Below, piece by piece: positions 1 to 35,286 of a stretch of 35,286 nt of DNA. Both the position numbers and the translations under genes were made by a program. Where the stretch lies: NCBI GenBank assembly GCA_017514045.1, contig JAFWLS010000010.1:1-35286 (forward strand), in the 5' to 3' direction. Position 1 is the first letter of the stretch. Every line of letters begins with the position of its first letter. The notes below the pieces were generated by a model. It was given only the letters and a program-made list of their open reading frames with translations. It did no database searches and was not told the origin of the DNA. Source of the DNA: Candidatus Saccharimonadota bacterium (GTDB taxonomy: Bacteria > Patescibacteriota > Saccharimonadia > Saccharimonadales > Saccharimonadaceae).

Positions 1-1
1 T

Positions 2-223
2 GAAGCCACTAATACCTCTCCACTTGGCGTCAAGAAATCTAGTGATGATGAGACTAACCCGGTAGAAACTGTCGCTACTACTAGACCAGGCAACATGGAC
101 GATTCGGATATCTTTGGTATAGTCGCTCTAGTCGGTGCTGGAGTTGCTACTACATCAGGACTCCTGCTTTTACTTGGCAAGAAGCGCAAAGAGGACGAAG
201 AAGAATCTAAACCGGAATTTTAA
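2..223 (+). CDS. C-terminal end of a membrane-anchored surface protein (partial)
   Basis: This is an open frame from the window edge to a TAA, giving the last 73 residues. They comprise a Thr/Asp/Glu-rich polar stretch, then a hydrophobic segment of about 23 residues (FGIVALVGAGVATTSGLLLL), then a GKKRK basic stop-transfer patch and a short acidic tail. This polar-stalk, membrane-helix, basic-tail order is the usual C-terminal anchor of Gram-positive-type surface proteins. I see no canonical LPxTG; the nearest thing is TTRPGNMDD, so sortase processing is uncertain. The N-terminal part lies outside the window, so the function cannot be given. The frame ends 73 bases before ruvA, which has its own promoter. 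Confidence 0.75.
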   Translation, partial: EATNTSPLGVKKSSDDETNPVETVATTRPGNMDDSDIFGIVALVGAGVATTSGLLLLLGKKRKEDEEESKPEF

Positions 224-281
224 TATCAACAATTAGCGTATTGAACAATTCCGACAGCTAATCGTTTAAAGAAAACCAGTG

Positions 282-290
282 TGTTATAAT
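282..290 (+). promoter_or_regulatory. Leaderless-type extended -10 promoter of ruvA
   Basis: TGTTATAAT: TG at 282-283 and TATAAT at 285-290. Only 6 nt separate the -10 from the ATG at 297, so the mRNA should start at or next to the start codon. No convincing -35 is seen. The start has no Shine-Dalgarno site. Confidence 0.7.
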
Positions 291-296
291 CGAACC

Positions 297-872
297 ATGA
301 TTAGTCACATCAAAGGTATTCTAGAAGAAAAATTCAATAATAGCATCATAGTCGACGTTCATGGCGTTGGCTATGAGATTAGTATTTCTGCACCAGATTT
401 TGAGTCGTTGAAACTCGGGGATAGCGTTAAGCTTTACACTTATCAAAAGGTTTCCGAGAATGATATTGCGCTTTATGGTTTTCTCTCTCTTGCCGCTAAA
501 AAACTTTTTGAGCTTCTAATTACCGTGAATGGTGTTGGGCCAAAAGCCGGCATGTCAATTTTGTCGCTTGCCTCTCCTGAAGAAGTGCGCAATGCCATCG
601 CAAATGCCGACTCGGCATTTGTAGCAAAAGCTCCTGGAGTAGGGAAAAAGTCAGCTGAACGTATTATCGTTGATCTCTCTGACAAAGTCGGTCTCCCAAC
701 ACATTACGGTATGACGGCTATGAGAGCCCCAGGTAGTCGTCCAAAGAACGACGAAGCGCTTGACGCGCTTATCGCCTTAGGGTTCCCGCTCAAAGAAGCC
801 ACTGCCGCCCTTGAGCGCGTTGACCCGACTCTCCCCGTCGCCCAAAGAATACGTCTTGCGCTTAAGAAGTAA
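297..872 (+). CDS. ruvA: Holliday junction branch migration protein RuvA
   Basis: RuvA binds four-way DNA junctions and loads the RuvB motor during recombinational repair. The 191-residue product matches the usual family length of about 190-200. Visible parts are the N-terminal OB-fold (starting MISHIKGILEEKF, with the VDVHGVGYEI motif of domain I), the helix-hairpin-helix domain (VNGVGPKAGMSIL, then APGVGKKSAERIIVDL), and the short C-terminal UBA-like domain III (NDEALDALIALGF) that contacts RuvB. The start at 297 is chosen because the family begins MI.. and because a -10 box lies just upstream; an in-frame ATG at 279 would add residues not found in RuvA. The rplS promoter is embedded in the 3' end of this gene. 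Confidence 0.95.
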   Translation: MISHIKGILEEKFNNSIIVDVHGVGYEISISAPDFESLKLGDSVKLYTYQKVSENDIALYGFLSLAAKKLFELLITVNGVGPKAGMSILSLASPEEVRNAIANADSAFVAKAPGVGKKSAERIIVDLSDKVGLPTHYGMTAMRAPGSRPKNDEALDALIALGFPLKEATAALERVDPTLPVAQRIRLALKK

Positions 873-884
873 ATATGATAAAAT
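856..884 (+). promoter_or_regulatory. Promoter of rplS
   Basis: TTGCGC at 856-861, a 17-nt spacer, and TAAAAT at 879-884, the same combination as the promoter at 18780. Expected transcription start is near 891, leaving about 25 nt of leader with a weak AAGG at 905-908 before the ATG at 917. Confidence 0.6.
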
Positions 885-916
885 ACGTGTAATTGTCTAA
901 TAATAAGGTTAATAAA

Positions 917-1390
917 ATGAGTTTTTCTATCTTACAAAAAATCGGTGATGCCCAGAAAAAGTCTGCTGTTGTTGATGTGCGTTCTGGCGACACCGTCAAA
1001 GTTACCCAAAAAATCAAGGAAGGCGAGAAGTTCCGTTCTCAGGTCTTCGAAGGAGTTGTTGTTCGTGTCGACCGCAAAGAATCCCACACTGCTCGCATCG
1101 TCGTACGAAAAATTGCCTCTGGTGTTGGAGTCGAGAAATCTTTCCTTATCCACTCTCCATTAGTCGAAAAAATTGAGGTTGTCCGCCGCTCTAAAGTTCG
1201 CAGAAACAATCTCTCTTATCTCCGTGCACGTTCCGGTAAATCCGCCCGTCTTGCTGGCAAGGACTTTGACCGTGCGGCCGTAAACACTCTCGACGAAGCA
1301 AAAGAGCCTGAGGCTAATGCCGAAGCTGCCGAGGCGCCTGTCGAAGAATCAGCTAAAGAAGCTGAAGCTCCTGCCGAAAAAGCAGAGTAA
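917..1390 (+). CDS. rplS: 50S ribosomal protein L19 (bL19) with acidic C-terminal tail
   Basis: bL19 lies at the 30S-50S interface of the ribosome. Residues 1 to about 112 show the family pattern: DVRSGDTVKV, EGEKFRSQVFEGVVV, the R-rich IVVRKIASGVGVEKSF segment, HSPLVEKIEVVRRSKVRRNNLSYLR. The remaining 45 or so residues are an Ala/Glu-rich low-complexity tail not present in typical bL19 (about 115 residues). The ATG at 917 is chosen because it leads straight into the conserved region; an in-frame TTG at 893 lies 8 nt after the -10 and could be a leaderless start adding eight residues, which I consider less likely. The gene is followed by a strong terminator. The neighbour order rplS then rnhB/yraN is common in bacteria, although here other genes intervene. 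Confidence 0.93.
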   Translation: MSFSILQKIGDAQKKSAVVDVRSGDTVKVTQKIKEGEKFRSQVFEGVVVRVDRKESHTARIVVRKIASGVGVEKSFLIHSPLVEKIEVVRRSKVRRNNLSYLRARSGKSARLAGKDFDRAAVNTLDEAKEPEANAEAAEAPVEESAKEAEAPAEKAE

Positions 1391-1417
1391 TCCACCTAGA
1401 AAAACTCAAGTCTTTCA

Positions 1418-1449
1418 AAATCGCGCGTCCTAAATAACGCGCGATTTTT
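1418..1449 (+). terminator. Rho-independent terminator after rplS
   Basis: An 11-bp perfect stem (AAATCGCGCGT at 1418-1428 with ACGCGCGATTT at 1437-1447), an 8-nt loop, and a T-run immediately after. Confidence 0.88.
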
Positions 1450-1450
1450 C

Positions 1451-1467
1451 TATAATTCTGTTATAAT
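1451..1467 (+). promoter_or_regulatory. Tandem -10 boxes upstream of the DUF5011/hydrolase gene
   Basis: TATAAT occurs at 1451-1456 and again at 1462-1467; the second is an extended -10 (TGTTATAAT). An ATG at 1474 lies exactly 6 nt past the second box and opens a 7-codon mini-ORF, whereas the main gene starts at 1490 behind a good AGGAAGG ribosome site at 1479-1485. Confidence 0.6.
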
Positions 1468-1473
1468 TAGCTT

Positions 1474-1497
1474 ATGCTAGGAAGGTCGCATGAGTAG
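1474..1497 (+). CDS. Leaderless-type mini-ORF overlapping the next gene start
   Basis: ATG CTA GGA AGG TCG CAT GAG TAG encodes MLGRSHE. The ATG is placed 6 nt after an extended -10, as at the leaderless genes of this window. The mini-ORF runs through the Shine-Dalgarno site of the gene at 1490 and stops 5 nt after that gene's ATG, in another frame. It could couple leaderless entry to reinitiation, or it may be chance; only geometry supports it. Confidence 0.3.
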   Translation: MLGRSHE

Positions 1498-2803
1498 CCA
1501 CCACAGGAGGTTTCCAAGAAGAGCCGTCAAAAGAGGCCACCCAGCTCACCACTTTTTTATTTATTCGGTTCTATTTATTACATTTTTGACTGTCTTTCTA
1601 CTCGGCTATGGCGCTTATCGCTCATCGAGCGTTGAACTCCGACTCGTCGGTAGAAAGAATTTTGAGTTTTCCGACAAAGAAGCACGAGATTATGAAGAGC
1701 CGGGATATTTTGCCAGGCACTGTATCCTTTCGCGCTGCCGCGACCTAACTAAAGAAGTTGTCGTGGCTGTTCCCAAGCTAGATAAACTCAAAAGTCACGA
1801 TGTTGGCGAATACAAAATCAACTATACCCTGAATTATCTTGGTGGAGTGTATGCTGATTCCCGCACGGTTAAGATTACGGACTCTTCTCCACCAGAATTA
1901 ATCCTAAAAGGACCAACCACCGTCGGCCTTTACGTAGGCGAAACATTTACAGATCCAGGATGGTCTGCCACTGACGACATAGACGGCGATTTGACGTCTT
2001 CAGTTGTGGTTGAAGGTGGCGTCGACACAAACAATTTTGGTGTTTATAATCTCAAATATTCAATCGCCGATTCTGCTGGCAACACAAGCGAAGCTACGCG
2101 TCGTGTCTTCGTCTATAACTATTCCGCATTCAGTTCGGAACCGATTGCAACCTTCGATGAACTCCGCGACTACATCATTCGTAATGGTTGGAATATTAGT
2201 TTTGGCTTTAAGAATTTCGACAAAAACGTTGAATATACTTATCGCCCAGACGATCTCTACTATGGAGCCTCGCTCGTCAAAACGATTGACGCCATGTATG
2301 TTTACGAAAATCTCCCAGTCACTTATGATTTACAAGCGCTTGTTCGCAACGCAATTACCTATAGCAATAACTCTGCTCACACTGCGCTCGCTTCACGGAT
2401 TGGCGTGGATAACCTTCGCACTTACGCCAACAGTATCGGCATGACCCACCATCTCCAAGGATCGGTCTACTATGGCGATGTTACATATTTCTGCGACACG
2501 TCGGTCGCCGATCAAATGGCCGAATGGACGCACTTATGGGAACTGATAAATCGTCTGCCAAATGGTGAAGAACTTAAATGGTATTTCATAAATAATTATT
2601 GGGACAATCTTAGCTTCGCCGGAAGCCCGCTGCATATGTACAAAAACGGACTCTATGGCAACAACTATCACGAGTCTGGCATCATGTTCGCTGACAGCCC
2701 GTTTTTCATGACTTTTCTCTCCACGGAAGGATGGCGTTGGAACGCCACCTATATCATGGCCGATCTTGCCGAACGAACTTACTTAATCAATCAGACCTTG
2801 TAA
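1490..2803 (+). CDS. Secreted Ig-like (DUF5011) plus serine beta-lactamase-fold protein
   Basis: The 437-residue protein has a basic N-terminus and one membrane helix (about residues 22-43), so most of it should lie outside the membrane. Residues about 135-208 form a bacterial Ig-like DUF5011 domain (PPELILKGPTTVGLYVGETF, DPGWSATDDIDGDLTSSV, GVYNLKYSIADSAGN). The C-terminal half resembles the class A beta-lactamase/penicillin-recognising fold: S261-L-V-K264 fits the SxxK nucleophile motif, S292-N-N fits SxN, and K385-N-G fits the KTG motif with Thr replaced by Asn. This suggests a peptidoglycan-active or relic serine hydrolase; the KNG change makes activity uncertain. The start is set by AGGAAGG 4 nt upstream of the ATG. 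It is transcribed towards the minus-strand cysteine-rich gene. Confidence 0.75.
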   Translation: MSSHHRRFPRRAVKRGHPAHHFFIYSVLFITFLTVFLLGYGAYRSSSVELRLVGRKNFEFSDKEARDYEEPGYFARHCILSRCRDLTKEVVVAVPKLDKLKSHDVGEYKINYTLNYLGGVYADSRTVKITDSSPPELILKGPTTVGLYVGETFTDPGWSATDDIDGDLTSSVVVEGGVDTNNFGVYNLKYSIADSAGNTSEATRRVFVYNYSAFSSEPIATFDELRDYIIRNGWNISFGFKNFDKNVEYTYRPDDLYYGASLVKTIDAMYVYENLPVTYDLQALVRNAITYSNNSAHTALASRIGVDNLRTYANSIGMTHHLQGSVYYGDVTYFCDTSVADQMAEWTHLWELINRLPNGEELKWYFINNYWDNLSFAGSPLHMYKNGLYGNNYHESGIMFADSPFFMTFLSTEGWRWNATYIMADLAERTYLINQTL

Positions 2804-2810
2804 AAATATG

Positions 2811-2833
2811 AAAAACCCGCCTCGGAAGGCGGG
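2811..2833 (-). terminator. Terminator between convergent genes
   Basis: The stem CCCGCC (2816-2821)/GGCGGG (2828-2833) is followed on the minus strand by a T-run (2815-2811), so it mainly ends the cysteine-rich gene. On the plus strand it follows the hydrolase gene but lacks a T-run. Confidence 0.75.
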
Positions 2834-2847
2834 AGTAAATAGGGGGC

Positions 2848-3483
2848 TTATTTCTCCGGCGGACATTTTTTGTCCATGATTGTCCAGAAGCCATCACTGT
2901 CTTTTTTGGCAACGTAGGTGCAATACTTGCCGTGGTGACACTTATCGTCACGACCATAGAGTCTCAGCTCAACGGCGCCGTCTTTACACGGGGTCCGCAC
3001 CACGTCCTCATCGGCGGGGCAATCCACGGTGGAACAGTATAAGCGCTGGTACTGAAGATCCTCGATCAGGTCTTCGAAACTAAGGTACCGAGTGCAAATA
3101 CAGCATGTTCCAGAGCATTTCTCTTTGCAGCTTGGGCTCTTAGTCTCATAAGTTAACACTTTCCAGCTGGTGCCGTCGTCTTTTTCCAACTCGAGACAAT
3201 AGCGAATAGTAACTGAACCGGCCGGGATTCCAATCATATGATTCTCGTCACCAGAATCACATGCACCAGCAACCATGATACCACTGGCCGTTACATTAGC
3301 CTTTCCATCACGAATTCCAGTTATCTTGATTGAATCCTTGTCAACAGAGAATCCTTTGGGGTGGGGAAAACCATTTTTTGCGATGCTGGTTTTAAGATTT
3401 TTCTCGGTGTCCTTAAGTATATAGCAAAACTGAACAGGAGAGGGGATGGCAGCACGGCCACAAGCACATTTCCCACACGGCAT
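2848..3483 (-). CDS. Cysteine-rich protein of unknown function
   Basis: I do not recognise this 211-residue protein. It contains 17 cysteines, including CGKCACG at residues 3-9, a dense cluster CKEKCSGTCCIC in the middle and CHHGKYC near the end. There is no signal peptide or membrane helix, so it is predicted cytoplasmic unless exported by an unusual route. The pattern could bind zinc or iron-sulfur, or could be disulfide-rich; the cysteines are not spaced like a zinc ribbon throughout. The start has a full AGGAGG at 3492-3497 (minus strand), 8 nt before the ATG, and a near-consensus promoter about 60 nt upstream, so it is probably well expressed as a single gene. It ends at a strong terminator. 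Confidence 0.7.
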   Translation of the reverse strand: MPCGKCACGRAAIPSPVQFCYILKDTEKNLKTSIAKNGFPHPKGFSVDKDSIKITGIRDGKANVTASGIMVAGACDSGDENHMIGIPAGSVTIRYCLELEKDDGTSWKVLTYETKSPSCKEKCSGTCCICTRYLSFEDLIEDLQYQRLYCSTVDCPADEDVVRTPCKDGAVELRLYGRDDKCHHGKYCTYVAKKDSDGFWTIMDKKCPPEK

Positions 3484-3509
3484 AGAGAAAACCTCCTATC
3501 TAAAAATAC

Positions 3510-3527
3510 AAAGAGTGCAAAAACACT
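3510..3527 (-). promoter_or_regulatory. Hairpin in the 5' leader of the cysteine-rich gene
   Basis: An inverted repeat with arms AAGAGTG and CACTCTT and a short A-rich loop lies between the expected transcription start (about 3533) and the ribosome site. It could stabilise the leader or control translation; no known riboswitch is recognised. Confidence 0.4.
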
Positions 3528-3539
3528 CTTCTACGTTTC

Positions 3540-3568
3540 ATTATACCACTTTTTAGCTAAAAAGTCAA
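3540..3568 (-). promoter_or_regulatory. Consensus promoter of the cysteine-rich gene
   Basis: Minus strand: TTGACT (3568-3563), a 17-nt spacer, and TATAAT (3545-3540), preceded by TGG so that the -10 is also extended. It leaves a leader of about 50 nt, unlike the leaderless genes nearby. Confidence 0.8.
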
Positions 3569-3615
3569 TAAACGCATAAGGTTAAAACGTGTTCAAGGAT
3601 GGAACTATCGTAGTA

Positions 3616-3621
3616 TATAAT
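3616..3621 (+). promoter_or_regulatory. Leaderless-type -10 of rnhB-yraN
   Basis: TATAAT ends 6 nt before the ATG at 3628; there is no Shine-Dalgarno site. No clear -35. Confidence 0.6.
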
Positions 3622-3627
3622 ATATAT

Positions 3628-4620
3628 ATGGCAATTTTGGGTATAGATGAAGTCGGACGCGGACCATGGGCTGGACCGCTTGTGATCGGCGCGTGTATTT
3701 TGCCGAAGGATGAAGCGGGCAATTATCCAGACTGGGTCGCGCCACTTACTGATTCAAAAAAACTCTCCACAAAAAAGCGCGAAGAATTCTCGGAAATAAT
3801 TCTACAAAACGCCCTCGCTACTGGACTTGGATGGGTTTCTGCTAAAGAAATCGACGAACTCGGACTATCCAGATCACTCCGTCTCGCTACGCGCCGTGCT
3901 GTGGAAGAAATTCGCAAAACAAAAGTTCCATTTTCGGAAATTATTATTGACGGTACGATAAACTTCCTCAAAGACACTTCATTAGAAAACTATGTTACCA
4001 ATCTTAAAAAAGCTGATTTGCTCATAAAAGAAGTTTCAGCAGCTAGTATTATTGCCAAGGTTGCTCGTGATCATTATATGAAAGAGCTTGCCGAGAAATA
4101 CCCAGGCTACGGCTTCGAATCGCACGTCGGTTATGGTACTGCAGAACATAAGAACGCACTGACAAAACTCGGCCCATGCCCGGAACACCGTTTTAGCTTC
4201 GGTCCCATCAGTACGTTCGGCTCACGGAAAGATATTCCGTCAGACCTCAGTGAGTTAAAAAACGAGCATGCAACCACAAAACAACTCGGCGACCGCGCCG
4301 AAAACATTGTAGCAGAATACTTAATTAGACACGACCATAATATCATTTCTCGCAATCATAAAACTAAACTTTATGAAATCGACATTGTTTCAACAAAAGA
4401 CGACAAAATCTATTTTACGGAAGTTAAGTATCGTAGAAATGAGTATCGCGGGAGTAGCCTGGATATGATTACTAAAGACAAATTAAGACAAATGACTTTT
4501 GCCGCTGAAGCTTATTTAAAGTACTACCAAGAACTAAAAGAAGAGTTTTCTCCGCTTCTCGCCGTCGGACTCGTTTCTGGTCCCGATTTCACATTTAACG
4601 ATTGGTTTACCATAGAATGA
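3628..4620 (+). CDS. rnhB: Fusion of ribonuclease HII and YraN (UPF0102) nuclease-like domain
   Basis: The 330-residue protein joins two proteins usually encoded separately. Residues 1 to about 200 are RNase HII, which removes RNA from RNA/DNA hybrids and misinserted ribonucleotides: GIDEVGRGPWAGPL carries catalytic D7 and E8, IIIDGT carries D108, and AKVARDHYM carries D148. Residues about 217-330 match YraN/UPF0102, a restriction-endonuclease-like fold often encoded beside rnhB: GDRAENIVAEYL, then EID (250-252) and EVK (265-267), the expected catalytic-type residues. No stop or frameshift separates the halves. The start at 3628 is chosen because it gives the family N-terminus and has a -10 box 6 nt upstream; an ATG at 3589 would lie upstream of that -10. 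Confidence 0.93.
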   Translation: MAILGIDEVGRGPWAGPLVIGACILPKDEAGNYPDWVAPLTDSKKLSTKKREEFSEIILQNALATGLGWVSAKEIDELGLSRSLRLATRRAVEEIRKTKVPFSEIIIDGTINFLKDTSLENYVTNLKKADLLIKEVSAASIIAKVARDHYMKELAEKYPGYGFESHVGYGTAEHKNALTKLGPCPEHRFSFGPISTFGSRKDIPSDLSELKNEHATTKQLGDRAENIVAEYLIRHDHNIISRNHKTKLYEIDIVSTKDDKIYFTEVKYRRNEYRGSSLDMITKDKLRQMTFAAEAYLKYYQELKEEFSPLLAVGLVSGPDFTFNDWFTIE

Positions 4621-4642
4621 AAACCCCGCCAGAATGGCGGGG
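4621..4642 (-). terminator. Terminator between rnhB-yraN and the PhoH gene
   Basis: CCCCGCC (4624-4630)/GGCGGGG (4636-4642) with a 5-nt loop. The T-run lies on the minus strand side, so it chiefly ends the PIN-PhoH gene and may also serve the convergent rnhB-yraN. Confidence 0.75.
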
Positions 4643-4669
4643 AATCGCTCGTTAGAAAAGTCAGATGAT

Positions 4670-6253
4670 TCAACTGGCATAGTATTCGCTCCTACGGTCG
4701 ATGACGAACTGGACCAAAGAATCGCGCACTACTTCGTTGGGGGTAAAGGTGACCTGTGCGACTTCCGGACTACCCTTGAGAATTTCACGTGCATAGACCA
4801 GACCATTATTATCGCGGTCGAGATACTTAGCGTGAATTTGCTCAATGTCACCAGTGATGACCATTTTGCTATTCTCGCCCTTACGTGTGATCAGGGTGTT
4901 CGCTTGTTCGAGACTCTGATCCTGGAATTCATCGTAGAGCACGATTTGTCCCGGGAAGCTGAGTCCACGTGCAAGGTAGACAGGGTGGTTTCTGAACCAA
5001 TTTTCCCAGTGCTGCTCGGCTTCGTCCTGCACTCGCTTTATCAGAGGCTTTTTTTCCGTATTGACACTCTTGCTTCTTTTAGGTTTGGTTGTAGAACCGT
5101 CACCTTCTGAGACATGTGCATTAGAAGCAGCGAAGCGTTTTTCTTTCATTAGCAAGTAGTTCTCGATTGCGTTTTTGTGCGGTCGCACGCTCGGATCCAT
5201 TTTTGCATCCAGGTCCCCAGGGAGAGCACCAAGCTTGTCGCTATTGTCTGGGTCGCACGGGATTACGGTAGCACAATCATACTTGCCTTTTTGGCATGCC
5301 TCCAACGCATATACGGTTGACATGAAAGTTTTTCCCGTACCGGCAGGACCAGTACAAATTACAGCTGTAATCGACGGATCATTTAAAGCTTCCGCGAAAA
5401 TCGCTTGGCCTTCATTTCTCGGTTTTATCTTTTCCGAAGAAAAAGATCCATCTAAGTGCTTTAGATGCAAGATTTCACCAGTGGCCTCATAGAAACGACC
5501 GATGTGCTGAAATGACTCTCGCGTGTAGCCGTCTGGATAAATACCAGATTCGGGACGCATGATCAAGAATTCATTTGCGACTAGCGGCGGCTCATTCGGA
5601 AGCGTTCGGCACCACTCATCCTTGGTTATTTTTTCTACCTTAAGGAAGCGTTCAAATAAATCATCTGGTACATCGATATCTCTTCGCCCAGTATAAGGAG
5701 AAGGGATTTTGTACCGGAAATGCATAGCAACCAAGCCCTCGGTTCTAGCACGAACTAGAACGCCACGGTCATTACTTAGCAAAACAACCTTTTCCCGATC
5801 GGAGTTGCGAATAGATTGGACATCAACACCATCAGTCAACCCATTGGCGGTGTAAAGTACCGAGAGTGCGGTCAAAATAATTTGACCATCCATATCATCC
5901 TTGGAAGGTTTGAAATGGATTTTTTCGCTGATACGATAGTCAACCGGCATAATGAGGATAGAATAATCGCAAGTCTTGGGACGAATAAGCGCCTTGAGGT
6001 TAAGAATATCTTCCGCACTATCATTCCTGTCTTGAGTCAGACTATCGAGCCTGCGCAAAACTTCGCGCGCACTCCTACCACGATCGCTCTGTTCAGTTTT
6101 GAATCTATCCAGTTCCTTTACGACTGCCATAGGAATAACCAAGCAATTACCAGTAAGATCGACACTGGATTTCTCCAATGTTACAGGACTACCATTTGGA
6201 AGCAGACCAAGGTAATCAATGGCGACATTCGTGTCGAGAACAAAATACCTCAT
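4670..6253 (-). CDS. PIN domain plus PhoH-type ATPase (PhoH2 family)
   Basis: PhoH2 proteins combine a PIN ribonuclease with a PhoH ATPase/helicase domain and act on RNA. Residues 1 to about 185 are the PIN domain, with acidic residues D7 (VLDTN), E48 (VKELD), D120-D122 (KDDMDG) and D162 (SNDRG). The PhoH domain follows: GPAGTGKT (302-309, Walker A), LGALPGD (about 341-347, PhoH signature) and VLYDEFQ (438-444, Walker B). A Lys/Ser-rich stretch at about 385-405 interrupts the ATPase domain and may be a flexible insert. The 527-residue length is somewhat longer than typical. The start ATG has GGGG just upstream and a fuller GGAGGGG about 17 nt away; the promoter is not clear (TATAGT at 6318-6313 is one candidate). 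It is divergent from the giant adhesin. Confidence 0.9.
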   Translation of the reverse strand: MRYFVLDTNVAIDYLGLLPNGSPVTLEKSSVDLTGNCLVIPMAVVKELDRFKTEQSDRGRSAREVLRRLDSLTQDRNDSAEDILNLKALIRPKTCDYSILIMPVDYRISEKIHFKPSKDDMDGQIILTALSVLYTANGLTDGVDVQSIRNSDREKVVLLSNDRGVLVRARTEGLVAMHFRYKIPSPYTGRRDIDVPDDLFERFLKVEKITKDEWCRTLPNEPPLVANEFLIMRPESGIYPDGYTRESFQHIGRFYEATGEILHLKHLDGSFSSEKIKPRNEGQAIFAEALNDPSITAVICTGPAGTGKTFMSTVYALEACQKGKYDCATVIPCDPDNSDKLGALPGDLDAKMDPSVRPHKNAIENYLLMKEKRFAASNAHVSEGDGSTTKPKRSKSVNTEKKPLIKRVQDEAEQHWENWFRNHPVYLARGLSFPGQIVLYDEFQDQSLEQANTLITRKGENSKMVITGDIEQIHAKYLDRDNNGLVYAREILKGSPEVAQVTFTPNEVVRDSLVQFVIDRRSEYYAS

Positions 6254-6350
6254 TACCCCACGATTAAGATCCCCTCCTTTTCTTTTCTAACTTGTAACGA
6301 GCTAAGGCATTGACTATACAAGAGGCCTTTAAAGTATTGTATCAAAAGTC

Positions 6351-6379
6351 TGGACATTTTAAAGCTAAAGCATTATAAT
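6351..6379 (+). promoter_or_regulatory. Promoter of the giant VaFE-repeat adhesin
   Basis: TGGACA (6351-6356), a 17-nt spacer, and TATAAT (6374-6379), followed by an AAAAAGGTG ribosome site (6384-6392) 5 nt before the ATG at 6398. The mRNA therefore has a short leader. Confidence 0.7.
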
Positions 6380-6397
6380 AATCAAAAAGGTGTAAAT

Positions 6398-9300
6398 ATG
6401 CATATAAAAACCATTGAAGACGAGCGTGTTCGCAGTTTCCGCTCGCATAAAAGAAAGAAACTCTTGGCTTCTTTAATTTTGGCATTTGTAGGCGTAGCCG
6501 GCCTTGCCGCATGGGCTATCGCTAATGCCATCTCTCCTACGGGTAGCGACATAGCGACTATCAGCTACGAGACAAAAGGCTATGATGGCGAAATGAATGA
6601 CGACGATATATATAAACTCTTCTATGGGATAAACCCTAATCATACATCCCAAACTTGGGCGACGAAGTGGTATGTTATTAAATTCGGCAATACCCTAAGC
6701 GACCTCAACAATCACGTTAATGAACACGACGCGGTATGCATAGAGCCTCCCAAGCAAGACGCCTCTACTGGTATTCATATTGATCCTAACCAAACCGGAG
6801 CCACCGTCAGCGAACTTACCGGATCAACGTATAATGATCTCAAGAAAGTTCTCCTCGTCACTGTTCCGAGCTACAGCAATAGCAGTTCTGGTTCGCCAAA
6901 TAACTATTACAATCTTTTTAGTAGCTATCTCAACAGCAACTACACAAACGGCGTTAAGTCTGGTTGGGAACTAGTTGCCGAAAACGTAACATGCGTTAAA
7001 GTAATTGATCAGAGCCACTGCAGCGTTCCATATAACGGAGAATACTACGATTACAATAGAAAGGGCCATCCTACAAGGGAAGAGTATATCTATATTTTTG
7101 GTCATATTCTAGCCGGGAGATTCTATACTGGCCAGTATGATAACCTTCGCTCTGGCAATGCTGCCGAGCTAAATAATTTGAAGACTTATATTGATCGATT
7201 CTTTGCGCAATCACAATATGCTAATGCCATCGATGATTTTCACCTGTTTACTGCGAGACATGCCACTGATTCTAGCAAGCAGCGCATTGCTTGGCTTGAG
7301 TACGAGCAATCTTCCATCAGCGCTCGCATAAAGATTAGGAAGGTCGATTCGGAAACCGGGAACCCCACAAACGGCGATTACACCGTCGCCGGCACGGTCT
7401 TCTCAGTTCTTAACTCTAGCAATGTGGAAGTTGCAACCATCACCATTGGCAGCAATGGCATTGGCACATCCGGAGTTATCACTAAACCCGACACCTACAA
7501 AGTTGTAGAAAAATCCGTACCGGCAGGGTCCGGCTATAAGACTAATAGCTCCTCTATTACGGTCATGATCGACAGAGCTGATGATGGCAAGACCTTTGAC
7601 CTTAGCGGCTCGACAACTACAGTATGTCGAGGGCAGTCCTTTACATACGGTAGTGGTAGCTGTCGCTTCGTAAATACGCTTATTAGAGGTGGTGTATCGC
7701 TGAAAAAAGTTCGAAACGTTTTTACGGCCAATGCAGGCGGCACATCCACTTCGACGTCCACGCCAGCTTTTGCCGATATCGTGTTTAATGTTTACAAACG
7801 CTCAGACCTCACAAATCCAGTTGGCATCATTACGACCGACTCTAATGGTAATGGTTCACTCGGGAACCTTCCTTATGGCGATTATCGCTTAGTTGAGCAA
7901 CCGGGCGTCAACAACAGTGCGTATGCTATGATCTCTGCCGACTTCACAATAGCCACGGATGGCACGACCGTAAACCTTGGCACTAAGACCAACACTACCC
8001 CTGATAATCCGAATATTCATACTGTAGCTCGCAACTCCAATTCCACTTCGTCGGATCCGGACAAAGAGTTAGAGATATCCGCCAATGCCAGCCTTACAGA
8101 TCGCGTCACGAATTGCTCTGGGCTCAGCCCGAATTATGAATATAGAATCACCGGGAAGCTTTACACTATGGACAATACCGAACTGGCTTCAACCAGTACG
8201 GTCGACTTTACCTCTACCGCCGCAGGTGGTTGTGATCCATTCGATATGGTCTTCTCTCCGACCATCAACACTGCGCAGTATATCGATAGTTATCTAGGCG
8301 TCAAACAATTCCTCTACAAGAAAAATGGCTCGGAATGGCTTCTAATTGGCATCCATAACAAGGACCTAAGCGATAATGATCAGAGAATCAAAGTAAAAAA
8401 CATTACAATTGCTACATCTGCAATCTCAACGCGCAATGCTAACAACAAAATTCTCGCAGCAGGTAGAGTTAAGATTATAGACGGATATAGTATTATTGGT
8501 CTTACCAACGGCCAGACATACACCCTCAAAGGTTACGTAAAAGACGGCGCTACCACTGTTGCCAACAACACAGCTACTATCAACATGACTCTTGCTACAG
8601 GCGCTACTTATACCGGATCAATGGAATTCGAATTCGATTCCACGCCATATGTCGGCAAAGACCTGACAGTTGTCCAAGAGCTTTATGTGTCCGGCTCTGA
8701 TACGCCCATTATCACCCATGTCGCAAGTGACGATTCGCAAACGGTCAACGTCATCACCCCCACCCTCGCAACCGACGCTGTAAATAACAAAGATACATCT
8801 AGCAAAGAACTAGAAGTAGGGCATATCGATGCGGCCGGCTCGCCTACTATCAAAGATACGGTCACATATACCGGACTTGCTCCCGGCAGCACATATACCA
8901 TTAAGGGCGAAGTTTTAAAGCTCGACGGCAATGGTGATGCTACTGGTACCGCTATAGCTTCTAAGACCCATAGCTTTACAGCTAGCACAGAAGATGGCAG
9001 CGAGACTCTCACTTTTGATATCGACACAATCTCGAATTGTGCAGTCAACAACATACTCACGCTTCCATGCAAATTTGTCGTTTATGAGTATATATATTAC
9101 GGCAACGGCACCTCTCCATTCGCTAAGCACGAAGATGCGCGCGATAATAAGCAAATAGTTTCCGTTAAGACTCCTGCAATCACTACTGCAGCATCAGACA
9201 TCCAGAACGATACCAAGCATCTACCGGTCGGTACTACGACGGTTCTTGATAGAGTTACCTACACCAACCTTACACCTGGACAGACTTTTATTCTGGAGGG

Positions 9301-11467
9301 TAAGCTTATAGATCTAGAAACTGGCAATATAATCAGAAATAGTGCTAATGAAGACATTACTGCCATCGACTCGTTTGTCGCCGCCTCCGACTCCGCAACT
9401 GTAGCTATCGATAATTTCAAGAAATTTGACACCACACTTCATTATGATTACACCAAAGGAGAAAATCAAAAGAAATATGTCGTCCACCAGACGCTTAAAT
9501 CTGGGGATGTAGTTCTGTATACTCATGCCGAGAATACAGACGAAAACCAAACTGTTCAAATCGGCGTTCCCAAAATGGTAACTTCCGCAACCTACAAGCG
9601 CGACGGTTCTCACCTTCTCGGCGTCGGTGACGTTACGATGAAAGATTACGTTGATTATGAGGGGCTAGTTGAAGGCGAATGGTATATGATTGTTGGCACG
9701 ATGGTTGACCCGGAAACTGGCACACCGGTAGAAATTAATGACGAATTTGTCCGCAACTCGAAAACCTTTAAAGCCGGTGCTGATGGAAAAGGTACTGTCG
9801 AGCTAGAGATCAATCTCAACACGATATCTATTCAAGGTCGCAAATTTGTCGTTCATGAGCGCCTGTATCGCAGTGAAGATAAGCATGGTGATGGACGCAT
9901 TCTCGCTGTTCATGAGCCAGATATAGATGAAGACGACCAAACTATCACCGTCAAGAAAGCCACCATCGGTACTGTCGCGTCAGACAAGGCAGATGGCGAT
10001 AACGTTCTGAATTATGAAGAGAACCAAACCATAGTAGACAAAGTTCACTACGACGGTCTACTCATGGATGAAAAATATACACTCTACGGATATCTCTACG
10101 ATAAAACCAACGACGAGCCATTGAAAGACGCTAACGACAATCTTATCACTGCCTCTGCAGCCTTTACTACATCGGCTAGGGAAGATAACGGCGATATTGA
10201 AATGGAGTTTCCTGTCAACGCTACAGATTTGCCAGGTGTAGAAATAGTCGTATTCGAGTATCTCTTCCAGGGCGAAACAGTACCTACAAAAGAAGATGGC
10301 ACTGTAGATCTAGACCAAAAAGTCACAGAACACGCCGACAAAGAAGATCCAGGTCAGACTGTTAAGGTCTCTATGCGTATCGGTACTACCGCAGCGGATT
10401 CCTATGATGGCGATCAAATAATCGGCGTTGGCAAAGTCCAAGTAATCGACAACCTGCAATACGAGGGTGCTAGCGCTGGCAAGACCTACAAGGCAAAAGG
10501 ATGGTTAGTCTATAAGGCCGATAGCGACGAGCATCATGCCGGCGACAAAGTCTCTTCGCCAGTAATAACTTGTATCATCGATGACGAGACCGATTATGAC
10601 GAAGGAGACGACGAGGATGATGAGGAATATGATGGGGATGGAGACGACGAGGAGGGAGAAGAAGAATCTGAGGAGAAAGATGAAGAAGAGCCGACGAGGA
10701 CCTGTACGCGCGACTGGGTTGAGGTTGAAGCTGAAGAGACCTTCACGATCGGCTCTGAAGATCACGAAGATACCTCCGGCGTAGCCACAATCGAGTTTGA
10801 ATTTGATTCTCGCGAGCTTATCGGCCAAAAATTAGTAGTATTCGAAGAGTTATATTTGATCGACGACGAAGGTCGCGAGGAGCTCGTTGCCGAACACAAG
10901 AACCTTGAAGATAGCAACCAAACTATCACTGTTGCCACTCCAACAATCCACACAATCGCATCCGATAAAGCCGACGGCGATAAGGAACTAGCTAACGATG
11001 CCGAAGCGACTATCGTCGACAAAGTTGAGTACACCGGGCTAGTCGCCGATACTACCTATACGCTCCATGGAGTACTTGTAGATAAAAACTCCGGCGAGCG
11101 GGTTAGTGGCGGTCTTACAGAAATCACCTGGACCTTCACCCCAACGCGCGATGCTGGTGTAGAAGAGCTAGAATTCACTATTAACACCACTGGGCTAAGC
11201 GGTAAAGAAATAGTTGCTTTTGAAACTCTCTACATAGATGATGCGGTCGACGAGGAAAATTGGATCGCTGAGCACAAGGATTTGAATGATGATAGTCAGA
11301 CGGTTTGGGTTAAAGTCAATAAACCAAATACTGGCCTCTTCGCTCATAGTATGGAAGAAGCAAGGCTAGTCAATCTCTATACCACCATTGGCGGCTTGGC
11401 CGTAGCGTCCATCAGCATATGGTTCGCCTACCGTTACGCCAAACATCGTAAAATTCGACAATTCTAA
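6398..11467 (+). CDS. Giant wall-anchored VaFE-repeat adhesin with possible thioester domain
   Basis: This 1689-residue surface protein has a membrane/signal segment (about residues 23-45). Its N-terminal domain has C114 in VCIEPP and Q295 in SKQRIAWLEY, reminiscent of the Cys-Gln pair of thioester adhesin domains. Two SpaA/Cna-B-like pilin domains follow (about 310-435, from KIRKVDSETG, and about 436-535, from GGVSLKKV). About eight VaFE/T-Q-type repeats of 120-190 residues then begin near 538, 669, 788, 927, 1059, 1188, 1327 and 1515, with the pattern xTxASDxxxGD...GLxxGxxYTLxG...VAxHxDxxDxxQTV; in known members a Thr-Gln ester bond stiffens each domain. Repeat 7 carries a Cys-flanked Asp/Glu-rich insert (1393-1435). 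The end is a sortase-type signal: KPNTG (1642-1646), a helix and a basic tail. It probably forms a long rigid host-contact fibre. No sortase is in the window. Confidence 0.9.
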   Translation: MHIKTIEDERVRSFRSHKRKKLLASLILAFVGVAGLAAWAIANAISPTGSDIATISYETKGYDGEMNDDDIYKLFYGINPNHTSQTWATKWYVIKFGNTLSDLNNHVNEHDAVCIEPPKQDASTGIHIDPNQTGATVSELTGSTYNDLKKVLLVTVPSYSNSSSGSPNNYYNLFSSYLNSNYTNGVKSGWELVAENVTCVKVIDQSHCSVPYNGEYYDYNRKGHPTREEYIYIFGHILAGRFYTGQYDNLRSGNAAELNNLKTYIDRFFAQSQYANAIDDFHLFTARHATDSSKQRIAWLEYEQSSISARIKIRKVDSETGNPTNGDYTVAGTVFSVLNSSNVEVATITIGSNGIGTSGVITKPDTYKVVEKSVPAGSGYKTNSSSITVMIDRADDGKTFDLSGSTTTVCRGQSFTYGSGSCRFVNTLIRGGVSLKKVRNVFTANAGGTSTSTSTPAFADIVFNVYKRSDLTNPVGIITTDSNGNGSLGNLPYGDYRLVEQPGVNNSAYAMISADFTIATDGTTVNLGTKTNTTPDNPNIHTVARNSNSTSSDPDKELEISANASLTDRVTNCSGLSPNYEYRITGKLYTMDNTELASTSTVDFTSTAAGGCDPFDMVFSPTINTAQYIDSYLGVKQFLYKKNGSEWLLIGIHNKDLSDNDQRIKVKNITIATSAISTRNANNKILAAGRVKIIDGYSIIGLTNGQTYTLKGYVKDGATTVANNTATINMTLATGATYTGSMEFEFDSTPYVGKDLTVVQELYVSGSDTPIITHVASDDSQTVNVITPTLATDAVNNKDTSSKELEVGHIDAAGSPTIKDTVTYTGLAPGSTYTIKGEVLKLDGNGDATGTAIASKTHSFTASTEDGSETLTFDIDTISNCAVNNILTLPCKFVVYEYIYYGNGTSPFAKHEDARDNKQIVSVKTPAITTAASDIQNDTKHLPVGTTTVLDRVTYTNLTPGQTFILEGKLIDLETGNIIRNSANEDITAIDSFVAASDSATVAIDNFKKFDTTLHYDYTKGENQKKYVVHQTLKSGDVVLYTHAENTDENQTVQIGVPKMVTSATYKRDGSHLLGVGDVTMKDYVDYEGLVEGEWYMIVGTMVDPETGTPVEINDEFVRNSKTFKAGADGKGTVELEINLNTISIQGRKFVVHERLYRSEDKHGDGRILAVHEPDIDEDDQTITVKKATIGTVASDKADGDNVLNYEENQTIVDKVHYDGLLMDEKYTLYGYLYDKTNDEPLKDANDNLITASAAFTTSAREDNGDIEMEFPVNATDLPGVEIVVFEYLFQGETVPTKEDGTVDLDQKVTEHADKEDPGQTVKVSMRIGTTAADSYDGDQIIGVGKVQVIDNLQYEGASAGKTYKAKGWLVYKADSDEHHAGDKVSSPVITCIIDDETDYDEGDDEDDEEYDGDGDDEEGEEESEEKDEEEPTRTCTRDWVEVEAEETFTIGSEDHEDTSGVATIEFEFDSRELIGQKLVVFEELYLIDDEGREELVAEHKNLEDSNQTITVATPTIHTIASDKADGDKELANDAEATIVDKVEYTGLVADTTYTLHGVLVDKNSGERVSGGLTEITWTFTPTRDAGVEELEFTINTTGLSGKEIVAFETLYIDDAVDEENWIAEHKDLNDDSQTVWVKVNKPNTGLFAHSMEEARLVNLYTTIGGLAVASISIWFAYRYAKHRKIRQF
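10574..10702 (+). repeat. Asp/Glu low-complexity insert within VaFE repeat 7
   Basis: GAx-rich sequence encodes about 43 residues, mostly Asp and Glu, lying exactly between C1392 and C1436. The other VaFE repeats lack this segment at the corresponding place. It is in frame and part of the adhesin gene. Confidence 0.8.
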
Positions 11468-12840
11468 GTTGAAGTCGTGAACGGCAAATATTTCTCCGGG
11501 TTTTCATAGACCCGGAGTTTTGCTTCGTGTCTCTTCTTCATACGCCCAATTGCTCCGATTATAAATGGAAGCAAAATAGGTATATATAATAAGAACACGA
11601 ATACATTATTTTTCCCGATATAAATAATCATATTTGTCTGTTTAGCAAAAAACTCCACCACAAACAGATGATAGTCTAATAATAAAGTGGTAATTTTTGT
11701 TACTAAGAACCGAACCCAGTCGAATAAATAGAAAGTAGGCAGAAAACCGACAAGTCCGACTAAGACTGTTAGCCCCATTGCAAGTGGGATGGTTGGCAAT
11801 ATCAGTATATTTGCCACTACGGAGATAATGGAAATTGAACCAAAATAATAAAGCAGGATCGGCATACACATCAATGTCGCAGAAATGCTCGCCAATACTA
11901 GCTCTGCAATAACGCCAGGATGTTCATTCGGTTTATTTCGTGGATTTTTACGGCCATAGAAGAACTCCACAAGCATTGGTTCCAGAATCATTATTCCAGC
12001 AAACGAGGCAAACGACAACAGCCAACCTATGTCTACAATATACATTGGATTCATAGCGAGAGTGATTGCCATTGCAATCAAAATGACTCTACCAGCCCCA
12101 AGTCGCCGCCCATAATACCGACCAAATACCGACATAACAGAAACGATCCCGGCACGTGTGATGCTTGCCGTCCATCCCACTATCTCTCCAAATATTATGA
12201 CGAGCAACACACTAAACAATAGCCCCGCAAATCGAGACACTTTACCGAATCTTTTTCGTACAAAGCCAACAATTATACCAAGATGCGTCCCGCTAGCCAC
12301 AACAATGTGCGTAAGACCGATTAAACTTAACATATCCAAAGTCTCATCGTCGAGTTCGTTTCGCATACCCAGAAGATATGCTAGACCTAGTTTCGCCTCA
12401 CGTCCGCCCATCGTGTCATGCACGTTTCTGGCAAATAGTTTACGAACTTCGAGACTCAAGCTTCTCGGCTCGGGTTTCATGAGCGAAACTATTTTTGGGC
12501 GATATATGGCCCCAACAAAAGTGCCAAACCCTTTGGAGAGTTTCCCCGATACGGTTACATGATCTCCTCGTTCTGGCTCGGGTTCAAATTTACCATAAAG
12601 AAAAATTGATCCAGAAATTTTCTCATTCTGATAATACAAATCTCCTAATCTTGCACTGCTGCTGTCACCAGAAATATCTGGATCGCCTTTTATTGTGCCG
12701 GTGATTTCAATGGTTTGCCCCACCAAATCACGAAGAGGACCATCAGTATTTAGTTCGTTCAATGCTCGTATTATAGAATATACAATTATAACTAAAACTA
12801 TGCCCATCATTACAGCCCTGAGCCATAGTTTCTTATCCAT
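11464..12840 (-). CDS. comEC: ComEC/Rec2-type DNA uptake channel lacking the metallo-beta-lactamase domain
   Basis: ComEC forms the inner-membrane channel for single-stranded DNA during natural transformation. The 458-residue product has an N-terminal helix, an OB-like DUF4131 region (about residues 30-130) and a multi-helix competence domain. Family signatures are present: GLTHIVVASGTHLGII (compare GLSHLLAISGLHVG) and GWLLSFASFAGIMIL. The C-terminal metallo-beta-lactamase domain of full-length ComEC is absent, as in many short homologues. An upstream ATG at 12945 would overlap the ftsH coding region, so I chose the ATG at 12840; 12855 is also possible. The stop overlaps the adhesin stop by 3 nt on the opposite strand. 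The gene diverges from ftsH with only 29 bp between the start codons. Confidence 0.9.
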   Translation of the reverse strand: MDKKLWLRAVMMGIVLVIIVYSIIRALNELNTDGPLRDLVGQTIEITGTIKGDPDISGDSSSARLGDLYYQNEKISGSIFLYGKFEPEPERGDHVTVSGKLSKGFGTFVGAIYRPKIVSLMKPEPRSLSLEVRKLFARNVHDTMGGREAKLGLAYLLGMRNELDDETLDMLSLIGLTHIVVASGTHLGIIVGFVRKRFGKVSRFAGLLFSVLLVIIFGEIVGWTASITRAGIVSVMSVFGRYYGRRLGAGRVILIAMAITLAMNPMYIVDIGWLLSFASFAGIMILEPMLVEFFYGRKNPRNKPNEHPGVIAELVLASISATLMCMPILLYYFGSISIISVVANILILPTIPLAMGLTVLVGLVGFLPTFYLFDWVRFLVTKITTLLLDYHLFVVEFFAKQTNMIIYIGKNNVFVFLLYIPILLPFIIGAIGRMKKRHEAKLRVYENPEKYLPFTTST

Positions 12841-12869
12841 ATTATTTATAAACATGTTACAATAGAGAC
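12841..12869. promoter_or_regulatory. 29-bp divergent promoter region between comEC and ftsH
   Basis: On the plus strand, TGTTACAAT (-10 at 12858-12863) ends 6 nt before the ftsH ATG at 12870. On the minus strand, TATAAA (12850-12845) lies 4 nt before the comEC ATG at 12840. Both are leaderless-type. Any -35 contact for one gene would fall in the coding sequence of the other. Confidence 0.55.
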
Positions 12870-14801
12870 ATGCCAAAATCAAATGTATCTCCCAAACCAG
12901 CAACAAAATCCTCTGGAGGCAAAACTTCGAATTATATTCATACATTTATCTTTTTTGTCTTCATCGTCTTGATTTGTTCTGCGCTTGTTAATTCCTTTGG
13001 AGGGAATAGCAGAAATCTAGAAACCGTACCAATTTCTAGCGTTATCGCGCGCGCAAACGATCCGGAAGGAAATATTTCTAAAATTACCGTCGAGGGCGAC
13101 AAACTCAAAATTACGCTCAAAGACAAAGATATCCCTACTGAGGAGTCTGTTAAGGATCCTGCTGGGACACTATACGACCAAGGCTTAGTCGATTACTGTT
13201 CAGCAATAGAAAACCCAGAAGAGAAAGCTTCCTGCAAGCAAGCTTACCCAACCATTGAATATGTGCAGGCAACGGATGTATGGGGTACCATTCTCGACGT
13301 CGGCCTTATTGTCTTACCAGTGCTTGCGCTCATTCTGTTCTTTTCTTACATGATGCGTCAAGCCCAATCCATGAATAGTCAGAATATCGGCTTCGGTAAA
13401 GCTAAAGCCAGAGTTTATGGTCCAGACAAGAAAAAAGTAACCTTTAAAGATGTTGCTGGCAATGAGTCCGCCAAACAAGATTTAGAAGAAATTGTCGATT
13501 TCCTTAAACACCCAAAGAAATACGAAACTCTAGGCGCTAAAATTCCTCGTGGCGTGTTGCTCGCGGGCGATCCAGGTACCGGCAAGACCCTCATGGCCCG
13601 TGCTGTGGCTGGTGAAGCAAATGTGCCATTCTTCTCCATCTCTGGTTCTGAATTTGCCGAGATGTTTGTAGGAGTTGGCGCTTCACGTGTTCGCGACCTT
13701 TTCCAAAAAGCCAAAAAGAACGCTCCGTCAATTATCTTCATCGATGAAATTGATGCCGTAGCTCACAAACGCGACGCACGCGGAGGTGCTGGTCGCGAAG
13801 ACGAACAAACTTTAAATCAAATCCTCGTCGAAATGGATGGTTTCGATAACGAAACCGGCGTGATAGTTATTGCTGCGACTAACCGTGTCGACATGCTCGA
13901 CAAAGCTTTGCTTCGCCCTGGCCGTTTTGATCGTCACGTCAACGTCGTTCTTCCAGAACGTAAAGACCGTCTTGATATCCTCAAGGTTCACTTTAAAAAC
14001 AAACCAGTCTCGACTGATCTTGATCTTAATGCGCTTGCCGGTAAGACTGCCGGTTCGGCTGGTGCGGATCTAGCCAATATTGCTAATGAAGCCGCGATTA
14101 CTGCTGCGCGTCTTGGCCACAAGGAAATTACTAATGCTGACCTCACAGAAGCCTTTGAGCGCGTTGCTATTGGTCCTGAACGCAAAAGCAAAGTCATGAA
14201 CGACAAGGAGAAGCAAATAACCGCCTATCACGAGGCTGGCCACGCTGTCGTCGGGCATGTTTTGCCGGATTCTGATCCGGTACATAAAGTTACGATTATT
14301 CCGCGCGGTCGCACTGGTGGTGTCACTTGGTTCCTTCCTCCAGAAGACAAAAGCTATAAATCTATTTACGAATTGAAAGATATCCTCGCTCGCGCCATGG
14401 GCGGACGCATCGCCGAAAAACTTGTCTTCGGCCCAGAAGCCGTTACGACTGGTGCCGGCTCCGACCTCGAAAATGTCGCTACGCTCGCAAAAGAGATGAT
14501 TGTCGAAGAGGGTATGGGAAACAAGACTCGCAACCTCGTGTTCCCAGAAGGTGATGTTGGTTACTATACAATCCAAGCCGGCAAGCCATATTCTGAAAAG
14601 ACCGCCGAACTCATCGACGAGGAAATCAAGCACTTGTCTGAAGAAGCTTCTGCTCGCGCCGAAGCGATTCTAAAAGCCAACAAGAAAGTTCTCGATAGCC
14701 TTGCTAAGGCCCTGCTCGAGAAAGAAACTCTAGAAGAGAAAGAGCTGGAGCCGATTCTCAAACCGGCGACCATGCCAGCCTCTGCTAAGCTTCACGACTA
14801 G
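12870..14801 (+). CDS. ftsH: ATP-dependent zinc metalloprotease FtsH
   Basis: FtsH is a membrane-bound AAA+ protease that degrades misassembled membrane proteins and some regulators. The 643-residue protein has two membrane helices (about 22-42 and 141-161) enclosing an external loop. The AAA+ module has Walker A GDPGTGKT (233-240), Walker B SIIFIDE (287-293) and the second region of homology ([20 protein letters not shown], 336-355). The zinc site is HEAGH (454-458), with D532 in SDLENVA as the likely third ligand. All catalytic residues are present. The N-terminus carries a short polar extension. Its -10 box ends 6 nt before the ATG, and no Shine-Dalgarno site is seen. It heads a plus-strand housekeeping block with aspS, an unknown and murJ, each with its own -10. 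Confidence 0.97.
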
Positions 14802-14803
14802 TT

Positions 14804-14832
14804 TTGTATTTATAGGGAAAATGTGCTATAAT
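14804..14832 (+). promoter_or_regulatory. Leaderless-type promoter of aspS
   Basis: TTGTAT (14804-14809), a 17-nt spacer, and TATAAT (14827-14832) within TGCTATAAT. The ATG at 14840 is 7 nt beyond the -10. The -10 is flanked by the imperfect inverted repeat ATAGGGAAA ... TTTCCCCTAT, which could be an operator. Confidence 0.7.
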
Positions 14833-14839
14833 TTCCCCT

Positions 14840-16642
14840 ATGGATTATACAAAATCGTTAGACGCAAAAAACTCTTTAGGCAAAACTATTACCGTTGCCG
14901 GTTGGGTTAATTCTCGCCGCGATCACGGAGGACTGATTTTTATCGATCTGCGTGACTTTAAGGGAATTATCCAGTTGGTCGTTACTCCTGATACTCCAGA
15001 CAGTTTCCATCTTGCTGAATCGGTCCGTGACGAATACGTTTTGCGCGCTACCGGTAAAATTCGTGAACGAGCCCCAGAACTCAAGAACCCAAACATTCCT
15101 ACTGGAAACATCGAGCTCGTCGTAGAAACGCTTGAGATGCTTAACCGTTCTGACACTCCGCCGGTCAACACGCACGATGAAGGCAATGAATCTAGCGAAG
15201 AACTTAGACTAAAATACCGTTTCCTAGATTTGCGTCGTCCCAAAATGCAACAACGTCTTCGTCGACGTTCGGATTATTATCGCTTTATCCGCGAATATAT
15301 GTATAACCATGGCTTTACAGAGATTACTACGCCGATTTTGGCTAACTCCTCTCCTGAAGGCGCCCGCGACTTTCTTGTCCCGTCTCGTCTTCACCCTGGG
15401 AAATTCTATGCTCTTCCACAAGCGCCACAACAGTTCAAGCAGCTCTTAATGGTTGGTGGCGTAGAACGCTACTTCCAAATCGCTCCCTGCTTCCGTGACG
15501 AAGACCCTCGCGCCGATCGTTTATATGGCGACTTCTATCAGCTCGACCTAGAAATGTCGTTCGTTGAAGATGGCGAAGTAGTGCGTAGCACCATTGAACC
15601 ACTTTACCTTGCTCTAGCGACTGAATTTGCCAAGAAAATGCTCGTAATACGGTCCGAGCCGGCCAAAGCCTACATCCCAAAGGGCGGAGTCGTACCACGC
15701 TTACCATACGATTTTGCAATGAATACATATGGCGTCGATAAACCAGATCTTCGCTATGGAATGGAGCTTATTGAGCTTACTGAAGTGTTTAAAGACACTG
15801 ACTTTAAGGTCTTCAAACAGCCTTGCGTGAAAGCTCTTTGCGTTAAAGGTGGCGCTAGCTTAACACGCTCACAAATCGATGCTTTCACAGAGAAAGCCAG
15901 AAAGCTTGGCGCCGGTGGTCTTGCATATATATTATATACAGAAGAAGGCGCTAAATCTCCGATTCTCAAGTTTATGTCTGATTCAGAAATCGAGAATGTT
16001 CAAAAACTCACCGGGGCAGAAGTTGGTGATGCTGTATTCTTTGGCGCGGACGAACGCGCAAAAGTCAACAAAGTACTCGGCCAACTCCGCATTGAGTTCG
16101 CTGACCATTTTGGCTTGAAGCACAATGACGAGATAGCCTATACTTGGATTATTGATTTTCCATTCTACGAATGGGATGAGAAGGCTAAGAAGCTCGACTT
16201 TGGCCATAACCCATTCTCTATGCCAAAAGGTGGACTTGCTGCACTTGAAGCTGCTAAGACCGACGAAGAGAAATTAGCAATTGTTGCCGACCAGTACGAT
16301 ATGGTCATGAATGGTTACGAGGCCGCTTCCGGCGCAGTTCGCAATTACAATCCAGAAATCATGTACAAAGTCTTCAATATCCTCGGCTTTAACAACGAGT
16401 ATGTCGAAGCACGCTTTGGCGGTATGCTTAATGCCTTCAAGTTTGGCGCGCCACCACACGCTGGTTGTGCTCCTGGTCTTGATCGTATCTTCATGGTTCT
16501 CGAGGACGAAGAAAATATTCGCGATGTAGTCGCCTTCCCGAAGAATGGGTCAGGTATGGATCTCATGATGGATTCGCCATCGCCCGTTGATCAAATTCAA
16601 CTCGATGAAGCTCATCTCGCCATCTTAGAAGACAAAGACTAG
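14840..16642 (+). CDS. aspS: Aspartyl-tRNA synthetase (bacterial type)
   Basis: This enzyme charges tRNA-Asp with aspartate for translation. The 600-residue length and the presence of the GAD insertion domain are typical of the bacterial type. Visible parts are the N-terminal OB anticodon-binding domain (VAGWVNSRRDHGGLIFIDLRD, about 20-41), class II motif 2 (CFRDEDPRADRLYGDFYQLD, about 217-236), the GAD insert (about 300-400), and motif 3 (APGLDRIFMVL, near 545-556). No glutaminyl- or asparaginyl-tRNA synthetase is in the window, so it cannot be said whether the enzyme is discriminating. It is followed after 17 nt by the next gene, which has its own -10 box. Confidence 0.97.
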   Translation: MDYTKSLDAKNSLGKTITVAGWVNSRRDHGGLIFIDLRDFKGIIQLVVTPDTPDSFHLAESVRDEYVLRATGKIRERAPELKNPNIPTGNIELVVETLEMLNRSDTPPVNTHDEGNESSEELRLKYRFLDLRRPKMQQRLRRRSDYYRFIREYMYNHGFTEITTPILANSSPEGARDFLVPSRLHPGKFYALPQAPQQFKQLLMVGGVERYFQIAPCFRDEDPRADRLYGDFYQLDLEMSFVEDGEVVRSTIEPLYLALATEFAKKMLVIRSEPAKAYIPKGGVVPRLPYDFAMNTYGVDKPDLRYGMELIELTEVFKDTDFKVFKQPCVKALCVKGGASLTRSQIDAFTEKARKLGAGGLAYILYTEEGAKSPILKFMSDSEIENVQKLTGAEVGDAVFFGADERAKVNKVLGQLRIEFADHFGLKHNDEIAYTWIIDFPFYEWDEKAKKLDFGHNPFSMPKGGLAALEAAKTDEEKLAIVADQYDMVMNGYEAASGAVRNYNPEIMYKVFNILGFNNEYVEARFGGMLNAFKFGAPPHAGCAPGLDRIFMVLEDEENIRDVVAFPKNGSGMDLMMDSPSPVDQIQLDEAHLAILEDKD

Positions 16643-16651
16643 TGTTATAAT
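16643..16651 (+). promoter_or_regulatory. Leaderless-type extended -10 upstream of 16660
   Basis: TGTTATAAT with the -10 at 16646-16651; the ATG at 16660 is 8 nt beyond. The start codon sits inside the 14-bp palindrome TAGGCATATGCCTA (16653-16666). Confidence 0.6.
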
Positions 16652-16659
16652 ATAGGCAT

Positions 16660-17073
16660 ATGCCTAATATAAATCCAGATGAAATATATCATAGGCCCAT
16701 TTCTGGCCGCCTGAAAGATGCCAATAGCACGTCCGAAGTGCCAAAAGAAGAGGCTAAAATCATCTCGTCGAACGTTGAAGGTTCGGAAGAGTATGAACGC
16801 GAGAAGCAGCTATGGCGTGAAGGTCAATCTGTTCGCTTAAACGATGGGTTTCGTACAAAGTTCATCTTCTTATGCGTTGCAATTGCTAGCTTGATTCTCG
16901 CCAACGGGCTTTACGGCGCTTTCTTGCCGGTCATTAGCTATATATTATATGCCGTCAGCGGCATATTAGCCGTTTATATTATTTATTATCTCATTCGTCA
17001 AAGTAAAATTTCCTACGATTCTCGCAAGTATAAAAAACAACGAAAAAAGCACCCCACCACACCCATTCAATGA
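16660..17073 (+). CDS. Small two-helix membrane protein of unknown function
   Basis: I do not recognise this 137-residue protein. The first 65 residues are polar and probably cytoplasmic (many Glu, Lys, Ser). Two hydrophobic helices follow (about 67-88 and 92-113), and the tail is strongly basic (YDSRKYKKQRKKHP). This layout would place both ends in the cytoplasm. It lies between aspS and murJ on the same strand, 12 nt before murJ, so read-through co-expression with the lipid II flippase is plausible, but murJ has its own -10. No enzymatic motif is visible. Confidence 0.8.
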   Translation: MPNINPDEIYHRPISGRLKDANSTSEVPKEEAKIISSNVEGSEEYEREKQLWREGQSVRLNDGFRTKFIFLCVAIASLILANGLYGAFLPVISYILYAVSGILAVYIIYYLIRQSKISYDSRKYKKQRKKHPTTPIQ

Positions 17074-17079
17074 TATAAT
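17071..17079 (+). promoter_or_regulatory. Leaderless-type extended -10 of murJ
   Basis: TGATATAAT with TATAAT at 17074-17079; the ATG at 17086 is 6 nt beyond. No -35 is evident. It overlaps the stop of the preceding gene. Confidence 0.65.
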
Positions 17080-17085
17080 AACCTT

Positions 17086-18714
17086 ATGGCCAAATTTAAG
17101 TTCAAATCCGTCGTTGCTCTTGCGAACGCCAGACTTTCTGTAAAAGCCGCTGCAATCTTGCTTGCTAGCTCTACGCTCGTTTCGGCACTACTTGGTATTT
17201 TTCGCGACCGTCTTTTGAACTCTTATTATCTCAAGACCTATCCGACCGGTATCGACGCGTATACAGCCGCCTTTACCATTCCAGATTTCATGTTCTTCAT
17301 TCTAACATCTGGCGCCCTCGCTGTTTCCTTCGTCCCAGTGTTCAATGAGCGTCTCATGAAAGGCAACAAAAAATCCGCTTGGGAACTGTCTACTTCACTG
17401 TTAAATTTCCTAGCATTAATTACTCTTATTGCCAGCGTTTTAATCATGATTTTTGCAGACCCGCTCGTCCGCCACGTTGTTGGCCCCGGCCTAGACGAGT
17501 CTGGCACCATTCTGGCCATCAATATGATGCGCGTGATTGCGATTAATCCATTCTTATTTTCTATTTCTACTGTTATCGCATCCATTCAGCAAGCTCTCGG
17601 TCGTTTCGTTTTTTATGCACTCGCTCCAGCCATGTATAACATCGGTATTTTGCTTGGTATCACCATTTTCACCGGCGGAATCAATATTTTTGGATGGCAG
17701 ATTTTTGAAGGCGGAATTATGGGTGTCGCCATCGGCGTGGTCTTTGGCGCAGTCCTACAGCTCATCACTTCGCTCATCGGACTCTTCGGATTTGGTTTTG
17801 ATTATAACTTTAGGATTAACCGCAAGAATCAAGGGTTCAAGAGCGTTTTGAGACTATTACCGGCACGCTCGCTTGACCAGGGAATTGACTATGTAAACAC
17901 GCTCGTTTCCACGAATCTATCTTCGCGTATGGGCGCAGGTGTGCTTCGTAGTTTTCAACAGGCCAACACTCTTCACCAGATGCCAGTTTCGCTTATCGGC
18001 GTAGCTATTTCTACTGCTTTCTTTCCACAGCTCACGGAAGAGCTAGGACGAGGCGACAAAAACAAATTCCAAGATTCGTTCCGCACTGCACTTCGCATGA
18101 TCATTTGGATTGCCTTGCCAGTTTCACTTATTGCATTCTTCGCGCGCGGTTACATAGTAAACTTCATCATGAACGGCGGTGACATGCTGATTGCTACCAT
18201 TCTCGGTACGTTTATTGTAGCTATTTTTGCACAAAGCATTTTCCATATTGCCTCGCGCGGCTTTTATGCCTATCAAGATACAAAGACTCCACTCATCGTC
18301 AGCATTATCGCTATCGGCACAACTATTGGCCTATCTATTTTATTCTACGACCAAGGCTATGGTCCAGAAGGGCTTGGCTGGGCTCAGAGCATCGGAGCAG
18401 TCTTCGAGATTATTATTCTACTTACCATTTTGAATCGTCGCTCTGGCCATAAGCTAATTAATAGGGAATTTTTCAAATCAATTGAGAAGATGTTTATTGC
18501 CGGTGTCATCACGGCGTGCGTGGCATATTCTATGACTAAATTCCTTCCTTTGATGGCTACGGATAATTCGTTCCTTGCCACCTTCCCGAAATTCTTTGTA
18601 ATTACCGTAGTATCTATTATTGCCTACCTAGGATCTTGCTACTTCCTCAATATTTCCGAAGCGAAGCCAATTTTCAAGAAGATCAAAAAGATTCTTTTCC
18701 GCAATACCGACTAA
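17086..18714 (+). CDS. murJ: Lipid II flippase MurJ
   Basis: MurJ moves the peptidoglycan precursor lipid II across the membrane. The 542-residue protein is built almost entirely of hydrophobic helices, consistent with the 14-helix MOP-superfamily fold. Recognisable family features are the N-terminal SALLGIFRDRLLNSYY, DAYTAAFTIPDFMFFIL with SGALAVSFVPVF, the mid-protein PARSLDQGIDYVNTLVSTNL, and QMPVSLIGVAISTAFFPQL. The start is set by the -10 placed 6 nt upstream and the immediate match to the family. Presence of MurJ implies the cell makes or remodels peptidoglycan. It is followed by a short hairpin (GCTTAA/TTAAGC at 18724-18736) and an AT-rich stretch. Confidence 0.92.
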   Translation: MAKFKFKSVVALANARLSVKAAAILLASSTLVSALLGIFRDRLLNSYYLKTYPTGIDAYTAAFTIPDFMFFILTSGALAVSFVPVFNERLMKGNKKSAWELSTSLLNFLALITLIASVLIMIFADPLVRHVVGPGLDESGTILAINMMRVIAINPFLFSISTVIASIQQALGRFVFYALAPAMYNIGILLGITIFTGGINIFGWQIFEGGIMGVAIGVVFGAVLQLITSLIGLFGFGFDYNFRINRKNQGFKSVLRLLPARSLDQGIDYVNTLVSTNLSSRMGAGVLRSFQQANTLHQMPVSLIGVAISTAFFPQLTEELGRGDKNKFQDSFRTALRMIIWIALPVSLIAFFARGYIVNFIMNGGDMLIATILGTFIVAIFAQSIFHIASRGFYAYQDTKTPLIVSIIAIGTTIGLSILFYDQGYGPEGLGWAQSIGAVFEIIILLTILNRRSGHKLINREFFKSIEKMFIAGVITACVAYSMTKFLPLMATDNSFLATFPKFFVITVVSIIAYLGSCYFLNISEAKPIFKKIKKILFRNTD

Positions 18715-18878
18715 TATGCCTAGGCTTAAATTAAGCAAAAACATTGTATATAATAATATAATATATTTAAAGTCAAGACTTGCGCTAGACAACAAGCCTT
18801 GCTAAAATACATACTATCGCTCTCAAAATCAGAAGTCGATATGAGCGAGAAAACAATTAACAGGAGGCAATTCGCCTA
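18715..18878 (+). other. AT-rich intergenic region and leader of the 30-codon ORF
   Basis: It holds a perfect GCTTAA/TTAAGC hairpin, a run of overlapping TATAAT-like sequences (18746-18768), and the promoter of the small ORF. In the expected leader, TCGCTC (18817-18822) can pair with GAGCGA (18843-18848). No larger gene is seen. Confidence 0.5.
18780..18808 (+). promoter_or_regulatory. Promoter of the 30-codon basic ORF
   Basis: TTGCGC (18780-18785), a 17-nt spacer, and TAAAAT (18803-18808) within TGCTAAAAT, so it has -35, -10 and extended -10 elements. It leaves a leader of about 63 nt. Confidence 0.7.
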
Positions 18879-18971
18879 ATGCGTATCAGGCTAAAGCGTG
18901 TAAACCGCAAGGTAGAGCGTAAACAGTCTAAGATAGCTCCTGCCCCATGGCAAGAGTTCATCGAAATTTAA
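18879..18971 (+). CDS. 30-residue basic small protein
   Basis: This ORF encodes 30 residues, starting MRIRLKRVNRKVERK and ending APWQEFIEI. The first half has about nine Arg/Lys residues and could bind nucleic acid or ribosomal RNA; the second half is less charged. Support comes from a full promoter, an AGGAGG at 18862-18867 (11 nt from the ATG, rather long) and a strong terminator that begins 11 nt after the stop, so it is a complete one-gene transcription unit of about 190 nt. I recognise no family. It might instead be a structured small RNA with an incidental ORF. Confidence 0.55.
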   Translation: MRIRLKRVNRKVERKQSKIAPAPWQEFIEI

Positions 18972-18982
18972 GGGGTTATTTC

Positions 18983-19008
18983 AGTTCCCGCAAGGGAACT
19001 TTTTTTTT
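18983..19008 (+). terminator. Strong terminator of the 30-codon unit
   Basis: AGTTCCC (18983-18989), GCAA loop, GGGAACT (18994-19000), then a run of T residues to 19008. Confidence 0.92.
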
Positions 19009-19018
19009 GCCAAAAATC

Positions 19019-19027
19019 TGCTATAAT
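19019..19027 (+). promoter_or_regulatory. Leaderless-type extended -10 of the DsbA-like gene
   Basis: TGCTATAAT with TATAAT at 19022-19027; the ATG at 19035 is 7 nt beyond. The position of a -35 would fall in the T-run of the preceding terminator. Confidence 0.65.
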
Positions 19028-19034
19028 CATCTGT

Positions 19035-19823
19035 ATGAAAAACAATCGCACTCTCTTAATCTGCATCATTACCATTGTTGCTCTTTTTATCGGGGCAATA
19101 GTCATCGTTCCACAACTAACCAAGAAACCTAGCGACGATATAGAACCGAGTAATCTTGATATCTCCGGATATGACCTCAATAAGTTCATCGACGCCAATG
19201 AAGATAACGGCGGCATCGCTGATCATGTAAAAGGTGCCGATATCGAGTCGGCCAAAGTTGTGCTTTTTGAGTACGCCGATTACCAGTGTTCTGGATGCGC
19301 TACAGTTAATCCATGGATTAAAGAACTTCTAGCAGAATATGGTGACGAAGTAGCCATCGTCTATCGTGACCTTCCCCTTACTAGCATTCACCCCAACGCT
19401 ATAGCGGCCGCTTCAGCTGTTGAAGCTGCCGGGCTTCAAGGCTACTGGGAAGAATATGGCGATTTGGTCTTCGCCAACCAAGCTGAGTGGTTCTATTCCA
19501 CTGGCTCCAAACGCACTGAATACTTCGCAAATTACTTCAATACAGTATCGGGCGGGAAAGGCGATGTCAATAAGTTTAAGGCCGATATGGCCGGAGAAGC
19601 CGTTAAGGCCAAAGTCAATTTTGACCGAGCAATCGCCGAATCGCTCGGTATTGTTGCTACCCCAACCATCTTCGATGCTAACGGCAAAGAAATTGACTGG
19701 GCATCTGCCGATTCAACTAAAACAGGCGTAATAAATTTCTTCAGAAACTACTTCAACGAAGCTCTCGGTAGGGAAGAAACACCAGTAGAAACCACAGAAG
19801 AGACCTACGATTATTACTATTAA
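19035..19823 (+). CDS. Membrane-anchored DsbA-like thiol-disulfide oxidoreductase
   Basis: The 262-residue protein has an N-terminal membrane helix (about residues 7-27) and an external thioredoxin-fold domain of the DsbA/Thioredoxin_4 type. The redox motif is CSGC (85-88) in EYADYQCSGCATVNPW, the cis-proline is P210 in ATPTIF, and IVYRDLPL with HPNAIAAASAVEAA matches the helical insertion seen in DsbA-like proteins. It should form or rearrange disulfide bonds in exported proteins; cysteine-bearing surface proteins in this window are candidate substrates (inference). The tail is acidic with a Tyr-rich end (EETYDYYY). It is a single gene between two terminators. Confidence 0.92.
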   Translation: MKNNRTLLICIITIVALFIGAIVIVPQLTKKPSDDIEPSNLDISGYDLNKFIDANEDNGGIADHVKGADIESAKVVLFEYADYQCSGCATVNPWIKELLAEYGDEVAIVYRDLPLTSIHPNAIAAASAVEAAGLQGYWEEYGDLVFANQAEWFYSTGSKRTEYFANYFNTVSGGKGDVNKFKADMAGEAVKAKVNFDRAIAESLGIVATPTIFDANGKEIDWASADSTKTGVINFFRNYFNEALGREETPVETTEETYDYYY

Positions 19824-19830
19824 AACAAAA

Positions 19831-19854
19831 TACCCCGAAAGGGGTATTTTTTGT
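19831..19854 (+). terminator. Terminator of the DsbA-like gene
   Basis: TACCCC (19833-19838), GAAA loop, GGGGTA (19843-19848), and a T-rich tail. The -35 of the next promoter begins at 19856. Confidence 0.9.
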
Positions 19855-19855
19855 T

Positions 19856-19885
19856 GACTCGTGATTCTGCTTATGCTATTATAAT
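19856..19885 (+). promoter_or_regulatory. Promoter of the FISUMP-domain gene
   Basis: TTGACT (19856-19861), an 18-nt spacer, and TATAAT (19880-19885). The leader is about 55 nt and carries AAAGG at 19937-19941. Confidence 0.72.
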
Positions 19886-19947
19886 ACCAGTAGAGCCAGA
19901 GTCATAAAACAGCTAAAATGTTACCATTAATTAATCAAAGGTTATTA

Positions 19948-21492
19948 ATGTCTAATCGTAATACTATACGTAACAATAATTTTCACTATAGTCTCACCAC
20001 TCTTTTTGCCTCATCTCTGACAATTCTCACTCTTTTATCACTCTCCATCCTCTCTTCCCCTAAAGCCTCTGCCGACTCCTCCGCCGATGTTAATGTTTCT
20101 GTAACGGTACCAGCTACCTGTTCTCTCACTGCTAATCCCGATACTCTCTCCACTACCATCACTCCAGGCAATACTGGTACTATAGGTACTAGTACCATTA
20201 AAGCTATATGTAATGATCCAGCCGGTCTAGCCGTCTATGCTGTAGGCTATACTAACGATACCTATGGCAATAACAATCTAGCTAGTACTGTAGGAGGAAC
20301 CACTATCAACATTCCTACCGCCATAGCTTCTTCTCCTTCTACTTCACAATGGAACATGACCATCAATGCTGTTTCTGGCGACTTCGCTCCTACTATCCCT
20401 CAAGACTTTGAGAATACTGCTCATATCATTCCAACCCAATATACTAAAGTAGCCTATCGTAATACTATGACCGACATGGGTACTAATGCTACCGGAGCCC
20501 AGTTCAATGCTACCTTTACTGCTTACATTGGTCCTACCCAGGCGGCAGGGACGTATAATGGGAAAGTTAAGTTCTTGCTTGTTCATCCTAACGTCATCGA
20601 CTCTTCTACCAATCCTGCTACGGAGGCTCCGAGCGCCTTGCCAACCATGCAGACTGTATCTACGTGGGGAAGCTCTGTCACTGCCGGACAAGAAGTCACA
20701 AGCGTTGATGCGCGCGACGGTAAGCTTTACACAGTCGCAAGATTGGCTGATGGCCACCTCTGGATGACTCAGAACCTTGACCTCGACCTAGACTCCACAA
20801 GGACCTATACATCCGCAGACACGGACCTCCCCGCAAACGCCACATGGACACCAAGCACTTCAACATACGCATCCAACAACATTAGCGCATGGGAATGGTC
20901 TCATACCGCCCCTAGGTCATATGATCCAGGAGAATTGTACTGGGGTGGGGACATAGATTACACTTACATGAACCAGACTCTTAACGCTGCCGGTGACACT
21001 CACTATCATGCAGGCAACTACTATAACTGGACTGCCGCAGTAGCCATGAATGATAGTACAAGCCAAACTGTCGATGAGACTACGGTCGATCAATCCATTT
21101 GCCCAGCTGGCTGGACGCTCCCAAGACCTGGGTATGGTGACGGCACGCTCTACGGCATACTTAGCGGATACGATGCGAATACTAATGCTGTCATCGGTGA
21201 GGGTACTCACTATGTCGCTAGCGGCTATAACGCCAGTGACGCCCCAATATATTTCACCTATGTAGGAAATGTAATTAGTAACTCAGGCATTTCTGGGGCG
21301 AACAGTACCAGCTATTATTGGACAAATGGCGTAGGCGGTTCTTCCGAAGCGTATGACCTGCGGTCTTATGGATATCATAGCGACGTGTTCAATTATTCAT
21401 CTGGCACTACAAAAAATGGCCGGGGTTTCGGAAAGTCAATTCGCTGCATAGCGCGCCCAGTTTCTTCAACGGTCGTTTTTGCACCAGAATAA
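19948..21492 (+). CDS. Secreted FISUMP-domain surface protein
   Basis: The 514-residue protein has a signal-like hydrophobic segment (about residues 16-40) ending near SPKASADSSA. A beta-rich N-terminal domain follows (about 43-235, PATCSLTANPDTLSTTI...), then a C-terminal FISUMP domain (about 250-505; Fibrobacter succinogenes major paralogous domain): DGKLYTVARLADGHLWMTQN, NYYNWTAAVAM, ICPAGWTLPRPG, YYWTNG, and RGFGKSIRCIARP. FISUMP domains resemble C-type lectin/formylglycine-enzyme-like folds and occur in families of surface paralogues; the ligand is unknown. The start at 19948 has AAAGG 6 nt upstream; an in-frame ATG at 19918 lacks a ribosome site. There is no obvious wall anchor at the C-terminus. 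Codon style changes near 20640, close to the domain boundary. Confidence 0.85.
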   Translation: MSNRNTIRNNNFHYSLTTLFASSLTILTLLSLSILSSPKASADSSADVNVSVTVPATCSLTANPDTLSTTITPGNTGTIGTSTIKAICNDPAGLAVYAVGYTNDTYGNNNLASTVGGTTINIPTAIASSPSTSQWNMTINAVSGDFAPTIPQDFENTAHIIPTQYTKVAYRNTMTDMGTNATGAQFNATFTAYIGPTQAAGTYNGKVKFLLVHPNVIDSSTNPATEAPSALPTMQTVSTWGSSVTAGQEVTSVDARDGKLYTVARLADGHLWMTQNLDLDLDSTRTYTSADTDLPANATWTPSTSTYASNNISAWEWSHTAPRSYDPGELYWGGDIDYTYMNQTLNAAGDTHYHAGNYYNWTAAVAMNDSTSQTVDETTVDQSICPAGWTLPRPGYGDGTLYGILSGYDANTNAVIGEGTHYVASGYNASDAPIYFTYVGNVISNSGISGANSTSYYWTNGVGGSSEAYDLRSYGYHSDVFNYSSGTTKNGRGFGKSIRCIARPVSSTVVFAPE

Positions 21493-21519
21493 TCAACGAG
21501 CTACTTTCTAGGACAAAAA

Positions 21520-21560
21520 GAAAAGAAGGCCACACGATCGAAGATCTCACCCTTCTTTTC
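21520..21560 (+). terminator. Possible terminator after the FISUMP gene
   Basis: GAAAAGAAGG (21520-21529) pairs perfectly with CCTTCTTTTC (21551-21560) around a 21-nt loop. The T content lies inside the 3' arm rather than after it, so efficiency is uncertain. Confidence 0.5.
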
Positions 21561-21568
21561 CTCCTCCC

Positions 21569-21609
21569 GAAAAAAGCTCAAAGCCCCTGGCATGCAGGGG
21601 TTTTGAGCT
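21569..21609 (-). terminator. Terminator downstream of tRNA-Ser
   Basis: A 15-bp stem with one wobble pair (21575-21589 with 21595-21609) is followed on the minus strand by a T-run (21574-21570). Confidence 0.8.
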
Positions 21610-21640
21610 AAGAAATAACGTATCATTATTTCACACTTTT

Positions 21641-21750
21641 CTGGCGGAAGGGACAGGATCGCATGATCGAAAGCTTCGCTTTCGATAACGAACCTGGCTC
21701 GAACCCTGCTTCTTCTGACGAAAAAGTTTTCAAAAACGACCCTTGCTAGG
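21641..21750 (-). pseudogene. Degraded second copy of tRNA-Ser
   Basis: CTGGCGGAAGGGACAGGAT at 21641-21659 repeats exactly the 3' end of the functional tRNA-Ser at 21769-21787. Read on the minus strand, the stretch keeps, in tRNA order, an acceptor-like CAAGGGT, an anticodon-like TTTTTGAAAAC, a T-loop-like GCAGGGTTCGA and the full 3' acceptor end. The D arm is missing, and the T arm is interrupted by about 40 nt containing a perfect 9-bp hairpin (21666-21686). It cannot fold as a tRNA. The alternative is a tRNA-end duplication left by integration of a mobile element. Confidence 0.5.
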
Positions 21751-21769
21751 GCCATTTCTAAAAACTTCC

Positions 21770-21855
21770 TGGCGGAAGGGACAGGATTCGAACCTGCGAG
21801 GCGTTAACCTGCTGGTTTTCAAGACCAGTGCCATCAACCACTCGGCCACCCTTCC
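21770..21855 (-). tRNA. tRNA-Ser (anticodon UGA)
   Basis: Minus strand: acceptor GGAAGGG (from 21855) pairs with CCCTTCC, discriminator G and an encoded CCA (21772-21770). The anticodon loop reads CTTGAAA with anticodon TGA, and there is a long variable arm as expected for serine. The T loop contains GGTTCGAATCC. It is divergent from the pilin-like gene, 49 nt away. Confidence 0.95.
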
Positions 21856-21889
21856 GCGTAGCATTATTTTATCACAAAACTAACGTCTA

Positions 21890-21898
21890 TGCTATAAT
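21890..21898 (+). promoter_or_regulatory. Leaderless-type extended -10 of the pilin-like gene
   Basis: TGCTATAAT with TATAAT at 21893-21898; the ATG at 21905 is exactly 6 nt beyond. No Shine-Dalgarno site. Confidence 0.68.
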
Positions 21899-21904
21899 AG
21901 ATAC

Positions 21905-22303
21905 ATGAAATCACGCTCCTATAAAAAAGCCTTTACTGTACCAGAAATGCTAGTTGTCTGCGCGTTTGCGGCGCTTCTTCTCATTCTCTTCTTTATTCAG
22001 AAATCAAATGTTGACGCCATGTCTCGTGATGAAAAGCGCAAAACTGCTATTAATGCCATGTATTACGCACTTGAGGAAGGTTTTTATGAGGCCAACCATT
22101 ATTATCCGGAAGAAATTACCGAGGATATACTCACTGTAATAGATCCAGAACTCTTTACCGATCCTAACGGCGCATATATCAATACCGACTACGGTTCTTA
22201 TTCGTACGAAGCCACCAATTGCAAAGATGGCAAGTGCAAGAGCTACACTTTGCGCGCAGAGCTCGAAAAAGAAGACGATTATATAAAACGCAACCGTAAC
22301 TAA
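21905..22303 (+). CDS. Type IV pilin-like (prepilin) protein
   Basis: The 132-residue protein has a short basic leader followed by KAFTVPEMLVVCAFAALLL, a variant of the type IV prepilin cleavage site (processing after Ala, Phe at +1, Glu at +5) and the start of the long hydrophobic helix. The C-terminal domain is small (EANHYYPEE..., DPNGAYINTDYGSYSYEA) and has one Cys pair (NCKDGKCK), similar to the D-loop region of minor pilins. It could be a minor pilin or pseudopilin of the type IV pilus system, which assembles from the inner membrane. No assembly ATPase or prepilin peptidase is in the window. The next gene starts 12 nt after its stop. Confidence 0.8.
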   Translation: MKSRSYKKAFTVPEMLVVCAFAALLLILFFIQKSNVDAMSRDEKRKTAINAMYYALEEGFYEANHYYPEEITEDILTVIDPELFTDPNGAYINTDYGSYSYEATNCKDGKCKSYTLRAELEKEDDYIKRNRN

Positions 22304-22314
22304 AGGAGGTTTCC

Positions 22315-23097
22315 ATGAAAAAAGTACTTAGTTTTGACGTCGATCAGACGCTCAATGTTGCCAAAACGCCAATTCCAGACGAAATTGCTGATCTTTTGAT
22401 TGGCTGTTTGCGCGCTAATTTTGCCATTTGTCCGATCTCTGGTCAGAAATTCGATCAGTTCCTTATCCAAATTGTCGACCGCCTAGTCGAGCGTGGCGCT
22501 AAACCTGCCGAACTAAAAAACCTTCATCTATTCGTTGCTCAAGGAACCCAGTATTATCGTTTTGACGAGACCAAGAATGATTGGGAACAAGTATATAGCT
22601 TCCCACTTACCGACGAACAAGTAGGGAAAATCACCGATGCTATCCGTACCGCCGCAAAAGAACTTGGCTATTGGGAAGAAGATAAGCTCCAAGAGGGCGA
22701 CGAAATCATCGAGAATCGCCTCTCGCAGGTTACTTTCTCCGCTCTCGGGCAGAAGGCTGGTACTAAAGAAAAATACGCTTGGGACCCGGACTGCAAGAAA
22801 CGCGAACAGATTGTCAAACGCGCCAAAGAACTCGCGCCAGAGTTTGATTACGAAATTGGCGGTACCACCTCCATTAATGCTATCACTCCAGGAATGAACA
22901 AAGTCTTCGGCATGACTCACCTTATGGAAGAACTCGGCGTTCAGAAAGAGGATATTCTGTACTTTGGCGACATGACTCAGCCCGGCGGGAACGACTACCC
23001 AGTAGTCCAGATGGGCATCGACACTATTACCGTCCGTACACACGAAGATACGGCCTACGCTCTCCGCGGCGTCCTCGGTGTCACCAATAAGCTCTAA
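22315..23097 (+). CDS. HAD-superfamily phosphatase resembling eukaryotic-type phosphomannomutase
   Basis: The 260-residue protein is a HAD type IIB member. Motif I is FDVDQT (residues 6-11, DxDxT), a PISGQKFDQ segment serves as motif II, and motif IV is DILYFGDMTQPGGNDYPV, which closely resembles the GDxTxPGGNDY motif of eukaryotic-type phosphomannomutases. QVTFSALGQKA and GGTTSINAITPGMNK also match the sugar-phosphate-binding region of that family. It may therefore interconvert or dephosphorylate hexose phosphates, for example in glycan precursor supply; the assignment is by motif only. A strong AAAGGAGG (22303-22310) precedes the ATG, so it is the Shine-Dalgarno-led second gene behind the leaderless pilin-like gene. 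Confidence 0.82.
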   Translation: MKKVLSFDVDQTLNVAKTPIPDEIADLLIGCLRANFAICPISGQKFDQFLIQIVDRLVERGAKPAELKNLHLFVAQGTQYYRFDETKNDWEQVYSFPLTDEQVGKITDAIRTAAKELGYWEEDKLQEGDEIIENRLSQVTFSALGQKAGTKEKYAWDPDCKKREQIVKRAKELAPEFDYEIGGTTSINAITPGMNKVFGMTHLMEELGVQKEDILYFGDMTQPGGNDYPVVQMGIDTITVRTHEDTAYALRGVLGVTNKL

Positions 23098-23133
23098 CGC
23101 GGTTGTAAAACCACACGGAAGCGCTTACTCCGC

Positions 23134-23162
23134 TTGCGTTTTTCTAAGGTAGATAGTAGAAT
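23134..23162 (+). promoter_or_regulatory. Leaderless-type promoter of tpiA
   Basis: TTGCGT (23134-23139), a 17-nt spacer, and TAGAAT (23157-23162); the ATG at 23170 is 7 nt beyond. The -35 overlaps a possible terminator hairpin of the preceding gene (AAGCG/CGCTT at about 23119-23135, then a T-run). Confidence 0.68.
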
Positions 23163-23169
23163 TAACTGT

Positions 23170-23958
23170 ATGAAGACATATATTATTGGCAACTGGAAAA
23201 TGAACTTTACCGTAGGGGAGTCATCACTCTTCCTGCACAAATTATTACAAAGAGTCCGTTCCTATCGTGATATTGAAGTCGTAGTGTCTCCATCACTTAT
23301 GGCTCTCCAATCATTGTCTCTCCAGACCGACCGACGCAAGATTAAGCTTGCAACCCAAAACTTCTACCATCGTGATTTCGGCGCTTTTACGGGCGAAGTA
23401 TCTATAGCCCAGCTTCGTTCTCTCGTTGACTATGCAATCGTTGGACATAGCGAACGTCGCTACATTTTCAACGAATCGGATAAAGATATTCGTGCTAAAG
23501 TAGCCGCTGCCCTTAGGAACGGTCTTACGCCTATTCTATGTATTGGTGAAACAGATTCTGAACGCACTTTCGGCGAAACTGCAGATGTGCTTCGCGATCA
23601 GCTTCTAGGAGGTCTTTCTGAAGTCTCGGCCGAAGAAGTATCTAAATGTATTATCGCCTATGAGCCAGTCTGGGCCATCTCTGGTCACGATAAAGCAGCG
23701 AAGGTTGCCTCCCCGCTCGATGTGAAAGACGCCTTTGCGCTCATCCGCAAGATACTTAAAGAGACCTACGGCAAGGAAACGGCTGAAGACACTCCACTCC
23801 TCTTTGGCGGTAGTGTTAAATCAATAAATGCAGAGTCGTATTTACTCCTTGAGGACTGTAATGGCCTACTAATTGGTGGAGCGAGTTTGATTGCATCGGA
23901 ATTTACTGATATAATAGAAATTGCTAAACGAGTAAAAGATGCCAACGCACAACACTAG
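23170..23958 (+). CDS. tpiA: Triose-phosphate isomerase
   Basis: TpiA interconverts dihydroxyacetone phosphate and glyceraldehyde 3-phosphate in glycolysis. The 262-residue protein has all catalytic residues: N8 and K10 in GNWKMN, H93 in VGHSERR, and E165 in YEPVWAI, with the phosphate-binding GGS and IGGASL segments near the C-terminus. The start at 23170 is chosen because the family begins directly at this point and the -10 box lies 7 nt upstream; an ATG at 23134 would fall in the promoter. Its last 20 nt overlap the start of the next gene. Confidence 0.97.
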   Translation: MKTYIIGNWKMNFTVGESSLFLHKLLQRVRSYRDIEVVVSPSLMALQSLSLQTDRRKIKLATQNFYHRDFGAFTGEVSIAQLRSLVDYAIVGHSERRYIFNESDKDIRAKVAAALRNGLTPILCIGETDSERTFGETADVLRDQLLGGLSEVSAEEVSKCIIAYEPVWAISGHDKAAKVASPLDVKDAFALIRKILKETYGKETAEDTPLLFGGSVKSINAESYLLLEDCNGLLIGGASLIASEFTDIIEIAKRVKDANAQH

Positions 23959-24703
23959 AAAACCCGTACGATACATGGACTTCATCAGTCGGAAGCCTTC
24001 CGAGAATTCCGATCCACTTGCTTCGCGTCCAGAAACGCGTCCCGTCCAGCGACCACGCCACATCGAAAAGGCGCCTTCTGTCGCCGATCAAATTCCTCCC
24101 AAAGGTGCACATATTGAAAGAACTACTTCGACTGCTCATAGGCCAGAACCAAAAATCGTTGTTAAAAAAGACGCCGAAAAAGCATTTATTTCCCGTGAAC
24201 CAGCTACTTCACGCGACCTCTATCCTGAACCAGCCAGCCAAAACAAGACCGAATTCACTACTAAACCATCCAGCCATATAGATCGCCCAGTCGCTGAATC
24301 GCCTACTACACAACCAGCCGGCCCGAAGAAGGATGAAAAATCTAACGCCTCCACGGAAAACAGTGCATTTTTGTTGAACGGTAAATCCCCGTTTTTGCCT
24401 CATTATTATGTCGACAAACGCCCGTTATCAAATTCCATTCCTGATAAGAAGAAGGGCGGGCAGTTTGAAAAACTATCTTACCTCGGCGTCGGCGAGCAGG
24501 GAGCCGATTTTACTCATAAAAACATTTATGATAAGCCCGAAGAGCCGTCCGATATTCAACGTGACTCCTCAGATTCTGAGCCAGTCAAGATAATTGATAA
24601 CACCAAAAAGAAACATGGTGCGCCTACATGGCTAATCATTCTTATTACGATTATTCTTGGCGCAGGTGTAGGCGCTGGCGTCTACTTCCTCCTCCCGAAG
24701 TAG
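23939..24703 (+). CDS. Disordered protein with a C-terminal membrane anchor
   Basis: I do not recognise this 254-residue protein. Residues 1 to about 225 are rich in Pro, Ser, Lys and Glu and likely disordered. A single hydrophobic helix near the end (about 231-251, PTWLIILITIILGAGVGAGV) is followed by a three-residue tail, so it looks tail-anchored with the long part in the cytoplasm. The gene overlaps the 3' end of tpiA by 20 nt in another frame, suggesting translational coupling; no strong ribosome site is visible. It is followed by a terminator. A scaffold or membrane-tether role would be speculation. Confidence 0.78.
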   Translation: MPTHNTRKPVRYMDFISRKPSENSDPLASRPETRPVQRPRHIEKAPSVADQIPPKGAHIERTTSTAHRPEPKIVVKKDAEKAFISREPATSRDLYPEPASQNKTEFTTKPSSHIDRPVAESPTTQPAGPKKDEKSNASTENSAFLLNGKSPFLPHYYVDKRPLSNSIPDKKKGGQFEKLSYLGVGEQGADFTHKNIYDKPEEPSDIQRDSSDSEPVKIIDNTKKKHGAPTWLIILITIILGAGVGAGVYFLLPK

Positions 24704-24723
24704 CGTTCTGAATGCAAAAAAAC

Positions 24724-24747
24724 TAAGCGCGAATACGCGCTTATTTT
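24724..24747 (+). terminator. Terminator of the tpiA unit
   Basis: TAAGCGCG (24724-24731), AATA loop, CGCGCTTA (24736-24743), followed by TTTT. Confidence 0.85.
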
Positions 24748-24761
24748 GCAATTATGATAAT

Positions 24762-24781
24762 AAAAAATGCCCCTGCGGCAT
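24762..24781 (-). terminator. Terminator of tRNA-Gly
   Basis: On the minus strand, ATGCC (24781-24777) pairs with GGCAT (24771-24767) and a T-run follows. It lies 14 nt downstream of the tRNA. Confidence 0.75.
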
Positions 24782-24794
24782 ATCCCTATTGTAA

Positions 24795-24869
24795 TGGTGC
24801 GGGTAGAGAGAATCGAACTCTCATCTCAAGTTTGGAAAACTTGCATACTAACCACTGTACTATACCCGC
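24795..24869 (-). tRNA. tRNA-Gly (anticodon UCC)
   Basis: Minus strand: acceptor GCGGGTA pairs with TACCCGC, discriminator A and encoded CCA (24797-24795). The anticodon loop TTTCCAA carries TCC; the T loop GTTCGATTC is present. It lies 23 nt downstream of the antiporter gene on the same strand and may share its transcript. Confidence 0.95.
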
Positions 24870-24892
24870 ACAGCAGACTAATTATATATAAT

Positions 24893-25855
24893 TTATGCTA
24901 CAAATACAAGGGTATAATAGGTAGCAAACATTAACAGCATCAGCCCACCCTCGATACGGTTAATCTTGTGATTAGTAACAGAGAAGATGAAAAGCAAAGC
25001 CGCGGAGCCAACTAAAGCAACTAAATCTATCACGGAAAATGCCCCAGGAGTTACTGCGCCAAAGATGGCTACAGGAATACCTAGAACCACGCAAATATTA
25101 AAGATGTTTGACCCTAGGATATTTCCGAGGACCAACTCCGTCTCGCCTTTCTTAGCGGCTACTACTGTTGTGACGAGCTCTGGAAGCGACGTGCCAAGAG
25201 CAATAACGGTTAAAGCAATCACTCGCTCAGAAATTCCTATTGCCGAAGCGAGGGAAGAAGCTGAATCAACTACTAAATTCGATCCAATGACGATACCGGC
25301 AAGGCCAAGCACAGTAAATAACAAAGATAATCCCAGCTTCCATTTCGGTTTCTCGCGCTTCTTATTCTTGTCGCGCGAGTGCAAAGCCATAGAGATAAGG
25401 TAATACAAAAAGATGCAGAAGAAGAGTAGAATCGCTACACCGTCAGAACGGGTAATTTGATTGATCTCCGCAGAATTAAGCTGAACATCAAGGAACAGGA
25501 CCACGAGAAGGGAAGAAATCAGAATACAAATCGGTATCTCTTTCCGGATGGTCTCCTTGCGGATAGCTAGGGGGCGAATAAAGGCTGCAAGGCCTAGAAT
25601 TAGTAGAATATTTAAAATATTTGAACCGATCACATTGCCAAGTACCATATCAGTCGATCCAGAGGAAAGCGCTTTGATAGAAACAGCAAGTTCTGGCGCG
25701 GATGTACCGAAAGCAATAATTGTTAGGCCAATAAGAGTCTTCGACACCTTGAAATTAGTTGCCGTCGAAGCGGCTCCATCCACAAAGAAGTCAGCCCCTT
25801 TAATAAGCAATACAAAACCAACTACGAGTAAGATAATCTGCCATACGATATCCAT
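24893..25855 (-). CDS. CaCA-family calcium/sodium (cation) antiporter
   Basis: The 320-residue membrane protein exchanges Ca2+ or a related cation for Na+, H+ or K+. The two inverted alpha repeats that define the CaCA family are clear: AFGTSAPELAVSIKA with NVIGSNILNILLILG in the N-terminal half and ALGTSLPELVTTVVA with NILGSNIFNICVVLG in the C-terminal half, each with the conserved acidic residue. About ten hydrophobic helices are seen, with a Lys/Arg-rich loop in the middle (SRDKNKKREKPK). It is of the YrbG type in length. The start at 25855 is preferred because an extended -10 ends exactly 6 nt upstream; the ATG at 25861 would lie directly against the -10. Confidence 0.93.
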   Translation of the reverse strand: MDIVWQIILLVVGFVLLIKGADFFVDGAASTATNFKVSKTLIGLTIIAFGTSAPELAVSIKALSSGSTDMVLGNVIGSNILNILLILGLAAFIRPLAIRKETIRKEIPICILISSLLVVLFLDVQLNSAEINQITRSDGVAILLFFCIFLYYLISMALHSRDKNKKREKPKWKLGLSLLFTVLGLAGIVIGSNLVVDSASSLASAIGISERVIALTVIALGTSLPELVTTVVAAKKGETELVLGNILGSNIFNICVVLGIPVAIFGAVTPGAFSVIDLVALVGSAALLFIFSVTNHKINRIEGGLMLLMFATYYTLVFVA

Positions 25856-25861
25856 AAGCAT

Positions 25862-25870
25862 ATTATAACA
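25862..25870 (-). promoter_or_regulatory. Leaderless-type extended -10 of the antiporter gene
   Basis: Minus strand TGTTATAAT with TATAAT at 25867-25862; the ATG at 25855 is 6 nt beyond. Confidence 0.68.
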
Positions 25871-25897
25871 TAGTCTTCTTCGTAATATATAGGATAG

Positions 25898-25927
25898 AAA
25901 AAATAGTATCAAGCGATACTATTTTTT
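25898..25927 (-). terminator. Terminator of tRNA-His (bidirectional)
   Basis: A perfect 13-bp stem (25898-25910 with 25915-25927) around AAGC, with T-runs on both strands. It lies 4 nt beyond the tRNA 3' end. Confidence 0.88.
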
Positions 25928-25930
25928 CTG

Positions 25931-26008
25931 TGGGGTGGGATATCGGGATCGAACCGACGACCTTCTGGACCACAATCAGACGCTCTAACCATCTGAGCTA
26001 ATCCCACC
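25931..26008 (-). tRNA. tRNA-His (anticodon GUG)
   Basis: Minus strand: GTGGGAT pairs with ATCCCAC, with an extra G(-1) at 26008 opposite C73 as expected for tRNA-His, and encoded CCA (25933-25931). The anticodon loop TTGTGGT contains GTG; D arm TTAGCTCAGATGGTTAGAG and T loop GTTCGATCC are normal. The last anticodon-stem pair is an A-C mismatch. Confidence 0.94.
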
Positions 26009-26058
26009 AGAGTCCCTAAAATTGTACCACAATTTAGAGGCTTTGGGAAGGACTAGGA

Positions 26059-26820
26059 CTATATACAGGTATAGCCACCATCAACAGGCATAATGAGACC
26101 GGTGACGTAAGAGGCTTCCTTCGAGGCCAAGAACACTGCGGCTCCATCCAATTCGCCTGGCTTTCCATATCTTTCCATCGGTACGTGGATTCTGGCAAAT
26201 TCCTGGAATTGCGGGGTATCAAGCACTTGCTTCGTGAGTTCTGTTTCGAAATAGCCTGGGCAGATAGCGTTGCAAGTTACACCCTTAGTCGCAAGCTCTG
26301 CAGCCACGGCGCGAGTAAAGTTTACTACACCACCTTTAGAGGCGTGATAAGCAACGGTATGAATCTCGGTATTACCAACCAAACCGTACATAGAAGCGAT
26401 ATTGATGATACGACCGTAATTTTTTTCGGCCATAACTTTTCCAAAAGCTCGCGTCATCTTAAATACACTGGTAAGATCTGTCGCAATGGTGAAGTCCCAT
26501 TCTTCATCCTCCATTTCTAGCACGCCCTTGTCTTTCGAGCTACCAGCACAGTTTAACAGGATATCTACTTTGCCGTATTCGTCGCAGACTTTCTTCACAG
26601 CTTCATTTATTTCCTTGCTAGAAGTCACGTCTACCTTTACGGGCAAGACCTTCACTTTATAAGTCTTTTCTAACTTCTTTTCTAGTTCCTCTAGGCGCTC
26701 CATACGACGTGCAAGTATAGCAAGATTAGCTCCCTGTTTCGCAAATGCCTCCGCCATTTGTCGACCGAGCCCACTACTCGCCCCTGTTACGACAGCTACT
26801 TGTCCTTTTAGACTAAACAT
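26059..26820 (-). CDS. Short-chain dehydrogenase/reductase (SDR) oxidoreductase
   Basis: The 253-residue protein is a classical SDR: TGASSGLG near residues 12-19 is the nucleotide-binding Gly motif, NCAG near 90 stabilises the core, NIASMYG contains the catalytic Ser, and YHASK provides the catalytic Tyr and Lys. ARRMERLEEL after beta-2 suggests NADP(H) preference. The end, ASYVTGLIMPVDGGYTC, is the usual SDR C-terminal signature. The closest named groups by pattern are FabG and gluconate 5-dehydrogenase, but the substrate cannot be fixed from sequence. The ATG has AAGGAG 6 nt upstream, and a TATAAT (26846-26841) in the 52-nt gap after trxB suggests its own promoter in addition to read-through. 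Confidence 0.92.
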   Translation of the reverse strand: MFSLKGQVAVVTGASSGLGRQMAEAFAKQGANLAILARRMERLEELEKKLEKTYKVKVLPVKVDVTSSKEINEAVKKVCDEYGKVDILLNCAGSSKDKGVLEMEDEEWDFTIATDLTSVFKMTRAFGKVMAEKNYGRIINIASMYGLVGNTEIHTVAYHASKGGVVNFTRAVAAELATKGVTCNAICPGYFETELTKQVLDTPQFQEFARIHVPMERYGKPGELDGAAVFLASKEASYVTGLIMPVDGGYTCI

Positions 26821-26872
26821 AAAACTCCTTTCTTACTAATATTATATGCGGTATGGCTAGGTTATTACAACC

Positions 26873-27793
26873 CTAGACATTCTTATTCAAATATTCTATT
26901 GCCATATTGGCAGCCACGGCCCCATCCGCTGTCGCCGTCACTAATTGATGCAAATGCTTTGCGCGAGTATCTCCAGCGCAAAACACGCCCGGAGTACTAG
27001 TAGTACAGGTTTCGTCAGATTTGATATACCCCTGGTCATCCAGCTCTACAAGATTCTTAAATCTAGAGTTGTCAGACTCGCGCCCAATCGTCACGAATAG
27101 TCCATCTATAGAGAGAGAAGTTTTATTACTCTGCTCCCCAGAAGTTTTCAACTCAATATCCGTTAGGCTATCATCTCCTATCAAGGCTGATATCACGCTG
27201 TTTGGCACAATCACAAGGTTATTCAAGGTTTTAGCCTTTTCTACTAGGTGTTTTTCAGCCCTTGGCTCTGGCTTACGAAAAATCCAATAGACTTTTGAAC
27301 AAACTCCAGCCAAATACATTGCCGAATAAGCTGCGGTATTTCCGCCACCGTATACTGCTACCGGTCTATCTCTATAAAGTAAGCCATCGCAAGTTGCACA
27401 ATAGCTCACACCGTGGCTAGTCAGTTCTTCCTCTCGCGGCAACCCAATCTTGCGTTCTCTTGAACCATTAGCAATAATCACTGCACCGGCAGAAATATTA
27501 TCGTCGTCAGTCTCTATCTCGAATCTACCGTCTTCAGAAGATATTTTCAGCACTTCTGCCGTCATTATTTTTCCACCGAATTGCTTCACTTGGCTATGCA
27601 TATTTTCAGCAAATACAGCGCCAGTTGCCCCAGGTAGACCAGGATAATTTTCGAGTTTATTTGTTAATAAGATCTGTCCTCCAGGAGTAGTTTTTTCTAT
27701 TAAGATCACAGATTTCTTGGCTCTTAAGGCATAGATAGCCGCGGTCATTCCAGCTGCCCCAGCGCCAATAATCGCAATATCACATTTTTCCAT
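26873..27793 (-). CDS. trxB: Thioredoxin reductase
   Basis: TrxB passes electrons from a pyridine nucleotide through FAD to thioredoxin. The 306-residue protein has the FAD-binding GAGAAGMTAAIYA (10-22), the redox CATC (132-135) in SYCATCDGLLYRD, the second dinucleotide-binding GGGNTAA (about 154-160), and the C-terminal FAD motif GVFCAGDTR. The usual HRRxxxRA motif for NADPH phosphate is replaced by FRKPEPRAEK, so coenzyme preference may differ. The -10 TAGAAT ends 6 nt before the ATG, another leaderless-type start. It could supply reducing power for cytoplasmic redox, complementing the exported DsbA-like protein. Confidence 0.94.
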   Translation of the reverse strand: MEKCDIAIIGAGAAGMTAAIYALRAKKSVILIEKTTPGGQILLTNKLENYPGLPGATGAVFAENMHSQVKQFGGKIMTAEVLKISSEDGRFEIETDDDNISAGAVIIANGSRERKIGLPREEELTSHGVSYCATCDGLLYRDRPVAVYGGGNTAAYSAMYLAGVCSKVYWIFRKPEPRAEKHLVEKAKTLNNLVIVPNSVISALIGDDSLTDIELKTSGEQSNKTSLSIDGLFVTIGRESDNSRFKNLVELDDQGYIKSDETCTTSTPGVFCAGDTRAKHLHQLVTATADGAVAANMAIEYLNKNV

Positions 27794-27799
27794 ATTTTT

Positions 27800-27808
27800 A
27801 TTCTAGCA
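27800..27808 (-). promoter_or_regulatory. Leaderless-type extended -10 of trxB
   Basis: Minus strand TGCTAGAAT with TAGAAT at 27805-27800; the ATG at 27793 is 6 nt beyond. Confidence 0.65.
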
Positions 27809-27851
27809 CAATCAACTAAGCTAAGCGAGGCCCTAAAGATTGAACACACGC

Positions 27852-27880
27852 TTGACAAAAAAACAAGCATATGCTATAAT
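27852..27880 (+). promoter_or_regulatory. Consensus promoter of the 27946 gene, with repeats around the -10
   Basis: TTGACA (27852-27857), a 17-nt spacer, and TATAAT (27875-27880) within TGCTATAAT: fully consensus. AAGCATATG occurs at 27865-27873 and again at 27883-27891, flanking the -10, and contains the palindrome GCATATGC; this could be an operator. Confidence 0.88.
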
Positions 27881-27888
27881 AAAAGCAT

Positions 27889-27924
27889 ATGTTCCCAACT
27901 GGGGGAGGGAAACAAGATCATTAA
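27889..27924 (+). CDS. Leaderless-type 11-codon mini-ORF in the leader
   Basis: An ATG 8 nt after the -10 opens MFPTGGGKQDH and stops at TAA (27922-27924), 6 nt before the AGGAGGG of the gene at 27946. It could be a translated leader affecting the downstream gene. Only geometry supports it. Confidence 0.3.
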   Translation: MFPTGGGKQDH

Positions 27925-27945
27925 ACTTTAGGAGGGAGTATTAAA

Positions 27946-28452
27946 ATGGCAAAAGACCGCTGGAGCATGGGCAACACGCCCGATAATGCTACACCCGTAA
28001 GTAGACGGACCCCGGTTCTCCCGGTTCAGGCTGGCTCACAAAGGACATCCCCGTCCGAAGATCTGCCCGTAAAGATAATTTATCAAAGCGGCAGGGAAAT
28101 AACCCTTACGGAGGAAATGACTTCAACATATGGCCCGCTGATCAACGCTGTGATAATACCCGTTGCTAAGCGAAACGCTGAGACGAGGGAAAGAACTGCC
28201 AGACGTTTCTGGCGCTTGAATCTGCATGTTGATAGGCCCACCTTCTTTGACGATGGACAAATCATAAACAGGGCGAAAAGCGTTGGCCTTGATGTCAGCG
28301 ACCCCGTGGAAGCCGCCAAGGCAATGAACTTTGTCGCAAAATATTTCGTGGTAGACGAAACTGGAGAACCTATTGTCAGAGACGGTAGATGGATCGAAGC
28401 CGAACCTGCCGACTATAGGCCCGCACCTATTAGCAATCCGCCGACCACATAA
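27946..28452 (+). CDS. Soluble protein of unknown function
   Basis: I do not recognise this 168-residue protein. The first 45 residues and the last 20 are Pro/Ser/Thr-rich and probably disordered. The middle (about 46-150) looks globular: a beta-rich KIIYQSGREITLTEEM, an Arg-rich helix RNAETRERTARRFWRLN, and a helix-rich part (INRAKSVGLDVSDPVEAAKAM). There is no signal peptide or membrane helix. It has a fully consensus promoter, a strong AGGAGGG site (27930-27936) and a strong terminator, so it is a well-expressed monocistronic gene. Its codon use (AGG, ACG, GGG, CCG) differs from the housekeeping genes, hinting at transfer or a different expression class. Confidence 0.75.
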   Translation: MAKDRWSMGNTPDNATPVSRRTPVLPVQAGSQRTSPSEDLPVKIIYQSGREITLTEEMTSTYGPLINAVIIPVAKRNAETRERTARRFWRLNLHVDRPTFFDDGQIINRAKSVGLDVSDPVEAAKAMNFVAKYFVVDETGEPIVRDGRWIEAEPADYRPAPISNPPTT

Positions 28453-28468
28453 CCACTCCCCCAGAACC

Positions 28469-28493
28469 AGGCGCCCAAAAAGGGCGCCTTTTT
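28469..28493 (+). terminator. Terminator of the 27946 gene
   Basis: GGCGCCC (28470-28476), AAAAA loop, GGGCGCC (28482-28488), then TTTTT. Confidence 0.92.
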
Positions 28494-28542
28494 ATTATGC
28501 TTATACTTTAATTTACTACGCGTCAAGCTTATGGTATAAGTA

Positions 28543-28571
28543 TTGACAAAATTGCTTATGTGTGATATAAT
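28543..28571 (+). promoter_or_regulatory. Consensus promoter of the 28699-30584 operon
   Basis: TTGACA (28543-28548), a 17-nt spacer, and TATAAT (28566-28571) preceded by TGA (extended). GCTTATG occurs at 28527-28533 and 28554-28560, bracketing the -35. Confidence 0.87.
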
Positions 28572-28577
28572 GGTCTC

Positions 28578-28698
28578 AGTCTGTATAAGAGCGTGTTAGA
28601 TCTTATATAAACGGTCATTAAAACCGAATCATCCCAGACACAAACGCATTGTCTGGAATCAAATACGAGTCATAATTTTATTTAGGGAGGGGAAATAC
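28578..28698 (+). promoter_or_regulatory. Long structured 5' leader of the 28699-30584 operon
   Basis: About 120 nt separate the expected transcription start from the ATG. CCAGACA (28634-28640) can pair with TGTCTGG (28650-28656), and the AGGGAGGGG ribosome site lies just before the ATG. No known riboswitch is recognised. Confidence 0.45.
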
Positions 28699-29175
28699 AT
28701 GTTGGGACACGTTATACTTGTGGTGGTAGCCACCGTAGTCGGATACATGCAGTATCTGAACATACAGAACCACCGTATGAAGACTTATTTCGAAACTTAC
28801 GAAGTAAGTCGAGAAGATCGAAACAACCTTTCAACCGAAGAAACCAGGGACCGAATTGCATTAGCCTTCAGGTTAATAATATGGTGCTTATGCGCCATAT
28901 TTAGCCTGTGGGGCAATCTCCTGGGAGCCATCCTCACGACGGTTTTTACCGTTGAGGCCGTATGGCATATCTTCAAGGAAGCGTTCAGCGCCGACAAGTC
29001 CAGGGCATCAGCCCTGAACTGCTTATTCTTTCCCTTTGCGGGATTGATTATGGCGTACGCTATGAAGGGTCTCGGGATTATCCCGGGCATCCTGATAGGG
29101 CTAGTAATCGTAGGTATTCCTACAGCCCTGAACTGGATTAATCGTAACGGAACAACCACGGAACGAAGGGGGTGA
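28699..29175 (+). CDS. Multi-helix membrane protein of unknown function
   Basis: I do not recognise this 158-residue protein. Hydrophobic segments lie at about residues 3-20, 54-72, 73-90, 108-126 and 128-146, so four or five membrane helices are likely. A charged loop (about 22-50, YEVSREDRNNLSTEE) follows the first helix. It begins behind a strong ribosome site and a long leader, and its stop (29173-29175) lies within a few nt of the next gene start, so the pair is translationally coupled. This suggests the small membrane protein and the secreted Pro/Thr-rich protein work together. Codon use is unlike the housekeeping genes. Confidence 0.78.
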   Translation: MLGHVILVVVATVVGYMQYLNIQNHRMKTYFETYEVSREDRNNLSTEETRDRIALAFRLIIWCLCAIFSLWGNLLGAILTTVFTVEAVWHIFKEAFSADKSRASALNCLFFPFAGLIMAYAMKGLGIIPGILIGLVIVGIPTALNWINRNGTTTERRG

Positions 29176-29180
29176 AATTC

Positions 29181-30584
29181 GTGTTTAAGCGTTTCCCCGT
29201 GCTGGCCACAATTATCGTTGCTGTGCTGATCTGTCTTCTGATCTGGGGAGGCTGGACCCTGGCCTACAACCAGGGTTGGGTTGCACAAGCACCCAGCTGG
29301 GATGTCCTGACTGGTAGTGCCCCCTCAGAAAGGAGCATGCTTGTCCCGACGCCCACAGCAGAACCGACAGTTCCGGAGCAAAAGGCAGCGCCTACTGCGC
29401 CGCCTGCGGATGAGCCGACGACAGTTCCGGAGCAAAAGGCAGCGCCTACTGCGCCGCCTGCGGATGACCACGTTGCTCCACCCGCTGAGCCCACAAAGGC
29501 TCCAGAGGCAGTCTATACTCTTACTGGCAAGACAGTGTCTTTCACCATGAAGGGTGCCGACTCAAAAGAGAATAAGGTCACCCTCGAAACATTCACCTAT
29601 AAAGGCGGATGGCAAAGAGGATCGGACAGCTGGTTCATCGCTAAGGATGGGAATCTCGAGAAAGAGACGCCCGAATCCTTCGGTACACCTATTTCCGGAG
29701 ATGACTGGGCAAAAAAGACCAGTAATTGGCTAAAACGCGCAGTCTCGGATCCTTGGACCCTGACATGGTTCAGGTTCCAAATGCATCGGGAAAGCTTCTC
29801 TGACATGGAGAAGGTAAACCAGTATGCAAAAAATCTCGCCGACCTCCCCACTAACGAATATGATGAAATCGCAAATGCGACTCTATCACATTTCTTTAAG
29901 AGGGTGAACAATGGCCGCGCTGAGGTTGATCCAAACTGGGGTCTCGAAGTAATGCTTCGTGAGCCCGGCAAGGGCAAGGGGACCTTAGAGCTGTTCGCAA
30001 GAACTAACTCTGACGGGAACCATACACCGGACCTGCTGGTCACGTTCTATGCCAAAGGAGAGAGCACCAGCTTTATCTCCTATAAGAAGGCCTGGAGCGT
30101 AGCAGCGAAAGCTGCTGGAGTCAGCTCTAACAAGTTCAAGCCTCGCGCCTACGTCAATCTGACGGAAGGAGGGACTTGGAAATGGAAGGTAGCTGGCGGC
30201 GGCAGCGGCGGTAATCCTCCTACGGATGCACCGACCTCAACGCCAAAACCTGATAAAGACCGGCCGACGAAGGACCCCAAACAGCGCCCGACGCCACCGG
30301 TTGGCGGCGGAGAAGTAAACCCGAAGAATTCGGAGGATCCGCATACGACGAATCACACCGAATCCACTCCGGCGCCCAAGGTGACGGAAGCCCCGAAGCC
30401 AACGGCTACTCCCACTCCGGTGCCAACCGCAGTTGTCCGTCCTACGGAAAACTGCGAAACTGTAGTACCGAATCCAGTCCGTGAGGACAAGAACACGCCG
30501 CCGCCCTCAAACGGTGAGCACAATGTTCCCACGGAAAAACCCGGTGGCGTTGCTGATGACAGCTTCGACCCTGATAGCATTTAA
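29181..30584 (+). CDS. Membrane-anchored extracellular protein with Pro/Thr-rich linkers
   Basis: I do not recognise the family. The product has about 467 residues: one N-terminal membrane helix (about 6-27), a Pro/Thr/Ala/Glu-rich stalk (about 45-110) holding a two-copy 18-residue repeat, a globular part (about 113-340) starting VYTLTGKTVSFTM and with several Trp-rich segments (WFIAKDG, WTLTWFRFQMH, YKKAWSVAAKAAG), and a second Pro/Thr-rich tail (about 345-467). There is no LPxTG or second helix, so it is held by the N-terminus. I chose the GTG at 29181 because GAAGGGGG (29165-29172) is well placed for it; the GTG at 29172 overlaps that site and would add three residues. High-GC codons suggest a foreign origin. 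Confidence 0.75.
   Translation: MFKRFPVLATIIVAVLICLLIWGGWTLAYNQGWVAQAPSWDVLTGSAPSERSMLVPTPTAEPTVPEQKAAPTAPPADEPTTVPEQKAAPTAPPADDHVAPPAEPTKAPEAVYTLTGKTVSFTMKGADSKENKVTLETFTYKGGWQRGSDSWFIAKDGNLEKETPESFGTPISGDDWAKKTSNWLKRAVSDPWTLTWFRFQMHRESFSDMEKVNQYAKNLADLPTNEYDEIANATLSHFFKRVNNGRAEVDPNWGLEVMLREPGKGKGTLELFARTNSDGNHTPDLLVTFYAKGESTSFISYKKAWSVAAKAAGVSSNKFKPRAYVNLTEGGTWKWKVAGGGSGGNPPTDAPTSTPKPDKDRPTKDPKQRPTPPVGGGEVNPKNSEDPHTTNHTESTPAPKVTEAPKPTATPTPVPTAVVRPTENCETVVPNPVREDKNTPPPSNGEHNVPTEKPGGVADDSFDPDSI
29367..29467 (+). repeat. 54-bp-period tandem repeat in the Pro/Thr stalk
   Basis: A 47-bp identical sequence occurs at 29367-29413 and 29421-29467 (period 54 bp, in frame). Each encodes TVPEQKAAPTAPPAD. 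The exact nucleotide identity indicates a recent duplication and possible length variation between strains. Confidence 0.9.
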
Positions 30585-30784
30585 CTCGTAGCACCTTATT
30601 CGCCTAGGCGGTTCTCCGCCTAGGCATACCCAAGTTTGTTTCTGAGATGATTCGGCTTTAGACTACGACGTATTTTAACAATTCGGCTAGTCAAAAGAAA
30701 GATTCTAGAGGTCATTTTTTCAATTACCCCTAGAAAAATAATATCAATCGTGTTAATCTATTAATCAACCTATAAGGAGTTATT
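30585..30784 (+). promoter_or_regulatory. Intergenic region with perfect palindromic hairpin and S-layer gene leader
   Basis: GCCTAGGCGG (30602-30611) and CCGCCTAGGC (30616-30625) form a perfect 10-bp stem around TTCT; no T-run follows, so it may be a weak terminator or an mRNA-end stabiliser. ATTCGGCT occurs twice (about 30651 and 30682). No -10 is clear for the next gene; TTTTCA with TAATAT at about 30738-30743 is one weak option. AAGGAG at 30774-30779 is the ribosome site. Confidence 0.5.
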
Positions 30785-32026
30785 ATGAAAAACATTAAAT
30801 CTGTTCTTGGCGTTGCGGTCGTTACTGCTATTGCCGGAACTGCTTTAGTTGCCTCCAACGCTTCTGCTTGGGGTGACTCTGACGGTGGTCGTAAATCTTA
30901 CACCATCGAGGAAATCAATAAGGGTGCTATTGACGATCAAATCGTCTTTAACTCTATTTCCGACAACCCTGACTTGAACGAGCTTTACTTCGTTCAAGCC
31001 CGTGCCGCTGACGCAGAGAATGTCTGGAATGCTAATGACATCGAAGTCGAGAACGGCAAAGAATATATCGTACGTCTTTACGTCCACAACAACAACCCTC
31101 GTGGTACGGAAATGGTCGCTAAGGGCGTAGCTGCTAACGTTAATGTTCCTACCGAATCTGGTAAATCTGTTACCGTTACTGGTACCATTAGCGCTGAAAA
31201 CAGCAAACCGGCTAAGGTTTGGGACGAAGTCGTCTTCAAATCTGAAACCAATACCTTCCACCTTGAATACGTTAAGGGCTCTGCTCTTATCGAAAACAAG
31301 GGTAAAATCAACAATACCAAACTTAGCGACAACCTCGTGATGGGTGGTACTACCCTCGGTTACGATTCACTTAACGGTGAAATCCCTGGCTGTTTCGGCT
31401 ACGCTGCTATTGTCACCTTCCGTGTCAAGGCAGTTTACGACTATGACTTCTCTGTCACCAAGCTCGTTCGTCTTGCTGGTGAAACCGAATGGAAGAAACA
31501 GGTCTACGCCAAAGTTGGTGATACTGTTGAATACAAAATTACCTACAAAAATACTAGCGACTCTCTTGAGAAAGACGTTGTCCTCTTCGATAAGCTAGGC
31601 AGCAACCAAACTTACGTTCCTGGTTCTACCAAACTTTACAATTCGAACTACAAAGACGGTCTTGCTCTTAAAGATGGTCTAACCACTTCTGAAGGTATCA
31701 ACATCGGTGATTACAAAGCTAACGCCGCTGCTGTCGTCACCTTCCAAGTTACTATGAAAGATGACAACCTCGGTTGTGGTGGTGATAACGTTCTCCGCTC
31801 TTGGGCTCAAGGTTATATCGGTCACGAAGAAACCATGAAACAAGATTACGCTGATGTTCTCATCTACAAAGGCTGCCCAAAGAATGAAAAACCTGTTGAT
31901 CCAGTTCAACCTGCTCAACCGGAACTTCCATCTACTGGTGCTTCCGACATCGCTGCTACCGCCCTTGGCGCTGGCTCCCTTGTCACAGCCGCTGGTTACT
32001 TCTTGACTAGCCGCAAACGCTTCTAA
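30785..32026 (+). CDS. LPSTG-anchored S-layer-like major surface protein
   Basis: The 413-residue protein has a signal peptide (about 1-28, ending SNASAWG), two extracellular beta-rich parts, a Pro-rich stalk (PVDPVQPAQPELP) and a sortase signal: LPSTG (381-385), a hydrophobic helix and a KRF basic end. Residues about 220-350 fit a DUF11-like domain (VGDTVEYKITYKNTSDSLEKDVVLFDKLGSNQTYVPGST), which is found in repetitive surface proteins. Codon choice is strongly restricted (GGT, GCT, CGT, ACC, AAC, GAA), the most biased in the window, which suggests very high expression, as for a major envelope protein. It contains four Cys, possible disulfides. It ends at a strong terminator. Sortase is not in the window. 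Confidence 0.85.
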   Translation: MKNIKSVLGVAVVTAIAGTALVASNASAWGDSDGGRKSYTIEEINKGAIDDQIVFNSISDNPDLNELYFVQARAADAENVWNANDIEVENGKEYIVRLYVHNNNPRGTEMVAKGVAANVNVPTESGKSVTVTGTISAENSKPAKVWDEVVFKSETNTFHLEYVKGSALIENKGKINNTKLSDNLVMGGTTLGYDSLNGEIPGCFGYAAIVTFRVKAVYDYDFSVTKLVRLAGETEWKKQVYAKVGDTVEYKITYKNTSDSLEKDVVLFDKLGSNQTYVPGSTKLYNSNYKDGLALKDGLTTSEGINIGDYKANAAAVVTFQVTMKDDNLGCGGDNVLRSWAQGYIGHEETMKQDYADVLIYKGCPKNEKPVDPVQPAQPELPSTGASDIAATALGAGSLVTAAGYFLTSRKRF

Positions 32027-32061
32027 GCTTGACCGCTCCCGAAGCCATTGTTAAACGGATT

Positions 32062-32091
32062 TCCCCCGAGTCTTACGACCCGGGGGATTTT
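32062..32091 (+). terminator. Strong terminator of the S-layer-like gene
   Basis: TCCCCCG (32062-32068) pairs with CGGGGGA (32081-32087), and GTC/GAC extend the stem inward; TTTT follows. It also lies just downstream of the convergent minus-strand operon and may serve both. Confidence 0.88.
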
Positions 32092-32100
32092 CGTTTCAGA

Positions 32101-33627
32101 TTATCTTTTATTACCTGGCCCCATCCTACCGCCAGGCTCTATTCTGCCAGACCCCACCTGGGTAGTTTTCTCAGACAATGTTACGGCTGTGTAGAAATCG
32201 TTGTTGATGTATATAGAATACGTTTTACCATCCTCGAATGCGTCACTACTGAGTGAGGCGTGTTGAAAACTCTTAGCGCTACTATGCCTCAATACAATTT
32301 CGCCATTTGCATCAGTCACCTTGATTGTTGTCCCGGCGCCATAGGTCGATCCGAAGAATATCGATATAGAATTCTTCTCAGAAGCAGGAACTGGCGCTAC
32401 CGCCATTCCGCTGGCACCGACCGCCACTATTGACCCGCCGTTGTAAACAACGCCTGTCTCTGCATCGAGCGCACCGTTTCCACTGTTGGTTGGGCCATCG
32501 ACAATGACGGTACCACCATTTACATAAAAAGCTCCATTACTATCGATGCCATCGCCAGTAGAGTTCACGTATAGACTCCCGCCATTGATAGAGATCGCGT
32601 AGGCATTTGAGCTTTGCTGATATCTGCTCATATTTGGCGACGAACCATCATTCCCGCCAGCAGCATTTATCCCGTCGTCGCTTGCTACTATAGACACGTC
32701 TCCGCCATTGATAGTGATTTTTGCACCCTCTAGACCTTCGTAACTTTTAGATATTTGGACAATCCCGCCATTTATTTCGAGCGACGATTCGGCATGTACA
32801 CCGTCATCGCCGGCATTTATAGTAATCACTCCACCATCTATCTTAATCCAGCCTTTACCCACCTCTTCGCTATTATTGGATTTTATCGCATCGCCGCCAG
32901 ATATAATTTCAAATGTACCATCCACGATATAGACCGAATCTCTTCCGCGAATACCTTCATCCTTCGCATCGATAACATAAGATCCAGAGTTAATCTTTAA
33001 ATCGTCTTTACCAACAATACCGTCCTCATAATTTGCCTGCACCTTAAGTAGGCCTGCGCCCTGCAAAACAAGATCATCATGCGAGAATATCGTACCACAT
33101 ACGTCTTCATCCCAATCATAATAAACGGAGCCGTCAATAAGTGTGTTCGTGCTGTCTTCACTCGTTTCTATGACCACAAGTTTAGCTTCCGCAACATAGA
33201 TTGCTGGCCCACTATTATTAGTGATAGAAACATTATCTAGTATCAGTTTCACTGCTCCGATAGAAGTAATTTCAACATATCCATCAGTCAGCTCTCCAGT
33301 TAGAGTATACACACCAGGATCGGTGATTAATGTTTTGCCTGTCCCAGAAAGTTCAATCGATTTAGCTTTATATTTTTCCCAATTTTCACTAGTATCATTG
33401 ATATTATTCGTAAGGGACGAACCATTATCGCAATTCGTCCAATCGAGCGCCAAACCCAGTATTATGACTGCGGCTAGCAATATGATGATCATAATAATAG
33501 GGAACCATTTGCTAGGCTTTTTTTCGCGTTTTTTGCCTTCACTGGGTACTTTTTTCGCAACTTCGCTACGCGCTCTGTTAGTCTTCCTACCCCTATTTCT
33601 TTGAGAAGATTGCTCTATTTCCTTCAC
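32101..33627 (-). CDS. Carbohydrate-binding (Cthe_2159/DUF4353-like) beta-helix surface protein
   Basis: The 508-residue protein has a basic N-terminus, one membrane helix (about 40-62) and a long extracellular region of short repeats such as GGVITINAGDDGVHAESSLE, ITINGGDVSIVASDDGINA and GDGIDSNGAFYVNGGTVIVDG. This Gly/Asp-rich pattern is that of the Cthe_2159 (DUF4353) family, a right-handed beta-helix reported to bind plant-type polysaccharides and calcium. A Gly/Arg-rich tail ends it. Translation starts at a GTG that overlaps the TAG of the upstream gene by one base, so it is coupled. It is the last gene of the VTC-DUF4956 operon; such genes are often neighbours, but their joint function is not established. 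Confidence 0.88.
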   Translation of the reverse strand: MKEIEQSSQRNRGRKTNRARSEVAKKVPSEGKKREKKPSKWFPIIMIIILLAAVIILGLALDWTNCDNGSSLTNNINDTSENWEKYKAKSIELSGTGKTLITDPGVYTLTGELTDGYVEITSIGAVKLILDNVSITNNSGPAIYVAEAKLVVIETSEDSTNTLIDGSVYYDWDEDVCGTIFSHDDLVLQGAGLLKVQANYEDGIVGKDDLKINSGSYVIDAKDEGIRGRDSVYIVDGTFEIISGGDAIKSNNSEEVGKGWIKIDGGVITINAGDDGVHAESSLEINGGIVQISKSYEGLEGAKITINGGDVSIVASDDGINAAGGNDGSSPNMSRYQQSSNAYAISINGGSLYVNSTGDGIDSNGAFYVNGGTVIVDGPTNSGNGALDAETGVVYNGGSIVAVGASGMAVAPVPASEKNSISIFFGSTYGAGTTIKVTDANGEIVLRHSSAKSFQHASLSSDAFEDGKTYSIYINNDFYTAVTLSEKTTQVGSGRIEPGGRMGPGNKR

Positions 33628-34298
33628 TAAATTAGTGCCTCCTTCGACACGTGGCTGAGCAATACCTTTAGATTAGAATTTTTAACCCTAATTGCGTCTA
33701 AGAATTCTTTCTCGTTCGCCGTCTTTTTTAGATTAATTTCATAAGTTAATACATATAGGCTACCCATGTTGCTAGTTTTACTGCGTACTAACTCATGATG
33801 GCTAGTGTATTTTTTAAATTCTGCATCGAATACGTGAGAGTAATCAAGGTCTTCCGGGATAGTTATCTGGAGAGTCTGTGGTTGAGCGTTGAGGTTGAAG
33901 ATATTTGTCTTCGACAGAATCAGAATCACTATTACCGTTATTGCTGTAATGACAGCAGCAAATAATATATGGCCCATACCGAGCGCTAAACCAACTGCCA
34001 TTGCGAAGAACACACTGGATATCTCCTTAGAGTTACCAGCGATTGAACGGAATCTAATTAGCGAGAATGCGCCTAAGATGGCAATTGATGTCCCGAGCGA
34101 ACCATTCACCATCAACATTACTACCTCTACGAGCAGTGGTAGAATTGTCAACGTAATTAAAAAGTTACGGCTAGTTCTACTAGTTTTTAGGTGCGTGAAT
34201 GCAATCACGAGCCCGAGCGCTAGCGCTGCTCCAGAACACAACAAAATCGTCGCGATATTTAATCCCGCCGACGCCGTGTCAAATACGCTATTAAACAT
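33627..34298 (-). CDS. DUF4956 membrane protein
   Basis: The 223-residue protein has four hydrophobic helices in its first 135 residues and a cytoplasmic C-terminal domain (about 140-223) of alternating strands and helices. The signature GSLGTSIAILGAFSLIRFRS, followed by AGNSKEI, matches the conserved DUF4956 core. Its biochemical role is unknown. The ATG overlaps the end of the upstream VTC gene by 8 nt, and its stop overlaps the next start, so all three genes are translationally linked. Neighbourhood suggests that it works with the VTC-domain protein at the membrane. Confidence 0.9.
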   Translation of the reverse strand: MFNSVFDTASAGLNIATILLCSGAALALGLVIAFTHLKTSRTSRNFLITLTILPLLVEVVMLMVNGSLGTSIAILGAFSLIRFRSIAGNSKEISSVFFAMAVGLALGMGHILFAAVITAITVIVILILSKTNIFNLNAQPQTLQITIPEDLDYSHVFDAEFKKYTSHHELVRSKTSNMGSLYVLTYEINLKKTANEKEFLDAIRVKNSNLKVLLSHVSKEALI

Positions 34299-35079
34299 TT
34301 TTTTCCTTTCGTTTAGTTATTAATTGATATATCTTTCCATATTTAGAAAACCTTATCGGATATGTGTGGAGCTTATCCACTTCTGTCACAAACCATGTTG
34401 GCATGGCGTGCATAGTCTTAATCTCCATAATGATTGAACGTTTCGGGTCTGGCGTGGTAGGGAAATATTTTTCGCCATCGCCACCTTTTTCCAACCTCAA
34501 ATTATCAGTCCTGAATCTCAAGTTTTCGTCAAACGTCAATCTAAAACCCTTATCGTCTTTGCCTCTATATGCCGTTCGGTCAGAGACAATCAGTAGCTGC
34601 GGCTTTAATCCATAATACTTGACTAGATAGTCCAGCTCTTTCGCAACCTGAAGCTGCTGAGTGTCGCCCTTTGAAGCTTTTCTAGCGATCTCTTCTAAAT
34701 CAGCACCTTTTTCTATGTACGCATAAAAATCTTTTAGTGGAATTACTAGCCGTCGTTTATTGCCAATTCTTCTGTGATTAACTTTTAATTTCGTCTTAAC
34801 CTCGAAGAATATTCGTTTTGAACGTGATGGCACGTCATATGATCGAGCACGTACTTTCATGCGAAAGTCTGGTTTATCTAGAGATTTAACTGCCAAATCG
34901 TAATTATCTGTGTCAAGGTACAAGCTCAGGACCTCTTCCTTATAGAACTCATCGTGATCCAGCCTTTTATCGATTGCTTTCATCAGCGCGGTCTTCTGTT
35001 GCTTCGTGAGTAGGAATTTTTCTTCGATCCGCTCGATAGTCCGGTCACTCTTAGAGAGTTCCGCTTTCGCTTTTTTCAT
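34291..35079 (-). CDS. VTC-domain protein (polyphosphate polymerase-like)
   Basis: The 262-residue protein matches the bacterial VTC domain, related to the catalytic domain of the yeast polyphosphate polymerase Vtc4 and built as a tunnel. Basic and acidic tunnel-type motifs are visible: RIEEKFLL (17-24), LSLYLDTDNYD, RMKVRARSYD, IFFEVKTKL, SDRTAYRGKDDKGFRLTFDENLRF and IMEIKTMHAMPTW. The presence of EVK and EIK with paired RxRxR supports the tunnel fold. Polyphosphate synthesis is plausible but not proven for bacterial members. It heads the operon: its -10 ends exactly 6 nt before the ATG, while the two following genes are coupled by overlap. Confidence 0.88.
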   Translation of the reverse strand: MKKAKAELSKSDRTIERIEEKFLLTKQQKTALMKAIDKRLDHDEFYKEEVLSLYLDTDNYDLAVKSLDKPDFRMKVRARSYDVPSRSKRIFFEVKTKLKVNHRRIGNKRRLVIPLKDFYAYIEKGADLEEIARKASKGDTQQLQVAKELDYLVKYYGLKPQLLIVSDRTAYRGKDDKGFRLTFDENLRFRTDNLRLEKGGDGEKYFPTTPDPKRSIIMEIKTMHAMPTWFVTEVDKLHTYPIRFSKYGKIYQLITKRKEKNV

Positions 35080-35085
35080 ATTTCT

Positions 35086-35091
35086 ATTATA
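35086..35091 (-). promoter_or_regulatory. Leaderless-type -10 of the VTC operon
   Basis: TATAAT on the minus strand (35091-35086), with the ATG at 35079 exactly 6 nt beyond; no TGn extension and no Shine-Dalgarno site. Confidence 0.65.
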
Positions 35092-35144
35092 CCTTAAAAC
35101 CTATAAAACGGTACTCAGAAATACGAACAACGCGTAAGTTTTCC

Positions 35145-35175
35145 ACAAAAAACAGCCCCCTAAGGAGGCTGTTTT
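35145..35175 (-). terminator. Terminator of the gene at the right edge
   Basis: AACAGCC (35151-35157) pairs with GGCTGTT (35167-35173); on the minus strand the stem is followed by a T-run, and a shorter T-run occurs on the plus strand. It lies downstream of the partial minus-strand gene. Confidence 0.8.
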
Positions 35176-35189
35176 GTCTGTATGGTCTT

Positions 35190-35285
35190 CTAGAATTTAA
35201 CTCTCTTACGGAAGATCATTGGAATTAACTTCACTAACGCTGCGATGACCGATAGTCCAAGTATTGGGATTACGATATTGCCGTC
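35190..35285 (-). CDS. C-terminal end of a membrane protein (partial)
   Basis: An open minus-strand frame from the window edge to TAG gives the last 31 residues: DGNIVIPILG, a hydrophobic helix (LSVIAALVKLIPMIF) and the basic end RKRVKF. This resembles the C-terminal anchor of a surface protein or the last helix of a transporter. A terminator follows 15 nt downstream, which supports a real gene end. The rest is outside the window, so the function is unknown. Confidence 0.65.
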   Translation of the reverse strand, partial: DGNIVIPILGLSVIAALVKLIPMIFRKRVKF

Positions 35286-35286
35286 A

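Follow-up and report, generated by a model that had tools for sequence, protein, structure and literature searches.

A fast-diverging, putative surface-display locus behind a conserved leader RNA in a genus of Saccharibacteria

Cultured members of the Saccharibacteria grow attached to other bacteria, and to our knowledge little has been established about how they recognize their bacterial hosts, keep hold of them and regulate the process. According to a review, virtually nothing is known about how epibiotic growth and the regulation of the cell cycle work at the molecular level (PMC11665869), and Tn-seq on the cultured relative Southlakia epibionticum has shown envelope adhesins to be essential for epibiotic growth (PMC10633639). 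The DNA analyzed here (the window: a whole stretch of 35,286 nt, one contig of an 845-kb genome that is 98.6% complete) contains three adjacent genes that a sequence-only reading had singled out and had taken for a possibly acquired export-and-display system or a host-interaction module under separate control. The locus raises the question of whether it is foreign to its genome and what it is for. Relatives recovered by protein search belong to 'Candidatus Saccharibacteria', mostly from the ruminant gut, and the part of the published literature that we searched contained no description of the locus or of the leader RNA reported below.

Transcription units, codon use, and the question of acquisition

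All features discussed lie on the forward strand. Gene 1 (positions 27946-28452, 168 aa) encodes a variable cytosolic protein without a signal peptide; it has the Shine-Dalgarno (SD) sequence AGGAGGG and is followed by a strong intrinsic terminator (28469-28489) with an 8-bp stem and a T run. Its promoter (27852-27880) and that of the RNA-led unit downstream (28543-28571) are both of the form TTGACA-17-TATAAT, matching the consensus at 12 of 12 positions with a 17-nt spacer and a TG preceding the -10 element (TATGC in the first, TGTGA in the second); of four promoter-like sites found, they are the only perfect ones, the chance expectation being 3.3 sites of any quality. The second unit carries the leader RNA, gene 2 (28699-29175), with the strong SD sequence AGGGAGGGG at 28684-28692, and gene 3 (29181-30584). 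The promoters and SD sites were therefore described correctly from the letters alone, and the suggestion that the display proteins are separately controlled gains support from the presence of a consensus promoter on each transcription unit and of a conserved structured RNA on the second. That the three genes match no known family was likewise confirmed by profile searches, which gave no significant match in Pfam, NCBIfam or PHROGs; the best score was a low-complexity hit to NCBIfam GltJ (20 bits, against a cut-off of 450). Nearly every locus inspected in the genus has, upstream of the RNA, a positional orthologue of gene 1 with its own promoter of the same extended -10 type. A C-terminal motif of approximately the form YKYWDY...LTPDIW.A.QASNG...IWVWY.DG.I.HILT.EEL is common to many of these orthologues; the clade of the window has largely lost it.

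The unusual codon use held up on comparison with 58 genes pooled from three contigs, in which genes 1 to 3 occupy ranks 1, 2 and 3 for atypicality (z, -3.9 to -6.3), outside the normal range, and have a GC3 of 0.52-0.57, compared with 0.44; ranks 4 and 8 are taken by two paralogues encoded elsewhere in the genome. Among the codons named as frequent, AGG is clearly enriched (from 0.11 to 0.20-0.40 in the three genes), whereas the increases in ACG, CCG and GGG are modest or confined to a single gene, and the largest shifts concern CTG (from 0.08 to 0.33-0.45) and CCC (from 0.11 to 0.27-0.44).

Atypical composition is a hallmark of genomic islands, and the codon ranks would fit a recently acquired foreign module that kept the codon use of its donor along with Firmicutes-like promoters. 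A sequence search with gene 3, which finds clear relatives (the versions with head C, described below) in 7 of the 174 genomes of the genus, resembles sporadic acquisition when taken alone; a view based on position changes that. At all 53 genus loci at which gene order was inspected, the RNA, the anchor/stalk gene(s) and a gene for a DUF11-like LPXTG protein follow one another within 1.7 to 2.8 kb, the full order being a small variable cytosolic protein, the leader RNA, a five-helix module with a one-helix stalked protein, and the LPXTG/DUF11 protein. The same positional orthologues and promoter recur throughout, and the RNA itself is present in 151 of the 174 genomes, so that the sporadic presence in the lineage that marks an island is absent; conservation is universal at the level of the locus, an outcome that the sequence-only reading had itself set against its proposal. 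The codon shift, too, is found in nearly every species: in 41 of 46 genomes, the locus has a higher GC3 than the local background (mean difference, +0.087; p 4e-8), and its values correlate with the background of the respective genome (r 0.6). Since it recurs across these genomes and tracks their background, the shift is a lasting property of the locus genes with no sign of recent import, and recurrent exchange among relatives, or selection, are candidate sources. A phage or plasmid origin was rejected for want of relatives: tblastn with gene 3 matched none of 50,697 phage and 72,556 plasmid records, gene 1 had no match among the plasmid records, viral contigs held no relative of the gene 3 head or of one fused relative (the two proteins tried), and head C matched nothing among viral models. 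Nor was an integrase or transposase recognized among the immediate neighbors of the locus. Acquisition of the block as a whole is thus very improbable and already largely refuted; individual heads may possibly have been imported between species by homologous recombination.

A conserved, folded leader RNA

Between the second promoter and gene 2 lies a structured RNA of about 90 nt (28575-28662). It contains two helices supported by covariation, P1 (28584-28590 paired with 28601-28607) and P3 (28634-28640 paired with 28650-28656), together with an invariant AGUCU and, between P1 and P3, the conserved linker CAUUAAAACCGAAUCAUC; across the genus, this near-invariant strand reads CAUUAA(C)AACCRAAUCAUCYCAG. 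In an alignment of 13 sequences, double changes occur at 11 of the 14 base pairs, and 94.5% of cells are paired, compared with 71% after shuffling and at most 44% when the pairing is slid along the sequence; with 40 sequences, compensatory changes are seen at 13 of 14 pairs. Three further candidates were set aside: a leader peptide was rejected, as its ATG, overlapping the -10 element, would precede the transcription start; pairing of AGUCUG with the 5' arm of P3 can be drawn in many sequences but is lost in loci L106 and L113 and is not claimed; and a loop-loop contact, GCG/CGC (GUG/CAC in L034), is not claimed either, with a single compensatory case.

A covariance model built on this structure detects the RNA in 104 of the 110 high-quality genomes among the 174 surveyed, nearly always in a single copy; of 220 genomes of the same family outside the genus, only 2 gave a hit, one of them marginal. 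It reaches no gathering threshold in Rfam 15, where weak scans fall far below the cut-offs. In 53 of 53 loci it occupies the 5' untranslated region of the same anchor/stalk gene(s), and its DNA is conserved even where the proteins encoded downstream diverge. The leader RNA is a previously undescribed, genus-specific folded element, far better conserved than the proteins that follow it, a difference that points to possible RNA control of surface display in these epibionts.

As to how such control might work, a motif scan places an anti-SD-like motif ahead of the SD sequence in 26 of 42 leaders, and many relatives carry, 3' of the RNA domain, a GC-rich hairpin with CCUCC that could pair with the SD sequence; four of these anti-SD leaders fold more stably than every shuffled version. 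The short leader of the window has no such hairpin, and its fold energy is ordinary compared with shuffles (z, 0.08). Given the anti-SD hairpin in many relatives and a window leader without this platform, a translational switch is a reasonable but unproven reading.

Anchor, stalks, and exchanged heads

The proteins behind the RNA fit the earlier description of a membrane protein coupled to a stalked one. Gene 2 (158 aa) encodes five predicted transmembrane (TM) helices, and its stop codon overlaps the alternative start of gene 3 (29172) at 29172-29175, the GTG at 29181 having the better SD spacing. The gene 3 product is predicted to consist of one TM helix, a Pro/Thr stalk, a globular head of 230 residues (29490-30200, class C by alignment and AlphaFold), a second Pro/Thr stalk, and a conserved tail ending in DDSFDPDSI. 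In most of the genus, about 30 of the 53 loci, both genes are replaced by a single fused protein with six TM helices; the window, judging by the predicted helices, has the split form of that protein. The break lies in a predicted cytoplasmic loop, so that topology would be preserved, and we infer an N-out/C-in orientation for gene 2 and a C-out orientation for gene 3. Directly downstream, at 30785-32026, is the gene for an LPXTG cell-wall-anchored, DUF11-like surface protein, which passes the Pfam Gram_pos_anchor cut-off (23.8 bits; cut-off, 20), whereas the products of genes 2 and 3 have neither an LPXTG motif nor a Pfam domain. The LPXTG/DUF11 gene adjoins the stalked gene in every genus locus inspected, and its protein was found in 96 of 198 genomes sampled from the order; other species encode a diverged Pro/Thr-stalked protein upstream of it, and pairs of this kind also occur well outside the genus.

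The two partners differ in their rates of change. Across the genus, the stalked protein has a median identity of 0.28 and DUF11 one of 0.50; in all 350 random pairs compared, DUF11 was the more similar of the two. In the closest clade, genes 2 and 3 have dN values of 0.23-0.69, compared with 0.04-0.11 for most neighbors; TrxB (0.19-0.32) and, downstream, the Cthe_2159 gene (about 0.3) are fast as well. Since synonymous sites are saturated nearly everywhere in that clade, dN/dS is not measurable, and positive selection is no more than a candidate explanation; the exception is DUF11, the dS of which (0.5-0.8) suggests very strong codon constraint and may point to a very highly expressed, abundant protein.

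Divergence is uneven within gene 3, the tail being better conserved than the head. Loci L113 and L106, from related species, have common flanks and share the leader (86% DNA identity) and the tail (about 72% amino acid identity over the best stretch), yet L113 carries head C and L106 head A; the two heads substitute for each other between related species. Head C is modeled by AlphaFold with a pLDDT of 93.7 and a pTM of 0.92, and head A with a pLDDT of 91.3, and both show the predicted order H-loop-H(DP)H-H-H-EEEE. Their profiles align colinearly but weakly (hhalign P 5.6e-4, probability 30%; reversed control, 0.1), while neither A nor C compared significantly with the profile of head B. Fold searches returned no clear match for head C (Foldseek best E, 0.07; VIA-align best Z, 3.7) or head A (best E, 0.12; best Z, 2.1); for the latter, only three chains with a Z of at least 2, which look NTF2-like, stand out, with a Z of just 2.0-2.1. 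On these results, a new fold is no more than possible.

Proposed function and alternatives

We propose, with a probability of roughly 0.55, that the locus, under RNA regulation, displays a diversifying surface protein for contact with the host bacterium. Gene 1 and the RNA-led display unit would each be transcribed from a strong promoter of its own; the TM helices of genes 2 and 3 would form a single membrane anchor holding the rapidly evolving head just outside the membrane, and the Pro/Thr stalk would carry the tail outward, probably through the cell wall to the LPXTG/DUF11 protein. The head may diversify as a contact surface toward a variable partner, probably the host bacterium or its phages and defences. 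The compact conserved domain of the leader, together with the SD-hiding hairpin of many relatives, suggests that the RNA most likely adjusts how strongly anchor and head are translated, the signal being a metabolite, an ion or a protein. A bolder version, in which a new, genus-specific riboswitch-like RNA governs translation of a fast-changing host-contact protein, so gating attachment or host choice through the sensed signal, and the head is a new fold swapped between species within a conserved anchor and tail, is offered tentatively.

The evidence can also be arranged in two other ways, each of which we consider rather doubtful. The leader RNA could be constitutive, a 5' stabilizer or the binding site of a dedicated protein (possibly gene 1) that fixes expression at a high level. 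Its single copy and single gene context would agree with this, as would the window version without an obvious expression platform and the encoding of gene 1 just upstream in nearly all loci; on the other hand, the invariant linker and P3 region and the anti-SD-like element resemble a sensor with an expression platform. Alternatively, the locus could serve envelope or surface-layer assembly by organizing the DUF11/LPXTG protein, its divergence reflecting loose constraint. Its constant pairing with the DUF11 gene, the greater conservation of the tail and the occurrence of such pairs well beyond the genus speak for that role, but the stalked protein diverges far more than the surface protein with which it is paired, and heads A and C interchange inside an otherwise conserved frame.

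Comparison with known systems helps to place the proposed display locus. The surface anchor and Pro/Thr stalk of Gram-positive fibrillar adhesins (surveyed in PMC9210967) are both predicted here, and, as in those adhesins, a globular domain that evolves fast is combined with a membrane or wall anchor and a stalk rich in Pro and Thr; the locus protein differs in that its heads contain no adhesive domain recognized in Pfam or NCBIfam, its anchor consists of multiple TM helices in place of a signal peptide and LPXTG, and its head is flanked by a stalk on either side and followed further out by a conserved tail. The essential surface and adhesin proteins of S. epibionticum are likewise envelope-exposed, Saccharibacterial and thought to act at host contact, but they carry VCBS, dockerin or FnIII domains (PMC10633639) and are not known to be linked to a leader RNA or to the heads of this locus. 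Orphan riboswitches and the cis-regulatory leaders in Rfam resemble the RNA in having a compact covarying domain directly after the promoter, near-invariant unpaired stretches, and a variable 3' part, which in many relatives contains an anti-SD hairpin; in contrast to such leaders, the RNA described here has no Rfam match and occurs in one genus, in one copy and in one gene context. Metabolite riboswitches usually precede several genes.

To conclude, atypical codons and a lack of homologues need not imply horizontal gain, as the same signs here belong to a vertically conserved, diversifying locus. The covariance model of the RNA, with one site per genome, locates the locus even where its proteins have diverged beyond the reach of BLAST, and the leader RNA lends itself to tests that do not require the uncultured organism. 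For the question of how Saccharibacteria recognize and hold their hosts, the genus-wide locus provides a concrete candidate, in which a single conserved RNA stands before a fast-evolving, putatively displayed domain and the surface partner is constant.

Additional copies of the leader RNA and its associated genes

A second copy of the structured leader RNA, together with a stalked protein carrying the class C head, lies on the minus strand at G000:C17:32913-34701 (L004 4911-6730), accompanied neither by gene 2, encoding the predicted five-helix membrane protein, nor by the DUF11 surface-protein gene, and this amplification of RNA and stalked head-C protein is present in the window's clade (genomes G000, G002, G031, G117, and G179). 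At a further locus, L109 (G125:C4, minus strand), a weaker extra copy of the RNA (6724-6798) precedes a membrane-only gene (6097-6729), which suggests duplication of the RNA and anchor module.

A third head-domain paralogue (G000:C13:77145-80353; L033 5083-8353) adjoins a second DUF11/LPXTG gene and lacks the RNA; its stalk is divided over two frames by a frameshift, which is either real or derived from assembly.

Stalk repeats and downstream genes

The N-terminal stalk of gene 3 contains a near-perfect 51-nt direct duplication (window 29366-29466; unit TVPEQKAAPTAPPADE, present twice), as expected from variation in stalk length. Relatives' contigs break within TPTPTP repeats (L026/L027).

On the downstream side of the display locus, genes for a Cthe_2159 carbohydrate-binding protein, DUF4956, and a VTC (polyphosphate) domain form a tight minus-strand run (window 32101-35079), which stays next to the locus in at least two relatives (L029 and L111).

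Distant versions of the head and possible relatives of the RNA

At L060 and L061 (G173:C2 and G003:C6), a distantly related form of the head domain is embedded in proteins of approximately 1,300 amino acids, and the gene that comes next is ATP-grasp-like instead of DUF11. A different genus within the family has RNA-like motifs ahead of stalked-protein loci (L114 8551-8640; L118 6796-6887); both combine the CAUUAAAAUC linker with a CAA-loop hairpin and are possibly distant relatives of the leader RNA.
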